Positions 1 through 64,000 of a stretch of 64,000 nt of DNA are shown here, in pieces. A program made the translations under genes and the position numbers. Under the pieces are notes generated by a model. The model did no database searches, was not told the origin of the DNA, and was given only the letters and a program-made list of their open reading frames with translations. This stretch comes from Bombilactobacillus bombi (GTDB taxonomy: Bacteria; Bacillota; Bacilli; Lactobacillales; Lactobacillaceae): the NCBI RefSeq assembly GCF_003522965.1, contig NZ_CP031513.1, positions 558,001-622,000 of the forward strand, in the 5' to 3' direction. The number at the start of each line of letters is the position of its first letter. Positions within the stretch are counted from its first letter, which is position 1.

Positions 1-582
1 ATAGTTAATAGATGATTTGAAAAATAATTGTGTATTTAAAAAGGCTAATAAATAAAAAATTCCAGATATAAAGAGTGGTAGAGTAGTAAAACGCTTTATT
101 AAATAATTTGCAATAATAGGACCAGCTATTGCTGTCACATTAGCAATCCATATCTGAAGGGTATAACTAGAAAATTTTTTATTATTTTCAATTACATGAT
201 TACTAATATAAGTTTGGATACTCAATAAATTAAGGGATATACCAATACCAGTAATGAAAATCAAAAAAGAAATAGTGACTGTAGAGCCATGCAATATAAA
301 AATTGAAAAAAGACCGATTGCTGCCAACAAAGTGCCAAATGAAATAATCCTTTTCTCATAAATAAAACATTTTGGAAAAATCAAGGATATGGCACCTCCA
401 CCCTTGGTTGCAAAGCTAAATAAAGCAACTAATATCCCTACAATATGTGGCTGCAACCCGATATTTAAAAGTATTATACTCAATAACGGTACAAACAAAT
501 AATAACCTATACCCGTAAACAAACGATTATATGATAAAATGGATAAATTCTTTTTAATATTCTTTCTTTTATCTGACTTCAA
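1..582 (-). CDS. MFS transporter, N-terminal part (runs off the window)
   Basis: An open frame of 194 codons runs from a TTG start at 580-582 to the window edge. It encodes at least five hydrophobic segments typical of the N-terminal half of a major facilitator permease. The TTG overlaps the TGA stop of the upstream ATP-grasp gene (TTTGA), so the two are translationally coupled. Such a pairing with an ATP-grasp ligase recalls BacD/BacE of bacilysin biosynthesis, where the MFS protein exports the dipeptide and protects the producer. The export role is inference. The substrate cannot be read from this fragment. Confidence 0.75.
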   Translation of the reverse strand, partial: MKSDKRKNIKKNLSILSYNRLFTGIGYYLFVPLLSIILLNIGLQPHIVGILVALFSFATKGGGAISLIFPKCFIYEKRIISFGTLLAAIGLFSIFILHGSTVTISFLIFITGIGISLNLLSIQTYISNHVIENNKKFSSYTLQIWIANVTAIAGPIIANYLIKRFTTLPLFISGIFYLLAFLNTQLFFKSSINY

Positions 583-1853
583 ACTAATAACTCCGCTTTC
601 AGATCAAAACTAATATCGTTAACAACATCATTAGCAATATTATCGGCCTTTTCCATACTAGTACCAGTAGAAAAATATTCAAATAAAGTATTCTTGTTAG
701 ATTTTAGGGGTAATATAACATCACCCTCTTTTACTGACATACTAAATGAATGAATACTTTTATTCTTCTTAATTTTATTCAAACCAGTAATATGAGAGAT
801 TTTCCCCCAATTACTGGATACAACATAACGAGATGCGCAATAATTCAAATATTCATTTGGAATGTTTATGGTGGTATTATCACCAAGCATAGTACTAAGG
901 ACATATTTTATAGGACTAATGTTCAAACTGGATTCAATCATTTCTGGAATGAGGCCACCACCCAATCTAGGGTTAATATCAACATATTCAATATAATTAT
1001 CAGCACCTAGAATAAATTCAATATGCAGAGCACAATTTTTAAATCCCAATAAATTAATTACCTTTGATGTTTTATTTTTAACACTTGTAATATTTGATAT
1101 CTCGTCATTAGCAGGGAAATTGGCTCCTACTTCTACGAAATATGGTGCTCCACTAAGTTTACGATTAGTAATGCCGAAGTAATTATTTACACCATTAATA
1201 TTTAAACATTCTATACTATAAAGTAGTCCTGGAACATAAGTTTCTACTATCATTTCTTTTTTTGAAATTAAGCCACGTCCAAATCCATGAAAATTTTGCC
1301 AAGAGTTGAAGGCCATTTTTAATTCATCTAAATTATCACAATATTGTACAGACACACTAGCAGAACCATCAATTGGTTTAATTATGCAGGGAAAACCAAT
1401 CTTTTCGGGTACATTTTGTAGATCCTCTAAATTAGAAATAAGAAGAGATTTAACATTAGTAAGATGTTCGTTTTGAAGAAGACTGCGCCACGTAAACTTA
1501 TTACGAGCCTTACAAATAGGAACATAATTGTTATTTGAAATTCCTAATTGCTTTCCAATGTATGCAGCCAACTCTACATACAATTCACTAAAGCTCATAA
1601 CTAAATCTAATTTTGTTTTAAAAAATCTATCTTTTAAAAAATTGACACATTGCTCTCGTGAATTCATACTGGTTGAAAATTCTAAAACATGGTTTGCCTT
1701 ATTTAAGGGATTACCCTCTGGAGTATCATAAAATTTTTTATTAGAAGTGAGGACATAACTTGTAATATTATTATTTTTACAATATTCTAATGCTTTAGCT
1801 CCAGAGCTCTCCATTCCGGGATTTATTTCAACAAATAAAATTGTTTTACTCAT
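579..1853 (-). CDS. ATP-grasp domain ligase (amino-acid ligase-like)
   Basis: This 424-residue protein has a full ATP-grasp fold. The start MSKTILFVE follows an AAGGAG ribosome site seven bases upstream; a longer reading from 1874 is not needed. An N-terminal pre-ATP-grasp domain covers about residues 1-120. The ATP-binding segment includes GFPCIIKPIDGSAS near 160, and the metal-binding motif VDINPRLGGG is near 300, so the site looks intact. Proteins of this shape join a carboxylate to an amine through an acyl-phosphate, as in the L-amino-acid ligases BacD and YwfE. The overlap with an MFS gene suggests production and export of a small dipeptide-like compound. The exact substrate is unknown. 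Confidence 0.75.
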   Translation of the reverse strand: MSKTILFVEINPGMESSGAKALEYCKNNNITSYVLTSNKKFYDTPEGNPLNKANHVLEFSTSMNSREQCVNFLKDRFFKTKLDLVMSFSELYVELAAYIGKQLGISNNNYVPICKARNKFTWRSLLQNEHLTNVKSLLISNLEDLQNVPEKIGFPCIIKPIDGSASVSVQYCDNLDELKMAFNSWQNFHGFGRGLISKKEMIVETYVPGLLYSIECLNINGVNNYFGITNRKLSGAPYFVEVGANFPANDEISNITSVKNKTSKVINLLGFKNCALHIEFILGADNYIEYVDINPRLGGGLIPEMIESSLNISPIKYVLSTMLGDNTTINIPNEYLNYCASRYVVSSNWGKISHITGLNKIKKNKSIHSFSMSVKEGDVILPLKSNKNTLFEYFSTGTSMEKADNIANDVVNDISFDLKAELLV

Positions 1854-2069
1854 TTTATTACTCCTTATTATCATATTAATAAAAGTATCATCAACGCATT
1901 AAACAACGATCATTCTCTTAATAAATCAATAGAAACTAAATTTTCTAATAATATATAAATATAACCATCTTCTACACTTGTATTAAATTTCACAAAATTG
2001 ATACTTGATATTTTTATAAACAAGTTTGAAGTATTGTAAAAAGCAATGTGGGACTATAATTCAAATCAA

Positions 2070-2099
2070 AACTAATTTTAATTTGAATTAGTTTTTTTT
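2070..2099 (+). terminator. Small hairpin followed by T-run
   Basis: The arms AACTAATT and AATTAGTT with an 8-base loop are followed by eight T residues. No plus-strand gene ends just before it. It may be left over from a lost gene. Confidence 0.35.
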
Positions 2100-2215
2100 A
2101 GTTTTATCTCATTTTTTCTAATTCACTAAATTATACGTCCAATAAATTAAAGATGCAATTTTTTTAAATACATAATAATAAAGGTTCACCAGATTAGCTA
2201 AATTACAGCAAAAAA

Positions 2216-2700
2216 GTTAGACACTTGGGAACTTCTTAAACTGCATAAACAAAATATTAAAAAAGCAAAAACCATTTTAACTTAATTTTGGTTTTTGCTT
2301 TGTTGTTTTAACTAAGCTTTTAGAAATTTCAAGATATAATAAATAAACCTACTTGCTCGCTAGTTTTTTATGACGTTAAGTCTTGTTTTCGATAGGTATT
2401 AAGAAAACGATTCATTAAGCTAAAAAATATTTCCTTGGGCGCATTATAATAATAATTGCTCTTGCGTGACATGCTGGATGTTAAAAAACAACTCTTAGAT
2501 TCTGAGTTAATACAATATTGCTACCTATAATTTGAATGAATAATGGCCTTACTGTCTGCCGACAGCTGGACTGGATTAAATCTAAGGTCTCAATTAATTG
2601 TTGCTTATTGGCTGAATTAGATACTACCATTACAATAATTTCACCTTTGGCTTCATCAATTAATGTTAAAATATGGAACTATTGGTGGGAGAACACTTGT
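2216..2700 (-). mobile_element. Decayed IS3-family insertion sequence (3' half of transposase and right end)
   Basis: Read on the minus strand, broken frames spell recognisable pieces of an IS3-family OrfB: NSANKQQLIETLD near 2600, then MSRKSNYYYNAPKEIFF near 2440-2480, which matches the catalytic region usually written SMSRKGNxxDNAPMESFF. Stops and frameshifts make it non-functional. Downstream lies a terminator-like inverted repeat (GCAAAAACC/GGTTTTTGC) and a terminal GTTAGACAC end at 2216. The last 100 bases are nearly identical to the right end of the relic at 49913-50209, so both came from the same element. Confidence 0.7.
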
Positions 2701-3127
2701 TAGGTCCAGAATTATTGATTTTATTAAAGATGGTTTTTAGTTTCTTTTGAAAATAGTTATGTAGAGCGAAGCTTCTCTAAGGCAGCTATGGAGAGACAAC
2801 TTTCAAGTGACGACTTTTCAAATATTATTACAAGTTACCATAGAACTAATAGTTTTGTACAAATGTCTGAGAATAGATATAATTGGGTGAGAAACGAGCA
2901 TTTTTATTTAAATGGTTACGATACTTACTATGTAGTAGTTATGCTACTAATTACTATACAAATAACTGTACAATAAATATAACTCTCTCTGATTTATTAA
3001 AAAAGGTGAGAACATTAGTGATAAACAGTTTTTCGACACTATTTTTTTAAATAAGGATTTTGTTGAAATGAGTATGAGTACTTACCAAAAACTGTAAATC
3101 TTATTTAGAAGAAAGTGGTGTGTTGTA
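2701..3127. other. Gene-poor stretch before the MFS gene
   Basis: Apart from a 62-codon frame at 2788-2976 with no convincing ribosome site and no recognisable domain, nothing is seen here. It probably is the flank of the IS relic plus the leader of the gene at 3128. Confidence 0.4.
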
Positions 3128-4279
3128 GTGAAAAGAGTGTTGGTATACAATTTATTTTCGAATGTCATGTTTGAAATTGTTGTCTGGATGATATATTTAA
3201 AAAGTCAAGGTTGGTCTATAGGTGAAATTGCAATTTTAGAAGGAATGTTCACAATTTCACAATTTGCTTTTGAATTACCCTCTGGTGTTATTTCTGATAA
3301 GTTAGGGCACAAATTAACATTAGTGCTTGGTGAAATTAGTTGTTTTATCTATTTATTTGGATATTTCTTTCCGCATATTCATTTAGTTATATATATTTCT
3401 TTTATATTATTTGCACTCGGTTTATCTCTTATTTCGGGGACTGATGTTTCTATATTATATGACGCAATTCCTGTAAAAGAAAAAAGTAAATATATTAAGT
3501 ATTCAGGTATCTTTAATTCTATCGGGATTTTAGGTGTAGCGTTTGGTAATGCTGTTGGAGGGTGGCTAGCAAAGATATCCTGGACAACTCTATTTATTAT
3601 AGCTATAATTTTCAGATTTTGTGCGATTGTTGCTGCTATGAGCATTAACGAAGATAATTTGGAAAGTGTAGACGAATTACAGATGAAACAAAGTATTTTA
3701 AAAAAGATGTATCATTTTCTAAAGAATAGTAAAGAATATCAAAGACTACTTTTAGTGATTTGCTTTTCAGATGCAGCGGTGACTATATCATATCAATATG
3801 GGTCATTATTACTTTCTACAATTCATGTTCCCACAGAATTAGTATCGACTATTTTTGGTACTATATCTCTTTTAGGGGCTCTGGTATCATATTCTATTTA
3901 TAAGATAGTTAAAAAAATTGATGAAAATAAAATAACTTTGTGTCTGATTGAATTAAGTATGCTGCTAGCTTTACTTTTTATTACAAAAAATAAGATAGTT
4001 ATAATTTTCGGATTGATTATTATAAATGTTTCCTTCGAAATGTGGAATGTAATTTTAGAAAATAAAATTCAGAAAATTGTTTTAGAAGGTATACGTGCCA
4101 CTTCTATATCGACAATTAATCTTTTTACTTCACTTTTATTAACGATTGGTTCTTTTTTAATAAGTGCTATGTCTAAGAAAATATCCTTGGAATTAACTAT
4201 TGGTATATTAAGTGGATTTGGGTTATTTGTTTCAGGGTTCATTTTTATTTTCTATATGAGAAAAACGGAGGAAAAATAA
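3128..4279 (+). CDS. MFS transporter, 12 membrane segments
   Basis: A 383-residue integral membrane protein starts at GTG, with a GAAAGTGG ribosome site upstream. Hydrophobic segments cover the whole length. The loop sequence SGVISDKLGHKLTLVLG near residues 55-70 is the typical major facilitator motif A (GxxxDRxGxR-like). It resembles drug-efflux MFS proteins of Firmicutes, but no substrate can be assigned. The next reading frame, a decayed methyltransferase, originally began inside its stop codon, so the two probably formed a two-gene operon. The gene lies between an IS relic and that pseudogene, which suggests a laterally acquired segment. Confidence 0.8.
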   Translation: MKRVLVYNLFSNVMFEIVVWMIYLKSQGWSIGEIAILEGMFTISQFAFELPSGVISDKLGHKLTLVLGEISCFIYLFGYFFPHIHLVIYISFILFALGLSLISGTDVSILYDAIPVKEKSKYIKYSGIFNSIGILGVAFGNAVGGWLAKISWTTLFIIAIIFRFCAIVAAMSINEDNLESVDELQMKQSILKKMYHFLKNSKEYQRLLLVICFSDAAVTISYQYGSLLLSTIHVPTELVSTIFGTISLLGALVSYSIYKIVKKIDENKITLCLIELSMLLALLFITKNKIVIIFGLIIINVSFEMWNVILENKIQKIVLEGIRATSISTINLFTSLLLTIGSFLISAMSKKISLELTIGILSGFGLFVSGFIFIFYMRKTEEK

Positions 4280-4755
4280 TATACAAAATTCAAAATAACA
4301 ATTATAATAGCAATTTTGCGTTATTTTATGATGAATATTTAACAGGACGTGCAAGAAGATCAGCAAATAAAATTTTAAAAATCACAAAGAACTTAGAAGG
4401 AACTAATTCTGTCATTGACTTTGTATGTGGAACAAGAACTTTATTAGAAATATTTGACAAAAAAGGATGGAAAACAGCTGGAGTAAATTTATCGAAACAA
4501 ATGTTAAGTATAGCTAAAAGTAAACTACAAAGTACGGATTTATTTTTGAGTGATGTAACTCTTTTTAAGAGTAAAGATAAATATGATATGGTGGTTTGTA
4601 CTGCAGACGATTTCAAAGACCTTTTTTCTTTAGCATTTATTCTAAAATGTACTTTGCTATTCATAAATATCACCTCTAATTTTGTGGTACCACAAAAAAC
4701 AATCGATTTACCTAAAATTAATATCATCGTTAAAAATCTATATAATATTTTTTGA
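4279..4755 (+). pseudogene. Decayed class I SAM-dependent methyltransferase
   Basis: The frame from 4279 encodes NYNSNFALFYDEYLTGR, then SVIDFVCGTRTLLEIF and AGVNLSKQMLSIAKSKL, the early strands of a Rossmann methyltransferase. The glycine-rich SAM loop normally reads DxxCGTGT, but here the second glycine is Arg, and VDLS has become VNLS. The expected initiation codon, overlapping the MFS stop as TAATG in a functional copy, reads TAATA, so the start is ATA. The C-terminal half of the fold is missing: after about 110 residues the sequence becomes unrelated and stops. A shorter frame starting at ATG 4501 is only the tail. The three lesions together indicate a pseudogene. Confidence 0.75.
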
Positions 4756-4795
4756 TATGTTCTAGCTAATTTAATTCTGGATTATTGAAAAGCAC

Positions 4796-4835
4796 TTGCA
4801 CATTTATTTTATTGCTGTTATAGTGTTGTAGTACA
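4796..4835 (+). promoter_or_regulatory. Promoter with TGT(T/A)-N4-TACA element
   Basis: TTGCAC at 4796 and TATAGT at 4819 are 17 bases apart. The imperfect palindrome TGTTGTAGTACA (4824-4835) begins on the last base of the -10 box. The same 18-base block, with one change, occurs at 19009-19026 before the two-component operon. Confidence 0.6.
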
Positions 4836-4884
4836 GGCGGCACGGATGACAGAAATACAATATGAATGATAAGAGGTGGCAACT

Positions 4885-5802
4885 ATGCCAACAAATATTT
4901 TAAAAATTAATAATTTAAGTAAATATTTTGGGAAACGTCAAGTTTTACACCAGGTATCTTTCTCAATAAAGAAGGGGCATATCACGGGGTTAATTGGCGC
5001 TAATGGTGCTGGCAAAACAACGATTATGAAATCTATTTTAGGAATTACTGAATTTACAGGTACAATTCAGTTAAATCAAGAGCATATCGCAGTTAATAAA
5101 CATCTGCTGCTGCAAAATGTAGGAGCTTTAATCGAATATCCAGGACTTTATCCATTTTTAACGGGACGTGAACAATTACAGCTCTTTGCTACAGGAGATA
5201 ATCAGCACCAAAAAGTAGAAGATATAATTGAAAAACTTAATATCAAATCCTTTGCTGACAGTAAAGCCAAAAATTACTCGTTAGGTATGAAACAAAAATT
5301 AGGCATAGCTTTGGCGCTAGTTAATCACCCCCAACTAGCTATTTTAGATGAACCAATGAACGGGTTAGATCCGCAAGCAACCAAAGAATTGCGAGATTTA
5401 ATTGTTACTGAAAAAAATAATGGTACTTCTTTTTTAGTCTCGAGTCATATTCTAAGTGAACTACAAAAATTAGCTGAAGATGTCGTTGTTATTGATAAAG
5501 GACGGGTTATTAAAGATACAACAATGACACAATTATTACTGGCTAATCAGCAGTATATCTTAATAGATACTGATAATAATAAGTTAGCCCAGCAATTGTT
5601 AACTGCAGCAGGTTATCAATGTACTGAAACAAAAGAGCACTTACAAATTAGCAAAACACCTCAAGTTTCAATTGGAATAATACTTAAATTATTGTTTGAA
5701 CATAATATTGAGATTAATGATTTTCAACAAAAAGCAGGTGACCTAGAAGAATCTCTCTTAGGAATTCTGAATAATGAATCTGACTTAAGAAAGGAGGCTT
5801 AA
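4885..5802 (+). CDS. ABC transporter ATPase, BcrA/LanF immunity type
   Basis: The 305-residue ATPase starts at ATG 4885 behind AAGAGGTG; an in-frame GTG at 4876 lies within the ribosome site. The Walker A GANGAGKTT is near residue 40, the signature YSLGMKQKLGIA near 135, and Walker B LAILDEPMNGLD near 155. The Q-loop position reads LIEYPG, with Glu in place of Gln, the E-loop known from LanF and BcrA transporters that remove bacteriocins or bacitracin from the membrane. About 90 C-terminal residues follow the ATPase core. It pairs with the permease gene 2 bases downstream. The function as peptide immunity is inferred from family and motif. Confidence 0.85.
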   Translation: MPTNILKINNLSKYFGKRQVLHQVSFSIKKGHITGLIGANGAGKTTIMKSILGITEFTGTIQLNQEHIAVNKHLLLQNVGALIEYPGLYPFLTGREQLQLFATGDNQHQKVEDIIEKLNIKSFADSKAKNYSLGMKQKLGIALALVNHPQLAILDEPMNGLDPQATKELRDLIVTEKNNGTSFLVSSHILSELQKLAEDVVVIDKGRVIKDTTMTQLLLANQQYILIDTDNNKLAQQLLTAAGYQCTETKEHLQISKTPQVSIGIILKLLFEHNIEINDFQQKAGDLEESLLGILNNESDLRKEA

Positions 5803-5804
5803 TA

Positions 5805-6578
5805 ATGATTACTTTGATTAAACAAGAAAGTTACAAATTACTGAAACGTCCGAGTACTAAATTTTTTGTTCTATTTATGATTATTTTCCAAGCAATTATC
5901 GGTTTTTATGCGAAGAACTATCCAAAAAATATTGCTCCTAAAGAAGCCTTTATGGATAATTTTTATGCTTCTGTGTTGATTGCGATTTTTTTAATTTCTT
6001 TAGGCAGCACGATTATTACTAATGAAGTGCAGTATGGAACTTTAAAGACTTTGTTATATCGGAAATATTCCTATAATCAAATTTTAATTAGTAAATGGAT
6101 TACGTTATTTTTGTATGCGGTTAGTTTGTATATTATTAGTATTTTTAGTTCATGGTTAATTAAAATAAGTTTCTTAGGTCGACAATTTCAATTAACAGAT
6201 CATATAAATAAGACCCAATATGTATGGCAATCTTGGCAAGCAACTAATATTAGTGAATTTTTGACATTAGTATTTTTAATGAGTTTCGTATTATTATTGG
6301 CAACAATGTTTAATAACTCGACTCCTGCAATTATCGTGGGAATAATGGTTTATTTTGCGGCTTCTATTTTTAGTCAGTTAATGTATATGTTATTAGATAA
6401 AATCCAATGGTTAAAGTGGTCACCCATAAATATGATGAATTTAGGAGCGCAATTAGACAATAATCATTTGGAAAGATTAACTCATTTAAATTTATCGACC
6501 CTTACTAGTGGTTATCTACTATATATGATTATCTTTTTATTATTAGGAGTAGTTATTTTTCGGAAAAGAAATAGTTAA
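5805..6578 (+). CDS. ABC-2 type permease, partner of the upstream ATPase
   Basis: The 257-residue protein has six predicted membrane helices and ends in FRKRNS, as do the other LanE/BcrB-like permeases in this region. ATG follows AAAGGAGG by 7 bases. It starts two bases after the ATPase stop, so the pair forms one transporter. The motif SLGSTIITNEVQYGTLKTLLYRKYSYNQ-like stretch after helix 2 (a short cytoplasmic coupling segment) is shared in spirit with the permeases at 8349 and 9124. A terminator follows at 6675. The substrate is not known; a membrane-active peptide is likely. Confidence 0.8.
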   Translation: MITLIKQESYKLLKRPSTKFFVLFMIIFQAIIGFYAKNYPKNIAPKEAFMDNFYASVLIAIFLISLGSTIITNEVQYGTLKTLLYRKYSYNQILISKWITLFLYAVSLYIISIFSSWLIKISFLGRQFQLTDHINKTQYVWQSWQATNISEFLTLVFLMSFVLLLATMFNNSTPAIIVGIMVYFAASIFSQLMYMLLDKIQWLKWSPINMMNLGAQLDNNHLERLTHLNLSTLTSGYLLYMIIFLLLGVVIFRKRNS

Positions 6579-6674
6579 AATGAATAGCTAGAGTTACTTA
6601 AAAAAGCTCTATTCGAGTATCACTTCTCATGTAAACCACTTAAAGGAAGTGGCAAATTAGTTAAATAAATGTGT

Positions 6675-6714
6675 TGTCCTGTAACTTGCAAAAGTTATAA
6701 TAGGACATTTTTTT
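6675..6714 (+). terminator. Rho-independent terminator
   Basis: The stem TGTCCT...TAACTT pairs with AAGTTA...AGGACA and is followed by a T-run. It closes the ABC operon 4885-6578. Confidence 0.8.
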
Positions 6715-6842
6715 GTTTCTGAGTGATTTAGTTCCAAATAGCAACGTCAACAAGAGTTTTTTAAAACTTATGACAGTCTTATAACCAAAAGACAATTACT
6801 TATAAAATTTATTCTAGATTAGGCTCGAGGTTCAGTAAGCCT

Positions 6843-6902
6843 TAACTGTCAGGTAACTGGCGGGTGACTGTCGTGTACAAACTTTAACTTTAAATCTATG
6901 AT
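6843..6902 (+). promoter_or_regulatory. Triple 11-bp direct repeat and promoter of the XRE gene
   Basis: Three abutting units, TAACTGTCAGG (6843), TAACTGGCGGG (6854) and TGACTGTCGTG (6865), repeat with an 11-base period. They run into TGTACA (6874), which is 17 bases before TATGAT (6897). The start ATG at 6909 lies six bases after the -10 box, where transcription would begin, and no ribosome site precedes it. The rest of 6715-6842 shows nothing recognisable. Confidence 0.6.
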
Positions 6903-6908
6903 AAGAAT

Positions 6909-7418
6909 ATGAATAAAACTTTAATCCCAGAATTAAGAAGGAAAAAGAGTTGGACTCAAGAATATCTTGCTGACAAGTGCGGTCTCAGTGTGAGAACTAT
7001 CCAAAGATTAGAATCGGGAGAGGACGTTAGTACAGAAACATTAAGATTAGTTGCTGAGGCTTTGGCTGTCAAGGTGGGAGATTTATTTGAATCAATTCAA
7101 GATAGAACAAAAGAAGATGAGGTTGAACAGATTAATAAGGAACAAGTTTTACAATTAAAGCAAAGAAACGCCAAAAGAAGATTGATTAAGACAATAGCTA
7201 TATGGATATTTATTTCAGGAATGATAGTAATTGGATATGCTATTTCTTCTTTTCCTAACAATAATTTATTGCAAATTATTGCGATTCCCATTTGGTTAAT
7301 TGCTTGGCCAGTTGGTTTTGCAATTTTGAAAGCTTTAGATACTATCTGGTTAACCAATAAGTTAGATAAAAAATATCCAATTACTAGGGGCTTGGATGGT
7401 TATCATATAAGGAAATAG
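6909..7418 (+). CDS. XRE-family regulator with C-terminal membrane helices
   Basis: The 169-residue protein has an N-terminal helix-turn-helix (residues 5-60; WTQEYLADKCGLSVRTIQRLE is the recognition unit, split here as WTQEYLADKCGLS and VRTIQRLE), a charged linker, and two hydrophobic segments at about 98-118 and 122-145. Membrane-tethered XRE proteins of this build often sit beside ABC exporters and control them. It lies between two peptide-immunity ABC operons and probably regulates the downstream one. The gene lacks a Shine-Dalgarno sequence and may be translated from a leaderless mRNA. Confidence 0.8.
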   Translation: MNKTLIPELRRKKSWTQEYLADKCGLSVRTIQRLESGEDVSTETLRLVAEALAVKVGDLFESIQDRTKEDEVEQINKEQVLQLKQRNAKRRLIKTIAIWIFISGMIVIGYAISSFPNNNLLQIIAIPIWLIAWPVGFAILKALDTIWLTNKLDKKYPITRGLDGYHIRK

Positions 7419-7471
7419 TAAGTTATAAAGTTGGTAGTGACACATAGGCTGGATGAGGGAAAGGAAAAGAA

Positions 7472-8359
7472 ATGTTAGAGGTAAATAATCTTAATGTAGA
7501 TATTGGAAGAAAAAAAATAATTAAAAATATAACTTTTCAAGTTAAAACAGGAGCAATTGTAGGCCTAATCGGTCCTAATGGAGCTGGTAAAACAACCATT
7601 ATGAAAACCATACTGGGATTGACTAAGTTTACTGGCCAAATTAGTATGGATAACCATCCTATTACAGAAGGCAATCATAAGATTCTGTCTGAAGTTGGAG
7701 CCCTCATTGAGAATCCAGCCATTTATCCATTTCTCACAGGACTCCAAAACTTGAAATTATATTCCCATGATAAAAATAATATGCAGCAAATAGTTATTCA
7801 ATTAGGTCTAGAAAAATATATTGAAGATCTGGCCAAAAATTACTCATTAGGTATGAAACAAAAATTAGGTATTGCGATAGCCTTATTGAATCAACCAAAA
7901 CTGGTTATTCTAGATGAACCAATGAATGGATTAGATATAGAAGCGACTATTTTAGTTAGAAAATTAATCCAGCAATATGCCCGCTCAGGAACTTCTTTTT
8001 TAATTTCCAGTCATATTTTAGGTGAACTTCAAAAAATTATGAGTGAAGCAATTATTATTAATGAAGGAAAACTAGTGATTAATCGAGCGATGAGTAGATT
8101 TCAACGTATAAATCACCAGCATTACCAGATTTTAAGTGAAAACCAAAAAATAGCAAGTGATCTATTAGCTAAAAATAATATTCAAATAAAGAAAAGTGGC
8201 AACTATCTGTGTATTGATGCAAAGGATGTTTTTTTAGCAGAAGATTTACTTTATAAAAATAATTTGCGATTATTGGAATTATTACCTAAAAAAATAGATT
8301 TTGAACAGGTAGTTGTATCTTTATTAAAAAATCAGGAAAGAGATATTTATGAAGAATAG
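7472..8359 (+). CDS. ABC transporter ATPase, BcrA/LanF immunity type
   Basis: The 295-residue ATPase is a paralogue of the one at 4885. It has Walker A GPNGAGKTT (near 38), the E-loop LIENPAIYPFLTG, the signature YSLGMKQKLGIA and Walker B LVILDEPMNGLD. An AAGGAAAAG ribosome site precedes ATG. It lies 53 bases after the XRE gene and overlaps the next permease by 11 bases. With the two permeases at 8349 and 9124 it makes a LanFEG-like complex with one ATPase and two different membrane subunits. LanFEG complexes expel lantibiotics or related peptides; that role here is inferred. Confidence 0.85.
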   Translation: MLEVNNLNVDIGRKKIIKNITFQVKTGAIVGLIGPNGAGKTTIMKTILGLTKFTGQISMDNHPITEGNHKILSEVGALIENPAIYPFLTGLQNLKLYSHDKNNMQQIVIQLGLEKYIEDLAKNYSLGMKQKLGIAIALLNQPKLVILDEPMNGLDIEATILVRKLIQQYARSGTSFLISSHILGELQKIMSEAIIINEGKLVINRAMSRFQRINHQHYQILSENQKIASDLLAKNNIQIKKSGNYLCIDAKDVFLAEDLLYKNNLRLLELLPKKIDFEQVVVSLLKNQERDIYEE

Positions 8360-9107
8360 TTTGAGGCAGGAGTTTTATAAATTCAATTATCAAAAAACAC
8401 CAATATATGGGTTTTTAGCTTTACTAGTCTTAATGATATATACACTTTTATCTGGAAACGTTAATAAAAGTATGATTACTCAGGCTTTTGGAGCTGGTCA
8501 ATGGTTATCCATCATTATGATAACCATTAGTTCCACATTTTTAACTATGGAATATAAGAATAATACTATGATTACATTACTATATAAAAGCTCAAGTAAG
8601 TTGCAGGTTTATCTTTCTAAAATTTTAGTAATGATTATTTACAGTATATTTTTGTTGGTTATAAGTTTTGTATTCACTTTAATTTTGAAAGCGATATCCA
8701 CAGGTGATAAATTTTCATGGATCGAACTATATGGTCAGAATACTTTATTTAGTGGCTTAATACTGACGTTAATTGGCACATTTATCTATTTGTTGTTTAC
8801 AATAAGTTTGGCATTTCTCTTAATTACTTTATTTAAAAATAATGCTGCTGTTATATGTTTAGGTTTGGTTATTGCGTTTTTAGGGGCGTCTTTATCAAGT
8901 GTTATTATGGATAATTTTCCTCGTTTAATCCCTTTGATAAAATGGAACCCATTAAATATGATATATGTTATGAACCAATTGAATAAAACCCCAATTTTTT
9001 CTAATATTTCACATCTTAGTAATTGGCAACTGATCAACGGAAATATAGTTTATATATTGATTTTTAATTTGTTAGGGTACTTATTATTTAAGCGGAGCCG
9101 TGTTTAA
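8349..9107 (+). CDS. ABC-2 permease (LanE/LanG-like), first subunit
   Basis: The 252-residue protein has six predicted helices and the family tail FKRSRV. It begins inside the end of the ATPase gene and is followed within 16 bases by a second permease. Residues KYNNTMITLLYKSSSKLQ-like after helix 2, together with KWNPLNMIYVMNQL before the last helix, match the equivalent positions of the permeases at 5805 (KWSPINMMNLGAQL) and 9124 (RWNPLNMINLTQQY). The shared pattern shows that the three are paralogous. Confidence 0.8.
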   Translation: MKNSLRQEFYKFNYQKTPIYGFLALLVLMIYTLLSGNVNKSMITQAFGAGQWLSIIMITISSTFLTMEYKNNTMITLLYKSSSKLQVYLSKILVMIIYSIFLLVISFVFTLILKAISTGDKFSWIELYGQNTLFSGLILTLIGTFIYLLFTISLAFLLITLFKNNAAVICLGLVIAFLGASLSSVIMDNFPRLIPLIKWNPLNMIYVMNQLNKTPIFSNISHLSNWQLINGNIVYILIFNLLGYLLFKRSRV

Positions 9108-9123
9108 AGGAGGAAGTCAAAAG

Positions 9124-9888
9124 ATGAAATCTACTTTATATGGCGAATTTTATAAACTGGTTCATAAAAAAATCACCTGGTTTGCACCATTCTTAATCCT
9201 TATATCTATGATTGCAATGGGACTTGCTACTGGAAAAACGCAGCCCAAATTACTAGTTATGACCTGTTTTGCTTCTAGTGAGCCAATTTTATTAACTTTG
9301 GTGATTGTTGCTTCAAGCACTTTTTCAATGGAAATTCAAAACAATGCTATTTTAACGCTTCTGTATAAATCACCTAGTAAATTGGCTATTTATTTATCTA
9401 AATTATTAGTCATTATAATTTATAATTTGATTTTACATTGTTTAGCAATGATTATTACGGGTATTTTAGCAGTGAGTCCGATTATAAAACCAATTATTTG
9501 GACAGCAATTTATCAACACCAACAATCATTAATAGTAAATATGTTGTCAACAACGGGCATTGATTTAATTACATCAACATTTATTATTAGTTTGATTTTT
9601 TTAACTTCTATTTTAGTGAACTCGAATGCTTTAGTAGTAACTTTGAATATTATAATTATTTTTATCGGCACATATGCTTCTTCGAGCCTTTTATTAATAG
9701 GTTATCGATTTTCAAGAGTATTAAGATGGAATCCTCTCAATATGATCAACTTAACTCAGCAATATTATAATGCAGCAATGATCCAAGTTACTAAATTAAG
9801 TATCAGTCAGCTTTCACTCGCTACTATCTTATATTTTTTACTTTTCTTTATAATTGGGTATTTAATATTTCGCAAAAAAAGATTTTAG
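9124..9888 (+). CDS. ABC-2 permease (LanE/LanG-like), second subunit
   Basis: The 254-residue membrane protein starts at ATG 9124 behind AAAGGAGG; an in-frame GTG at 9100 overlaps the previous gene and lies upstream of the ribosome site, so it was rejected. Six predicted helices, the late motif RWNPLNMINLTQQY and the tail FRKKRF mark it as a paralogue of its neighbour. Two unlike permeases behind one ATPase is the arrangement of lantibiotic immunity transporters LanFEG. A 14-bp stem terminator follows at 9938. Confidence 0.8.
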   Translation: MKSTLYGEFYKLVHKKITWFAPFLILISMIAMGLATGKTQPKLLVMTCFASSEPILLTLVIVASSTFSMEIQNNAILTLLYKSPSKLAIYLSKLLVIIIYNLILHCLAMIITGILAVSPIIKPIIWTAIYQHQQSLIVNMLSTTGIDLITSTFIISLIFLTSILVNSNALVVTLNIIIIFIGTYASSSLLLIGYRFSRVLRWNPLNMINLTQQYYNAAMIQVTKLSISQLSLATILYFLLFFIIGYLIFRKKRF

Positions 9889-9937
9889 GGTAAATCTTGT
9901 AAGCAAAATCATCATACTAATGGATGAGTTTCAACTA

Positions 9938-9977
9938 AATAAATAAAGCATACTTCATTAAGCATGCTTTATTTATT
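9938..9977. terminator. Perfect 14-bp stem, probably bidirectional terminator
   Basis: AATAAATAAAGCAT pairs perfectly with ATGCTTTATTTATT around a 12-base loop. It separates the ABC operon from the convergent padR gene. Confidence 0.75.
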
Positions 9978-10034
9978 ATGGCCACTACAATTAAGAGGCT
10001 GTGAATCCGTTTTAAAGATTTACAACTAAAAAAG

Positions 10035-10553
10035 TCACGGTTGTAAATCCTGTTTAGCACTTTCTAAGGCGTTAATAGCAGCTTTATAAGTAGCAATCCC
10101 ATAATCTAGGGTGATTTTTTGTCTTTTATTCATACCTTTTGATTGCCAATCTTGATAACTATCTTGTAGATGTTGTAATAACTCTTGTTTATGTTTTAAT
10201 TCTTGCTGAATTAAATGAGTGATTTCTTTATCAGATAATTCTGTACCTAAGTATAGGCGCATTAAACAATCAGATTTGTAAATATCTTGTGCTATTGGTG
10301 ATTTAAGATATTGAGCAAATTCTTTTTTGCCACTATCAGTAATAGTATAAACGTTCTTATTAGGTTTATCTGTTTGGTAAACGCGGGTTTTTTGAATTTT
10401 TCCTTCTTTTTCTAAATTTCTTAAAGTGGGATAAATCATACCAATGCTAGCATCAAAGAAATAGGCTAATTGATCTTCAACAATTTCTTTGATTTCATAG
10501 CCACTACGACTTTTAGTATTTAATAAACCTAAAACTACATCGCGTCCTTTCAT
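10035..10553 (-). CDS. PadR-family transcriptional regulator
   Basis: The 172-residue protein carries the PadR winged helix (residues 1-80: GRDVVLGLLNTKSRSGYEI, then GMIYPTLRNLEKEGKI) and a helical C-terminal dimer domain. The start at 10553 follows GGAGGT; the longer reading from 10592 has no ribosome site. It is divergent from a DHA2 exporter with a shared intergenic region rich in inverted repeats. PadR proteins generally repress a neighbouring transporter and release on binding its substrate, so it most likely controls the exporter at 10693. Confidence 0.85.
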   Translation of the reverse strand: MKGRDVVLGLLNTKSRSGYEIKEIVEDQLAYFFDASIGMIYPTLRNLEKEGKIQKTRVYQTDKPNKNVYTITDSGKKEFAQYLKSPIAQDIYKSDCLMRLYLGTELSDKEITHLIQQELKHKQELLQHLQDSYQDWQSKGMNKRQKITLDYGIATYKAAINALESAKQDLQP

Positions 10554-10618
10554 TTTTAACCTCCATAATAAATATATAGTCAATATTAACATAATTAATA
10601 TTAATTCTTAAATTTTTA

Positions 10619-10676
10619 TTGACAGTCTATATTTATTTAATTATTATTAACGTTGTTAATAATAATTAAATAAATA
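10619..10676 (+). promoter_or_regulatory. Promoter overlapped by a perfect 22-bp inverted repeat
   Basis: TTGACA (10619) and TATTAT (10642) are 17 bases apart. The arms 10630-10651 and 10655-10676 are perfect reverse complements with a 3-base centre, and the -10 box lies inside the left arm. A second inverted repeat, AATATTAA-N5-TTAATATT, is at 10582-10602 before padR. These are candidate PadR operators. As RNA, the long repeat would form a strong hairpin in the leader. Confidence 0.65.
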
Positions 10677-10692
10677 GGAAGTGGGAAACCTA

Positions 10693-12402
10693 ATGTCTCG
10701 AAAAAATATTTTAATAATTTGTGCTAACTGTGTTGGCATTTTTCTTTGTATGTTAGATACAACTGTAATGAACATTGCGTTGCCGGCTATTCAAAAGGGA
10801 TTATCAGTTTCGCTAAATAATTTACAATGGGCTATTAATGTTTATACGATTATATTTGCAACTTTAACTATTCCTTTAAGTCGATTGGCTGATCGTTTTG
10901 GAATAAATCGGTTTTATTTAAGTGGTATGTTTATCTTTCTAATTGGTTCTATTTTATCTGGAATAGCTACCAATTTATCGACTTTAATAGTCGGAAGAGC
11001 AGTACAAAGTATTGGTGCAGCAATTGTTTTTCCACTATCAATGACTATTGGGATTTCTAGTGTTTCACTGATTCAAAGAACAACCGTTATCGCTGCTTTG
11101 GGTGTTACACAAGGACTTGCTGCCGCTTTAGGACCAACAATTGGAGGAATTATTACTCAATTTTTATCTTGGCGGGCAATTTTCTTAGTTAATTTTCCAT
11201 TGCTGATACTAGCCATAATTTTGGCTTTTTATTCGCTTGATTTTAAAGAAAATTATATTCAAACCAAGATTGATTATTTAGGATCATTATTAAGTATGGT
11301 AACCTTATTTTCATTAACTTTAGCCTTAGTTAAAGGCCGTGAATGGCATTGGAATAGTGCTTTAATTATGGGGTTATTAGCAATTAGTACAATTTCTTTA
11401 ATACTTTTTATTATTACAGAAAAAACAAGTGCTAATCCTATGTTACCTTTAGAATTATTTCGTGATCGTCAATTTACTGGTTCAGCTGTCGCAATTGTAC
11501 TTAGCAATTTATTTTTAGTAGCAGTGACCGTTATTTTGCCTACTTATTTTACTCATATTCAAAATAGGACTGAACTACAAGCTGCTTTATTGATAACACC
11601 TATATCAGCTATGATTTTTATTTTTTCACCGCTTGCGGCTGTTTTAGTAAATAAAAATGGTCCGCGAATTGTTATTGCCATAGGCTTTTTATTAATGGGG
11701 ATTGCTTATGTATTGTTTACTAAAATTGATATGACTTCTTTGCCAGCTATAATCACAGCTGATATTTTTTTGGGAATCGGCTATGGAATAATTGCTGGTC
11801 CAATCACGGTTTTAGCCGCATCTAATTTTACAGGAACTCTATTGGCAGCATCTCAAAGCTTAGCTGGTGTTTTTCGACAAATCGGCATTGTCTTAGCAGT
11901 TGCTATTTTTGTCAGCGGTCTATACGGAAATCTTGCTCAAGCACAAAAAAATTCTATTAAATACTCCCAACAACAGATTGCAACACTTCAGGTGTCTGCT
12001 TTACAACGGCGAAAAATTGAAAAACACACTATTATTAATATCAAAAAGCAACAAATTAATACTACAACTACTAAAAATCATTTTTCTTCAGCAGTAAAGA
12101 GGGAGTTAATCCAAAGTAACTATCAAAAAATTGTAATGCCTAATCAACAACTACCGCAATCAGTTAAATTAAAAATTTTGCAGAAAATAACAGAGAAAGT
12201 AAATCAAAAAATAAAGCAATTAAATCAGGAGATTAATCAGTGTATAGTTAAAATTAAAAATTATTCTTTGCAGCAATATCATCATGCATTTATTGAGTTA
12301 TATATGTTAACTATTCCTTTTGTCTTTAGTTCAATGATGGTGAGCATATTGTTTATGCGTAAAAAAGATTATTTAACAACTATGCAACAAAAACATAATT
12401 AG
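10693..12402 (+). CDS. DHA2-family (EmrB/QacA-like) multidrug MFS transporter
   Basis: The 569-residue proton-driven exporter has 14 predicted membrane segments. The helix-1 motif LDTTVMNIALPAIQ and the motif-A loop LADRFGINR are typical of DHA2. ATG 10693 is preferred over GTG 10681, which is too close to the AGGAAG site. An unusually long hydrophilic stretch of roughly 120 residues, rich in Gln, Lys and Asn, lies between the last two helices. The paralogue at 24965 lacks it. QacA-like pumps also have a large loop there. The divergent PadR gene suggests drug-responsive control. Confidence 0.85.
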   Translation: MSRKNILIICANCVGIFLCMLDTTVMNIALPAIQKGLSVSLNNLQWAINVYTIIFATLTIPLSRLADRFGINRFYLSGMFIFLIGSILSGIATNLSTLIVGRAVQSIGAAIVFPLSMTIGISSVSLIQRTTVIAALGVTQGLAAALGPTIGGIITQFLSWRAIFLVNFPLLILAIILAFYSLDFKENYIQTKIDYLGSLLSMVTLFSLTLALVKGREWHWNSALIMGLLAISTISLILFIITEKTSANPMLPLELFRDRQFTGSAVAIVLSNLFLVAVTVILPTYFTHIQNRTELQAALLITPISAMIFIFSPLAAVLVNKNGPRIVIAIGFLLMGIAYVLFTKIDMTSLPAIITADIFLGIGYGIIAGPITVLAASNFTGTLLAASQSLAGVFRQIGIVLAVAIFVSGLYGNLAQAQKNSIKYSQQQIATLQVSALQRRKIEKHTIINIKKQQINTTTTKNHFSSAVKRELIQSNYQKIVMPNQQLPQSVKLKILQKITEKVNQKIKQLNQEINQCIVKIKNYSLQQYHHAFIELYMLTIPFVFSSMMVSILFMRKKDYLTTMQQKHN

Positions 12403-12464
12403 TAAATTTATCAGAATATCTGAAAAGGTTAACTGACTCATAGAAGTAAATTTCATAGTTAATA

Positions 12465-12520
12465 CAATTTAAAAACGACAAGCTTTCAATAAATACTGAA
12501 AACTTGCCGTTTTTAAATTG
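12465..12520. terminator. Bidirectional terminator
   Basis: A long, nearly perfect inverted repeat starts with CAATTTAAAAACG and ends with CGTTTTTAAATTG. It lies between the convergent exporter and aldo/keto reductase genes. Confidence 0.8.
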
Positions 12521-12533
12521 ATGTAATGTTTGA

Positions 12534-13514
12534 TTAATCTGGATCAGCCAAAGATTTTCCTGATTGTATAGCTTTGAACTCAGCAAAAGCAGTGTCAATC
12601 GTGTCATATTCTGTCTGAGTTAAAGTTACATTCATTGCTTGTGCATTAGCGGCTACTTGTGTTGGCTTTTTAGCTCCTGGAATAACTACAGTGATATAAG
12701 GATTCATAATATACCATGCTAAAACACATTGGGCAACAGTCGCCTGATGGGTCTTGGCAATTGGACGAATTTTTTCAATAGCTTTCAAAACCTTGCTATA
12801 GCGCGGTTGTTGAAAATCAGCCATTTGACTGCGAATATCAGTTTCAGGAAAGTGAACATCTTGATTATATTTGCCAGTTAGTAATCCTGATGCCAATGGG
12901 AAATAGGGCACAAAACTAATCTTGTTTTCCTTGAGATAAGTCAGTAAATCTGCTTCACGATCTTGATGTAAAAGGCTGAACTCATCCTCAACGACATCAA
13001 CATAACCATCTGCATTAGCTTCTTTAACCTGATCTAAACTAAAGTTAGAAACCCCAATCGCCCGAATTTTTCCTTGCTCACGCAATCTTTGTAAAGCACC
13101 CACAGCTTCAGCTTTGGGAGTGGTCTTATCTGGAAAATGGATATAATAAATATCTAAATAATCAGTTTGTAATCTTTTTAAACTAGCTTCTACTTGTGCT
13201 GTTAAAAATTTCGGATCGTTATTAATCTCTTGTTCGCCACTAGAAAAATCATGTGCTCCTTTAGTTGCAATGACGATTTTAGAACGGTCGAAGTCTTTGA
13301 TGGCTTGACCAATTAACTCTTCAGAATGTCCCAAACCATAAACATAAGCTGTATCTAATAAAGTGATTCCACTTTCTAAACCAGTCTTAACAATATTTAA
13401 ATCGTTTTCATCTTTTAAATTAGGAAAAAGATTATAACCGCCAACAGCATTAGTTCCTAAACCTAACGGAGTTGCAGTTACATCTGTTTTACCAATCGTA
13501 ACATTTTGTACCAT
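12534..13514 (-). CDS. Aldo/keto reductase
   Basis: This 326-residue NAD(P)H-dependent oxidoreductase has a TIM barrel. The catalytic tetrad is visible: Asp and Tyr in LLDTAYVYG (near 50-58), Lys in IVIATKGAHD (near 85) and His in YYIHFPD (near 125). IGVSNFSLDQV near 160 and the phosphate-binding VIPGAKKPTQV near 275 are also family-typical. AAGGAGG precedes ATG. Enzymes of this group reduce aldehydes or ketones in the cytoplasm; the physiological substrate is not predictable. It is a single gene on the minus strand, convergent with the exporter. Confidence 0.9.
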   Translation of the reverse strand: MVQNVTIGKTDVTATPLGLGTNAVGGYNLFPNLKDENDLNIVKTGLESGITLLDTAYVYGLGHSEELIGQAIKDFDRSKIVIATKGAHDFSSGEQEINNDPKFLTAQVEASLKRLQTDYLDIYYIHFPDKTTPKAEAVGALQRLREQGKIRAIGVSNFSLDQVKEANADGYVDVVEDEFSLLHQDREADLLTYLKENKISFVPYFPLASGLLTGKYNQDVHFPETDIRSQMADFQQPRYSKVLKAIEKIRPIAKTHQATVAQCVLAWYIMNPYITVVIPGAKKPTQVAANAQAMNVTLTQTEYDTIDTAFAEFKAIQSGKSLADPD

Positions 13515-13600
13515 GATATACCTCCTTGTAATCGGTTTACTTCTGACTTAATTATAGCCAAAAAATCTATAATTGTATATTAGCATTATAGTTGCAAAAT

Positions 13601-13641
13601 ATAACGACTCTTAACCTGAAAATTTAGGGAAGAGTCGTTAT
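13601..13641. repeat. Inverted repeat between divergent genes
   Basis: ATAACGACTCTT pairs perfectly with AAGAGTCGTTAT, and an inner CCT/AGG extends it. It lies upstream of both neighbours (12534 minus, 13772 plus), so it is either a terminator of an upstream read-through or an operator. Confidence 0.5.
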
Positions 13642-13730
13642 TTAAACTGGAGTTATATATTTTTGTTGTCATCCATTCTGTGATTTAGGAATGATAATGT
13701 TCTGTTTAGGAAATTTTGGTATTAATTTAT

Positions 13731-13757
13731 TCACTAATATTGAACAATGATTAGTGA
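13731..13757 (+). promoter_or_regulatory. Hairpin touching the ribosome site of the permease gene
   Basis: TCACTAAT pairs with ATTAGTGA around an 11-base loop. The right arm overlaps the start of the GTGAGGTGA ribosome site of the gene at 13772, so folding could limit its translation. Confidence 0.4.
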
Positions 13758-13771
13758 GGTGAGTAAATATC

Positions 13772-14488
13772 ATGCAGAGAATTTTTAAATTATATCTTAA
13801 ACGTGAAGGAATAGGCAAAATAGGAACATATTTAGCGATTATTTTGTTATCAGCAACCTTAATTACTCTAATAATTGTGCAAGGATTAGCTAAAGATGAA
13901 AAACTTGGTGAAATATTACCTATGATTTTTCAAGGATCTCCAAAAGTTCAAGGGATAGTAAATTTTTATATTTTTGAAATTTTGTTTATTCGCGCAGGAG
14001 TAATGCTTCTTCAAGGATTTTTAGCATTGCAAATTATTGCTTCTACTTTTGTTAATCGTCAAATTGTTCAACTAGCTGCTGCCCCAATGACCCGTGCAAA
14101 AATTTATTATGGAATGATTGCAGTTATTGGATTTATAACTGGGATAATTTTGATGTTTACTCATGGTGTGGGATTATTATTAATTTGTTGGTATTTACAT
14201 GTATTTAAGTTTAATGGTTTTATTTTATTGCTAATTAAAGATTGGTTTTTGGATATTTTGTTTATTAGTGCTAGTTTGTTTTCGTGTGCAATTGCCATGA
14301 TTATTAAAAAAGCTGGGTACATTATTAGTACTTCAATTGGTCTAATTATTATTCTTTGTAATATGGCCGTCGCTAGTTACTCATCAGAAAGTAATTATTT
14401 GTTATTTATTGTTTTAGTAATTACCACTATTATAAGCTGTTTGGGAAATCTATTGGCACAACAATACTTTAATAAACAAGATATTTAA
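13772..14488 (+). CDS. Membrane protein, probable ABC-2 permease subunit
   Basis: The 238-residue protein has six predicted helices and a short charged C-terminus. I do not recognise a named family, but the size, topology and position directly before an ATPase gene make it the likely permease of that ABC transporter. The sequence after helix 3, VNRQIVQLAAAPMTRAKIYYG, split as VNRQIVQLA and APMTRAKIYYG, looks like the short coupling helix of ABC-2 permeases. It is the first gene of the 13772-18941 series. Confidence 0.65.
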   Translation: MQRIFKLYLKREGIGKIGTYLAIILLSATLITLIIVQGLAKDEKLGEILPMIFQGSPKVQGIVNFYIFEILFIRAGVMLLQGFLALQIIASTFVNRQIVQLAAAPMTRAKIYYGMIAVIGFITGIILMFTHGVGLLLICWYLHVFKFNGFILLLIKDWFLDILFISASLFSCAIAMIIKKAGYIISTSIGLIIILCNMAVASYSSESNYLLFIVLVITTIISCLGNLLAQQYFNKQDI

Positions 14489-14512
14489 ATATAGTTTGAA
14501 AGGAATTTCTAC

Positions 14513-15241
14513 ATGGAAAAATGTCCTGTACTTTTAGCAATGAATAATGTAACTAAATCTTTCAACGACAATATTATTTTGAAAGATATTAATTTAAATT
14601 TTGATAGCGGCAAAATATATGGTTTGTTGGGTCCTAATGGCGTAGGAAAAACAACTTTAATGAAAACGATTGTGGGACTTAATGTTATTGACAGAGGAAG
14701 TATTGTCTTCCACACAATTGATATTACCAACGGTAACCATGAACAAATGCGCTCTCAAATTGGCAGTTTGATTGAATATCCCATTTTTCCATCCACATAT
14801 ACTGTAAAACAAGTGCTGTTAGAGCAATTATTTTTGATGAATATTAAGATAGATCGAGCATACTTGATTAAAATTATTGACTTACTGGATTTGACCTCAC
14901 AGTCTAATATAAAAGTTAAAAATTTGTCATTAGGTTGGAAGCAACGCTTAGGAATAGCTAGAGCAGTAGCTAATTATCCTAAATTATTATTACTGGATGA
15001 ACCTTTTAATGGCTTAGATTTAATTGCTGTTCAAAAAGTAACCAAATTAATCCAATATTTAGCCAAGCAAGGTGTTTGCATTATCATTTCCAGCCATAAT
15101 CTTGAAGAACTAGCCAATATTGCTGATCAGTTATTGTTAATTAAACATAGCCAAATTAAATTAATTTCTCAAAAGCAAATTGATAATAATATCAAAAACT
15201 ATTATTATCATCAATTTTCAGATTGGGAGACGAAACATTGA
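14513..15241 (+). CDS. ABC transporter ATPase, E-loop (bacteriocin immunity-like)
   Basis: The 242-residue ATPase has Walker A GPNGVGKTT (near 43), an E-loop LIEYPIFP in place of a Q-loop, signature LSLGWKQRLGIA and Walker B LLLLDEPFNGLD. It is the third such ATPase in the window. GAAAGGA precedes ATG. It follows the putative permease by 24 bases and overlaps the start of the exporter gene by 4 bases. The E-loop again points to handling of a membrane-active peptide. Confidence 0.85.
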   Translation: MEKCPVLLAMNNVTKSFNDNIILKDINLNFDSGKIYGLLGPNGVGKTTLMKTIVGLNVIDRGSIVFHTIDITNGNHEQMRSQIGSLIEYPIFPSTYTVKQVLLEQLFLMNIKIDRAYLIKIIDLLDLTSQSNIKVKNLSLGWKQRLGIARAVANYPKLLLLDEPFNGLDLIAVQKVTKLIQYLAKQGVCIIISSHNLEELANIADQLLLIKHSQIKLISQKQIDNNIKNYYYHQFSDWETKH

Positions 15242-16878
15242 AAATAAAAACTAATTCTTCAATTATGATGAAATTATTGTTTGGAATTACTTTGATAGTT
15301 AATTTGCTGGCACCACTAAGCAATATTGCATTTGCTTTTTCAATTAAAATCTTAATTGATGCGGGTTTAGCCCAAAATTTAGAGCGACTAACAGCAGCTT
15401 TACAATTAAGTGGAGTAGTTATTTGTGGTTTTGTAATAATAAATTATTTTGCCAAGTGGTTAACTAATATTTATGCTCAAAACAAGATTAACTATTATCG
15501 GACTTTCTTAATAAATTCAATATTCGAACTAAATTATCAAGAATTTTCCAATATTAAAAGTAGCGATTATCAACATATTTTGTTGAACGAAACTAATCAA
15601 ATTCAACAAGATTATCTTCAGGGAAGATTTAATATTTATCGTAACATAGCCTTAATTATTTATTCTTTATTGGGAATGTTTATAGGAAATTTCATCTTAG
15701 CAGTGTTAGTTTTAATAGCAACTGCTATTCCAATACTTATTAGTAGTTTAACTGCTAAGAAGGGTACTTATCATAAGCAACAACTGCTTAAACAAGAAAA
15801 AACTTATTCCAATACAATCAAAGAAATCATTGGTGGTTACTTAACAATTAAAAATTATCAAGCAGAATCTGCAATAAAGCAGCGTTATAAACAACAATTA
15901 GACAATTATAGTAAAGCGCAGTCCAAATTAAAAAATATTGAAAATCAAACAGACACAATCTCAGAATTATCAGGGTTAATTGTTTTTTTAGTAGCTTTTG
16001 GCGGGGGCATGATTATGACTGCTAAGGGTTATACGACTATTGGTAGTGTCACAGCAATCGTGCAGCTGGTCAACTTTGTTGTCATGCCAATTAATGAATT
16101 AGGCATATTATTCACACGTTTTAGAGGAGCTTATGACATCAATCGGGAACTGACCAAATTGTTTACTCACAATAAAGCGCCAGTTAATTATATACAAAAT
16201 AAAAACTTTACTAATAAAATTAGTTTAAATCAGATATCCTTTCATTACCCCAAAAATAAAACTCTCATTTTGTCCAACCTCACTGTAGATTTTAACAAGG
16301 GGAAAAAATACGCCATTATTGGTAGTTCTGGTGGGGGCAAAACGACTATATTTAAATTACTCTTAAAATTCTACACTCCCAATAAGGGGGAAATTTTAGT
16401 GGACGATACGCCCTTGAATGAGCTACCAATTTCCTGGTGGTACCAACAGATAGCTGTTGTAGATCAAGAAGTTTTTATTTTTAACAATACTCTTGCGTAT
16501 AATGTGACAATTGGCAGACATTTTGCTCAAGAAAAGATTATTCAAGCGCTGCAGCAAGCCGGTTTGGCTAATTTTTTGAAGCAGATTAATTATAATCTCA
16601 ATTATCAATGTGGAGAAAATGGGGCTAATTTATCAGGCGGGCAGCAACAAAGACTATGTTTAGCAAGGGCATTTTTACAAGCCAAATCAATTATTTTATT
16701 GGATGAAGCAACATCTGCACTTGACTACAAAGCTAGTGATATTATTGAAAACACTTTATTGCATGATACCAATCTTACTTTAATTGCCATTACGCACCAA
16801 ACTAAAATTTCTCCTCTTTATGACCAAATACTAAAGCTAGAAAATCAACAATTAATTCCTGTGCTAGATACTAATTAA
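15238..16878 (+). CDS. ABC exporter, fused membrane and ATPase domains
   Basis: The 546-residue half-transporter has six N-terminal helices (residues 15-300) and an ATPase domain from about 330 with Walker A GSSGGGKTT, signature LSGGQQQR and Walker B IILLDEATSALD. The start is TTG 15238, overlapping the upstream TGA and preceded by GGGAG at 8 bases; the in-frame TTG at 15223 is inside that site. There is no N-terminal C39 peptidase domain, so it would not trim a double-glycine leader itself. It resembles exporters for peptides or lipids. Its place between an immunity-type ATPase and an AgrC/AgrA-like pair suggests peptide export. Confidence 0.8.
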   Translation: MKIKTNSSIMMKLLFGITLIVNLLAPLSNIAFAFSIKILIDAGLAQNLERLTAALQLSGVVICGFVIINYFAKWLTNIYAQNKINYYRTFLINSIFELNYQEFSNIKSSDYQHILLNETNQIQQDYLQGRFNIYRNIALIIYSLLGMFIGNFILAVLVLIATAIPILISSLTAKKGTYHKQQLLKQEKTYSNTIKEIIGGYLTIKNYQAESAIKQRYKQQLDNYSKAQSKLKNIENQTDTISELSGLIVFLVAFGGGMIMTAKGYTTIGSVTAIVQLVNFVVMPINELGILFTRFRGAYDINRELTKLFTHNKAPVNYIQNKNFTNKISLNQISFHYPKNKTLILSNLTVDFNKGKKYAIIGSSGGGKTTIFKLLLKFYTPNKGEILVDDTPLNELPISWWYQQIAVVDQEVFIFNNTLAYNVTIGRHFAQEKIIQALQQAGLANFLKQINYNLNYQCGENGANLSGGQQQRLCLARAFLQAKSIILLDEATSALDYKASDIIENTLLHDTNLTLIAITHQTKISPLYDQILKLENQQLIPVLDTN

Positions 16879-16923
16879 CTTATCTTCTATAATATAATGG
16901 TTACAACTATTGTGGGGGCAAAT

Positions 16924-18177
16924 GTGGATAAAATAATTATAACGGGAATCCAATTTTTAATATTACAAGTATTTAATCTAATCGCTATTTGGCACTCGTT
17001 AACTCGATTAAATAAATTACGTTGGAGTTTAATAATTCCCGTTTTGACATTTTTCGGAGCTGTTTTTTCATGGTTTTCACCTATTTTAAGTGGTATTTTA
17101 TTTACAGCTATTTTGGTAGGTTTAAATTATTTAAGCCTTTCTGAACGAACAATTAGAATTTTATATCCTCTCTTAGGACTACTAGTAAGTCTTATTGTTT
17201 TTTTATTAATCAATACTATTTTTAATTCACAAATGAAGCTATTACATGTTATGGCTTTTCTAATAGGTAATGGAGTGGCACTCATTATTCAAAATAAAGC
17301 TATGCAACGTTTAGCAGATATTATTTTTCAACAAAGGTTAAAGCGTCTGATTTTTATTAATTATCTAATAATAATTATCATTTTATTAATTTCAACTGTT
17401 AGCTTTGGCAGCAATTCTTCTAATCCAATATTAGAAGCAGAATTCATAGCAATTTTATTATTGACCATCTTGGCGTTATTAGTTCATTTCTTCGATACTG
17501 TTCAAAAAATTCGTCAAGAAAATGCTATGCGGCAAATTCAGCAAATTGAAAATTACGCTCAAGTACTAGAACATAGTTATACCGAGCTTCGTAAGTTTAA
17601 GCATGATTATTTAAATGTTCTTTCTGCTTCTTTAATTTTTATTAAAAATAAAAATTTTGAAGGGTTAGAGCAATATTATGATGAAGCACTTAAAATCATT
17701 GATACCTCTTTTGCCTATGATGATTTACGAATTAATGATCTACAAAATATTAGTTTACTTCCCTTAAAAGGATTATTATCTTATAAGATAATTGCAGCAT
17801 ATCAAAATAATATCAAAATTCACTTTGAATGTATTGAATCGGTTCAAATTACTACTATTTCTCCAGTTCGAGTTGTAGAAATTGTTGAAATTATACTAGA
17901 TCAAGCCATTGAATATGTTAAAAATAATCAAGGAAAGGTTGATATTTTAGTTACGACTTCGGCAGCTGAATATCTATCCTTATTAATTCGTTATCCTTTG
18001 ACTCACGATGATTTGATTGCTAATCAAACTAATAATTTATTTAAAACAATACTTAATACTCATTCAGTATATGAACACCAAACTCTACAAGCAATTATTG
18101 CAGCAGAAAATAATCTGGAATTATTGAATAAAGTAGCAGAAGGTTTTTTAGTACAAGAACTAATAATTAAGGAGTAA
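16924..18177 (+). CDS. AgrC/ComD-like sensor histidine kinase with degenerate ATPase domain
   Basis: The N-terminal half (to about residue 200) has six or seven hydrophobic helices, as in peptide-pheromone receptors of the HPK10 class. The phospho-acceptor box RKFKHDYLN is near 225. In the GHKL domain the N-box reads IILDQAIEY where relatives have LLDNAIEA, and no glycine-rich G-box can be found in the last 80 residues. Start GTG 16924 has GGGGG five bases upstream; ATG 16897 lies too near a TATAAT and lacks a ribosome site, but remains possible. It is coupled to the response regulator two bases downstream. Confidence 0.75.
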   Translation: MDKIIITGIQFLILQVFNLIAIWHSLTRLNKLRWSLIIPVLTFFGAVFSWFSPILSGILFTAILVGLNYLSLSERTIRILYPLLGLLVSLIVFLLINTIFNSQMKLLHVMAFLIGNGVALIIQNKAMQRLADIIFQQRLKRLIFINYLIIIIILLISTVSFGSNSSNPILEAEFIAILLLTILALLVHFFDTVQKIRQENAMRQIQQIENYAQVLEHSYTELRKFKHDYLNVLSASLIFIKNKNFEGLEQYYDEALKIIDTSFAYDDLRINDLQNISLLPLKGLLSYKIIAAYQNNIKIHFECIESVQITTISPVRVVEIVEIILDQAIEYVKNNQGKVDILVTTSAAEYLSLLIRYPLTHDDLIANQTNNLFKTILNTHSVYEHQTLQAIIAAENNLELLNKVAEGFLVQELIIKE

Positions 18178-18179
18178 CC

Positions 18180-18941
18180 ATGGATATTTTAATCTGTGAA
18201 GATAATATTGAACAATTATATGAAATAAAAAGAATTATCCAAAATCTTCAAAAGATAAGTAATTTAAAATTAAATTTAAGAATAGCCAGTACTAGAGCTG
18301 AAGATTTAGTACAGGTAATTCATACTCGCGGTTATCAACCGGGAGCTTTGTTTATTTTGGATATTGGTTTAGACAAAAGTGTTATAAATGGTTTTGAAAT
18401 AGCCCAATTGATTAGAAAACTCGATATATGGTCAGCAATTGTTTTTGTAACAACACATTCAGAAATGGCTTATTTAACTTTTACATATAAAGTAGCAGCT
18501 TTAGATTATATTCTCAAAGATAATCTTAATAACTTTCAACAAAAAATTATTGAATGTGTTAACTTGGCTTACCAACGACAAAAAATAGCTTGTAAGGAGC
18601 AAACTATTGCCAAAAAATATTTAACCTTTAAAGTGGGGCCTAAGCTCATTCGAATCTTTGAGGATGACTTTATCTATGCAGAAACTTCTCCTAACAAACA
18701 TCGAATTATTATTCATGCACTCAATCAACAAATGGAAATTTATGGTTCATTAGATGAGGTTATGACAATGTCGAATAAAATATTACGCTGTCATAATTCA
18801 TATGTTATTAATTCTGATCAGTTGCAACTGCTAGACCTAAATTCCATGTTACTATTTTTGAATCATAACTGTAGTTGCCCAGTTTCACGCAAATACTTGT
18901 CCTCCATAAAAAAGATTTTAAACTCAAAGAGACAAGGTTAA
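18180..18941 (+). CDS. LytTR-family response regulator (AgrA-like)
   Basis: The 253-residue protein has a receiver domain (1-125) with the phospho-accepting Asp in LFILDIGLD, Thr in VFVTTHS and Lys in YILKDN. A LytTR DNA-binding domain follows (about 145-250), ending in RCHNSYVINSDQL and CPVSRKYLSSIKK. AAGGAG precedes ATG. LytTR regulators of this kind respond to secreted peptides and bind paired direct repeats before bacteriocin or competence genes. I found no obvious LytTR repeat pair in the window. Confidence 0.85.
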   Translation: MDILICEDNIEQLYEIKRIIQNLQKISNLKLNLRIASTRAEDLVQVIHTRGYQPGALFILDIGLDKSVINGFEIAQLIRKLDIWSAIVFVTTHSEMAYLTFTYKVAALDYILKDNLNNFQQKIIECVNLAYQRQKIACKEQTIAKKYLTFKVGPKLIRIFEDDFIYAETSPNKHRIIIHALNQQMEIYGSLDEVMTMSNKILRCHNSYVINSDQLQLLDLNSMLLFLNHNCSCPVSRKYLSSIKKILNSKRQG

Positions 18942-18985
18942 TTTTAGTAAATTACTATATTAAGTTTTGAAAATATTAAGATTAT

Positions 18986-19026
18986 TGTATTTCTCTCACC
19001 TTATTGTTATAGTGTAGTAGTACAGA
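18986..19026 (+). promoter_or_regulatory. Promoter with TGTA-N4-TACA element
   Basis: TTGTAT (18986) and TATAGT (19009) are 17 bases apart. TGTAGTAGTACA (19014-19025) overlaps the end of the -10 box exactly as at 4824-4835. Confidence 0.6.
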
Positions 19027-19081
19027 AGAAAGCAACTGCACACTTGTTTAAGTTTTTTAATTTATGAGGGAATTATATACT

Positions 19082-19748
19082 ATGAAAAAAATATTAGTAG
19101 TAGATGATGAATCATCGATTTTGCGGATAATAAAGCATAGTTTAGAAAAAAGTGGCTATAGTGTTGTGTGTTATGACAACTTACTTGAATTGAGATTAAA
19201 TGAATTAAATGCGTATGATTTATTGATTTTAGATGTTATGTTACCCAAAATGAATGGTTTTGAATTTTTAAAGCGTTATCGTAATGAATTAGATTGTCCG
19301 ATTATACTATTAACTGCTAAAAATCAAGAGAGTGATATTTTATTAGGATTAGGAATCGGTGCTGATGATTACATTACAAAACCGTTTCGTATTGCTGAAT
19401 TACGAGCGCGGGTTGAAGCTCACTTGAGACGTGAAGATCGTCCACGACGTCATTTTTATAAATATAGATAATTTTAAATTTGATATTAATCAAAAAACGA
19501 TGTATTTACAAAATCGAAAGATTTTTTTAACAAAAAGTGAATATGAGATTTGTGAATTTTTGGCAGTCAATAGAGGATCCGTTTTTTCTAAGGAGCAAAT
19601 ATATGAAAAAATATTTGGTTATGAAGGTGAGGGTGATAGCAGTTCCATAACTACGCATATAAAAAACATTAGACAGAAGTTAACATTAAAAAAATGTCCA
19701 ATTCAAACAATTTGGGGGGTAGGTTATTTATGGGAAAAAGACAATTAA
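19082..19748 (+). pseudogene. OmpR-family response regulator split by a frameshift
   Basis: Residues 1-120 are a receiver domain with Asp in LLILDVMLPKMNGFEF and the Lys in DDYITKPF. The frame then stops at 19471. In the +1 frame a winged-helix domain continues to 19748 (FLTKSEYEICEFLAVNRG, HIKNIRQKL, IWGVGYLW). Removing one T from the five-T run at 19453-19457 restores a single protein of about 222 residues. A GTG at 19431 could start the second half, but without a good ribosome site. ATG 19082 has GAGGGA upstream. It may be a real inactivation, a phase-variable tract, or a sequence error; the partner kinase is intact. Confidence 0.75.
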
Positions 19749-21055
19749 CACTTAATCTGGTCTTTGGTGAATTTATAGTATCACTACTAGGTTCCTTAAT
19801 TATAGCAGTTACATTACCAATAATAGTATTTATGTTAGGAGTTAATTGTAAGGCTTTTCATACGGCTGATTATTATCAAAATTTAGCCATCCAAACAGTG
19901 CAAAAAATCGAGGGCTCTTCACAATTTTCAAAATCACAAATACCGTCTGATCTTGATTATGCTATATTTAAAAATGGAAAATTACAAAAAAACAATTTAA
20001 CACATAAAATATTAAAATATGCTGCTAAATATCAAAAAAATGCGATAAATACTTCAAAATATCACTTTTTGGCTGCAACAAATAAAAATAATAAGATAGT
20101 TATTTATTATCAAATACATACTAGCTACAATAATAAAAAATTGAATTATTATTTAGCTCCTCCCGAAAAATTACTATTATGGTTAGCATTTATTTTATTA
20201 ATAATTTCTTGTTGGTTAAATATTCATTATTTTGCTAGACGTATTAAAAGGCAGTTAGTGCCTGTAGAAAAAGCAATAACCCAAATTGAGCAAAAGAACC
20301 TTAATTTTACGAGTAATTCGTCTCAAATAATGGAAATTAACCAGATCATAGCATCACTAAATACAATGAAAAATTCACTGAAGCAAGCATTAATGGATCA
20401 GTGGAATAGTGAATCTCAACAAAGAAATAAAACTGCTACTTTATCACATGATTTACGTACACCATTAACTGTAATTTTAGGAAATGCCGATTTATTAAAG
20501 GAAGAAAGTCTAACAACTGAGCAAAGACAAGAACTGAACGACCTAACTGCTAGTGCCGAAATTATGGAAGAAGATTTAGATAAACTCATTTCACTTTCTA
20601 AAAATAGACCTCTGATTTTAAAAAACGAGCAACAAAAAATTTTATTATGCGATTTTATGAAAAAGGTGACTAAAGAAATATTACCTTTAATAAAGCTTAA
20701 ACATCTTAATTTTGAATTTGATAATCAAGTAGATTCCAGTAATCAAATCAGTGTGCCTATAGAATTACGCAGAGTTGTTGTCAATATTTTTAGTAATGCG
20801 GTAGATTTTTGTCCATCAAATGGAAAAATAAATTTAAAACTACTTTTAAAAGATAATATTCTAAAATTTGTTATTAATACTAACAGTACAGATAATAATT
20901 GTAATCGCTTGAATAATAAACATTTTGGTTTGGGGTTACCAATTTCGAATCAAATTATTAAAAAATATCATGGAAATATAGAATTTATTCAAGTTGAAAA
21001 GTCAAATATTACTCAATCTATTATCAATTTACCCATTGAGAAGACGATTATCTAA
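19730..21055 (+). CDS. Sensor histidine kinase, OmpR/EnvZ type
   Basis: The 441-residue kinase starts at ATG 19730, inside the end of the regulator gene. Helix 1 is at about 12-37, an extracellular domain of roughly 110 residues follows, and helix 2 is near 145-165. After a HAMP-like linker come the H-box LSHDLRTPLTVILGN, the N-box VVNIFSNAVDF and the G-box FGLGLPISNQI. The large sensor domain differs from the tiny loops of true BceS kinases. With the YxeA protein and the ABC pair downstream it forms an envelope-stress or peptide-resistance module similar to yxdJK-yxdLM-yxeA. Confidence 0.85.
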   Translation: MGKRQLTLNLVFGEFIVSLLGSLIIAVTLPIIVFMLGVNCKAFHTADYYQNLAIQTVQKIEGSSQFSKSQIPSDLDYAIFKNGKLQKNNLTHKILKYAAKYQKNAINTSKYHFLAATNKNNKIVIYYQIHTSYNNKKLNYYLAPPEKLLLWLAFILLIISCWLNIHYFARRIKRQLVPVEKAITQIEQKNLNFTSNSSQIMEINQIIASLNTMKNSLKQALMDQWNSESQQRNKTATLSHDLRTPLTVILGNADLLKEESLTTEQRQELNDLTASAEIMEEDLDKLISLSKNRPLILKNEQQKILLCDFMKKVTKEILPLIKLKHLNFEFDNQVDSSNQISVPIELRRVVVNIFSNAVDFCPSNGKINLKLLLKDNILKFVINTNSTDNNCNRLNNKHFGLGLPISNQIIKKYHGNIEFIQVEKSNITQSIINLPIEKTII

Positions 21056-21065
21056 CTCATTTTGA

Positions 21066-21109
21066 TTTCTTTATAATTTCTTCATAATTACCTCTTAAAG
21101 TTGTAGTTA
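21066..21109 (+). promoter_or_regulatory. Tandem direct repeats and promoter before the yxeA-like gene
   Basis: TTTCTTTATAA (21066) and TTTCTTCATAA (21077) abut with an 11-base period, the layout of sites for OmpR-type regulators. TTCATA in the second unit lies 17 bases before TAGTTA (21104), so an activated promoter is likely. Confidence 0.55.
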
Positions 21110-21125
21110 AAAGGAGGTACTAATC

Positions 21126-21530
21126 ATGAAGAAAATTGTTAAAAGTGTACTACTGATTATTGTAATAATATTTTTGCTTTTGTATGTATTATCTAGAATG
21201 ACTATCAATAATACTTCGACTTGGGCATATCTAATTGATATGTTAAATCCAATGGTAACAACTGAAACAGTTTATGCTAATGCTCCTACAAAAACAATAG
21301 AAGAATATCGCGATAATGCAAATAATAAAACTGATTATAGTTATAAAGTTAATAGTTATAACCAAAGCGGACAAAAGCGACAAATACAAGTTACTTCGTA
21401 TGGTTCTAAATTAAAATTAGATTCTCATAGATATTTGAAGATTAGAGCAAAAGGACAATATGTAGGTGATTTTAGAATTGTTACAGATAATCAAGTTCCT
21501 AAAAAAGTTATAAATTACTTAAGGCATTAG
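21126..21530 (+). CDS. YxeA-family (DUF1093) secreted or membrane-anchored protein
   Basis: The 134-residue protein has one N-terminal helix (residues 5-25) and then an extracellular domain. The latter has the YxeA pattern: a Tyr-rich first strand, QSGQKRQIQVTSYG, an LKIRAKGQYV strand and a final PKKVINYL. AAAAGGAGG precedes ATG. YxeA proteins are small oligosaccharide/oligonucleotide-fold-like proteins encoded with BceAB-type transporters; their role is not settled. It sits between the kinase and the ABC genes. Confidence 0.75.
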   Translation: MKKIVKSVLLIIVIIFLLLYVLSRMTINNTSTWAYLIDMLNPMVTTETVYANAPTKTIEEYRDNANNKTDYSYKVNSYNQSGQKRQIQVTSYGSKLKLDSHRYLKIRAKGQYVGDFRIVTDNQVPKKVINYLRH

Positions 21531-21539
21531 GGTAAAAAA

Positions 21540-22292
21540 ATGACAATAATTTTAAAAGTTCAAAAATTAAATAAAGTATACGGTAAAAAGGGCGATTATC
21601 AAACTACAGCTTTGAAATCGATTGATTTTACATTGGATAGTAAAGAATTTGTGGGAATTATGGGAGCCTCAGGTTCAGGAAAATCTACTTTATTAAATAT
21701 AATTGCTTCCTTAGATAAGCCTACATCTGGACAAGTACTATTTCATAATCAGAACATAACGAAACTAAATGAAAATGAATTAGCCGATTTTAGAGCTCAA
21801 CAAATTGGCTTTATCTTTCAGAATTTTAATCTTTTAGAGAATTTGACCAGTAGAGAGAATATATCTTTACCACTAATGTTACAAAAAACTGATTCCTACC
21901 AAATTAGCAAAAAAGTAGAAAAGGTTGCAAAACAATTATCAATTTACCATTTACTTGATAAATATCCTACTGAATTATCAGGTGGGCAAAAGCAACGTGT
22001 TGCAAGTGCACGTGCTCTAATTTCTGAACCACAATTAATTTTAGCAGATGAACCAACAGGAGCATTAGATTCTAAAAGTGCTCAAAATTTGCTAAATTTG
22101 TTGTCACAGATTAATGAGAATAACAATGTACCTCTTTTAATGGTCACACATGATCCAATCGCTGCTAGTTATTGTGATAGGGTTCTATTTATTAAAGATG
22201 GTGTGATTTTTAATGAGGCAAGCAATAATTCACAGAATAAAAATGATTTTTATCACAAAATTCTCACTATACTGGAAAGAATAAATTCTTGA
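21540..22292 (+). CDS. ABC transporter ATPase, BceA/YxdL-like (MacB family)
   Basis: The 250-residue ATPase has Walker [10 protein letters not shown] (near 43), Q-loop FIFQNFNLL, signature ELSGGQKQR and Walker [13 protein letters not shown], the consensus of the MacB/LolD/BceA group. It lies 10 bases before the FtsX-type permease gene. In BceAB-like systems this ATPase drives a mechanotransmission permease that frees lipid II-cycle targets from antimicrobial peptides. That function is inferred from the gene set. Confidence 0.85.
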
Positions 22293-22302
22293 GGTGACAT
22301 AA

Positions 22303-24099
22303 ATGATCAGGCTAGCTATTAAAAGCTTTCGTGGTAAGACCCGTGATTATGTAGTTCTTTTTTCTGGATTAATTTTTGCAGTGGCAATATTTTATATGTT
22401 TGAAGCTATCGCATGCAATCAAAAATTTTTATATAAAACTACTAGTCTTAGTTCAATTGTTATAATTTTTCAACTCGGCTCATTTTTATTAATAGCAATA
22501 ACGTTGATTTATATAATGTATGCCAATTCTTTTTTTATTAATTTACAACAAAAAATGTACGCCTTATTATTAATATTAGGATCAAAAAGAAAAAGTTTAT
22601 TAGTGTTAATAAGTAGCGAAATTATTATTATTGGTGGAATTTCAATTTTCATTGGAATTATTCTAGGAATAATTTTGACACAGTATACTAGTCAACTTTT
22701 AATTAGGTCTTTAGAATTAAAACTTAATAATTTTGATGTGATTAATTTAAAAGCAATAATCATAACAATTATCGTATTTCTAGCTATTTTTTTCTTTATA
22801 GTAATAGTTAATACGCAAAAATTTTTTAAAAAAACAGTGTTAGACATCCTAAATGAAATCACTCTTCCTAAAGTAAAAGCACAAAGTACTCTTAAAGCAA
22901 TTGGAAAAGCTATTGCTGGTGTCATTTTGTTATTAATTGGTTATTTAGCAATGAGCCCTAAAATTGTAGAAACTTTTCAAGTATTAGCAATTTTAATTGC
23001 AATTATAACAATTCTTATGGGAACTTATTTAGTTTTAAATTCTATAATTCCATTGGTTATTTTGGAAATTAAAAAAAGACCTAATATAGTAAACAAACAA
23101 TTAAATACTTTTATATTAGCTCAATTGAATTATCGAATCCAAGAATATACACAAGTTTTAACAATGATTACTATTTTATTCGCCTTATCTTTGGGTGCTG
23201 TGATTGTTGGCTTAAATTTTTATAACGAAGTTCCTATTTTAACAAATAGATCTACCGCTTATGATTTAAGCTTGGTAAAATCACAGCCAACCACTAAGAA
23301 AAAATTGGATAAAATAGCGCCAACTAAAGTTTCTAATTATCACTTTAAAAAAATGAATCATAATATTTATTTTGAAAAAAATCAATTTTCTAAAAATCCA
23401 TTATTAATGAATCAACCAATCAATAATTCTAGTAAGGTTAAATGTTTAAAATTAACATCTCAGCAATTACAAACTGAGACAAAGGCTATAAATTATTTGC
23501 GCTCTTTCTTAACACCGGAAGATCAAGACAAACGATTGCTATTCATTGATAATAATACCTTTAAAAAACTCCCGGTAAATCCATACTATTTAACAACAGT
23601 GCAAGTTCAAAATTTTATGAAACATCGAGTAACTATTAAAAAATTAGTTAAAGAAAATGAAAAAATAAATCATTCTCATGAATTTAATTATAATCAAAAA
23701 ATATATAATTATGAAAGGTTTAATAGTGCATTATCTGGATTTCAATTTATGGGTTTCTTTTTAGGAATTGCATTTTTAACAATGCTAGTTAGTTGCTTAA
23801 TGTTTAAAATTTTATCAGGTGCAGCAATTGATCAATCACGTTATCAAATTTTACGAAAAATTGGAGCAAAAGTTCATGTTATGCAACAATCTATAGGAAT
23901 AGAAATAGGTGTATTATTTGTATTACCAGCCTTTTTAGGAATTATTCATGTTTTATTTGGTTTGCGAATGTTTGGTCTTTTTTTTACTAATCCATATCAT
24001 CAAGTTTTCGGGGTAACTTTATTATTTTTGCTTATTTATGGGTTATATTATTTGTTAACAACATATCTTTATCAAAAATTAGTTTTAACAAGAAAATAA
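22303..24099 (+). CDS. FtsX-type ABC permease, BceB/YxdM-like
   Basis: The 598-residue membrane protein has ten predicted helices in a 1+3+2+1+3 style layout and a large extracellular segment of about 180 residues (roughly 310-490) after the seventh helix-forming region, which is the hallmark of BceB permeases. The last three helices form an FtsX domain. ATG follows GAGGTGA. It is the final gene of the 19082-24099 module and is closed by a perfect 22-bp stem terminator. The large loop is the likely peptide- or sensor-contacting part. Confidence 0.8.
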   Translation: MIRLAIKSFRGKTRDYVVLFSGLIFAVAIFYMFEAIACNQKFLYKTTSLSSIVIIFQLGSFLLIAITLIYIMYANSFFINLQQKMYALLLILGSKRKSLLVLISSEIIIIGGISIFIGIILGIILTQYTSQLLIRSLELKLNNFDVINLKAIIITIIVFLAIFFFIVIVNTQKFFKKTVLDILNEITLPKVKAQSTLKAIGKAIAGVILLLIGYLAMSPKIVETFQVLAILIAIITILMGTYLVLNSIIPLVILEIKKRPNIVNKQLNTFILAQLNYRIQEYTQVLTMITILFALSLGAVIVGLNFYNEVPILTNRSTAYDLSLVKSQPTTKKKLDKIAPTKVSNYHFKKMNHNIYFEKNQFSKNPLLMNQPINNSSKVKCLKLTSQQLQTETKAINYLRSFLTPEDQDKRLLFIDNNTFKKLPVNPYYLTTVQVQNFMKHRVTIKKLVKENEKINHSHEFNYNQKIYNYERFNSALSGFQFMGFFLGIAFLTMLVSCLMFKILSGAAIDQSRYQILRKIGAKVHVMQQSIGIEIGVLFVLPAFLGIIHVLFGLRMFGLFFTNPYHQVFGVTLLFLLIYGLYYLLTTYLYQKLVLTRK

Positions 24100-24118
24100 A
24101 TAATTAGCACTGTTGACT

Positions 24119-24171
24119 AATACAAAAGAAAAAAACTAATTTAATTGATATTAGTTTTTTTCTTTTGTATT
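24119..24171. terminator. Bidirectional terminator with a perfect 22-bp stem
   Basis: Arms 24119-24140 and 24150-24171 are perfect reverse complements with A/T-runs on both sides. The last codons and stop of the convergent tetR gene lie within the right arm. Confidence 0.85.
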
Positions 24172-24789
24172 TATTAGGGTTTGTTTAATGATTAACTCTA
24201 GACAAGTAATTCCTGTATTTTGTAACTGTTGCTTTTGTTCAATAGAATTATCTCCATAAATGATTTCATCAACTAACGAACTAATAAAATCAAATAAAAT
24301 AATTGATAAATTATCGATATCTTCATCATCAAGGTGAACATTTTGTTTGGAATATTCAAGTATGCATTGTCGTGTTAGTTCTTGAACTTTTTGCTTTTGT
24401 TGAACAACGGTTTGCTGTACTTCTGGAATAGTATAACTAAGCATTTCAATTTGCGAATGGAATTGTTGATCTTCTAGTTTAGACAACATATTAACTAGAT
24501 TTTGCAACCATTGATGAGTATCATTTTCAAATAATGCTAAGGCCGCATCAGTATTTAAATGTCCAAAAACACTATCAAAAGTTTGGTTATATTCATTCAA
24601 TAGAGTTAAAAGAATTGCTTTTTTATCTTTAAAGTAAGAATAGAGAGTACCAATTGAAACTCCAGCAACTTTAGCAATTTCATTAGTTGAAACAATAAAA
24701 TAATTTTTTTGGGCGAAAAGTTGCTTGGCTGTTTTTAATATTTTTTCTTGTTTAATGCGACTTCTTTGTTGTAGTGGTTGTCTAGGCAT
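24151..24789 (-). CDS. TetR-family transcriptional regulator
   Basis: The 212-residue protein has the TetR helix-turn-helix at about 15-60 (STNEIAKVAGVSIGTLYSYF) and a helical ligand-binding domain. A TGGAGA ribosome site precedes ATG. It is divergent from the DHA2 exporter at 24965, and the intergenic region carries two GAG-N6-CTC elements flanking the exporter promoter. The likely role is repression of the exporter, released by its substrate. Confidence 0.85.
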   Translation of the reverse strand: MPRQPLQQRSRIKQEKILKTAKQLFAQKNYFIVSTNEIAKVAGVSIGTLYSYFKDKKAILLTLLNEYNQTFDSVFGHLNTDAALALFENDTHQWLQNLVNMLSKLEDQQFHSQIEMLSYTIPEVQQTVVQQKQKVQELTRQCILEYSKQNVHLDDEDIDNLSIILFDFISSLVDEIIYGDNSIEQKQQLQNTGITCLELIIKQTLINTKEKN

Positions 24790-24860
24790 TAATTAGTCTC
24801 CAATATAATAACTTATTAAGTAGATTATAAGTCTCTAAAGTAGTAATTACAACATTAATT

Positions 24861-24940
24861 GAGTTAATGCTCATATTTATTCTTGCTTTTTTTGAATAAC
24901 GGCTTATAATTAAAATCGTTTTAAAAACGAGCAATCGCTC
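24861..24940 (+). promoter_or_regulatory. Exporter promoter flanked by two candidate TetR operators
   Basis: TTGCTT (24883) and TATAAT (24905) are 16 bases apart. GAGTTAATGCTC (24861-24872) lies before the -35 and GAGCAATCGCTC (24929-24940) after the -10. Both continue as ATATTT. Confidence 0.55.
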
Positions 24941-24964
24941 ATATTTTTGAGAAAGGAGAGAATT

Positions 24965-26359
24965 ATGATATTAACAAGAAGAAAGAAAGTGACCGCTACT
25001 ATTGCGATGTGTCTTGGTATTTTCTTAGTAATGTTAGATACAACTATCATGAACATTGCTTTACCAGCAATACAACAAGGACTAAAAATTAGCACTAGTC
25101 AACTTTCTTGGACTTTGAATGTTTATACAATCATTTTCGCATCATTTACTATACCACTAAGTAGACTGGGGGATATTTTTGGCCGTAATCGGTTATATTT
25201 ATTAGGGCTATTGTTTTTTGGATTAGGATCAGTCGTGGCCGGAATAGCGACTAATTTTACTCTTTTAATTGCTGGACGACTTATTTCCAGTATTGGTGCA
25301 GCGATTTTGTTACCATTAGCAAATACAATTGGTATTTCTACTTGGAAAGTTGATCAAAGATTTAAAGTGGTGGCAGTTTTAGGATTAACTCAAGGCGGGG
25401 CTGCAGCTATTGGTCCCACTTTAGGAGGATTGGTAACTGATTCTTTAAATTGGCATTGGATTTTTCTAATCAATATTCCTATTGTTATATTAGCCATGAT
25501 ATTAAGTTTGACCAGTCTATCAATGGAAAAGCAAACTTATAAAAATATAAAGATTGACTGGTTAGGTAGTATTACTTCAATGTTATCATTGTTCTTCTTA
25601 ACCTTAGGAATTATTAAAGGGCGTGTTTGGCAATGGGCTGATGTCAAAACAATTACTTGTTTCACTGTAAGTATTGCTTTATTAATACTATTTGTTTTGA
25701 CAGAAAAACATACTGCTTCACCAATGGTTAATCTAAAATTATTTCAAGTTCGTCCATTTGTAAGTTCTGCAATTGTTGGATTATTAGCTCAATTTTTCTA
25801 TATTGGAGTCATCGTAATGATGCCAACTTTCTTTACTCGTATTCAAGGAAAAACTGAATTACAAGCAGCGTTAATTTTATTGCCAATGTCGATTGCGGTT
25901 TTTTGCTTTGGTGGCTTAGGCAGTCTGTTGATTAATAAATTAGGACCACGAATGATTGTTTTTAGTGGTTTAATATTTTTAACACTGTCATATTATTTAT
26001 TAAGTAACCTAAATCCAGATAAAATTTTTAATATGTCTTTAGCAACTTTTGTTTGTGGAATTGGTTTTGGTATTATTTCAGGTCCTGTAAATGTACTTGC
26101 AGCTTCAGAACTTGAAGGAGGGTTATTGACTGCTTCTCAAAGTGTTATTACGGTTTTTCGGCAAATTGGCTCTGTTTTAGGAGTAGCAATTTTTATGTCA
26201 ATGCTAAATAGTAATTTGCAGAATTTAAAGATAAGAACTCCCCAACATTTAGCAATTTCTTATTTAAATATTTACAAATTTTGGATTCCATTTTTAATAG
26301 TCTCACTATTATTAAGTTTTAGTTTCGTTAAAAAAAGTCAATATTTAAAAAATAAATAA
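24965..26359 (+). CDS. DHA2-family multidrug MFS transporter
   Basis: The 464-residue exporter has 14 predicted helices. It shares LDTTIMNIALPAIQ, the motif-A loop LGDIFGRNR and AASELEGGLLTASQS with the paralogue at 10693 but lacks the long loop before the last helix. ATG 24965 has AAAGGAGAG upstream; the in-frame TTG at 24947 precedes that site. Controlled by the divergent tetR gene. Drug or metabolite export is the family role; the substrate is unknown. Confidence 0.85.
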   Translation: MILTRRKKVTATIAMCLGIFLVMLDTTIMNIALPAIQQGLKISTSQLSWTLNVYTIIFASFTIPLSRLGDIFGRNRLYLLGLLFFGLGSVVAGIATNFTLLIAGRLISSIGAAILLPLANTIGISTWKVDQRFKVVAVLGLTQGGAAAIGPTLGGLVTDSLNWHWIFLINIPIVILAMILSLTSLSMEKQTYKNIKIDWLGSITSMLSLFFLTLGIIKGRVWQWADVKTITCFTVSIALLILFVLTEKHTASPMVNLKLFQVRPFVSSAIVGLLAQFFYIGVIVMMPTFFTRIQGKTELQAALILLPMSIAVFCFGGLGSLLINKLGPRMIVFSGLIFLTLSYYLLSNLNPDKIFNMSLATFVCGIGFGIISGPVNVLAASELEGGLLTASQSVITVFRQIGSVLGVAIFMSMLNSNLQNLKIRTPQHLAISYLNIYKFWIPFLIVSLLLSFSFVKKSQYLKNK

Positions 26360-26443
26360 ATATAAAATCAATGAACTAAAGTAGTATAGGAAAATTTTTA
26401 AGACTATCGATGATTTCCTGTGCCATTTCTTGAAATATAAAAT

Positions 26444-26485
26444 AAAGAGTGCAACCACTAACTGAAATATGGTTGCACTCTTTTT
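26444..26485. terminator. Bidirectional terminator
   Basis: AAAGAGTGCAACCA pairs perfectly with TGGTTGCACTCTTT, followed by T residues. It separates the convergent exporter and the small gene at 26488. Confidence 0.85.
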
Positions 26486-26487
26486 AA

Positions 26488-26670
26488 CTATGCGTGATCT
26501 TTGATGTATTGAATAATTCGACGTTCTTCATCGGCTGTATAATCATTTTTACCAGCTTTGATGTTATGAATTTTTTCAACGGTAAAGTGACTTTCAAAAG
26601 CAAACTGTGCATCATTTTTATCGGTTTTTTTCTGGTATTGAATAATTAGCTCAGCTAATTTATTTGGCAT
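26488..26670 (-). CDS. Small LBP_cg2779-like protein
   Basis: The 60-residue protein begins MPNKLAELIIQYQKK. AGGAGG precedes ATG 26670; the longer reading to 26760 is out of frame with lepB codons and has no ribosome site. It looks helical, with a helix-turn-helix-like middle (FESHFTVEKIHNIKAGK). I recall the family as a small protein of lactobacilli named LBP_cg2779; its function is not known. It lies 14 bases after lepB in the same operon. Confidence 0.7.
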   Translation of the reverse strand: MPNKLAELIIQYQKKTDKNDAQFAFESHFTVEKIHNIKAGKNDYTADEERRIIQYIKDHA

Positions 26671-26684
26671 AATTCTCCTCCTTT

Positions 26685-27344
26685 TTAAAAAATCCGAAAT
26701 TGGGTTAATGGCCAGTACCGGAATTTCACAACGCCCACAACTTTGTTCCGTTCGATGCAACCAATATAGCGACTATCTTTAGAAACGCTACGATGATCTC
26801 CCATTACAAAGTAAGTTCCTTTGGGTACACGATTAGTCTTTTTCATTTGGTCTAATTGCTTTTTAGAATAAATATCTTGATAATTAGAAGTTTTTGCTAA
26901 AGACCTAATCGAAAAATCTCCTGTATCTGTGTAGCGGGTACCATAAACATTATTAGAACCATCATCAACTAACTTACTACCAGGTTTGAGATAATTTTGA
27001 GGTAACTTCTTACCATTAATATAAATTTTATTATTTTTGGATACGACTTTTTGACCAGGCGTAGCAATAATCCGTTTAATGTAAAATGCACCTGGCTCAT
27101 CAGGAGCGTCAATAACAACAACATCCCCAGTTTTCAACTTACTATGACGCCAGGCAATTGTTCGATCGCCATCTTCAAAAGTTGGCTGCATAGAAGTACC
27201 GGATACTTTAGTATTATAAAAAACGTACTTATTTAACATCAAAAAAGCTCCATAAATGATTGCAGCCAATACAACGGTTTGCACAATCCAGATTAGCCAA
27301 TCTTTTGCTGTATTGCCTTCATTATTTTTACCAGTATCGCTCAT
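26685..27344 (-). CDS. lepB: Signal peptidase I
   Basis: The 219-residue type I signal peptidase cleaves signal peptides outside the membrane. It has one N-terminal helix (about 15-38). The catalytic Ser51 lies in SGTSMQPT and the Lys90 in YIKRIIATPG. The conserved GDHRSVSKDSRYIG is near 180. GTGAGG precedes ATG. The size is normal for Gram-positive enzymes with a single anchor. It is followed by the small gene at 26488. Confidence 0.93.
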   Translation of the reverse strand: MSDTGKNNEGNTAKDWLIWIVQTVVLAAIIYGAFLMLNKYVFYNTKVSGTSMQPTFEDGDRTIAWRHSKLKTGDVVVIDAPDEPGAFYIKRIIATPGQKVVSKNNKIYINGKKLPQNYLKPGSKLVDDGSNNVYGTRYTDTGDFSIRSLAKTSNYQDIYSKKQLDQMKKTNRVPKGTYFVMGDHRSVSKDSRYIGCIERNKVVGVVKFRYWPLTQFRIF

Positions 27345-27449
27345 TCAACTTGCCTCACTATCAATTCAGTTTATTTATAATCTATGATACACTTTTAAAG
27401 AGAAAATATGTTTAAATGTTTGTTAAAGAATTTTGAATTTTCATAAAAC

Positions 27450-27478
27450 TTGCATTCTGTTTGCGTTATTATTATCTA
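27450..27478 (+). promoter_or_regulatory. Promoter of the 27509-31557 operon
   Basis: TTGCAT (27450) and TATCTA (27473) are 17 bases apart, about 30 bases before the first start codon. Confidence 0.5.
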
Positions 27479-27508
27479 AGGTTGTTATCTCACAGTAAAG
27501 GAAACATC

Positions 27509-28285
27509 ATGGAAGTCTCAAACTATGAACAGAAACTTAAAGATTATCAAGCGCTTTTTTTGGATATTCCCAAATTCAATTATTTATTAGGACAATTAGA
27601 GCAGGTAATTAATACTTATCAAAAGCACCAATTACCGAATTTTATTTTATCAGATTTAAGGGTAAATACTACTGATTTTACGCAATTGATGGCTGATAAA
27701 CAATTTTTATCCCAATATAATCTTGCGGCTAAAAGTGATTTTCTGCAGCAATTTGCTCGTTTTTTAGATGATTTTCGTGATTTTATTCAAACTAAATTTG
27801 GCATTTGGGCTATGTTGAATCAACCAATGATGGATTGTTGGGTACAATTATTTCCGCATGTTAAATATTTGGAATTAATGGCTGGCAATGGCATTTTAGC
27901 ACGTGCATTGCAAGAACGTGGTCAACAAGTAATTGCAACGGACAATTTAACTTGGGCTCAAAGTAGCGCTACTGGTCAACAAAAATGGACTGCGATTGAA
28001 CAGCTGGATGCCTTAACGGCCCTCCAGCAATATTTTAATGAGGTAGATGTCGTATTATTAGCTTGGAGTCCAGATCATGATAATATTGATGTTCAGATTT
28101 TGCAGTTTATACGCAAGTTAAATTCTAATTTGCAATTTTGGATTATTGGAGAATACCAAGGAGCTACTAATAGTGCAGAATTTTGGCAGCAAGCTCATTT
28201 AATTTATGATTGGCGATTAGCCAAAATTAACCGGCTTTATCCTGCTTTTGATATTGTGAAAGATCATGTATTTAAGATTGGGTGA
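27509..28285 (+). CDS. SAM-dependent methyltransferase-like protein
   Basis: The 258-residue protein starts at ATG 27509 behind AAAGGAA; the reading from 27461 has no ribosome site. An N-terminal helical part (1-120) precedes a Rossmann-like domain with YLELMAGNGILARALQERG near 130 (split motif LELMAGNG), an acidic end of strand 2 in VIATDNLTW, and a motif IV-like VVLLAWSPDH. This indicates SAM binding. The target is unknown. Downstream are an FtsX-like gene, rsmF and a dehydrogenase in tight spacing. Confidence 0.65.
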   Translation: MEVSNYEQKLKDYQALFLDIPKFNYLLGQLEQVINTYQKHQLPNFILSDLRVNTTDFTQLMADKQFLSQYNLAAKSDFLQQFARFLDDFRDFIQTKFGIWAMLNQPMMDCWVQLFPHVKYLELMAGNGILARALQERGQQVIATDNLTWAQSSATGQQKWTAIEQLDALTALQQYFNEVDVVLLAWSPDHDNIDVQILQFIRKLNSNLQFWIIGEYQGATNSAEFWQQAHLIYDWRLAKINRLYPAFDIVKDHVFKIG

Positions 28286-28290
28286 TAATC

Positions 28291-29271
28291 ATGAAAAAAA
28301 ATGTTCTAATTAATCTCGTTGTAATAATTGTGTTACTAGTAGCTGGTTTATTGGTTTCAAAAAATGATATGCGTAATTATCAAAGATTAATGGACCGGGG
28401 TAATATCCAAGACGGCGCGCTCATTTTTCCATCACGTTCACAGCAATCAATTCCGACAGCTTTGCGTAAAATCCAAGCTCACAACTTGCATGATTTTCAG
28501 ATTTATTTTATTCAGAAAAAAAATCCCGATTTGAGTTATGTTTATATGTCTAAACATTTGACCAAAGTGCCAATGAATAGTGGACGCTATTTTTCTGAAA
28601 ATGATTTTGCATCGCCAATCCCATTTGTGGTTTTAGGTAAAGATGTATATAAGAATACTTATAAACCGCAAACACAACCATATTTTCAGATGGATAATAA
28701 TTATTATTCTGTTATTGGCTCCGTAGGCATGACTAATACGAAAAAACTGAATCGCCATATCTTTATTTCCGCTTCACCTAATCAATACAATAAAACGCAA
28801 TTGAAGCATTATCAAATTGTTGTGGACGGTAATATTTTGCATCATCCGCAACATTTAAAACAAATGCAACATATTTTAAAAGCTCATCATTTGTATCGTT
28901 CTGCTAATAAAATTAATAATATTCATCAAACCTGGTGGATACGCTGGGGAGTAACTTTATTTGATTTGTTGGCATTAGCTATTGTTGTTATCATTTTATG
29001 TTGGTTCGCGCAAGTTCCAATGATTCAACTTTTAAAAAATACACCACTTAGAGGAGATTTATTAGCCGATTTTCAATTAGGCAATTGGTTTAAGTTTTTC
29101 TTAACAGAAGCCATTACATTTATCATTGCAGCTGCAATTATTTTCTTAAAAATCCCAATCATCAGCACCCGTTATATGTCACTTTATCTTTTTACTGTAT
29201 TTATTGTGGTAAATATTATTGCTGCTATAAGAATTTTTATTGTTAAACAACAAAAGGAGTGGCAAGAATGA
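28291..29271 (+). CDS. Stand-alone MacB/FtsX-like membrane protein
   Basis: The 326-residue protein has one N-terminal helix (5-22), an extracellular domain of about 180 residues and then three C-terminal helices. This is the architecture of half a MacB/FtsX-type permease, but no ATPase gene is nearby. The outer domain holds MSKHLTKVPMNSGRYFSEND and FVVLGKDVYKNTY, patterns seen in MacB-like outer domains. ATG 28291 follows GGGTG; the next gene, rsmF, overlaps its stop as ATGA. Function unknown. Confidence 0.6.
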   Translation: MKKNVLINLVVIIVLLVAGLLVSKNDMRNYQRLMDRGNIQDGALIFPSRSQQSIPTALRKIQAHNLHDFQIYFIQKKNPDLSYVYMSKHLTKVPMNSGRYFSENDFASPIPFVVLGKDVYKNTYKPQTQPYFQMDNNYYSVIGSVGMTNTKKLNRHIFISASPNQYNKTQLKHYQIVVDGNILHHPQHLKQMQHILKAHHLYRSANKINNIHQTWWIRWGVTLFDLLALAIVVIILCWFAQVPMIQLLKNTPLRGDLLADFQLGNWFKFFLTEAITFIIAAAIIFLKIPIISTRYMSLYLFTVFIVVNIIAAIRIFIVKQQKEWQE

Positions 29272-30605
29272 TTCAATTACCGGCAGATTTTATCCAAAAA
29301 TATCAACAATTATTAAAAAATCAAGCAGCCAAATTTTTAGCTAGCTTTAATAATGAAGCAACAGCTGGATTTCGTTTGAATCCATTAAAAGTTCAAGCAC
29401 AATACGTTGACGAAGATTGTAGTCAACCAATAGCTCATATTTCTAATGCATACTACGGTACAATCAATGGCAATAATATTGATCATTTAGCGGGGTGGAT
29501 TTATTCACAAGATCCAAGTGCTATGCATGTAGCCCAATTTGCGCAGCCGAATCCTCATGAAAGGGTGCTCGATTTATGTGCTGCTCCAGGTGGTAAAACT
29601 ACTCAATTAGCGGCCTTAATGCAAGATACTGGTTTGTTAGTAGCTAATGAAATTAATCGTTCACGAGCGCGTGTTTTGTCTTCTAATGTAGAACGTTGGG
29701 GCTTGCAGCATACGCTTGTCACTAATAATTCTCCCCAAGACTTAGCAAAATATTTTCCAGAGTTTTTTGATTGCATTGTAGTAGATGCTCCTTGTTCAGG
29801 GGAGGGCTTATTTCGCAAAGATTCTGAAGCTATGCAATATTGGTCGTTAGAATATGTACAAAAATGTGCTCAACGGCAACGTCAAATATTAATTGAAGCT
29901 GTTAAAATGCTACGTCCTGGTGGACGCTTAATTTATTCGACCTGCACTTTTGCTCCAGAAGAAGATGAACAAAACATTAATTGGCTGACACAAAAATTCA
30001 ATCTGACCATTTTACCGTTACACCATTATGAAGGCATGGATTGTGGACGCCCTGAATGGGGGGATAATAATTTGGAATTGCGTAAAGCAGTTCGGTTATT
30101 TCCGCATCATTACCAAGGTGAGGGCCACTTTATTTGTGCTCTGCAAAAGGCGGGAGATGCAGTTGCTACTTCTACTGCAAAAATGAATACTACGAAATTA
30201 CCCAATTTAAAATTATGGCAAGAATTTGTTGATCATACTTTAGTTGATGTACATTTCGATTCACTGATTGTCCAAAAGAACACGCTTTATAATGCTGCCT
30301 TAGAGTTTTCTCAGCACCATCCACAAATAGTTCGTAATGGATTGATGCTAGGCGAATTTAAAAAAAATCGTTTTGAACCTAATCATGCTTTAGTCTTAGC
30401 TTTAAAGCCTACACAATTTCAACAAGTAATTGAATTAGAAGCTGAACAATTTCAGCATTTTGTTCATGGTGAAGCTTTAATTATTGATAATCAAGGTTAC
30501 AATAAAGGTTGGGTAGCTGTAAGTTTTGAACATAAAATATTTTCTTGGGGTAAGTTGGTTGGTACGCAGTTAAAGAACTTTTATCCTAAGGGATTACGCC
30601 AATAA
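29268..30605 (+). CDS. rsmF: 16S rRNA m5C methyltransferase, RsmF/RsmB (NOL1/NOP2/Sun) family
   Basis: The 445-residue enzyme methylates a cytosine in rRNA using SAM. The SAM-binding motif LCAAPGGKTTQLAAL is near 105. The two catalytic cysteines lie in VDAPCSGEGLF and YSTCTFAPEEDE. A C-terminal domain of about 150 residues resembles the RsmF-type RNA-binding region (NOL1/NOP2/sun C-terminal domain). AGGAG precedes ATG, which overlaps the upstream stop. The exact cytosine target is assumed from family similarity. Confidence 0.85.
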   Translation: MIQLPADFIQKYQQLLKNQAAKFLASFNNEATAGFRLNPLKVQAQYVDEDCSQPIAHISNAYYGTINGNNIDHLAGWIYSQDPSAMHVAQFAQPNPHERVLDLCAAPGGKTTQLAALMQDTGLLVANEINRSRARVLSSNVERWGLQHTLVTNNSPQDLAKYFPEFFDCIVVDAPCSGEGLFRKDSEAMQYWSLEYVQKCAQRQRQILIEAVKMLRPGGRLIYSTCTFAPEEDEQNINWLTQKFNLTILPLHHYEGMDCGRPEWGDNNLELRKAVRLFPHHYQGEGHFICALQKAGDAVATSTAKMNTTKLPNLKLWQEFVDHTLVDVHFDSLIVQKNTLYNAALEFSQHHPQIVRNGLMLGEFKKNRFEPNHALVLALKPTQFQQVIELEAEQFQHFVHGEALIIDNQGYNKGWVAVSFEHKIFSWGKLVGTQLKNFYPKGLRQ

Positions 30606-30618
30606 AGGAGATTTGGTC

Positions 30619-31557
30619 ATGGATTTAAAAAATATAAAAATTATTGCTAATATCGGTGCAGGAACGATGGGGCATGCGACAGCACTACAGTTTGCAATGA
30701 AGGGCTATCAAGTTAATTTACTTGATACAAGTCAAGCAGCATTAGATAAGGGTATGCAACAAATTAAATCAGATATTGAAACATTTAAGCAGGCTGGTAT
30801 TTTAACAGATAATTCTGAAGATATTTTGAATAAAATTTCAACAACTACCAATTATGAACATGCACTCTCAAAAGCGGACTTTGTAATTGAATCTATTATT
30901 GAAGATTTAGACATCAAAAAGCAGGTCTGGCAAAAAGTCGAAGAATATGTGCAACCAGAAACGATTTTGGCCACAAATACTTCTGGATTGAGTCCTACTG
31001 CTATTCAAGAAGTTTTACAAAAACCTGAAAGATTTGTGGTAGCTCATTTTTGGAATCCAGCACAATTAATGCCGTTAGTTGAAGTGGTCCCTGGAAAATC
31101 TACTACCCAAGCCACAATTGATGTGACAGTTGATTTAATGAATGATATTGGCAAACATGCAGTAGCCTTAAAGAAAGAATCCTTAGGTTTTGTTGGCAAT
31201 CGCATTCAATTAGCTGTTTTACGGGAAGCCTTTCATATTGTAAGTGAAGGCATTGCTGAACCCGAAGCTGTAGATGATATTATCAAGTATAGCTTAGGTC
31301 GGCGTTGGAGTTTAGTTGGTCCTATTGCTAGTGCTGATTTAGGCGGATTAGATGTTTTTAAAAATATTAGTTCGTATTTGTATGCCGATTTAAGTTCTGA
31401 ACAAGAAACTGATCCTTTATTGTCAAAGATGATTGCTGAGAAGAAATTAGGCTTAAAATCTGGACAAGGATTTTTTGATTGGCATGGTAGTGAAGGCGAA
31501 CAAATTGTACAACAGCGCGATGAAGCATTACTAAAATTGCTAAAACAAGATCAATAA
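30619..31557 (+). CDS. 3-hydroxyacyl-CoA dehydrogenase-family oxidoreductase
   Basis: The 312-residue NAD-dependent enzyme has an N-terminal Rossmann domain with IGAGTMGHATALQFA and an Asp for NAD ribose in LLDTSQ. The catalytic His-containing motif reads VVAHFWNPAQLMPLVEV. A helical C-terminal domain begins with GFVGNRIQ. The FWNPAQLMPLVEVV pattern is closer to the carnitine/gulonate/hydroxybutyrate group than to fatty-acid oxidation enzymes, so the substrate is uncertain. AAAGGAG precedes ATG 30619. It is the last gene of the operon and is followed by a terminator. Confidence 0.75.
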   Translation: MDLKNIKIIANIGAGTMGHATALQFAMKGYQVNLLDTSQAALDKGMQQIKSDIETFKQAGILTDNSEDILNKISTTTNYEHALSKADFVIESIIEDLDIKKQVWQKVEEYVQPETILATNTSGLSPTAIQEVLQKPERFVVAHFWNPAQLMPLVEVVPGKSTTQATIDVTVDLMNDIGKHAVALKKESLGFVGNRIQLAVLREAFHIVSEGIAEPEAVDDIIKYSLGRRWSLVGPIASADLGGLDVFKNISSYLYADLSSEQETDPLLSKMIAEKKLGLKSGQGFFDWHGSEGEQIVQQRDEALLKLLKQDQ

Positions 31558-31564
31558 AATATTA

Positions 31565-31602
31565 AAAAATCTCGTTGGAATATTAATTCTAACGAGATTT
31601 TT
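31565..31602. terminator. Bidirectional terminator
   Basis: AAAAATCTCGTT pairs with AACGAGATTTTT. The fni stop codon lies in the loop region, so it serves both converging operons. Confidence 0.85.
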
Positions 31603-32632
31603 GTTGAATAAAGTTATTAAGATTGACTGATAAGCGATAATCAACTTGTTTTAATTCAGTAAGTTGTGAACAATTAAGTAATACCATAATTTCTTTAATT
31701 TGCTGTAACCACTTTGCAAAATATTGAGTTGTTGATTCTAAAGACTGATGTTCTAAGATATGCAAGACTGGTGCAGCAATCCCTACAGCATGGGCACCTA
31801 AGACAAGACATTTGACGACGTCCAGCGGGGAACGAATACCCCCAGATGCTAAAATTGTCATTTGCTTTTGCAGCGGTTTAGTCTCTAATAAAGATTCTAA
31901 AGTTGTCAATCCAAAATTCTGTAAAAAGCTATAATCAGCCTGATGGTTGCGCGTGTTTTCAATTTGAGCAAAGTTAGTACCACCACGACCTGAAATATCA
32001 ACTATTTGCACTCCGAGCTGTTGCAATTGGTTTGCCATTTGGGCGCTCATACCGAAGCCAACTTCTTTGATAATGATAGGTACTTGAATATGTTCAAGTA
32101 ATTGTTGAATGTTATTTAGCCAAATAAAATCATGATTACCTTCAGCCATAACAATTTCTTGAGTAGAATTAAGATGTACTTGCAAGGCATCAGCAGCAAT
32201 TAGATCTACACACTTTTTAGCGTCTTGCCAATTGGTATGAGCTGAAACGTTAGCCCAAATAATCCCTTGCTGATTAGTTTCACGCACGATAGCATAAGAA
32301 CGCTGGACTTCAGGATTATTCGGATATTTTAGATAATTACTCATCGAACCAACGGCCATAGGAATTTGTAATTGGGCTGCCAAGCTAGCTAGTTTTTGAT
32401 TAATTAAAATTGTTTGGGGTGAGCCACCAGTCATCGCATTAATATATAGAGGCGAACTGGCCACCTTGCTGCCCCAAGAAATTGTCGAGTTTACTTGCTC
32501 AAATGTAAAATTAGGCAAGCTGCTTGGTATTAATTGGATTTCATCAAACAATGGATTAGTCGGTTGATAATACTTTTCTGCCAAAAAAATATGTTCATTT
32601 TTGCGTTGCCAATCAAGTGGCTGTTTGGGCAT
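31589..32632 (-). CDS. fni: Isopentenyl-diphosphate delta-isomerase, type 2 (FMN)
   Basis: The 347-residue enzyme interconverts isopentenyl and dimethylallyl diphosphate with FMN and NADPH. The barrel contains YINAMTGGS near 60, the AVGSMSNYL segment, VDISGRGGTNFAQIEN near 215 (phosphate/FMN region), ASGGIRSPLDVVKCLVLGA and the C-terminal helices. The length is typical. It is the last gene of the mevalonate operon, 15 bases after mvaK2, and supplies undecaprenyl and other isoprenoid precursors. Confidence 0.93.
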   Translation of the reverse strand: MPKQPLDWQRKNEHIFLAEKYYQPTNPLFDEIQLIPSSLPNFTFEQVNSTISWGSKVASSPLYINAMTGGSPQTILINQKLASLAAQLQIPMAVGSMSNYLKYPNNPEVQRSYAIVRETNQQGIIWANVSAHTNWQDAKKCVDLIAADALQVHLNSTQEIVMAEGNHDFIWLNNIQQLLEHIQVPIIIKEVGFGMSAQMANQLQQLGVQIVDISGRGGTNFAQIENTRNHQADYSFLQNFGLTTLESLLETKPLQKQMTILASGGIRSPLDVVKCLVLGAHAVGIAAPVLHILEHQSLESTTQYFAKWLQQIKEIMVLLNCSQLTELKQVDYRLSVNLNNFIQQKSR

Positions 32633-32647
32633 TTTGTCACCTCATTA

Positions 32648-33754
32648 TTAATCTAAGGAATGGACATTAAAATTTAAAGGCTGGATATCATTTTGACTCC
32701 AATCTTGTAATAAAGCTTCTTCAACTTCAGGACTAGCATCAATTACTGCAATCCCGCAATCACCGCCGCCGGCACCAGAACTTTTAGCTGCAGCGCCATG
32801 TTTTAAGGCTATTTCACATAAACGTGTTAGTTTAGGTGTTTCAATGCTGACACCACTAAAATGGGCTAATTGGTGTAAAAGTTGCCGATTAATCGTAATT
32901 TGCTCTTTAATAATTTGACTGGAACCACTTTTAAAACCAGCAATCATGGTTTGTAAACATTTTTTAGATGCCTGCAAAAAATGTAAATAATTAGTTTGTT
33001 GGCTAGCGCGAGCTACTGCAATTTTATCAACTAATACAGGCGTTGAAGCAGGGCTGCCACTCCAACCAATTAACAGATTTAATTTAGCGGGGAATTCTAA
33101 CTGTTCAATATTTAATTCTGGCCAATCTAATTGGATAACTTCTGATAAAGATTTTGTAGCCAACATTTGAGTCAGCCACTGGCGATCAGGTGATTGATAG
33201 GCAATCCAACCACCATAAACACTAGCAGCTATATCACCAAATGAGCCGTTATTTTGCACCTTAAAATGTGAAATCGAAGCTAATTTAAAGACTTCTTCTT
33301 TGCTTAAATGTAAGTGATAAAACTCAGACAAAGCTTTGACGGTTGCTACAGTAATTGCTGCAGAAGAACCTAGTCCATATTTTTTACCATCTTGGGCATC
33401 CAATTGACTATTCACATTAAGATTAAAAAGTGCTAAAGGATGCTGCTTTTCTAAAGCGTATCTTTCTGTATATTTAATTGAAGATAAAATATATTCAAAT
33501 GGATTATCCCGATTATCAATTATTAACTGGTTGCCATGACGGCGCCAATGTACAGGTATTTCTTCATACTGCTTGGAATTAATTGTTCCATGATCATATG
33601 CCTTGTTTATGGAAACCGTCACAAATTGATCTAATGCGACCACAATAGCTGGATATCCTGGTTCTACAACCGCGTATTCACCCGCAATATATAACTTGCC
33701 GGGAGCTTGAACAGTTATCACATCATCAAAACCTTTCCCTAAATAATTAACCAA
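32648..33754 (-). CDS. mvaK2: Phosphomevalonate kinase
   Basis: The 368-residue GHMP kinase converts phosphomevalonate to the diphosphate. It has the N-terminal APGKLYIAGEYAVVEPGYPA, the ATP loop YGLGSSAAITVATVKAL near 130 and the C-terminal GAAAKSSGAGGGDCGIA. It is encoded between mvaD and fni. The start codon is ATG; the ribosome site upstream is AAAGGG, followed by TTTTGATGATGTG-like coding context. No oddities were seen. Confidence 0.92.
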   Translation of the reverse strand: MVNYLGKGFDDVITVQAPGKLYIAGEYAVVEPGYPAIVVALDQFVTVSINKAYDHGTINSKQYEEIPVHWRRHGNQLIIDNRDNPFEYILSSIKYTERYALEKQHPLALFNLNVNSQLDAQDGKKYGLGSSAAITVATVKALSEFYHLHLSKEEVFKLASISHFKVQNNGSFGDIAASVYGGWIAYQSPDRQWLTQMLATKSLSEVIQLDWPELNIEQLEFPAKLNLLIGWSGSPASTPVLVDKIAVARASQQTNYLHFLQASKKCLQTMIAGFKSGSSQIIKEQITINRQLLHQLAHFSGVSIETPKLTRLCEIALKHGAAAKSSGAGGGDCGIAVIDASPEVEEALLQDWSQNDIQPLNFNVHSLD

Positions 33755-33772
33755 GCAACTATTATATCATAA

Positions 33773-34729
33773 TTAACGAATACCTGGACCAGGTTTTAAT
33801 TTTGTTACTTGCGCTTGTGGGAAATTGGCTTGTACTTGCGCTTGTACCTGAGCCAAATCAGCAATAGATGTAATGATTTTGACGTTAGGTCCAGCATCGA
33901 TTGTGTAGTAGGCTAAATAACCTTGTGCGCGTAGTTGGTGTACTAAGTTAATAATCTGGTAAGTAGCAGCAGTAAAATAAGTAAATGCCGGTCGAGAAGT
34001 CCAATTTAACGCATGCATTGCTAAACAGTTATCTTCTGCTATTTGACCGATAAGTTCTAAATCATGATTACGAAGCGCTTGTAACATAGACTTTAAATCT
34101 GTCTGCACTACTTGCGGCCATTGTGCGTAAAAAGGTGAAGTTTCTACGGCCTGCAGCATGCCTTTAGTAGAGGTAATCTTTTTTTCTTGATTATTAATGA
34201 CCACACTTAACAAGCGGATAGGAAGATTAGGATTTTCATCAATTGCTTCAGCAAACGATGATGCATCATCAGTACCTTGATGCCATTGGACAAAACCCCC
34301 AAAAATTGAGCGGGTAGCAGAACCCGAACCCCGACGAGCTAAACGGGATAAGTCTGTTTTGGATAAATTCATTTGAAATAGCTTATCTAAAGATCCTGCT
34401 AAGGCAGCAAAACCTGAAGCCGATGAGGCTAAGCCTGCAGCAGTTGGGACATGATTAACAGTCTGAACACAAATGCGTTTTTGAGAATGATTTAAAGTGC
34501 GAACCAAATTTAAAAATTTTTCCACTCGTGCAGCAAAAGCTGCATCAGCAAGTTGGTGGTCTAGCCAAATTTCATCTTGAGCTGCGTCAATAAAGTGGGT
34601 TGTTGTCGTTGTATAATAACCATCTAGAGTTAACGATAAACTGTCAGTATAGGGTAAATGTAACACAGCATCTTTTTTACCCCAATATTTAATTAAGGCA
34701 ATATTGGTATGAGCTGTAGTCTTCGTCAT
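33773..34729 (-). CDS. mvaD: Diphosphomevalonate decarboxylase
   Basis: The roughly 318-residue GHMP-family enzyme makes isopentenyl diphosphate from mevalonate diphosphate with ATP. Markers are TNIALIKYWGKKD at the N-terminus, PTAAGLASSASGFAAL near 95, ARRGSGSATRSIFGGF near 140 and TIDAGPNVKII near 280. ATG 34729 is chosen because AGGA lies ten bases upstream; GTG 34738 and ATG 34735 are also in frame. It follows mvaK1 by about 12 bases. Confidence 0.93.
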   Translation of the reverse strand: MTKTTAHTNIALIKYWGKKDAVLHLPYTDSLSLTLDGYYTTTTTHFIDAAQDEIWLDHQLADAAFAARVEKFLNLVRTLNHSQKRICVQTVNHVPTAAGLASSASGFAALAGSLDKLFQMNLSKTDLSRLARRGSGSATRSIFGGFVQWHQGTDDASSFAEAIDENPNLPIRLLSVVINNQEKKITSTKGMLQAVETSPFYAQWPQVVQTDLKSMLQALRNHDLELIGQIAEDNCLAMHALNWTSRPAFTYFTAATYQIINLVHQLRAQGYLAYYTIDAGPNVKIITSIADLAQVQAQVQANFPQAQVTKLKPGPGIR

Positions 34730-34741
34730 TATCATCACGTC

Positions 34742-35671
34742 CTATTTCAAATTTGCTAGAGATTGGATCCACACTTTTTGTGCTTGGGAACTTACGGCTT
34801 GAGTGATTTTTTGGGCAATTGTTTTAGTCGGAGCTAATGCAATGAGACAACCACCACGACCTCCGCCTGTAATCTTAGTGCCCAGAGCACCAGCAAGATT
34901 AGCAGTGCTAACCAACTTATCTAAGTTCGCATTGCTGATATTTAGTGTTTGTAAAATATTTTGGGCGGTTTGAAAAATTTGACCTAACGTCTTTATATCG
35001 TGCTGGGCGATTGCTTGTTGTGTTTGCTGAGTTAGGTCACCTAGTTGTTCTAAGAGGGGATTAACTATTTGTGGTTGTTGTTGCTTGAAAACACGCAAAT
35101 CATGTACTGCCGCACCGGTATTACCCTTGATACCTGAATCGATAATAACTAAATACGCTGCTAGATTCATAGAAAATGGTTGCGTGATTTTATTTTTAAT
35201 AAAATAAATTGGTTGTTGAGAATTAACCGTGATAGCATCAATACCGCTAGGCGTTCCATGGATTATTTTTTCTGAAAAATTAGTGTAATGAATTAATTCA
35301 GAATATTCTAAGGGAACTTTTGCGTAATCAAACATGGCTTTAGTAATTGCCGCACCGGTAGCAGCCGAAGAGCCCATGCCGCGTTCAATTGGTAGGTCGC
35401 TATTAATTGCAACTTTAAACGTTGTGGCAATCGGTAAATCTTTAGTTAACAATTCAATTAAAATACGAATACCAGCTAACTCAGGTGGACAATTAGTAAT
35501 TGGTCCTTCAAAATAACGGGAGCTTAATTGCGAAATACTTTCATCAATGGGAGTAATTTTTACAATTGTGGGGATATCTAAGAGGGGAATCGTAATAGCT
35601 GGTTGCCCATAGACAACCGCGTGTTCACCAATTAAGATAATTTTCCCATGAGTTTGACCAATACCAACCAT
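34742..35671 (-). CDS. mvaK1: Mevalonate kinase
   Basis: The 309-residue GHMP kinase phosphorylates mevalonate. GKIILIGEHAVVYGQPA is the N-terminal motif, PIERGMGSSAATGAA the ATP loop near 95, and LGTKITGGGRGGCLIAL the C-terminal glycine-rich motif. AAAGGAGG precedes ATG. It is the first gene of the four-gene lower mevalonate operon; the HMG-CoA synthase and reductase genes are not in the window. The promoter is in the gap shared with rexB. Confidence 0.93.
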   Translation of the reverse strand: MVGIGQTHGKIILIGEHAVVYGQPAITIPLLDIPTIVKITPIDESISQLSSRYFEGPITNCPPELAGIRILIELLTKDLPIATTFKVAINSDLPIERGMGSSAATGAAITKAMFDYAKVPLEYSELIHYTNFSEKIIHGTPSGIDAITVNSQQPIYFIKNKITQPFSMNLAAYLVIIDSGIKGNTGAAVHDLRVFKQQQPQIVNPLLEQLGDLTQQTQQAIAQHDIKTLGQIFQTAQNILQTLNISNANLDKLVSTANLAGALGTKITGGGRGGCLIALAPTKTIAQKITQAVSSQAQKVWIQSLANLK

Positions 35672-35719
35672 AAATAATTCCTCCTTTTTCCTTAATCTAT
35701 TTTACACAAATACTTACAG

Positions 35720-35747
35720 TTGCACACATAATTCTCCTCGTTATAAT
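35720..35747 (+). promoter_or_regulatory. Promoter of rexB
   Basis: TTGCAC (35720) and TATAAT (35742) are 16 bases apart, 30 bases before the rexB start. Confidence 0.6.
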
Positions 35748-35776
35748 AAAGTTAATCAAACAGTGAGGCTAAATAT

Positions 35777-38700
35777 ATGAAATTAAAATTTATTTTGGGC
35801 AAGGCACAAAATAATCGTCAAGCCATTTTATTTAAAGATTTGCAACAACAAATTACTCAAGCACCCGATGATCAATTTATTTGGATTGTGCCTAACCATT
35901 TAAAATTTGAAAGTGAAGTCAGCGTTTTAAAAACTTTAAAATCGCAAAAACAAATGTTTGCTACCAATCAAGTGCAGGTTTTTTCTTTCTCACGTTTAAT
36001 TTGGTATTTTTTGCGTAATGATCCACTGTATCAAAGTCCTCAATTAACAACCACAACTCAGGCGATGATTTTAGCAAAAATTGTTCATCGTCTCGCGCCC
36101 CAGCTGCATTTGTATGCAGGTGAAGCTAATCGTTATGGCTTTATTGCTACTTTACAAGATCAAATCAATGAATTAATTACAGGTAATGTAACTGCAGAGC
36201 GCTTAGACCAATTAACCCAAGAGGTCAGCAAAATTGGAGATTTGGCCTTAAAATTGGCTGATTTGCAACTAATATATCGCTCTTATCAAGAACAAACACA
36301 ACAACATTACAGCGATCAGCAGCAATTAATGCAATTGTTAAATAACTATCTGACAACTGATTCTCAGCAGAGTCATTTTCATTATTTAATTAGCGGATTT
36401 TCCCAATTTAGTGCTCAAGAAACTACACTTTTGCAGACTATGATTAGTCATGCTGCTAGTGTCGAGTTGAGCTTAGTCTTAGATCATCCGTATTCATCTC
36501 AACAAGAAAGTATCTTTTTTCAACGACCTCGAAAAACATTTATAGATTTATTTCAATGGGCCCGCCAGCAACAAATTCCAGTGACAACTCAAATCGCCAC
36601 TGAACAACGAGTATGTGCTGATTTAGCACAGTTAGAAGATTTTTGGATTGCACAAAATACTAATATTGCTCATTATCCTTCCACACAATTACAAGATCCG
36701 AGTGCTATTCAAATTTGGACAGATACAATTGCCCAAAAAGAAGTAGCGGCTGTTACTACTTATATTCGTCAATTAGTTGCTACTCAAGGTTACCGTTATC
36801 GAGATTTTTTGGTTTTAGCACGTAATTTAGATGATTATCGCCAATTTTTGGAACCTTATTTTACTAATCAAGGAATTAGCTATTTTGTGGATTTGCAGCA
36901 TTCTATGAAGGATCACGCCTTTAAAGATTTGATTGATAGTTTATTTGCGCTCTATCAAAATAACCTCCAATATACTGATGTCATGCGCTTTTTACGGACT
37001 GAATTAGTAATACCAGCGACAATGACTGTTGCTCAATACCGCCAAGCTGTTGATTTGACAGATAATTATATTTTAGCGCATGGTATTCGTGCGGCTGATT
37101 GGCTTAATGAGGCTGATTTTACTAGTGAGAGTTTAAATTCACAACTGCAAACACAATTGCAGCAAATTAACCAAATTAAAAGCTTGATTAAGTCTACTTA
37201 TCAAGCAGTTGTTCAAATTGCTGAAACAGCAGGTAATTGTCGCCAAGCTAGCAGCCAATTATATGCTTTATTAGATAATTTAAGTGTTTTTATTAATTTG
37301 AAAAAATGGGAACAAACGGCAATTGAGGCAGGCGATATTACTCTGAGTCAACAACCACAACAAATTGTTAAAACTTTTGCCCAATTGTTGGATGAGTATG
37401 TCACTATTTTTGGGGACGATCAATTTGATGTCAGTGAATTCTTACTGGTTATTAATAATGGTTTTGAGCAAGCTCAATATTCAACCATTCCTTCGGTTTT
37501 AGATTCTGTGCATATTTCTGAATTAGGTATGGTCCAAAGCAATCAACAATTAATAACTATCATTATGGGTGCTAATGATTTAGATATGCCACAGGTGAAT
37601 ACAAATAATAGTTTATTGTCGGATGATGATTTAAAAGTTTTGCATCCCTTATTACAAGATGATGAACGTCTTCCCGAAACTGAGCAGCAGTTAAATAGTA
37701 ATGAACCTTATCTGCATGATATTGGCTTTTTATCCAGTCAGCAACGGTTAATTTTTACTTATTCGTCCACTAAATCAGGTAATGAAGTTCATTTGTCACC
37801 ATATGTTGAACTAATTAAACAGCATTTTAATCTCTCAGAACAAGTTTTAGATTGTGTAAAATCAAATAATGAACAGCAAGTTTTACGAACTGTTGGCAGT
37901 CCAACAATTACCCTCAATCATTTGCTGGAAATTTATCGTCAAGCCCAAGATCAACACCAAGAGATCCCACCGGCTTGGCAGAGTATTCATGATATTTTAT
38001 TTGCTAATCCAGATAATAAAGCATATTTGGATTTGTTGTGGTCGAGTTTATACTATCAAAATATACCGCAGTCCTTAACTAATACCATTAGTCAAGCTTT
38101 ATATGGTGACCATTTAATAGCCTCCATTTCGCAACTGGAAACTTTTTACCAAAATCCGTATGAATATTTTCTACGTTACGGTTTGAAATTGCAGCCACGA
38201 GCAGAATTTAAAATTACTCCTGCTAATCAAGGGACGTTTTTCCATGAAGTGATGGATCAAACCATTAAAACTTTACAAGATAATCACCAAACAATAAATC
38301 AATTAAGTGCCGAACAATTGCAGCATTTGTCTACACAAGTTATTCAAAAGATTTTATCTCAAAAACAGTATCAAATTTTTTCTCGTAGTGAAAAATTTGC
38401 GCGACAGCGAATGATTCAAACTGCTCAAAGTTCTTTAGAAGCTATTCGTCAGCAATCACGTTCTGCTGAGTTTTATCCTTACAAAACGGAAATAGCCTTT
38501 GGGCAGGTGGGGGCGTTACACAATATTGAACCCTTGCGTTATCAACTTAATGATCATCAAGATGTGGTGGTGCGCGGGCGGATTGATCGAATTGACCGCT
38601 TATTAAGTGATCCTCAAGATTATTTTGTAGTTGACTATAAGTCAAGCAAGCACGACTTTAAATTTTCTGAATTTTATGCGGGTATTAATCTACAAATGAT

Positions 38701-39232
38701 GACTTATTTGGCTAGTTTAATTAATGATCCTTCTTTATTTGACGGTCCAGCGTTTGCTTTAGGGGGATTTTATTTTCAATTGCAAGATCCGACAGTGAAA
38801 TTTGAAGATTTGAAGGGTCATTGGGATGATTATCAAAACTTTTTATTTAAACAATATAAATATCAAGGAATAATTATTGATAATGGAAAAACAGCCCAAT
38901 TATTAGAGCCGCATTTAACGCAAGCTTCGCAAATTTTCCCCATTACTAAAAATTATAAAATTCGCGGGCAAAAAGTTGTCTCACCTCAAGAATTTACTGA
39001 AATGCTGCATTATAATCAGTTTCTGATTAAGCAAGCAGCGCAGAAAATCTTGACCGGTGACAATCAATTAAGTCCATTACGCCAAGATAAGCAGACCACA
39101 GCTTTACAATACAGTGATTATCTGCCAATTATGCAATTTGATGCAATGCTTCCAGAAAATAATTATCGCAGTTTAGAAAACATTGACAAGAAAACCTTTT
39201 TTAAAAAATTAAATCAGCCCAAGGAGCCATAA
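35777..39232 (+). CDS. rexB: RexB/AddB subunit of the helicase-nuclease complex
   Basis: The 1151-residue protein is the AddB-like partner of RexA in processing double-strand ends for recombination. It lacks a helicase Walker A. The N-terminus FILGKAQNNRQAILF and the C-terminal nuclease motif VVRGRIDRIDRLL...FVVDYKSSKHD are clear (about 930-970). In AddB the nuclease carries a 4Fe-4S cluster held by a C-x2-C-x5-C near the end; here the matching stretch is TTALQYSDYLPIMQFD (1107-1122), with no cysteine. RexA follows three bases later. Confidence 0.9.
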   Translation: MKLKFILGKAQNNRQAILFKDLQQQITQAPDDQFIWIVPNHLKFESEVSVLKTLKSQKQMFATNQVQVFSFSRLIWYFLRNDPLYQSPQLTTTTQAMILAKIVHRLAPQLHLYAGEANRYGFIATLQDQINELITGNVTAERLDQLTQEVSKIGDLALKLADLQLIYRSYQEQTQQHYSDQQQLMQLLNNYLTTDSQQSHFHYLISGFSQFSAQETTLLQTMISHAASVELSLVLDHPYSSQQESIFFQRPRKTFIDLFQWARQQQIPVTTQIATEQRVCADLAQLEDFWIAQNTNIAHYPSTQLQDPSAIQIWTDTIAQKEVAAVTTYIRQLVATQGYRYRDFLVLARNLDDYRQFLEPYFTNQGISYFVDLQHSMKDHAFKDLIDSLFALYQNNLQYTDVMRFLRTELVIPATMTVAQYRQAVDLTDNYILAHGIRAADWLNEADFTSESLNSQLQTQLQQINQIKSLIKSTYQAVVQIAETAGNCRQASSQLYALLDNLSVFINLKKWEQTAIEAGDITLSQQPQQIVKTFAQLLDEYVTIFGDDQFDVSEFLLVINNGFEQAQYSTIPSVLDSVHISELGMVQSNQQLITIIMGANDLDMPQVNTNNSLLSDDDLKVLHPLLQDDERLPETEQQLNSNEPYLHDIGFLSSQQRLIFTYSSTKSGNEVHLSPYVELIKQHFNLSEQVLDCVKSNNEQQVLRTVGSPTITLNHLLEIYRQAQDQHQEIPPAWQSIHDILFANPDNKAYLDLLWSSLYYQNIPQSLTNTISQALYGDHLIASISQLETFYQNPYEYFLRYGLKLQPRAEFKITPANQGTFFHEVMDQTIKTLQDNHQTINQLSAEQLQHLSTQVIQKILSQKQYQIFSRSEKFARQRMIQTAQSSLEAIRQQSRSAEFYPYKTEIAFGQVGALHNIEPLRYQLNDHQDVVVRGRIDRIDRLLSDPQDYFVVDYKSSKHDFKFSEFYAGINLQMMTYLASLINDPSLFDGPAFALGGFYFQLQDPTVKFEDLKGHWDDYQNFLFKQYKYQGIIIDNGKTAQLLEPHLTQASQIFPITKNYKIRGQKVVSPQEFTEMLHYNQFLIKQAAQKILTGDNQLSPLRQDKQTTALQYSDYLPIMQFDAMLPENNYRSLENIDKKTFFKKLNQPKEP

Positions 39233-39235
39233 GTA

Positions 39236-42200
39236 ATGTCTAAGTTTAAACCTACTAAAAGTCAACAACAAGCACTAACGGCACATGATAGTGATATTTT
39301 GGTTTCGGCTTCCGCTGGATCGGGTAAAACCACTATTTTAGTGGATCGAATTGTTAAAAAATTAATTGCTGGTCAAGAAATTGATCAGCTGTTAATTGTT
39401 ACTTTTACTGATGCTGCTGCGCGAGAAATGAAACAGCGCTTAACAAAACGAATTCAAAATCAAGCCGCGGAAATTTCACCAGATAAAAGACAGCACTTAT
39501 ACCGGCAATTGTCTTTAATTCCAAGTGCCTATATCAGTACTTTGCATGCTTTTTGTCTGCGGGTTATTCGTAAGTTTTATTATTTAATTGATTTAGATCC
39601 TACTTTTCGTTTGCTGAGTGATGATAATGAGCGTTATTTGCTGAAAGAACGGGCTTGGCAAAAGGTTCGTGCAGACTATTATCAAGCCGACGATGCGGAA
39701 TTTTTTGCTTTAGAAGATAATTTTGTGAGTGGTAACGACGACGATGATATGGCGGATTTAATTTTTCAATTGGCGGATTTTGCCTTAACTACTCCTAATC
39801 CAAATGAGTGGTTGGCACAGTTATCACAACAATACTTTATCGAAAATGATGTTAGTCAAACTGATTTTTATCAAGAAACATTATTAGATACGCTGACTAA
39901 TAATATTGCCTATTTAAAACTGCAAGTTCAAAAAACTTTACAATATATTGACACATATGAACAACTAGAAGGTTACTATGATAGTCTGGCAGCATTAAAT
40001 GAGCAGCTAAAACAAATTCAACAACAACTGCCAGAGCTTTTATGGGATGACTTGCGACGCTTAATTGTGCAACTGCCGCCAATTAAAGGCCGGGCTAAAG
40101 CAAAGACTGAGCCAGAAATTATGCAGCCGTTTAAAAATTTGAAAAGCAGCATTACAGAGCAATTACAAGAATTGCAATATAAATTATTTGCGCTTGATAA
40201 TCAACAATGGCAAAAAATTTTACAGTCTGCCGGTCAGCTGGTGGATAAGCTGGTTACAGTGGAAGTTAAATTTTTAAAAAAATTCAAACAGGAAAAACAA
40301 GCACAGCACAGTTTGGATTTTAATGATTTAGAACATTACACTATGCAAATTTTACAAACTCAAAAAGATGGGATTGCAGTTGCTAAAGAGTACTATCAAC
40401 AACAATTTACAGAAATTCTAGTTGATGAATATCAAGATACTAATCCGCTGCAAGAAGCAATTGTCCAACAGATTAGAAGAAATAATCCGGCTAATTTATT
40501 TATGGTCGGTGATGTCAAACAATCGATTTATGGTTTTCGCCAAGCAGCACCACAGCTATTTGTACACAAGTATCAGCGTATGCAAGTTGATTCGCAAGTG
40601 GGACAATTAATTAACTTATCCGAAAATTTTCGTTCAACTAAAAATGTGATTGATACCGTTAATGGTATTTTTGAACGAGTTATGGATCAGCATTTAGGAG
40701 ACCTGGATTATACTCAAGATACCCGGCTGATTGCTGGAGCTGATTTTCCAGCTGATCTGGATACAACTACTGATGTTATTTTAAATCAAGCAGCTGAAAA
40801 TTCTACTGATACTACTAATGAGCAAGCAGAGATTAATTTAATTATTGAAAAAATCCAACAATTATTTGCGGATAATTATCAAATATATGATCGTCAAAGT
40901 GGTCAAAAAAGACCCTTAAAATATTCGGATATTGTAATTTTAACGCGCGTAAAAAGTCTAAATAATGACATCGTTAATCAATTTGCGCAGGCTCATTTGC
41001 CGATTGTGGTACCAGATGCTGCAAACTATTTTCAAGCGACGGAAGTCCGTGTGATGCTATCAATGCTCAAAATTATTGATAATCCTCGCCAAGACATCCC
41101 GTTAGTTGCAGTATTGCGGTCCATGATTGGCGGACTCAACGAAAATGAACTAGCGTACTTGCGGATTAATAGTCGTACTGGTGATTATTACCAGGCTTTA
41201 ATTAATTATTTAGCTGACAATAGTTATAATCAAAAAAATGAATTTGCACATAAATTGACCACTAAAGTTCAGCATTTTATGGAACAACTGGCAGGTTTTC
41301 GCGAACAAGCCCCTAAAATCAGCATTTCTGAATTAATTTGGCAAATTTATTTGCAAACGGGCTATTTGTCCTATGTGCAGGGGATGCCTAATGGTCGCCA
41401 ACGAGTAGCTAATTTACATGCTCTCTATCAGCGAGCAGATCAATTTGAACAAATGGAATTTAAAGGCTTATTTCAATTTATTCGTTTTATTGAACATATT
41501 CAAAATAATCAAAAAGATTTGGCACAACCTCTTGAATATCAGCAGGAAAGTAATGAGATTACCGTAATGACTATTCATGGGAGCAAGGGCTTAGAATTTC
41601 CTATAGTATTTCTTTTAAATATTGACCATCGCTTTAATAATGAAGACAGCCATCGCAAATATTTGTTTGATACTCAACAAGGTATTGGTATCAAATATTT
41701 AGATCAGCAGACTCATATTATTTATGAAACTTTACCTATGTATACTGCCAAGGCCAAGCAAAGAAACAAAGTTTTATCGGAAGAAATCCGTTTGTTATAT
41801 GTGGCTTTAACGCGAGCGCAGCAAAAATTAATTCTTGTCGGTTCTACCAAAAAAAGCCTTGAAGAAGAGTGGAATAATTGGCAGCTTCCCAATCAAACAG
41901 ACACAGTCATTGATACTGCTATTCGTAGCAAATTTAATTCTTTTCAAAATATGTTGCAATATGTATGGGGACTTAATGGACAATTTACAGAAGATCAAGT
42001 GGAGGCTAAAGCTCAGAGTGCCTTCCAATTTGTAATAAACTGTAAATCTCCTCAAAAAATCACTCCGGCTGCTTCTATTGCCAATCAACAACCAGATGAC
42101 TCAGCAATGAATCAAGAAATTACTCCCTTATTCAAAAGCACTGTCCAGAAAATTTTGAATTTTAGTTACCCTTACAATGTAGCTACCAAAACAACAGCTT

Positions 42201-42898
42201 ATCAATCAGTTTCAGAAATTAAGCATCTTTTTGCTAGTCCTGATGATCAAGATTTACCCGTAATTGATTGGCAGCAACACAAACCCCAAGGTAATCGATA
42301 TATTTTAGATGATTTTGTTCGACCACATTTTTTGACTGATGAAAAAGTGGCAGTTACTCCTGCTGATATTGGGAGTGCTACTCATTTGCTCTTACAAAAA
42401 ATTGACTTAAAAAAACAACCAACAATGAGTGATTTTCAAGCTTTGGCACATACTCTGGTTCAGCAAAAAATATTAACCGCTGCAGTAGCAGCAAAAATTA
42501 ATTACACTAGTCTAGCTCAATTTTATCAATCAGATTTAGGGCAACAAATATTACAGCAACAAACTAAGCTTCATCGTGAATGGGCGTTTTCATTGTTGTT
42601 GCCTGCAAAACGTTTATTTACACAAATGAGCCAAGAAATGGATGATCAGATTTTAATTCACGGAATTATTGATGGTTTATTTAGGGATGCAGACAATCAA
42701 ATTATTATTTTTGATTACAAAACAGATTATTTAGATCCCCAGAAATCTAGCGGAAAACACTCGATTCCAAATGCTGTCCAAGAGTATTCTGGTCAATTGA
42801 ACTTATATCAGCAAGCAGTTGAACAAATTGCTCATCAAAAAGTTGCACATAAATACCTCTGTTTACTTTCCATCAATCAGGTAGTTGAAGTAAAATAA
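39236..42898 (+). CDS. rexA: RexA/AddA helicase-nuclease subunit
   Basis: The 1220-residue UvrD-like helicase with a C-terminal nuclease is the motor of the AddAB-type complex. Walker A is SASAGSGKTTILVDRI (near 30), motif II VDEYQDTNPLQ (near 400), motif III VGDVKQSIYGFRQA, motif V TIHGSKGLEFPIVF (near 785) and motif VI LLYVALTRAQQKL. The nuclease domain contains IHGIIDGLF and IIIFDYKTDYL near the end. AAGGAG precedes ATG. RexA degrades linear ends and loads RecA at Chi-like sites. Confidence 0.94.
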   Translation: MSKFKPTKSQQQALTAHDSDILVSASAGSGKTTILVDRIVKKLIAGQEIDQLLIVTFTDAAAREMKQRLTKRIQNQAAEISPDKRQHLYRQLSLIPSAYISTLHAFCLRVIRKFYYLIDLDPTFRLLSDDNERYLLKERAWQKVRADYYQADDAEFFALEDNFVSGNDDDDMADLIFQLADFALTTPNPNEWLAQLSQQYFIENDVSQTDFYQETLLDTLTNNIAYLKLQVQKTLQYIDTYEQLEGYYDSLAALNEQLKQIQQQLPELLWDDLRRLIVQLPPIKGRAKAKTEPEIMQPFKNLKSSITEQLQELQYKLFALDNQQWQKILQSAGQLVDKLVTVEVKFLKKFKQEKQAQHSLDFNDLEHYTMQILQTQKDGIAVAKEYYQQQFTEILVDEYQDTNPLQEAIVQQIRRNNPANLFMVGDVKQSIYGFRQAAPQLFVHKYQRMQVDSQVGQLINLSENFRSTKNVIDTVNGIFERVMDQHLGDLDYTQDTRLIAGADFPADLDTTTDVILNQAAENSTDTTNEQAEINLIIEKIQQLFADNYQIYDRQSGQKRPLKYSDIVILTRVKSLNNDIVNQFAQAHLPIVVPDAANYFQATEVRVMLSMLKIIDNPRQDIPLVAVLRSMIGGLNENELAYLRINSRTGDYYQALINYLADNSYNQKNEFAHKLTTKVQHFMEQLAGFREQAPKISISELIWQIYLQTGYLSYVQGMPNGRQRVANLHALYQRADQFEQMEFKGLFQFIRFIEHIQNNQKDLAQPLEYQQESNEITVMTIHGSKGLEFPIVFLLNIDHRFNNEDSHRKYLFDTQQGIGIKYLDQQTHIIYETLPMYTAKAKQRNKVLSEEIRLLYVALTRAQQKLILVGSTKKSLEEEWNNWQLPNQTDTVIDTAIRSKFNSFQNMLQYVWGLNGQFTEDQVEAKAQSAFQFVINCKSPQKITPAASIANQQPDDSAMNQEITPLFKSTVQKILNFSYPYNVATKTTAYQSVSEIKHLFASPDDQDLPVIDWQQHKPQGNRYILDDFVRPHFLTDEKVAVTPADIGSATHLLLQKIDLKKQPTMSDFQALAHTLVQQKILTAAVAAKINYTSLAQFYQSDLGQQILQQQTKLHREWAFSLLLPAKRLFTQMSQEMDDQILIHGIIDGLFRDADNQIIIFDYKTDYLDPQKSSGKHSIPNAVQEYSGQLNLYQQAVEQIAHQKVAHKYLCLLSINQVVEVK

Positions 42899-42902
42899 AT
42901 GC

Positions 42903-45692
42903 ATGATGATTAAAGAAAAATATGTAGTAGTTGATTTAGAAACTACCGGAACACAATTTAAATCTGGTGATCAGATAATTCAATTTGCTGCTGTTGTTAT
43001 TGAAGGACAGCAAATAACAGACAAATATAACTTTTTAATTAATCCGCAAAAAGAACTCAGTTCTAAAATTGCAGAATTAACCGGTCTTACTAATGCACAA
43101 CTAGAGCAGCAACCTGAATTTGCTCATTTTGCGTATCAAATTCAAGCAGTTTTAGATGGTGCAGTTTTTGTGGCCCACAATGTTAATTTTGATTTGCCAT
43201 TTTTACAGTCTGAATTACATGCGGCAGGCATCAATTATGTACCACAAGCAGCTATTGATACAGTAGAATTGGCCCAGATTCTCTTACCTGAAGCGCCCAG
43301 TTTTAAATTAGCTGATTTAACCAGTTATTTAAATATTCAACATTTAAATCCGCATCAAGCTGATAGTGATGCTTTAGTAACGGCACAGCTATTTTTGTAC
43401 TTGCAACAGCAATTATTACATTTGCCGCAACCGACATTACAGTTATTGAAGCATTTTACGCACAGTTTAATTCGCCAAACTGGTGATTTTGTTGAATTAA
43501 TGATTGATCAGGCTTGCAAGAACCCCAGCAAATTACCTGATTATTTAATCAATATTCAAGGATTGGTTTTCAAAAAGCCACAAACAGTTGTTAATAGCAC
43601 GCCAATGAATAGTAAATATCCAGTAACAACGGCCAAAAAATCTACAATATTTAATCAGACTATTGCTTGTCGTCCCCAACAAATGAAAATGATGAATTTC
43701 ATCCAACGTAAAGTCAGTCAACAAACTCCTTTAGCATTAGTGGATGCTCCCACAGGGATGGGAAAAACGTTAGGATATTTATTTCCTTTATCGTATTATT
43801 TAGACCAAGGCAAACAAGTTATTATTGCAACATCCACTAAGTTGTTACAGCAGCAATTAATACAAGAATCGCTGCCGTTATTGGAACGATTGCGACAGCG
43901 CCAATATAGTGCCACGATTATTAATAGTGCGCATAATTATTTAGATCTGGATAATTTTTATCAGGTATTACGGCATAACTTTGGTCATCGCCAAACAGAT
44001 TTAGTAAAAATGCGCATTATTGTTTGGCTAACACAAACGCAAACCGGTGAATTATCAGAATTGAATTTAACTAATTATCAAAGTGATTTTTTCAAATTAA
44101 TCGTAAGTAATGGACATCGGCAATCAGGTTTATTTTATGAATATGATTTTTGGCGGCGCCGCTGGCAAAATGCGCTCCAAAGTGATATTTTAATTACTAA
44201 TCATGCTTATTTGTTAGATAATTTGGATACAAAGTTGTGGGATAACAAGCGCGTATTACTTATTGATGAAGCCAACAATATTTTGCAACAATCATTAAAA
44301 CCGCAAGCGCATCTAATTTTTCGTACTTTAAAAGATGCTTTAAAAAAAATAAGTGATATTTTATATCAACAACGAGTAACTATTAGAAACTTTTTTAATC
44401 AAACTAGATTTAATTCTTGGACTCATGACGATTTATTAGCCTTGGATGCTGACTTTAATACTGCAAAACAACGTTTGGAATTTTTAGAAGCAGATTTATT
44501 AAGTAACTATTTAAAAAAGCAAATCCCGTTATCAAAACGCAAGTCTGAAATGGTTTTAACTTTAAGCAGTGAACAATTGCATCACCGAACTGTTAAAAGT
44601 TTGAATAAATTGGCTCAAGATTTACAAGCGATTTTAGCACGGCTAACCAAATTGCTACAACTTTATGAAGTGACTAAAACGAATTCTTTATTAACTATTG
44701 AGCAAATTATCTATCAATTAAAAATTCAATATCAAGTTCTTTGGCAGCAAGAACACCAATTAGAACAAGTATTAGCTGGTTTATCAGTTTGGCAGCCTGA
44801 CACAGGGCTTATGGTAATGATGCAGGATTATAGTAATTGGGACTCCATTAGTTTAGCCACGCAAATGTTTAATCAAAATACGATAGTAACCAAACTCCAA
44901 GAAAAGTTTAGAACAACGATTTTTATTGGTGCAGCTTTACAATATCACCATAGTTTTCGTAATTTTTGTCAGCAATTGGGTATCAAAGAAAAATTACCCA
45001 AAAAAGATTACTTGATTTTAAAACGTGATTATGATCTTAATCAGCAGTTGCAAGTATATTTACCCAGGGATGTAGCAAATCCACGTAATAACCCAGAATT
45101 TGACAATTATTTAGCACATAGCATAGCTCAATTGCTTACTAATACTACTTGTAAAGCATTAATTATGTTTAATTCTTTGGCAACTTTACAGACTGCTTAT
45201 CAGTATTTAATATCAACTAAGATCTCTGATCAACGAGAAATCTTAGCACAAGGGATAACAGGATCTAATCAACGAATTAAAAAACGATTTTATTTAAATC
45301 CTACTGCTATCTTATTAGCTGCCAATAGCTTTGGCGAAGGGCTGAATTTATCAGCTGGTGAGTTAAAGTTACTAGTCATTACCCGTTTGCCTTTTGAAGC
45401 CCCAAGTAATCCCTTAGTTCAAGCTAAAAATAACTATTGGCGCCAACAAGGATTTAATCCTTTTCAAGTTGAAAGTTTACCAACAGCAGTTAGGCGCCTT
45501 AAACAAGAAGTGGGGCGTTTGATTCGTTCTCCGTCAGATCAGGGTATTATTGTTATTTTAGATGATCGCATTGCTTCAACCAAATATGGAGAACGAATGT
45601 ATCACGAATTAGAATTGCCACCTTACAACAATCAGCTAGCCATTTCCGAAATTGCTCTGCAAATAAATATGTTGCTTCGGACTAATTTTTGA
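42903..45692 (+). CDS. dinG: DinG-family exonuclease/helicase-like protein
   Basis: The 929-residue protein has an N-terminal DEDD exonuclease domain (1-165; VVVDLETTG, FVAHNVNFDLPFL) and an XPD-like helicase region. Walker A is DAPTGMGKTLGYLFPL near 285; the Walker B reads LIDEANN, with Asn where relatives have His. Motif VI is QEVGRLIRSPSDQG. No cysteine cluster lies between Walker A and B, where XPD/DinG of other phyla hold 4Fe-4S. Firmicute DinG of this type is known mainly as a 3'-5' exonuclease. No strong ribosome site is seen; it starts five bases after rexA and may be coupled. Confidence 0.88.
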   Translation: MMIKEKYVVVDLETTGTQFKSGDQIIQFAAVVIEGQQITDKYNFLINPQKELSSKIAELTGLTNAQLEQQPEFAHFAYQIQAVLDGAVFVAHNVNFDLPFLQSELHAAGINYVPQAAIDTVELAQILLPEAPSFKLADLTSYLNIQHLNPHQADSDALVTAQLFLYLQQQLLHLPQPTLQLLKHFTHSLIRQTGDFVELMIDQACKNPSKLPDYLINIQGLVFKKPQTVVNSTPMNSKYPVTTAKKSTIFNQTIACRPQQMKMMNFIQRKVSQQTPLALVDAPTGMGKTLGYLFPLSYYLDQGKQVIIATSTKLLQQQLIQESLPLLERLRQRQYSATIINSAHNYLDLDNFYQVLRHNFGHRQTDLVKMRIIVWLTQTQTGELSELNLTNYQSDFFKLIVSNGHRQSGLFYEYDFWRRRWQNALQSDILITNHAYLLDNLDTKLWDNKRVLLIDEANNILQQSLKPQAHLIFRTLKDALKKISDILYQQRVTIRNFFNQTRFNSWTHDDLLALDADFNTAKQRLEFLEADLLSNYLKKQIPLSKRKSEMVLTLSSEQLHHRTVKSLNKLAQDLQAILARLTKLLQLYEVTKTNSLLTIEQIIYQLKIQYQVLWQQEHQLEQVLAGLSVWQPDTGLMVMMQDYSNWDSISLATQMFNQNTIVTKLQEKFRTTIFIGAALQYHHSFRNFCQQLGIKEKLPKKDYLILKRDYDLNQQLQVYLPRDVANPRNNPEFDNYLAHSIAQLLTNTTCKALIMFNSLATLQTAYQYLISTKISDQREILAQGITGSNQRIKKRFYLNPTAILLAANSFGEGLNLSAGELKLLVITRLPFEAPSNPLVQAKNNYWRQQGFNPFQVESLPTAVRRLKQEVGRLIRSPSDQGIIVILDDRIASTKYGERMYHELELPPYNNQLAISEIALQINMLLRTNF

Positions 45693-45725
45693 TACACTAT
45701 ATAAGAATGTTAATAAGGAGTACTC

Positions 45726-46208
45726 ATGAAAAATCAATGGCATCGGACAGCTATTATTATTATTTTCATTGCATTAGTTGCTTTGGTTTGGGCTTTTTAT
45801 TTGTTAGCTACTGGCTTACATAGTTCAGCTCGAACACAAGCACTTAATGTAGCTCAAAGTAAGGCTGATGTGACAAATGCAACTTTTTATTCGGAGTTTG
45901 ACCGCCAACAGCGTTATTTTTCAGTGGGTGGTTATGATCAGCACCATCCCCAACAATTTAAATATGTTATTATCAATGGGCATAGTGGTAAAATTAATGT
46001 CTTAAAAGGTAAAGCAAATTTACCTTACCAAGCTCGGCAAATTGTGGAGGACAATCAACATCCGAAGAAAATTACCAAAGTTGCTCTAGGTTATCATCAG
46101 CAAAAACCGGTTTGGGAGATAACTTTTGTTAACAAGAATCAAACAGTTGGTTATTATTTAACTAATTTTAAAAATACCAAAATTGTCCAAGTTATTAATA
46201 ATCTTTAA
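45726..46208 (+). CDS. ypmB: YpmB-like extracellular protein (DUF5590/PepSY-like)
   Basis: The 160-residue protein has a single N-terminal membrane helix (10-30) and an outer domain like two PepSY-type repeats, with FKYVIINGHSGKINVLKG and WEITFVNKNQTVGYYL. AAGGAG precedes ATG. In Firmicutes ypmB lies between dinG and asnS or aspB, as here. Its function is not established. Confidence 0.8.
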   Translation: MKNQWHRTAIIIIFIALVALVWAFYLLATGLHSSARTQALNVAQSKADVTNATFYSEFDRQQRYFSVGGYDQHHPQQFKYVIINGHSGKINVLKGKANLPYQARQIVEDNQHPKKITKVALGYHQQKPVWEITFVNKNQTVGYYLTNFKNTKIVQVINNL

Positions 46209-46237
46209 ATTTAATTATAATGTTGGAGGAATAAGTA

Positions 46238-47533
46238 ATGCAGCAAATTAATATTATTGATGCCCCAAAGCATGTTGATGAAGAAGTGAAGATTGGCGTT
46301 TGGCTCACTGACAAACGTTCTTCTGGGAAAATTGCTTTCTTACAATTACGTGATGGTACTGCCTATTTTCAAGGTGTTGTCGTCAAAAGCAATGTCAGTG
46401 AAGAAGTTTTTGAAATAGCTAAAAAATTACGCCAAGAAACAAGTTTTTATGTAACCGGCATTATCCATCAAGATAAACGGTCTCATTTCGGCTATGAAAT
46501 TGAGGTTTCTAATTTAGAAGTTGTTGGTGAAAGTGAAGATTTTCCAATCACTCCTAAAGAGCATGGGATTGAATTTTTATTAGATAATCGGCATCTATGG
46601 TTACGTTCACGGCGTCCTTTTGCTATTATGAGAATTCGTGATGAATTAATTCGTGCTACTTACACTTTCTTTCATCAAGAAGGCTTCATAAAATTTGATG
46701 CTCCATTATTGACAGGTACTGCCCCAGAAGGAACGACTGAATTATTTGCCACTGACTACTTTGATACTGAAGCTTATTTGTCTCAAAGTGGTCAGCTATA
46801 TGAAGAAGTGGGGGCAATGGCCTTTGATAAAGTGTACTCTTTTGGACCAACGTTCCGTGCAGAAAAATCTAAAACACGCCGTCATTTGACTGAATTTTGG
46901 ATGATTGAACCTGAAATGGCATTTATGCATCAAGAAGAAAGTTTACAGATTCAAGAACGTTATATTGCTTTCTTAGTACAGTCTGTCTTGGATAATTGCC
47001 AATACGAATTAAAGCTTTTAGATCGTGATCCAGAAGTTTTGGCTCGTTATACTAAAACCCCATATCCACGGATTTCTTATGATGAAGCTATCAAGCTTTG
47101 TCAAGAGGGGGGAATTGATATTCAATGGGGTGATGATTTTGGTGCACCCGAAGAGACATATATTTCCGATCAATTTGAACAACCAGTTTTTGTTTTGAAT
47201 TATCCTAAGGCTATTAAACCTTTCTATATGAAGTCTCATCCTACTAGAGATGATTTATATATTTGTGCTGATATGCTGGCTCCTGAAGGCTACGGTGAAA
47301 TCATTGGTGGTTCTGAAAGAGAAGCAGATTATGATAAGTTAAAAGCTGAAATGGTTAAAAAGGGCTTAGATTTAGAAGCTTATGATTGGTACTTAGATTT
47401 ACGTAAGTACGGTTCTGTACCACATGCTGGTTTTGGCTTAGGGTTAGAACGGGCCATTACTTGGATTTGTCATTTGGATCATTTACGTGAAGCTATTCCG
47501 TTCCCAAGAATGATTAATCGATTACGCCCTTAA
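46238..47533 (+). CDS. asnS: Asparaginyl-tRNA synthetase
   Basis: The 431-residue class II synthetase charges tRNA-Asn. An OB-fold anticodon domain (1-110) has [19 protein letters not shown] and FLQLRDGT. Class II motif 2 [20 protein letters not shown] is split as [12 protein letters not shown] and [13 protein letters not shown] near 205, and motif 3 [14 protein letters not shown] is near 400. TTGGAGG precedes ATG. A terminator follows at 47552. There is no T-box leader in the 29 bases upstream. Confidence 0.95.
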
Positions 47534-47551
47534 TTAGAAAAATTATTACAG

Positions 47552-47584
47552 GAGGATGGGACAACATTTTGTTCCATCCTCTTT
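47552..47584 (+). terminator. Rho-independent terminator after asnS
   Basis: GAGGATGG pairs with CCATCCTC, with an inner GAC/GT extension, followed by TTT. Confidence 0.8.
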
Positions 47585-47635
47585 CATTAAAGTATGTATA
47601 GTATTAAGTTATCTTTTTAAGAAAGTGGTGTAATA

Positions 47636-48247
47636 ATGGTTAATTGGAAAAGTGTCGTCAATGCCGGTAGTACTAGTATTAATAACTTATTAATCCAACA
47701 TTTTCAAGATTTAAAATTAACGAGTGAAGAATTTGTCTTATTTGTCAATTTAAAGATGTTTCAAGAATTGGGTGTCAAATTTCCTTCAACTGCTCAATTG
47801 ACTCACAATACTGGTTTTTCGGCTGCTCAAATTTATCAATTAACACAAAGTTTAATTGATAAAAAATTAATCAAAATTCAATCCCAAACTAGTGAAAATC
47901 ATAAATTTCAAGATTACTACGACTTATCACCGGTTTATGAAGCTTTGCAAAATTTGCAGGAATCTTCAAAACCTGCCCAAAAAGATGATGCCGCGCAGAC
48001 TATTTTTCAAAAAATTGAAGTGGAATTTGGTCGACCATTGTCACCCATTGAACGACAAACGATTCAAGAATGGTTAACCCAAGACAATTACAGCCCTGAA
48101 ATTATTAATTTAGCTTTAAAAGAGGCAGTTTTAAATCAAGTTTATTCTTTAAAATATATAGATCGTATTTTGATTAATTGGGAAAAACAACACATCACCA
48201 CCGCAGCTCAACTCCAAAATAATAAGTCACATTATGGAGGTAATTAA
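47636..48247 (+). CDS. dnaD: DnaD replication-initiation protein
   Basis: The 203-residue primosomal protein has an N-terminal winged helix (1-95; LTSEEFVLFVNLKMF) and a C-terminal DnaD/DDBH2 domain (115-195) with FGRPLSPIERQTIQEW, ALKEAVLNQVYSLKYIDRIL and NW near the end. It acts with DnaB-like and DnaI proteins to load the replicative helicase. GAAAGTGG precedes ATG. The nth gene follows two bases downstream, as in Bacillus. Confidence 0.9.
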   Translation: MVNWKSVVNAGSTSINNLLIQHFQDLKLTSEEFVLFVNLKMFQELGVKFPSTAQLTHNTGFSAAQIYQLTQSLIDKKLIKIQSQTSENHKFQDYYDLSPVYEALQNLQESSKPAQKDDAAQTIFQKIEVEFGRPLSPIERQTIQEWLTQDNYSPEIINLALKEAVLNQVYSLKYIDRILINWEKQHITTAAQLQNNKSHYGGN

Positions 48248-48249
48248 AA

Positions 48250-48894
48250 TTGTTATCTGCCCCTCAAATTAATCAAGCCTTTCAAATTATTTTAAAAGAA
48301 TTTCCCAACGCGGGTCCTAGTTTACAAGCTCAAAGTAATTTTCAATATTTAATTGCAGTCTTACTAAGTGCGCAAACAACAGATAAGTCAGTTAATCAGG
48401 TGACTCCAAAATTATTCCAGCAATTTCCTACTCCACAAGCAATGGCAACAGCTACAATATCTGAAATCGAGCCATTAATTAAATCTATTGGTTTGTATCA
48501 TAATAAAGCACGTTATTTAGTTGCCTGTGCTCAAAATTTATGTCGCCATTTTAATGGCGAAGTACCCTCAGTTAAATCGCAATTGGTTACCTTGCCGGGG
48601 GTCGGAACTAAAACTGCCAATGTTGTCTTAGCAGATTGCTTCGGTATTCCTGCATTTGCTGTTGATACTCATGTTAGTGCAATTTCTAAGAGGCTCCATT
48701 TTGTATCTTCTACAGCAACAGTCAATCAAATCGAGCGTCGTATTACTAGTGCTTTGCCAGATAATCTGTGGATTAGGGGACATCATGCTTTAATTGAATT
48801 GGGAAGAAAATATAACTTTCATAATGAAAAACAAATCCAAGATTTGCTTATTGTGCAAATCTGTGATCAATGGGAATTGAGTAATCAAAAATAA
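48250..48894 (+). CDS. nth: Endonuclease III lacking the iron-sulfur motif
   Basis: The 214-residue base-excision glycosylase/AP lyase removes oxidised pyrimidines. The helix-hairpin-helix LPGVGTKTANVV contains the catalytic Lys, and the Asp is in FAVDTHVSAI. LLSAQTTDKSVNQVTPKLF is also conserved. The usual C-x6-C-x2-C-x5-C after the catalytic core is missing: the end IQDLLIVQICDQWEL has only one Cys. The start is TTG 48250 with GGAGG upstream. Activity is likely retained because the active-site residues are present. Confidence 0.9.
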   Translation: MLSAPQINQAFQIILKEFPNAGPSLQAQSNFQYLIAVLLSAQTTDKSVNQVTPKLFQQFPTPQAMATATISEIEPLIKSIGLYHNKARYLVACAQNLCRHFNGEVPSVKSQLVTLPGVGTKTANVVLADCFGIPAFAVDTHVSAISKRLHFVSSTATVNQIERRITSALPDNLWIRGHHALIELGRKYNFHNEKQIQDLLIVQICDQWELSNQK

Positions 48895-48922
48895 CAAATA
48901 ATCTGGGAAAAAGATCAGCATT

Positions 48923-48969
48923 AATAGATTCAAACCTTTGGAAAATCCAAAATTTTGAATCTATTTTTT
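48923..48969 (+). terminator. Terminator after nth
   Basis: AATAGATTCAAA pairs with TTTGAATCTATT, followed by TTTT. Confidence 0.8.
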
Positions 48970-49069
48970 ATGCATTTACCATTGAGTGTAAGTTGTTTAT
49001 CATAGTTAGCCCAAAACTTGGTTAATTGAGATAAAGTCATTATCATTAACAGGATTCCTAATTTAATTG

Positions 49070-49143
49070 AAATTGTCTCTTTGCTTCACCACCATATCCG
49101 GTATCTGCCACAATGTATTTGAATAAGTTTAGCCGGAGCATTT
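49070..49143 (-). mobile_element. Fragment of a transposase (IS1182-like)
   Basis: On the minus strand one frame reads LFKYIVADTGYGGEA, matching the VADAGYGSE motif of IS1182-type transposases. No open frame surrounds it. The flanks 48970-49069 and 49144-49348 show nothing else that I can name. Confidence 0.45.
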
Positions 49144-49348
49144 TTTATTTTATAGTATCGTGATGTACTAAAATTACAAAGACAAATATCTCTTTCAACA
49201 ACGAAGCACATCTTTTCGAGATAAGTTGCCAAAAATAAATTATATCATTCTAAGAATGAAAATTAGTGAATATTAAAAGGACATAGCACTAACAGCACCA
49301 ACTACAACAGTTTTTTAATATTAAACGTAAATAAAATTAAAAAATATA

Positions 49349-49378
49349 TTGACTTTTAATTTTATTTTTAGATATAAT
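49349..49378 (+). promoter_or_regulatory. Strong promoter before the small secreted-peptide frame
   Basis: TTGACT (49349) and TATAAT (49373) are 18 bases apart, 40 bases before ATG 49419. Confidence 0.65.
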
Positions 49379-49418
49379 CCCAACATAGAAAATTTATAAA
49401 AACCTGGAGGTGTCACCA

Positions 49419-49517
49419 ATGAAACAAACTATTAAAAGAGCAAGTGTAATTACCCTTTTAGCTATTTCACTCGGCGCAACAACAACTCCATCACGCTGGG
49501 GCAGCTACATTGAATAA
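49419..49517 (+). pseudogene. Frameshifted small secreted peptide (bacteriocin-like precursor?)
   Basis: ATG has a consensus TGGAGGTG site. The 32 codons encode a positively charged start MKQTIKRAS and a hydrophobic core VITLLAISLGATTT, a signal peptide. Near 49490 the frame appears shifted: the +1 frame continues LGAATLNNQSTT. Further pieces (AYAKIPQSIINK near 49600, then EIMLGATGMDLHF near 49640) lie in two frames, suggesting an ancestral secreted peptide of roughly 80 residues. A two-helix membrane protein gene follows. The resemblance to a bacteriocin plus immunity pair is inference; I recognise no family. Confidence 0.5.
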
Positions 49518-49704
49518 CCAATCAACAACAATTTAATAAAGAGAATTAAAAAAATAAATTTTAGATTATGGTAAGCAACAAGATTCAAAAGCATACGCCA
49601 AAATTCCTCAATCTATCATAAATAAACAGCGGCGGAAATTATGTTAGGGGCAACAGGAATGGATTTACACTTTATTTAAATTCAGAAAAGTGGGGATACC
49701 AATA

Positions 49705-49881
49705 ATGAAAAAAAAACAAGTAGAAAGAATAATACCAGTAATAGTTTTACTTTTAATTTATATGCCATCTTATTATTTCATTGTTCCATTATTCAAAAAT
49801 CAAAAATTAGGAAACATATTAATGTCATTAATATGTATAGCAATAATTTGCATTACAACATCAAAAATAGAAAAAAAATAA
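49705..49881 (+). CDS. Small two-helix membrane protein, possible immunity protein
   Basis: The 58-residue protein starts MKKKQVERI, has two hydrophobic helices (about 8-28 and 36-52) and a basic end. GTG 49690 is also in frame, but GGGGA lies before ATG 49705. The size, topology and position after a decayed secreted peptide fit a small bacteriocin immunity protein, though no family is recognised. It could be a remnant without function. Confidence 0.5.
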   Translation: MKKKQVERIIPVIVLLLIYMPSYYFIVPLFKNQKLGNILMSLICIAIICITTSKIEKK

Positions 49882-49912
49882 AAAGTATAGAAAAATGGAA
49901 TGCCTCATAATT

Positions 49913-50209
49913 GTTAGACAAAGACTAGCGATTGTGAGGTATTTATTATGACTTAATATCTCTGAAAAATTCAAAGTCAAAGTTGTTCAAGAATATACTC
50001 AGTTGTACAGCACTCAACGTATTCTTCAAAACTCCAAGGCTAAACGCCTAGCGAATATCGAAGACAAGCATTTTTTTAGTGTACCTTAAAATTTCTAAAA
50101 GATTAGTTCAAAGAAGAAAACAAAAAGCAAAAACCAAAATTAGTTTAAAATGGTTTTTGCTTTTTTAAGATTTTGCTTATGCAGTTTAAGAAATTCTAGA
50201 GTGTCTAAC
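49913..50209 (+). mobile_element. Internally deleted IS3-family relic
   Basis: The left end GTTAGACA (49913) and right end TGTCTAAC (to 50209) are inverted. A broken OrfA start follows ATG 49948 (frame SEKFKVKVVQEYTQ after a one-base shift, with a stop at codon 3). The right 100 bases, including the GCAAAAACC/GGTTTTTGC hairpin, match the relic at 2216. About 1 kb of transposase is missing. The right end lies eight bases from the pbp1A stop codon. Confidence 0.65.
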
Positions 50210-50217
50210 GTTTTGTT

Positions 50218-52530
50218 TTATTGAGTAGGGGGTTGACCATTATTGGCCGGGGGCGCGACTGGAGGAGTATTAGAAGCAGGCGGAGTTGTGGAATTGGAAT
50301 TATTATCAGTATTATTATTAGGATTAGTAGCACTATTGCCATTGGTAGGTGGGGTAGTGGTGTCAGGAGAACTGTTAGTTGAATTATTGTTATTAGAATT
50401 GGAATTATTATCCCAATCACTATTACTGCGATTATCATCATCAGTACCAAATTCAGCGCTATTATTAGAATGTGCGCGTCGACCACGATTAGGTACGACT
50501 TCATTTGCACTATTGTCGTTGTTGTTATTAATAGTCGAATGAGCTGGAATATTATTAGGACGATGATGACGAATATATAAGATGTTGGTTCCAGCCACCC
50601 GAACTACACTGTACGGTTTATTCCAATTTTGGTTATTGGAATGTGCTGCTAAATAACGCATCAAATGCTGATATATTTGTGCCGCAATTTTTTGTTGAGT
50701 AGCGTCTAGTCCATGGATATTAGGTTGATCATAGCCAGTCCATACGCCAATAGCATAATTTTTGGTGTATCCAGTAAATAAAGTATCTTTAGACATATTT
50801 GCTAATGAAGGATTACGGGCAATTTCTTCATTGCTATAGTTACTCGAGCCGGTTTTACCTGCTTGATAAAGGCCACTAATATAAGCTTGTGAGCCCATTC
50901 CTGTAGGTTTCACAACATCTTTTAAAATGTCAGTAATTAAATAAGCAGTAGCTTCGCTCATTACCTTTTTACCAGTAGGATCATAGTGGTGGTTAAAACC
51001 ATCAATAGTTTGAATTTTGGAAACATAGCTAGGTTTATAATAAGTGCCACCATTAGCAAAAGCTGAGTATGCACTAGCTAATTGTAAAGAAGAAACCTCA
51101 CTGCCGATTCCCGCAGATAATCCTTCATTTTGAGGCACATTAATTCCCATATTACGGGCAAATTTACGTGCTCGATCAAATCCTACCGTTCCTAATGTGC
51201 GAATTGCCGGAACATTACGAGATTCAGCTAAAGCTGTACGCATGGTAATATTACCCATATAAGAATAATCCCAATTATTTAAACTGATATTGGTGCCAGG
51301 ATAGGTGTAAGGAGTATCTCGAACAATTTGATTAGTAGGCCAATGTAAATATTCAATTGCAGGTGCATAATCCAAAATAGGCTTCATTGTGGAACCGTTG
51401 CTGCGAGAAGTTTGAACTGCTCGATTTAATCCTAACTGCACATCACCTAATTTGCGCCCGCCAATCATTGCAATTACGGCGCCATTATTAGGATCAACGA
51501 CGCTAACGCCTGTTTGAAATAAATTATTAGGAAAAGCAATTTCATCGCTATTAACTATTTCATATAAACGTTTTTGCACTTTGGTATCCATATTAACAGT
51601 AATTTTTAAGTTATCGCGATAAGGATCGAAACCTTTCGCTTTAACTTCATGAATCACTTCTTTTATATAGGGATCTACAATTAATTTATTTTCTCCAACT
51701 CCCGTGTTCGGGCGATAGGCTTTCAAACCTGAAGTAATTGGGGTATTTTTAGCATTCTGAGCTTGTTCTAAAGTGATTTTATGATTGTTGTACATAGCTT
51801 TTAATACTAAATCACGTCTGGTTTTAGCTGCATCAGGATTTTTATATGGATCATAATTATTAGGTGCTTGTGGCATTCCAGCCAGCAGTGCCATTTGTTC
51901 TAAAGTTAATTGATTGAGATTTTTACCAAAGTAATAATGAGCTGCTGTTTGAAATCCATATGTCCCATTAGCCAAATATACTTTGTTTAAATAATATTCT
52001 AAAATTTGATCTTTAGAAAAATTTCTCTCTACCTTGACTGCTAACCAAACTTCTTGCATTTTACGCTTCAAAGTTTGATCAGATTTTTTAGTGGAAAAAA
52101 CCGACAACTTAATTAATTGTTGCGTTAGCGTACTTCCACCTTGAATAGAGTCTCCTCGCAAATTATTAATTGCTGCCATAAAAATCCGAAATGGATTGAA
52201 ACCTAAATGTTCTTGATAAAAATGCCGATCTTCTGTAGAAATAATAGCATCTTTCATAGATTGGGGTACTTTATCAATGGTAATATAGGTTCGATTTTCA
52301 TTACCTAATGTTGTAATTTCTTGTCCTTTATGATCATAAATAGTTGAAGAACCACCACTTTGTAAAATTTCTGAGTTGACTCTAGGAGCGCTAATACCAT
52401 AATAGACAAAAACAACGACCATTATAACAATCAAAGCCAAGATAGCATTTAAAAGGTATTTAAGTCCTTTATGATGAGATTTTTGCGGTTTTTTTTGACG
52501 ATGATATTTTTCAATACGTGAATTAGCCAT
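50218..52530 (-). CDS. ponA: Class A penicillin-binding protein 1A
   Basis: The 770-residue bifunctional enzyme polymerises and cross-links peptidoglycan outside the membrane. It has one helix (28-50), a glycosyltransferase 51 domain with TEDRHFYQEHLGF and GGSTLTQQLIKL, and a transpeptidase with SNGSTMKP (Ser-x-x-Lys), SRN (in ALAESRNVPAI) and KTGSSNYS. The last 110 residues are a low-complexity Asn/Ser/Pro/Thr tail. It overlaps recU by 8 bases, as in Bacillus recU-ponA. AGGAG precedes ATG. Confidence 0.94.
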   Translation of the reverse strand: MANSRIEKYHRQKKPQKSHHKGLKYLLNAILALIVIMVVVFVYYGISAPRVNSEILQSGGSSTIYDHKGQEITTLGNENRTYITIDKVPQSMKDAIISTEDRHFYQEHLGFNPFRIFMAAINNLRGDSIQGGSTLTQQLIKLSVFSTKKSDQTLKRKMQEVWLAVKVERNFSKDQILEYYLNKVYLANGTYGFQTAAHYYFGKNLNQLTLEQMALLAGMPQAPNNYDPYKNPDAAKTRRDLVLKAMYNNHKITLEQAQNAKNTPITSGLKAYRPNTGVGENKLIVDPYIKEVIHEVKAKGFDPYRDNLKITVNMDTKVQKRLYEIVNSDEIAFPNNLFQTGVSVVDPNNGAVIAMIGGRKLGDVQLGLNRAVQTSRSNGSTMKPILDYAPAIEYLHWPTNQIVRDTPYTYPGTNISLNNWDYSYMGNITMRTALAESRNVPAIRTLGTVGFDRARKFARNMGINVPQNEGLSAGIGSEVSSLQLASAYSAFANGGTYYKPSYVSKIQTIDGFNHHYDPTGKKVMSEATAYLITDILKDVVKPTGMGSQAYISGLYQAGKTGSSNYSNEEIARNPSLANMSKDTLFTGYTKNYAIGVWTGYDQPNIHGLDATQQKIAAQIYQHLMRYLAAHSNNQNWNKPYSVVRVAGTNILYIRHHRPNNIPAHSTINNNNDNSANEVVPNRGRRAHSNNSAEFGTDDDNRSNSDWDNNSNSNNNNSTNSSPDTTTPPTNGNSATNPNNNTDNNSNSTTPPASNTPPVAPPANNGQPPTQ

Positions 52531-53134
52531 GATTTTCTCCTGTTTGGTTAATTAGTTGGCGGCAAATATCTAAATAGGGTAAGATAGGGTTATAGCCAGC
52601 CTTAATTTCTAAGGATTTTTTTTCAATGAATGCCAATGGTATTGATTTTTTACCACCCTTAATGGCACTTTGCCAAAAGTCAATTAGCACTTGTGCAGGC
52701 AACACAAAATAACGTTGGAGTGTTACAAATTTAATAATTGCAAAACAAATACCAGCTTGTTGCAAGCAACTATCTAGATGTTGAATTTGATGTTCATGAA
52801 AGTTGCTCAAGGGAAATGAACGTTTGTGTCGTGTTTCTTTGGCTTCAAAGTCAATGTAATGTCCTTGATAGACACCGTTATAATCAGTTGTGGATGCTTG
52901 CCGAAAATAGGCTTCTTTAATCACTGCGCGGCTGCGTTTAGGATAATCAACTTTGACAATTTGAATCGGTGTCGGTTTTTTATAAATGACGGCCACCTTG
53001 TGATTACGATAATAAGCATTACTTTCGTTGATTTCTTGTTCCAAGGTCATTCCACGATCACCAAAAATTGTCGGTCCTTTTTTGGTAATCGAATTAGCTG
53101 TCAAGTTTGTGCCTTGGGGATAATTAATAGTCAA
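52523..53134 (-). CDS. recU: Holliday junction resolvase RecU
   Basis: The 203-residue nuclease resolves recombination intermediates. Motifs include FGDRGMTLEQEINESN, the catalytic STTDYNGVYQGHYIDFEAKET (split: STTDYNGVYQG and YIDFEAKET) and FAIIKF. The start is TTG 53134 with AGGAGTG nine bases upstream. It is co-transcribed with ponA, linking recombination or chromosome segregation to wall growth as in Bacillus. Confidence 0.93.
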   Translation of the reverse strand: MTINYPQGTNLTANSITKKGPTIFGDRGMTLEQEINESNAYYRNHKVAVIYKKPTPIQIVKVDYPKRSRAVIKEAYFRQASTTDYNGVYQGHYIDFEAKETRHKRSFPLSNFHEHQIQHLDSCLQQAGICFAIIKFVTLQRYFVLPAQVLIDFWQSAIKGGKKSIPLAFIEKKSLEIKAGYNPILPYLDICRQLINQTGENHG

Positions 53135-53198
53135 ATTATATCACTCCTAGCTGTTGAATATTATATCATGGTTCCTTAATGGACAAGAAAGATACTAA

Positions 53199-53756
53199 AT
53201 GGAAAATATTAAAAATTTATGGGTCAGTGGATATCGTTCCTATGAATTAGGAATTTTTCAAGATGAGGATCCCAAAAAGAAAATTATTATGGATTATTTG
53301 ACACAAATTTTACAAGATTATTGTGAAGATGGTTTGCAATGGATTTTAACAGGCGGTCAATTAGGAATCGAACAATATACGATTGAAACAGTTAAAAAAA
53401 ATTCAATATTTCAAACCTATCACTTAAAAACAGCAATTATGTTACCATTTACTAATATAGCAAACAATTGGAGTGAAAAAAATCAACAACGCTTTGCCCT
53501 TGCTCAACAACAAGCTGATTATGTGAACAGCGTTAGTGCACAAGATTATGTAAATCCAAGTCAATTTACTAATTGGCAACAATTTATGTTGCAACATACG
53601 GATGCTGGTTTAATGGTTTATGACTTAGAACATCCAGGAAAAGCACAATATGAATATCGGGCTATTAAACAATATCAAAAAGAGCATGATTATGATTTGC
53701 GGTTAGTTGATTTTTATGATTTGCAAGATTTTATTGATGCACAAGTAGATTTTTAA
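53199..53756 (+). CDS. ypsA: YpsA-family protein (DUF1273)
   Basis: The 185-residue SLOG-superfamily protein has LWVSGYRSYELGIF at the N-terminus, WILTGGQLGIEQYTIE near 50 and KTAIMLPF, with AQYEYR near the end. The glycine-rich motif suggests nucleotide or ADP-ribose binding. In Firmicutes it is encoded between recU and gpsB, as here. Its overexpression affects cell division in Bacillus; its molecular role is not settled. Confidence 0.88.
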   Translation: MENIKNLWVSGYRSYELGIFQDEDPKKKIIMDYLTQILQDYCEDGLQWILTGGQLGIEQYTIETVKKNSIFQTYHLKTAIMLPFTNIANNWSEKNQQRFALAQQQADYVNSVSAQDYVNPSQFTNWQQFMLQHTDAGLMVYDLEHPGKAQYEYRAIKQYQKEHDYDLRLVDFYDLQDFIDAQVDF

Positions 53757-53801
53757 AAAAAACTAAAGTTCTACGTTATTAAGAAAGCGGCCACTAGTTT
53801 T

Positions 53802-53810
53802 TGTTATAAT
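53802..53810 (+). promoter_or_regulatory. Extended -10 promoter of gpsB
   Basis: TGTTATAAT is a TGn-type extended -10 with no good -35. It lies 27 bases before the start codon. Confidence 0.5.
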
Positions 53811-53836
53811 GAATTAGTAAGATTGGGGTGTATTAA

Positions 53837-54274
53837 ATGACAGAGGTTAAATTAAGTCCAAAACAAATTGTAGAGAAAAGATTTAAAACTGCCATAAAAG
53901 GGTATAGTGCTAAAGAGGTCGATGCTTTTTTAGATGAAATTATTCAAGACTATGAAGCATATGAAAAAACAATTGCTGATTTAAAGTCTGAAAATAAACG
54001 TCTCATTGATCAAATTGATAATAATAGTGGTGTTAAGACTGAAGTTAGTCCCAAAGAAACTGCACAGTCAGTAACACCTGTGAGTTCTGTTACCGATTCT
54101 TTGGACAATTCAGCTCCAGGAACAACTTATTATGACATTTTAAAACGATTATCTAATCTAGAACGGCACGTATTTGGTCAATCAGCAACAGTTGCAAATA
54201 CTGTTAATTATGCTAAAGCTGACGATCAGCGCCAACCGATTGTTAATTCAAGCGATCAATTACCACGAGATTGA
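53837..54274 (+). CDS. gpsB: Cell-division adaptor GpsB
   Basis: The 145-residue DivIVA-like protein has a conserved N-terminal region (LSPKQIVEKRFKTAIKGYS, AKEVDAFLDEIIQDYE) that binds penicillin-binding proteins, a coiled coil (45-75), a disordered linker and a C-terminal helix (about 105-118; DILKRLSNLERHVFG) that trimerises. GGGGTG precedes ATG. It coordinates septal and side-wall synthesis and shares the neighbourhood with pbp1A. Confidence 0.92.
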   Translation: MTEVKLSPKQIVEKRFKTAIKGYSAKEVDAFLDEIIQDYEAYEKTIADLKSENKRLIDQIDNNSGVKTEVSPKETAQSVTPVSSVTDSLDNSAPGTTYYDILKRLSNLERHVFGQSATVANTVNYAKADDQRQPIVNSSDQLPRD

Positions 54275-54317
54275 ATTAAAGGCTAGCATTTTTAGGTCAG
54301 AGAGTGTAAGATATTAA

Positions 54318-54699
54318 ATGCAGGTTTTGTGTAATCGCGGTTTGTTTATTGCAAACTGAGGAAAGTCCACGCCGGCATAAGCTGCAATGCTTATAGTGTT
54401 CGCGTTCAGCCCAATAAGCTGGAGAATCTGTTAATCAGATTACGGCGGTGAAAATTCTAAGGTCTTAACAAAGGCTATGTACGAGTAACCTGAAAGTGCC
54501 ACAGAGACGCATACTTTTGGAAACAAAAGATTGGAACGGGTAAACCCCACGAGCAGGAAACCCAAACTTTGGTAGGGGAGTTTCGACACGGGGAATTAAA
54601 CTCACGTCGAAAACACTGTAAAGTGTAGATAGATGATTACAAAAGGCAGTTAGTGGCGTAACTGCTGGAACAGAACGTGGCTTATAGAAATCTGCTAAG
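54318..54699 (+). ncRNA. rnpB: RNase P RNA, Bacillus type (type B)
   Basis: The catalytic RNA that matures tRNA 5' ends is recognised by GAGGAAAGTCCACGC (5' part of P4 and J3/4) near 54358 and ACAGAACGTGGCTTATAG (3' part of P4) near 54670. GGTAGGGGAGTTTCGACACG and CACGAGCAGGAAACCCAA lie between. CAGGTTT (54321) can pair with AAATCTG (54688) to close P1; ends are estimated from this. The gene lies between gpsB and rlmL, its usual site in lactobacilli. Confidence 0.93.
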
Positions 54700-54701
54700 C
54701 C

Positions 54702-54731
54702 AAAGGGTGGACAACTATGTCCGCCCTTTTT
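54702..54731 (+). terminator. Terminator of rnpB
   Basis: AAAGGG-GGACA pairs with TGTCC-CCCTTT, followed by TTTT. Confidence 0.85.
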
Positions 54732-54751
54732 ATATATAGAAGGAGAAAATT

Positions 54752-55879
54752 ATGAAATTATTAGCAACTATGGCTAGTGGATTTGAGGCTATTACGAAAA
54801 AGGAATTGCAGGATTTAGGCTATCAAGTCCAATTAGAAAATGGTAAGGCCTACTTTGAAGGCGAATTAGCTGATATTGTTAATACTAATTTATGGTTACG
54901 CAGTGCGGATCGCATTAAAATTGTTTTAAAAGAATTTACAGCAACAACTTTTGATGAGTTATTTGAAAATGTTAAATCTGTTAGTTGGGACAATTGGTTA
55001 CCATTAGATGCTGCTTTTCCAGTTAAGGGACGCAGTGTTCGCTCACAATTACACTCAGAACCCGATATTCAATCACTAACCAAAAAGGCAATTGTTGATA
55101 AGATGACCACAGTTTATCATCGCCATGGTTGGCTGCCTGAAAGTGGCCCCACCTTTCAAATCGAAATCAGATTAGTAAAAGATCATGCTGAATTAACATT
55201 AGACACCACAGGTGAATCACTGTTTAAAAGAGGCTATCGGCAAGAACATGGTGGAGCTCCTTTAAAAGAAAACTTTGCAGCAGCACTCGTTTTACTAACA
55301 CCTTGGCGCGCTAATGATCCTTTTTGTGACCCAACTACTGGTTCTGGAACTATTGCAATTGAAGCTGCTTTAATTGGTCGCAATATTGCACCAGGTTTAC
55401 AGCGACATTTTGCGTTTGAAAAATTCCCCTGGTTTGATTCCAATTTGCTAACTAATGCGCAAGAACAAGCCCGCACGCAAATTCTTCCTAGCGGTGATTT
55501 GCAGATTCAGGCTAGTGATATTGACGGATCAATGATTGATATTGCAAAATTAAATGCTCATCAAGCGGGTGTTTTGCATGATATCAGTTTTAAACAAGTT
55601 GCTGTAAAAGACCTTAATATTACGACTGATAATGGAATATTAATTGCTAATCCACCTTATGGCAAACGAATGCAAGACCAAAAGCAAGCTCGTAATCTTT
55701 ACCAACAAATGGGCGATAACTTTTCACAATTAACTACCTGGAGTAAGTACTATTTGTCAAGTGATCTAGAATTTGAAAAGTACTATGGCACAAAGGCTAC
55801 TAAACGACGTAAATTGTATAATGGCGCCTTAAGGACTGACTTTTTCCAATATTGGGGACATCCAACTTATAAAAAATGA
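54752..55879 (+). CDS. rlmL: 23S rRNA (guanine-N2) methyltransferase, YpsC/RlmL family
   Basis: The 375-residue enzyme has an N-terminal THUMP domain (45-155) and a Rossmann methyltransferase domain. DPTTGSGTIAIEAALIGRN near 195 is the SAM motif, and ANPPYGKRM near 300 is the N-P-P-Y catalytic motif for N2-guanine methylation. Only the RlmL half of the E. coli fusion is present, as usual in Firmicutes. AGAAGGAG precedes ATG. It overlaps the 3' end of corA on the other strand by 13 bases. Confidence 0.9.
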   Translation: MKLLATMASGFEAITKKELQDLGYQVQLENGKAYFEGELADIVNTNLWLRSADRIKIVLKEFTATTFDELFENVKSVSWDNWLPLDAAFPVKGRSVRSQLHSEPDIQSLTKKAIVDKMTTVYHRHGWLPESGPTFQIEIRLVKDHAELTLDTTGESLFKRGYRQEHGGAPLKENFAAALVLLTPWRANDPFCDPTTGSGTIAIEAALIGRNIAPGLQRHFAFEKFPWFDSNLLTNAQEQARTQILPSGDLQIQASDIDGSMIDIAKLNAHQAGVLHDISFKQVAVKDLNITTDNGILIANPPYGKRMQDQKQARNLYQQMGDNFSQLTTWSKYYLSSDLEFEKYYGTKATKRRKLYNGALRTDFFQYWGHPTYKK

Positions 55880-56790
55880 CGGCGAATCATATCAATAATT
55901 AAAATAGCCGTTAAAGCAATCGTGATAATAAGGGCGTACAACCAAGCCCATTTACCATCAGCTAATGGTAAATGCATATTCATACCGTAAAACCCAACTA
56001 CAATCGTAGGAATGGTTAAAATGAGAGAATAAACTGTTAAATAACGCATTACATCATTGGTATCATTATTTAAGATATTATTATATGTTCCCGACAACTG
56101 TTGGACGATGTCATTTATTAATTGAAAATCTTTCAAAGCTTGATTGGATTCGATACGGGCTGATTCTAATTGTTGACGCAAATTATGATCCATTTTTAAT
56201 TTGTTGTTAGGCATTTTAAAAAAGGCGCGAATTTGTCCGACTAAGTTTTCGTTGCCTGAAGTTGCTGTTAAACCGAAAGTAATCTTTGATTGAAGTTCGG
56301 CTAAAGTTTTAATCGTTGCTGCTCTTTTGGAACGTTTATGAAATGCAACTTCAATTTTTTCTTGCTGATCATAAAAATGTTTGACAATATCTAAGAATTC
56401 ATCAGAAATCCGATGAATAAGATAGGCAAATAATTGAAAAGCAACATGTGATAGTTGTTGATCTTGATTAAAAAATTTAACAATATAACCCATAATATGT
56501 TGGCTATATTTATTAGTAAAGCAAATAATATTTTGATCATTGACAATAATAGTTACAGATTGGACCATTTTGGCAAGATCATCTTTAAAAGACGGAATAC
56601 TAATGACCATTAAATAACTATCAGTTGCCTCAGTGTAACTTATGCGGGGACGCTCAAACTTGTCTAACGCATAATTAATCGTTTCTCGAGTAATTTTATA
56701 ATCCTTAATTAAACGATTTTGTTCCTCAGCAGTGATGTCATTGGCATTAATAACGGCTAAGTTGGTTTTAAGTGCGTACTCTTTTATCAT
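55867..56790 (-). CDS. corA: CorA-family divalent cation transporter
   Basis: The 307-residue Mg2+/Co2+ channel subunit has a large cytoplasmic N-terminal domain and two C-terminal helices. YGMNMHLPL is the GMN signature at the pore, near 280. The start MIKEYALKT is preferred because TGGAG lies upstream and an ATGACA-N17-TATGAT promoter sits at the region where a longer reading (to 56898) would begin. Several acidic and helical segments precede the pore helix. Metal choice is not predictable. Confidence 0.85.
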   Translation of the reverse strand: MIKEYALKTNLAVINANDITAEEQNRLIKDYKITRETINYALDKFERPRISYTEATDSYLMVISIPSFKDDLAKMVQSVTIIVNDQNIICFTNKYSQHIMGYIVKFFNQDQQLSHVAFQLFAYLIHRISDEFLDIVKHFYDQQEKIEVAFHKRSKRAATIKTLAELQSKITFGLTATSGNENLVGQIRAFFKMPNNKLKMDHNLRQQLESARIESNQALKDFQLINDIVQQLSGTYNNILNNDTNDVMRYLTVYSLILTIPTIVVGFYGMNMHLPLADGKWAWLYALIITIALTAILIIDMIRRHFL

Positions 56791-56949
56791 AACTAAATCT
56801 CCATTTGCAAGTTGTTTATAATAAATAATCATAACTTTAAAACTGGTATTTGTCATGGATTCTTCAATGGAAATAAATTCACTCTTTACCAATGGCAATT
56901 AATTTTGTGATAAAATCAAGCTATTGAAATTAGTAAATGGGGTGAAATC

Positions 56950-57354
56950 ATTCAAAGAATTCACTATCAACTAGCCAACCAACTGGGAATTATTGCTTGG
57001 TGCTGGATTTTAAGTGTTCTTTTGTTAGGCGGAATCGTTCTTTTTGAGAGTCAGTGGAATAATTATTGGGGCTGGGGATTAATAGTTTTAGCTGTTATAA
57101 TTATACTTTTACAAATTCAACGGCATACCCTAATAATTGATAGTCATCAACAATCTTTAACGATTCACGGATTAATTAATACCAACCAGCATCATTTTAA
57201 TTTTGCACAAATCAAAAATGTCAAATTCCAAAGACATCAATGTGTTTTTATTTTTCAAGATAAAAGTTATTTTCCCTTACAGTTATGGGTAAGTAAAAAG
57301 GGTATTAAACAATTAAAAAAATTAAATTTAGGAAGTGATGCTTGTGAAAACTGA
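56950..57354 (+). CDS. ebsA: EbsA-family membrane protein, probable ATT start
   Basis: The 134-residue protein has two N-terminal helices and a cytoplasmic domain ending with [19 protein letters not shown]. In frame upstream of TTG 57022 the coding continues through the whole first helix ([20 protein letters not shown], split: [20 protein letters not shown]) to ATT 56950, which has GGGGTGA four bases before it. No ATG, GTG or TTG lies between. A TTG start would cut the helix in half. EbsA was linked to aggregation in enterococci; function is uncertain. It overlaps fhs by 11 bases. Confidence 0.7.
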
Positions 57355-59017
57355 TATTCAAATTGCACAAGAAAATGAAAGTAAAGATATTCAACCAATA
57401 ACTAAAGTGGCTGCTAAACTAGGATTAGAATCAGCAGACTTAGAATTATATGGCAATTACAAGGCTAAAATTAATCCTGCAGTAGTTGAAAAGTCAAAAA
57501 AGCAATCCATGGGTAAATTAATTTTAGTAACGGCGATGAACCCAACTCCTGCAGGTGAAGGTAAATCCACAGTTATGATTGGTTTGGCTGATGCATTGCA
57601 ACAATTACAACAAAAAACAGTCGTAGCAATGCGGGAACCATCTTTAGGACCAGTAATGGGAATTAAAGGCGGAGCTGCTGGTGGCGGTTATGCGCAAGTT
57701 GTGCCTATGGAAGATATTAATTTGCATTTTACAGGCGATATGCACGCTTTAACTGCTGCAATTAATACTCTTTCAGCTTTGATTGATAACCACATTCAAC
57801 ATGGTAATCAGCTGCAACTTGATCCACGACGCATTACTTGGAAGCGAGCTTTAGATGTTAATGATCGGGCTTTGCGTAATGTAGTTATTGGCTTAGGTGG
57901 TCCTACTTCTGGAGTGGTGCGAGAAGATCATTTTCAAATTACAGTTGCTTCGGAAATGATGGCAGTTTTATGTCTAGCACAAAATCGTTCTGATTTAAAA
58001 CAAAAAATTGGTCAAATTTTGATTGGCTATACTTATGACCAACAACCTGTATTTGTTAAAGATTTACATGCCGAAGGTGCTTTGACTTTACTTTTAAAAG
58101 ATGCTATTAAGCCTAATTTGGTACAAACTCTCGAACACACACCAGTAATTATGCATGGTGGACCTTTTGCGAATATTGCCCATGGGTGCAACAGCATTAT
58201 TGCTACTAATTTGGCTTTACATTTAGGTGATTTTGCTTTAACAGAAGCAGGATTTGGTGCTGATTTGGGAGCTGAAAAATTTTTAGATATTGTTTCGCCC
58301 AAATTAGATAAAAAACCAGATGCTGCAGTAATTGTTGCTACTATTAGGTCGCTTAAATATAATGGTGGCTTATCGTTAGATGAAATTCAAAAACCTAATT
58401 TAACAGCTTTAAAGGCTGGGTTTGCTAATTTAAAACGTCATATCTTAAACATGAAGCAATACGGGTTACCTGTATTAGTAGCAATTAATCGTTTTAGCAA
58501 TGATACAGATGACGAAGTTAAATTGTTACAACAACTATGTCAAGAATTAGATGCAGCGGCTTATCCTGTAACGGTTCATCAAGATGGTGGTCAAGGTGCA
58601 TTGGAATTAGCTCAGGCAATTGTTGACTTACCTAAAGCTACTGCATATCAAAGACTTTATGACGATAATGAATCCATTTCTACCAAAATCACACATGTTG
58701 CTCATGATATTTATGGGGCACAGCAAGTTGTTTTCAGTACAGCTGCCTTACGTCAATTAAAATCAATTGAACAACATGGCTGGGATAAAATGCCAATTTG
58801 TATTGCTAAGACCCAATATTCTTTTAGTGATGACCCACATCAATTAGGTGCGCCAACAGATTTTGATTTACATGTTCAATCAATTGTTCCTAATCTAGGA
58901 GCGGGATTTTTAGTAGTCTTAACAGGTAATATTTTAACAATGCCTGGATTACCTACCAAACCAGCTGCTTTAAATATGGATATTAATGACCAAGATCAAA
59001 TTACAGGACTATTTTAA
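57344..59017 (+). CDS. fhs: Formate--tetrahydrofolate ligase
   Basis: The 557-residue enzyme makes 10-formyl-THF from formate, THF and [21 protein letters not shown] (ATP loop) is near 65, [20 protein letters not shown] near 90 (folate region; split [10 protein letters not shown] and [10 protein letters not shown]), and [13 protein letters not shown] at the C-terminus. The start GTG 57344 has AGGAAG eight bases upstream; ATG 57338 and GTG 57335 lie too close to that site. It supports purine and fMet synthesis. The length is normal. Confidence 0.93.
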
Positions 59018-59022
59018 TCACT

Positions 59023-59481
59023 ATGGCATGGATTAGTCTTTTAATTATTATTTTAGGTGTGGGGTTGGATCAAATTATTAAGCAGTGGGCAATTATAGCT
59101 TTACCAGCTGGAAAAGAGTCTGTAATTGTTCCTAATTTTCTAGCTTTAACGCGATTAAATAACCATGGCGCCGCTTATAATATTTTGTCAGGTCAACGAG
59201 GAATTTTCTTAGTTATTACTGTAATAGCATTAGCAATTTTGATTTATTTGTTCTTTAAATTTAAAAATCGTTCTCATTGGTTAACAATTAGTATCGCATT
59301 TTTATTGGCAGGGACTATCGGTAATGCCTGTGATCGTTTATTTCGGGGTTATGTGGTTGACATGATTTATTTAAATGTTTTTAATTTACCATTTTTAAAC
59401 TTTGTTTGTAATATTGCCGATATTTTAATTACAATAGGCGTTATATTATTGCTAATTTATGTTTTTAAAACTGATGAGTAA
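59023..59481 (+). CDS. lspA: Lipoprotein signal peptidase (signal peptidase II)
   Basis: The 152-residue membrane aspartyl protease has four helices. The catalytic Asp residues lie in GNACDRLFRGYVVDMI (NAxDR) and VCNIADI (NIAD). LTRLNNHGAAYNI near 45 is also conserved. It cleaves the signal peptide from prolipoproteins after lipidation. It starts 6 bases after fhs and has only a weak ribosome site. rluD follows, as in Bacillus and lactobacilli (lspA-rluD-pyrR). Confidence 0.92.
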   Translation: MAWISLLIIILGVGLDQIIKQWAIIALPAGKESVIVPNFLALTRLNNHGAAYNILSGQRGIFLVITVIALAILIYLFFKFKNRSHWLTISIAFLLAGTIGNACDRLFRGYVVDMIYLNVFNLPFLNFVCNIADILITIGVILLLIYVFKTDE

Positions 59482-59495
59482 AGAGGAGAAAGACA

Positions 59496-60410
59496 ATTAC
59501 TACTTTTGCTTTTAAAAATAATGAAAATTCAGATCGACTTGATAAAATAATCTTGAAGTTTCATCCTGAATATACCCGTGCTCAAATTCAAAAATGGATT
59601 AAAGCTAATCAAGTGTGTGTTAATCAGCAAATTATCAATAAAACTGGTTATCGTATTTTAACTAATGATTTAATTGAAGTTACAGTAACAAAACGCGAAC
59701 CATTACATGCAACTGCACAAAAGTTGCCTTTAAATATTATTTATGAAGATGATGATGTATTAGTAGTTAACAAACCGCAAGGGATGGTCGTTCATCCCTC
59801 GGCAGGGCATCCAGATGGGACTTTAGTTAATGCAATTTTGTATCATACACAGATACAGAGTAAGGATATAATTCGACCAGGCATTGTTCATCGGATTGAT
59901 AAAGATACATCCGGTTTATTAATGATTGCTAAATCAGAATTAGCCCAAGAATCACTGAGTGCACAAATTAAAGCTAAAACCAATTTACGTGATTATTTAG
60001 CAATCGTGCATAATCCTTTTGAGGAAAAGGAGGGCACTATTGAAGCTCCGATTGGTCGTGATCCCAACGAACGTAAACGCCAAGCTGTGATTGCCACTGG
60101 AAAAAGTGCAATTACTCACTTTCAAGTACAGGAAAATTTTACCAAGTTTGCTTTAGTCAAATGTCGTTTAGAAACTGGACGGACTCATCAAATTCGGGTA
60201 CATTTACAATATATCGGTCATCCTGTTGCTGGAGATCCCTTATACGGTCCTCGACACACTTTGGCTGGAGCAGGGCAGTTCTTACATGCGCAAACATTAG
60301 GTTTTCGCCATCCACGCACTGGACAATGGTTAGAATTTCATGTCGACCCACCACAAATATTTCAAACAACCCTAAATAATTTACGGACTAATGAGAAAGG
60401 AAACTTGTAA
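59496..60410 (+). CDS. rluD: 23S rRNA pseudouridine synthase, RluD family, probable ATT start
   Basis: The 304-residue enzyme has an N-terminal S4 domain with SDRLDKII and a catalytic domain with [15 protein letters not shown] (Asp nucleophile), near 130, and [13 protein letters not shown] near 220. An ATG, GTG or TTG upstream of the S4 domain is absent: the frame runs to a TGA at 59475, and the only good initiation point is ATT 59496, seven bases after GAGGAG. The TTG at 59553 would delete the RLDK part of S4. pyrR overlaps the stop (TAATG). Confidence 0.85.
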
Positions 60411-60934
60411 TGAACAAGGAAATTGTTGACGATAAAACAATGAAGCGGACATTAACCCGCATTACTTACGAGATTATTGAAAAAAATAAAGGTAACCAGA
60501 ATTTAGTCTTAATTGGAATAAAAACAAGAGGAGCTTATTTAGCTAAAAGAATTAAATCTCGACTTTATCAACTAGAAGATATTGATGTACCTCAATTTGA
60601 TCTGGATGTTACTAATTTTAGAGATGATCACCCTGTCGAAAAGCAAGCCGAAAACCCCCAGTTTAAGGCAGTCGATGTTAATGGCAAACATATTGTTTTA
60701 GTGGATGATGTACTGTACACCGGCAGAACTATTCGGGCAGCTTTGGACGCTATTATGAGTATTGGCCGTCCCAGTAAAATTTCTTTAGCCGTTTTGGTAG
60801 ATCGAGGCCATCGAGAGTTGCCAATTCGTGCCGATTATGTAGGGAAGAATATTCCTACCTCCCATAAAGAAACCATCAAAGTTTCAATGGCAGAAATTGA
60901 TGATGAAGATAAAATTGAGATTTTAGCTAACTAA
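60410..60934 (+). CDS. pyrR: PyrR bifunctional regulator/uracil phosphoribosyltransferase
   Basis: The 174-residue protein has the PRPP-binding motif [17 protein letters not shown] near 105 and the flexible-loop VTNFRDDH. PyrR binds pyr mRNA in the presence of UMP or PRPP and attenuates pyr operons; it also has weak UPRTase activity. AAAGGAAA precedes ATG, which overlaps the rluD stop. It is followed by the degenerate carAB pair. No PyrR-binding loop or antiterminator is visible in the tightly packed upstream genes. Confidence 0.93.
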
Positions 60935-60939
60935 TAATT

Positions 60940-62019
60940 ATGAAAAAATATTTAATTTTAGAAGATGGCACCGTTTTTCGTGGTGACAGTGTGGGTGCTA
61001 CTTCAATATCAACAGGGGAATTAGTGGTTACTAATAATATCAGTGGTTTAGAACAAACTATTACTGACCAGACCTATAATGATCAAATTATAGTTTTTAT
61101 AGCGCCACTAATTAATACTATTGGAATGAACCGTGATGACTATGAGTCAATTGCTTTAAGTTGTAAGGGTGTAATTTTTAATAGTATCCCAGTCAATCAA
61201 ATGAACGCAAATAACCCTAGTTCTTTGGCACATTTTTTAGAAAAGCGCCATTTACCTGGTATTACCAATATCAATGTTCAACGCTTGGCAGCTCATATTA
61301 AGAAGCATGGTTCTATGAAAGCTAGTATTATGGATACAGATGATGAACATGCGATTGACCAAATTCGAGCACTCGTTATTCCACGTGACCGAGTCAAAAC
61401 TGTTTCTACCAAGCAACCATATCCTAATCCTAATGTAGGATTTAAAATTGCTGTCATTGATTTAGGATTAAAATTTTCAATTTTGCGCCAATTATCTATT
61501 CGAAAATGTGATTCAGTTATTTTGCCCTATAATACTAGTGCAGAAGACATTATGGAATTAGATCCAGATGCTGTTTTATTCACAAGTGGGCCAGGAGATC
61601 CACATGAAATCCCGGAAACAATTACAACTTGTCAACAATTAGAAGGTAAAATACCCATTCTGGGTATTGGTTTAGGACATTTGGTGGTGGCCCTTGCAAA
61701 CGGTGCTGAAATTGAGCGCATGCGTTATGGCCATCACGGCTCTAATGTACCTACTTTAGAAATTGCTACTGAAAATATTGAATTTTCTAATCATAATCAT
61801 AATTATGCTGTTGCGCATTCTAATATGGCAAGAACTAACTTTTTTATTACTTATCGCTGTGTCAACGATAATGTGATTGAAGGTTTACGCCATCGCAGCG
61901 ATCCAACGATGACTGTCCAATTTCAACCAGAAGCTGCTCCAGGAACTCATGATGCGTTGTACGTTTTTGATGAATTTATAGAAATGATTAACTCGTTTAA
62001 GCAAGGAAAACAACTATGA
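60940..62019 (+). CDS. CarA-like protein with lost glutaminase catalytic residues
   Basis: The 359-residue protein follows the small subunit of carbamoyl-phosphate synthase over its full length (LEDGTVFRGDSVGA, KHGSMKASIMDTDDE, PYNTSAEDIMELDPDAVLF, AAPGTHDALYVFDEF). In the glutaminase domain the nucleophile motif GICLGHQ is GIGLGHL, so the Cys is Gly244, and the FHPEAAPG motif is FQPEAAPG, so the catalytic His is Gln329; Glu331 stays. It should not hydrolyse glutamine. The frame is intact, AT-rich like its neighbours, and overlaps the carB-like start (ATGA). It is linked to pyrR, so a regulatory or structural role is possible. Confidence 0.85.
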   Translation: MKKYLILEDGTVFRGDSVGATSISTGELVVTNNISGLEQTITDQTYNDQIIVFIAPLINTIGMNRDDYESIALSCKGVIFNSIPVNQMNANNPSSLAHFLEKRHLPGITNINVQRLAAHIKKHGSMKASIMDTDDEHAIDQIRALVIPRDRVKTVSTKQPYPNPNVGFKIAVIDLGLKFSILRQLSIRKCDSVILPYNTSAEDIMELDPDAVLFTSGPGDPHEIPETITTCQQLEGKIPILGIGLGHLVVALANGAEIERMRYGHHGSNVPTLEIATENIEFSNHNHNYAVAHSNMARTNFFITYRCVNDNVIEGLRHRSDPTMTVQFQPEAAPGTHDALYVFDEFIEMINSFKQGKQL

Positions 62020-64000
62020 CCAAAAATGTCTTAATAATTGGAACCACCACTGGATTAGTATCTGGCGAAAAACTAGATCAAGAAAAAGCTATTTATGCCA
62101 CATTGGAAACTTTTCACAAAGAAGGCTATAAAACAGTTTTATTAACAGAAAATCGTGAACTATTTCCGGAATTTCATACTTTGGCTACTCATATAGTATT
62201 TAGAGAAATTAATCTTAGTAATTTAAAAACAGTTATTTTACAATATCAAATTGATTTAGTCTTTCCAACATACACAGCCAACAGTAATTTACATCTTTTT
62301 CGAAATCTCATCAAACAGGACTTCTTTAAAAAGCATCAAGTGAAATTGCTAAATTTAAATCAACAAAATTTAAATTTAGCAATTAGTCACAAAACGCTTA
62401 CTAGTTATCTTCAAAATAAAGGATTTAGAATAATTGAACATGAGCTAATTAGTAATCTGGATGAGGCAATGGCTTTTGTAGATAAACACCACTTTCCGGT
62501 AATTATCCGGGTAAACAATAAAGAACAAAGGACTTATTGGAATAGTATCAATACTAAAGCTGAACTAGCCAAATTGTTTGCAACTACTACTGCTGTGGAA
62601 GGTTATGAAATCGAGCGTAGTATTAATAATTTCAAAGAAGTTACTATGACCTCTATTCGAGATCGTTTTGATAATGCAGCTTTGATCTATTCGTCTGAAG
62701 ATATTGATCCAATTGGAATCCATTCCAATGACTCTATTAGCGTTACTCCAGTGTTTTCTATTGCTAATTCTATGTTTCAGCGCTTACGTGATGCCATTTT
62801 AAAATTAACACGTATACTGAAAATTGTAGGTGTTTGTACTTTTCATCTAGCTGTGGATGAACAAACTAATTCTTTTTATGTATTGGAAATTTCACCTTTA
62901 TTTCAAAGCAAAATTTTACCAATTATTGCTAGTACTGGGTATCCGTTATTTGAAGTGATTTGTCAAGTCAGTCTAGGTAAAAGATTACAAGAAGTAGTTT
63001 CTTTAGATGGTTCCAAATTTAATGCTGCTGTAGAATTGACTCCTAACCATATTACAGCAAGATTTCCCATTTGGCAGACGCACAATTTATCTAAACTCAA
63101 TAACAATTTGGGACCTCATAAATCTTCTTTAGGAGCCATTATTGTTAATGGAAATAATTTAGAGACTATTATTATGAAGGGATTTCAAATACTTGATTTA
63201 ACAGATGATATTTTTATTAATCATCCCGATGCTAATTTGAGTGACGAACAAATTGAATCGGCCTTGTTTCATACTAATATTCGCAGAATTATTGCGGTTT
63301 GTGAAGCGTTAAATAGAGGATTTGATGTTCACGAAATATACAGTTTCACCAAATATAATCATGTGTTTTTGGAATCTTTAAAACACTTATTGGATCTTGC
63401 ACGTTTATTAGAATATCAAAAGGGTAATTTAGAAGTTTTATCAACATGTAAGCGTTATGGCTTTTCTGATTTTTTGATTGCTCATTTATGGAAAATTACG
63501 ACTGAGCAAGTACAAAAAATCACTGCGCAATTAAGTCTGCAGCCAATTGCGCTACCAGCACCGAGTTCCTTTTCACTAGATCAAGGCACTGTAAATAATT
63601 ACTATACGGTCTTTTTGGATGATCCACTACCGTCATTACCAACTTATCAAATTATCATTAACGACTATCCTAATTCAGATATGATTTCTAATTATGAAAT
63701 GACGATTTTAGCGCAACAGTTGATTCACCAATTTCAAATGGACGGTTATTTAGTTGCTGTACATGGTAGTTTATTGAGTAAAATTGACTCTAATACGATA
63801 AGTGATTATTTTATGGATTCCATATATAACAAGTCATATTTATATAGTGATCAAAATCGATTAAACATCACCATTAATACTCTAGAAAATCAGCATCTCA
63901 GTTATCCGTTAGCCATTCATAATTTCAATTACCAGCAAGAAATTTTTAAAAATCAAAATGTAATGACAGAAATTGCTTTTATCCAAGATGCTTCTCAACA
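62016..64000 (+). CDS. CarB-like protein with degenerate ATP-grasp site (runs off the window)
   Basis: An open frame of 661 codons without a stop resembles the large subunit of carbamoyl-phosphate synthase: MTKNVLIIGTTTG, SEDIDPIGIHSNDSIS (residues 227-242), FYVLEISPLFQSK and STGYPLFEV. The canonical GxGPIxIGQ loop is IGTTTGLVSG, the MGGQTALN motif is YTANSNLH, the RPSFxxGG loop is RVNNKEQR, and the metal-binding ExNPR is EISPL (291-295). These changes should abolish ATP and Mg binding in the first synthetase domain. The rest lies outside the window. Whether it makes a complex with the CarA-like protein is unknown. Confidence 0.8.
   Translation, partial: MTKNVLIIGTTTGLVSGEKLDQEKAIYATLETFHKEGYKTVLLTENRELFPEFHTLATHIVFREINLSNLKTVILQYQIDLVFPTYTANSNLHLFRNLIKQDFFKKHQVKLLNLNQQNLNLAISHKTLTSYLQNKGFRIIEHELISNLDEAMAFVDKHHFPVIIRVNNKEQRTYWNSINTKAELAKLFATTTAVEGYEIERSINNFKEVTMTSIRDRFDNAALIYSSEDIDPIGIHSNDSISVTPVFSIANSMFQRLRDAILKLTRILKIVGVCTFHLAVDEQTNSFYVLEISPLFQSKILPIIASTGYPLFEVICQVSLGKRLQEVVSLDGSKFNAAVELTPNHITARFPIWQTHNLSKLNNNLGPHKSSLGAIIVNGNNLETIIMKGFQILDLTDDIFINHPDANLSDEQIESALFHTNIRRIIAVCEALNRGFDVHEIYSFTKYNHVFLESLKHLLDLARLLEYQKGNLEVLSTCKRYGFSDFLIAHLWKITTEQVQKITAQLSLQPIALPAPSSFSLDQGTVNNYYTVFLDDPLPSLPTYQIIINDYPNSDMISNYEMTILAQQLIHQFQMDGYLVAVHGSLLSKIDSNTISDYFMDSIYNKSYLYSDQNRLNITINTLENQHLSYPLAIHNFNYQQEIFKNQNVMTEIAFIQDASQ

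Follow-up and report, generated by a model that had tools for sequence, protein, structure and literature searches.

Pseudoenzymes that serve as regulators are known, for example PII-like proteins or dead paralogues, and vertebrate CPS1 is an ammonia-dependent carbamoyl-phosphate synthase (CPS) with a dead glutaminase and an allosteric activator. To our knowledge, no two-subunit pseudo-CPS is known, and none was found in a search of the open-access literature, outside which most subscription papers lie. The pair of proteins analyzed here, CarA* and CarB*, has the two subunits and the gene order of E. coli CPS (CarA/CarB; PDB 1JDB, 1C30). Compared with glutamine-dependent CPS, however, it is altered at all three reaction sites, and in the main family the C-terminal half of the large subunit is shortened and lacks the MGS domain. 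CPS1, which was also recovered by structure comparison, shares with CarA* the loss of the glutaminase nucleophile but keeps both kinase sites, whereas the pseudo-CPS lacks at least the carbamate-kinase site. The likeness to pseudoenzyme regulators is that of an apparently dead paralogue under strong selection that adjoins the regulator of its own pathway.

L. plantarum has two PyrR proteins that are 66% identical: one belongs to the pyr operon, and the gene of the other stands at the head of a pseudo-CPS block, the pyrR2 locus (lp_1782). A regulatory role of PyrR2, in which inorganic carbon controls the pyr operon, has been published (PMC3582564); the passage of that paper dealing with PyrR1 and PyrR2 does not mention the linked CPS-like pair. 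The pyrR gene analyzed here is the positional counterpart of pyrR2. Unlike L. plantarum, its genus (g1) has a single PyrR, which adjoins the pseudo-CPS.

The locus and the catalytic sites of CarA* and CarB*

The window, the whole stretch of 64,000 nucleotides analyzed, carries the following features.

59553..60410, + strand: rluD (pseudouridine synthase), from the ORF list; conserved left neighbour that marks the locus
60410..60934, + strand: pyrR (174 aa); NF003548 271 bits against a cut-off of 218
60940..62019, + strand: carA* (359 aa), pseudo small subunit; Cys replaced by Gly244 and His by Gln329
62016..64000, + strand: carB* (797 aa, residues 1-661 within the window), pseudo large subunit, from ORF, alignment and fold
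62715..62735, + strand: GIHSNDS segment of CarB* (residues 234-240), the portion of the carboxyphosphate site that is kept (E. coli H243, D246, S247)

The genes pyrR, carA*, and carB* are all open and read from the same strand, each adjoining the next or overlapping it by a few bases; in related loci rluD is also found upstream of pyrR and carA*. The carB* gene crosses the window edge, with its stop at what would be position 64409, so that its product is 797 aa long and not about 1070 aa. Family members are about 790-860 aa long, and in the relative G006 the gene is a 789-aa frame with a stop at its natural end. All 7 genomes sampled from the genus have a full-length carB* orthologue, and all 7 show the CarA lesions of the window, which rules out chance and sequencing error. 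An intact canonical pyrB-pyrC-carA-carB-pyrD cluster lies elsewhere in the same genome (C1, about 1,076.5-1,083.9 kb), so the search for a second carAB that an earlier note on this DNA had proposed gave a positive answer.

CarA* can be aligned to the CPS small subunit over its whole length, and the substitutions that the note had pointed out, Gly244 in GIGLGHL and Gln329 in FQPE, are real and exactly as claimed. As some genomes were entered twice, under a G handle and as a named locus, distinct sequences were counted (115 CarA* and 119 CarB* from 131 loci); in the lesion alignment, L196 was an empty row and counted as a gap. The catalytic Cys269 is Gly in all 115 distinct CarA* and His353 is absent from all of them, against Cys in 26/26 and His in 25/26 canonical CarA (E. 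coli excluded). Among 73 positions invariant in canonical CarA (L077 left out), just three, S47I, C269G, and Q273E, have been swapped in the main clade for another nearly fixed residue. All three presumably belong to the glutamine site, and their falling within the 8 glutamine-site positions of the 73 has a P value of 0.0009. CarA* nevertheless passes the equivalog cut-offs: the window protein scores 383 against 221 bits for NF009475 and 330 against 307 bits for TIGR01368, and with 10 others added (10/10 and 9/10 passing) the cut-offs are reached by 11/11 and 10/11 sequences, respectively.

CarB* is far less conserved than CarA* (median distance 1.48 versus 0.70) and diverges quickly between genera (24%, window versus L. 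plantarum). Its lesions are likewise real, and the EISPL motif reported for it starts at residue 291. The window protein falls far short of the TIGR01369 cut-off (246.7 versus 1027 bits). Foldseek searches with predicted models of the window part and of the L. plantarum protein returned CPS large chains as best matches; the two models fit the E. coli large chain with TM scores of 0.77-0.78 and 0.87-0.90 of query, respectively. The carbamate-kinase half is gutted or shortened, the window protein having gaps or changes at 10 of 10 checked positions, five of its residues aligning to the MGS domain. Glycine loop and metal ligands are missing from the carboxyphosphate half, in which E215 (113 of 119 distinct sequences), N/D236 (119), H243 (117), D246 (119), and S247 (119) are mostly kept. 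G176 survives in 4, N301 in 20, and R303 in 9 of the 119; R169 has become K in 91 and N236 has become D in 60. Kept positions cluster in 235-252 (5/11 versus 10/110, P = 0.004, for a segment picked after the fact). At R129, R169, G175/G176, E215, N236, H243, Q285, E299, N301, and R303, the window protein has H, R, Q/R, E, D, H, H, E, S, and L. Read from these residues, catalysis as a CPS has been lost. Binding of ATP and bicarbonate is uncertain outside the g21 form, the only one with a complete set of carboxyphosphate-site residues, since most CarB* lack the metal ligands and many carry R169K or N236D.

Distribution and history of the locus

The family was counted with the C-terminal part of a carB* profile; the full-length profile was rejected, as canonical CarB scores equally high with it. 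The carB*-specific profile finds the family in 251 of 397 Lactobacillaceae genomes, spread over 23 of 40 genera. In 10 genomes with weaker scores, all matches lie in frames of 800-848 aa, and canonical CarB reaches at most 48.8 bits. In an order-wide search with this Lactobacillaceae-built profile, 42 of 395 genomes matched, all 42 of them Lactobacillaceae, whose share of the 395 was not given. A plasmid search for relatives yielded just one record covering 80% of the query. Canonical CarB accompanies the pseudo-CPS in 194 of the 251 genomes, including that of the window; at E ≤ 1e-280, no canonical match was obtained in the other 57 (57 of 397 sampled), among them 22 of 24 pseudo-CPS genomes of g15 (Levilactobacillus). 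The complete genome of L. brevis CD0817 has no CarA besides the pseudo one.

An intact pyrR stands beside carA* in 120 of 128 loci (some genomes counted twice), and the PRPP-binding motif is present in 116 of these 120 PyrR. The eight exceptions comprise five loci from three Paucilactobacillus genomes, two g6 genomes, and one frameshifted copy; all five such genomes that were searched have PyrR elsewhere. The window pyrR is the only PyrR found in its genome, other Pribosyltran matches being judged by the single PyrR of its relatives G002, G003, and G006, in which a second one is absent. In 7 of 7 g1 genomes, the best PyrR RNA element precedes a pyrimidine-type permease gene (six) or pyrF-pyrE (one). 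Before the pseudo operon, Rfam searches at E ≤ 0.05 gave an element in only one of eight loci (L048); G006 has one as well, and none was seen near the window pyrR at E ≤ 0.1. A second weak match, to a staphylococcal sRNA family in L064, was taken as chance.

Some other genera have a whole pyr operon where the pseudo-CPS block sits, and g10 and g21 hold full-length early forms at this site. In g21 (both genomes fetched), 11 of 11 checked residues of the N-terminal half are kept and 10 of 10 of the C-terminal half are lost; by its residues, g21 has dead glutaminase and carbamate-kinase sites alongside a complete bicarbonate-phosphorylating site. The g10 form carries E299A and Q285H in the N-terminal half and changes at 4 of 10 checked carbamate-kinase residues. 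As its C-terminal half is thus better kept than that of g21, the order of losses was not uniform. A permease gene, tested against Pfam for one g21 copy only, lies between pyrR and carA in the g10, g21, g22, and g33 forms. At the same site, G038 has the look of ongoing loss. The ancestral pyr operon was situated between rluD and the NFACT gene and held, in one order or another, pyrR, a uracil permease gene, pyrB, pyrC, carA, carB, and pyrF/pyrE. Its biosynthetic genes left the site in many Lactobacillaceae; carAB remained, losing glutaminase, carbamate-kinase, and finally carboxyphosphate chemistry before strong purifying selection took hold of it. A quick tree needs three changes for the origin of pseudo-CarA, and holding its 55 rows together was not rejected (p-AU 0.089; long-branch row L077 left out); a single origin of all pseudo-CarA is thereby neither shown nor rejected.

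Selection and co-variation

Both genes are under strong purifying selection. Of 26 pairs, 7 have a dS of 0.2-1 for both genes; in these, dN/dS is 0-0.016 for carA* and 0.009-0.026 for carB*, similar to rluD and pyrR. Orthologues with the same lesions, sought in lactobacillar genomes as the note had recommended, were found. Shared lesions and selection together (dN/dS 0-0.026 in the usable pairs) support its proposal that neither subunit is catalytic as a CPS but that both have been retained for a function, perhaps as a sensor next to pyrR. In a mirror-tree analysis, CarA* and CarB* distances co-vary, with a partial r of 0.87 given rluD, as expected of a complex. No special PyrR signal emerged: given rluD, the partial r is 0.37 for PyrR-CarA* and 0.35 for PyrR-CarB*, both below the 0.62 of rluD-CarA* given PyrR. 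The mirror-tree analysis thus did not support coupling to PyrR.

Proposed role and alternative readings

The CPS annotated behind pyrR in many lactobacilli is probably a sensor or regulatory protein. Our preferred reading, to which we give a probability of roughly 0.4, is that the old CPS of the pyr operon became, without leaving its site, a pseudoenzyme that senses a ligand within the PyrR circuit, bicarbonate being the likeliest one. CarA* and CarB* most likely still form a CPS-like complex, which would bind a small ligand and signal to the PyrR pyrimidine circuit, that is, to attenuation of uptake and synthesis genes. Bicarbonate, with or without a nucleotide, is the most likely ligand, because the carboxyphosphate pocket survives longest, because g21 has this site complete and the other two dead, and because the L. 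plantarum gene at the head of this block encodes PyrR2, with its published control of the pyr operon by inorganic carbon. Counting against this reading are the mirror-tree result for PyrR, the eight loci lacking an intact pyrR beside carA*, the uncertain binding outside g21, and the uneven order of losses; moreover, in the 57 genomes without canonical CarB, such a circuit could not steer the use of bicarbonate by CPS. More tentatively, the pseudo-CPS, converted in its own operon, may read inorganic carbon through the old carboxyphosphate pocket and tune PyrR attenuation, with g10 and g21 as living intermediates that show the order of events.

It is also possible, though we would not bet on it, that the pseudo-CPS regulates pyrimidine metabolism through a ligand other than bicarbonate, such as UMP, PRPP, or an amino acid bound by CarA* in its remodelled glutamine pocket, or that its target is a permease or another enzyme instead of PyrR. 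The better conservation of CarA* and a glutamine pocket that was rewritten and then frozen would make the small subunit the working part; the block also persists in genomes lacking canonical CPS, and the permease gene behind pyrR in four forms fits such a target. Against this, no patch of CarB* is better kept than the carboxyphosphate site, and inorganic carbon is the only role published for the linked regulator, going by the passage on PyrR2 cited above. A retained or newly gained catalytic function of another kind, such as bicarbonate-dependent ATP hydrolysis or, in g21, a supply of carboxyphosphate, is unlikely: ATP-grasp folds are versatile and g21 retains its N-terminal site, but the main clade and g1 have lost both glycine loop and metal ligands, and with E299A and Q285H in g10 no catalytic site is common to the whole family.

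Slightly less probable still is a modulatory or decoy subunit of a canonical CPS encoded elsewhere, in mixed CarA*/CarB or CarA/CarB* complexes. Although 194 genomes could accommodate such a partnership, which the earlier note had also suggested, the 57 without canonical CarB, most pseudo-CPS genomes of g15 among them, and the lack of a second CarA in L. brevis CD0817 led us to reject it as a general role. Decay, as a relic or recent pseudogene, would account for the lost catalytic residues, the rapid divergence of carB* between genera, and the state of G038; it is very improbable given frames open across at least 23 genera and frozen pocket replacements, and for the main family it is refuted by dN/dS near 0.01 in close pairs. 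Least credible is an ammonia-dependent CPS in which glutaminase alone is dead: the loss of Cys parallels CPS1, but each form checked residue by residue, also those of g10 and g21, has lost carbamate-kinase residues, and neither the lid nor the MGS domain is present in the main forms.

Should the preferred reading, a bicarbonate-sensing pseudoenzyme of the PyrR circuit, be true, the response of PyrR2 to CO2 would be accounted for, the long-standing CO2-dependence of L. plantarum and its PyrR2 regulator would gain a candidate sensor, and carAB annotations would be wrong in many lactobacilli. Because CarA* passes NCBI cut-offs meant for active small subunits, metabolic models may wrongly assign carbamoyl-phosphate synthesis to species that lack it. 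For the family as a whole, natural forms found at one locus grade from enzyme to non-enzyme.

The pseudo-CPS locus and its distribution

In the open reading frames of the window, the block lspA-rluD-pyrR-carA*-carB* runs off the window end inside carB*, carA* and carB* being the pseudo carbamoyl-phosphate synthase (CPS) pair. The sequence of the same genome beyond the edge completes carB* at 797 aa, followed by a 573-aa gene on the opposite strand. CarA* carries Gly244 in place of the catalytic Cys and Gln329 in place of the catalytic His, and residues 3-511 alone of CarB* align with the CPS large subunit (247 bits versus a cut-off of 1027). A second, intact cluster, pyrB-pyrC-carA-carB-pyrD, is present in this genome apart from the block. 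Automatic family models take CarA*, both the window's and that of 10 other loci, for an active, glutamine-hydrolysing small subunit of CPS, despite the absent Cys and His.

As judged from sequence comparison, the pseudo-CPS is a family and no accident of one genome. Full-length carB* (48-73% identity) was found in 7/7 sampled genomes of the window's genus, the window's own not counted, and GIGLGH or GVGLGH plus FQPE in the carA* product of all seven. Stretches of other genera hold the identical block with the identical Cys to Gly change. A scan across named genomes yielded 232 relatives, of which the best 80 were retained; these belong to Lactiplantibacillus, Levilactobacillus, Secundilactobacillus, Lentilactobacillus, Furfurilactobacillus, Paucilactobacillus, Periweissella, Apilactobacillus and Pediococcus, with L. 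plantarum EGD-AQ4 as top match, and carA* adjoins pyrR in 77 of them, the three exceptions being Paucilactobacillus. A profile built on the C-terminal region specific to carB* matched 251/397 genomes and 23/40 genera, and ten weaker genomes used as a control gave a clean result. Gly occupied the CarA Cys position in 20/20 further loci from 13 group codes (L217 included). In one Apilactobacillus-type genome (G309, L063:2330-2960) pyrR carries a frameshift, possibly a sequencing error, next to intact carA* and carB*.

Canonical CarB exceeded the TIGR01369 cut-off in 315/397 genomes. At E<=1e-280, 194 genomes held both pseudo-CPS and canonical CarB, 57 pseudo-CPS only, 128 canonical CarB only and 18 neither, absences of canonical CarB including genes that draft assemblies may miss. 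Canonical CarB is absent from 22 of the 24 Levilactobacillus genomes with pseudo-CPS; the single CarA of the complete L. brevis CD0817 genome is the pseudo form, and L. plantarum EGD-AQ4 has three CarA. Among the seven searched genomes of the window's genus, G002, G003 and G006 gave no canonical CarB match. All three retain pseudo-CPS and PyrR, and in G003 a PyrR element still precedes pyrF-pyrE although canonical CarB is unmatched.

Residue changes, selection and predicted fold

Lesions were counted in 115 distinct CarA* and 119 distinct CarB* sequences drawn from 131 loci (E. coli numbering), at residues which we take to serve glutamine binding in CarA and the carboxyphosphate and potassium site in CarB. 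Cys269 is Gly in 115/115 CarA* and His353 is His in 0/115; Gln273 is replaced by Glu in 99 and by Leu in 13, and Ser47 by Ile in 93. The canonical CarA set has Cys, Gln and Ser in 26/26 each and His in 25/26. CarB* seldom retains G176 (4/119), N301 (20/119), R303 (9/119) or E299 (15/119); retained are E215 (113/119), N or D236 (119/119), D238 (107/119), H243 (117/119), D246 (119/119) and S247 (119/119). In the main clade, S47, C269 and Q273 are the sole swaps to another nearly fixed residue among 73 canonical-invariant CarA positions, a pattern of remodelling rather than of random decay.

Ratios of dN/dS were calculated by the Nei-Gojobori method (own script) for 26 pairs, dS being undefined in several. 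In the seven pairs with dS of 0.2-1 in both genes, dN/dS was 0-0.016 for carA* and 0.009-0.026 for carB*. Within the window's genus, where dS of 1.5-2.0 is near saturation, it was 0.044-0.060 (carA*) and 0.097-0.116 (carB*) versus 0.091-0.167 for rluD.

An AlphaFold2 model of L. plantarum CarB* (mean pLDDT 83, pTM 0.87) was matched best in Foldseek by the large chains of CPS from E. coli and humans, with a query TM of 0.87-0.90 to E. coli. For the CarB* part in the window (661 aa; pLDDT 73.5, pTM 0.75), TM to E. coli CPS was 0.77-0.78. The main CarB* forms cover 134-173/259 positions of the second ATP-grasp region and 2-27/138 of the MGS domain.

Full-length forms and the history of the locus

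In genus group g22, two genomes without pseudo-CPS (G118, G063) have rluD followed by a full pyrR-pyrB-pyrC-carA-carB operon. A third (G027, L271) has rluD-pyrR-(435-aa ORF)-carA*-carB* and then two further ORFs, which from their sequence starts look like putative pyrF and pyrE; its CarA* has C269G, its CarB* is 643 aa and the ORF between pyrR and carA* is of permease length. The g10 genome G015 (L267:3972-8254) shows the order rluD-pyrR-(443-aa ORF)-carA*-carB*, with a full-length CarB (1059 aa, 58% identity to canonical CarB); CarA is changed by C269G and H353D, and CarB by Q285H/E299A and Q829K/E841A. This pair is early-looking, with metal ligands altered in both CarB halves. In the g21 genomes G062 and G092 (L264, L265), pyrR-permease-carA*-carB encodes CarA* with C269G and H353Y and a CarB of 1056-1066 aa, in which 11/11 checked carboxyphosphate-site residues and 0/10 checked carbamate-kinase residues are kept. 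Here a CarA in which Gly replaces Cys accompanies a CarB whose bicarbonate-phosphorylating half is intact and whose carbamate-kinase half is wholly gone. The g10 and g21 forms lie outside the 251 profile-matched genomes. In g33 (G038, L270), a pair in apparently the same position has CarA with Cys present and His353 changed to Leu, and a 1066-aa CarB altered at key residues of both halves; it may be an independent loss at that site. Taking the locus orders and the full-length forms of these four groups together, the best view of the pseudo-CPS is that it is the CPS of the former pyr operon, which stayed where it was.

PyrR and the possible role of the pseudo-CPS

The PRPP motif is present in 116/120 PyrR of pseudo-CPS loci. 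L. plantarum has two PyrR, one in the pyr operon and PyrR2 in the pseudo-CPS block, identical at 113/172 residues; a table of PMC7911632 lists pyrR2 as lp_1782 with a value of -2.10 in one strain. The best PyrR RNA element per genome of the window's genus (n=7, of which 2/7 reach the Rfam gathering score) precedes a permease of PF00860 (4) or PF02133 (2), or pyrF-pyrE (1). Of the weaker elements, one lies directly upstream of pyrR-carA*-carB* in G006 and one at pyrB in G001 (28 bits). Searches of an open-access collection brought up no account of an inactive CPS pair next to pyrR; subscription papers, those on L. plantarum pyr included, fall mostly outside that scope and may well name second CPS gene copies.

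The most likely mechanism, with a probability of roughly 0.4, is that the pseudo-CPS senses bicarbonate and in turn acts on the PyrR circuit. Against it count a mirror-tree analysis, in which PyrR gave no special signal with CarA* and CarB*, and six genomes in which no intact pyrR adjoins the pair, with PyrR located elsewhere in 5/5 searched; ligand binding by the most eroded forms is also uncertain. A regulator with another ligand or another target ranks second, as a somewhat weaker candidate. The bicarbonate reading is put ahead because of the kept fold, the frozen glutamine pocket, the abandoned kinase half, the lasting carboxyphosphate pocket and the link to PyrR2, whose deletion in the original L. 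plantarum study is reported to make growth dependent on high CO2. CarA* and CarB* have retained the CPS fold; the glutamine pocket of CarA* has been rewritten and then frozen, and the carbamate-kinase half of CarB* abandoned, with the carboxyphosphate pocket lasting longest. The pair would sense bicarbonate and act on the PyrR circuit.
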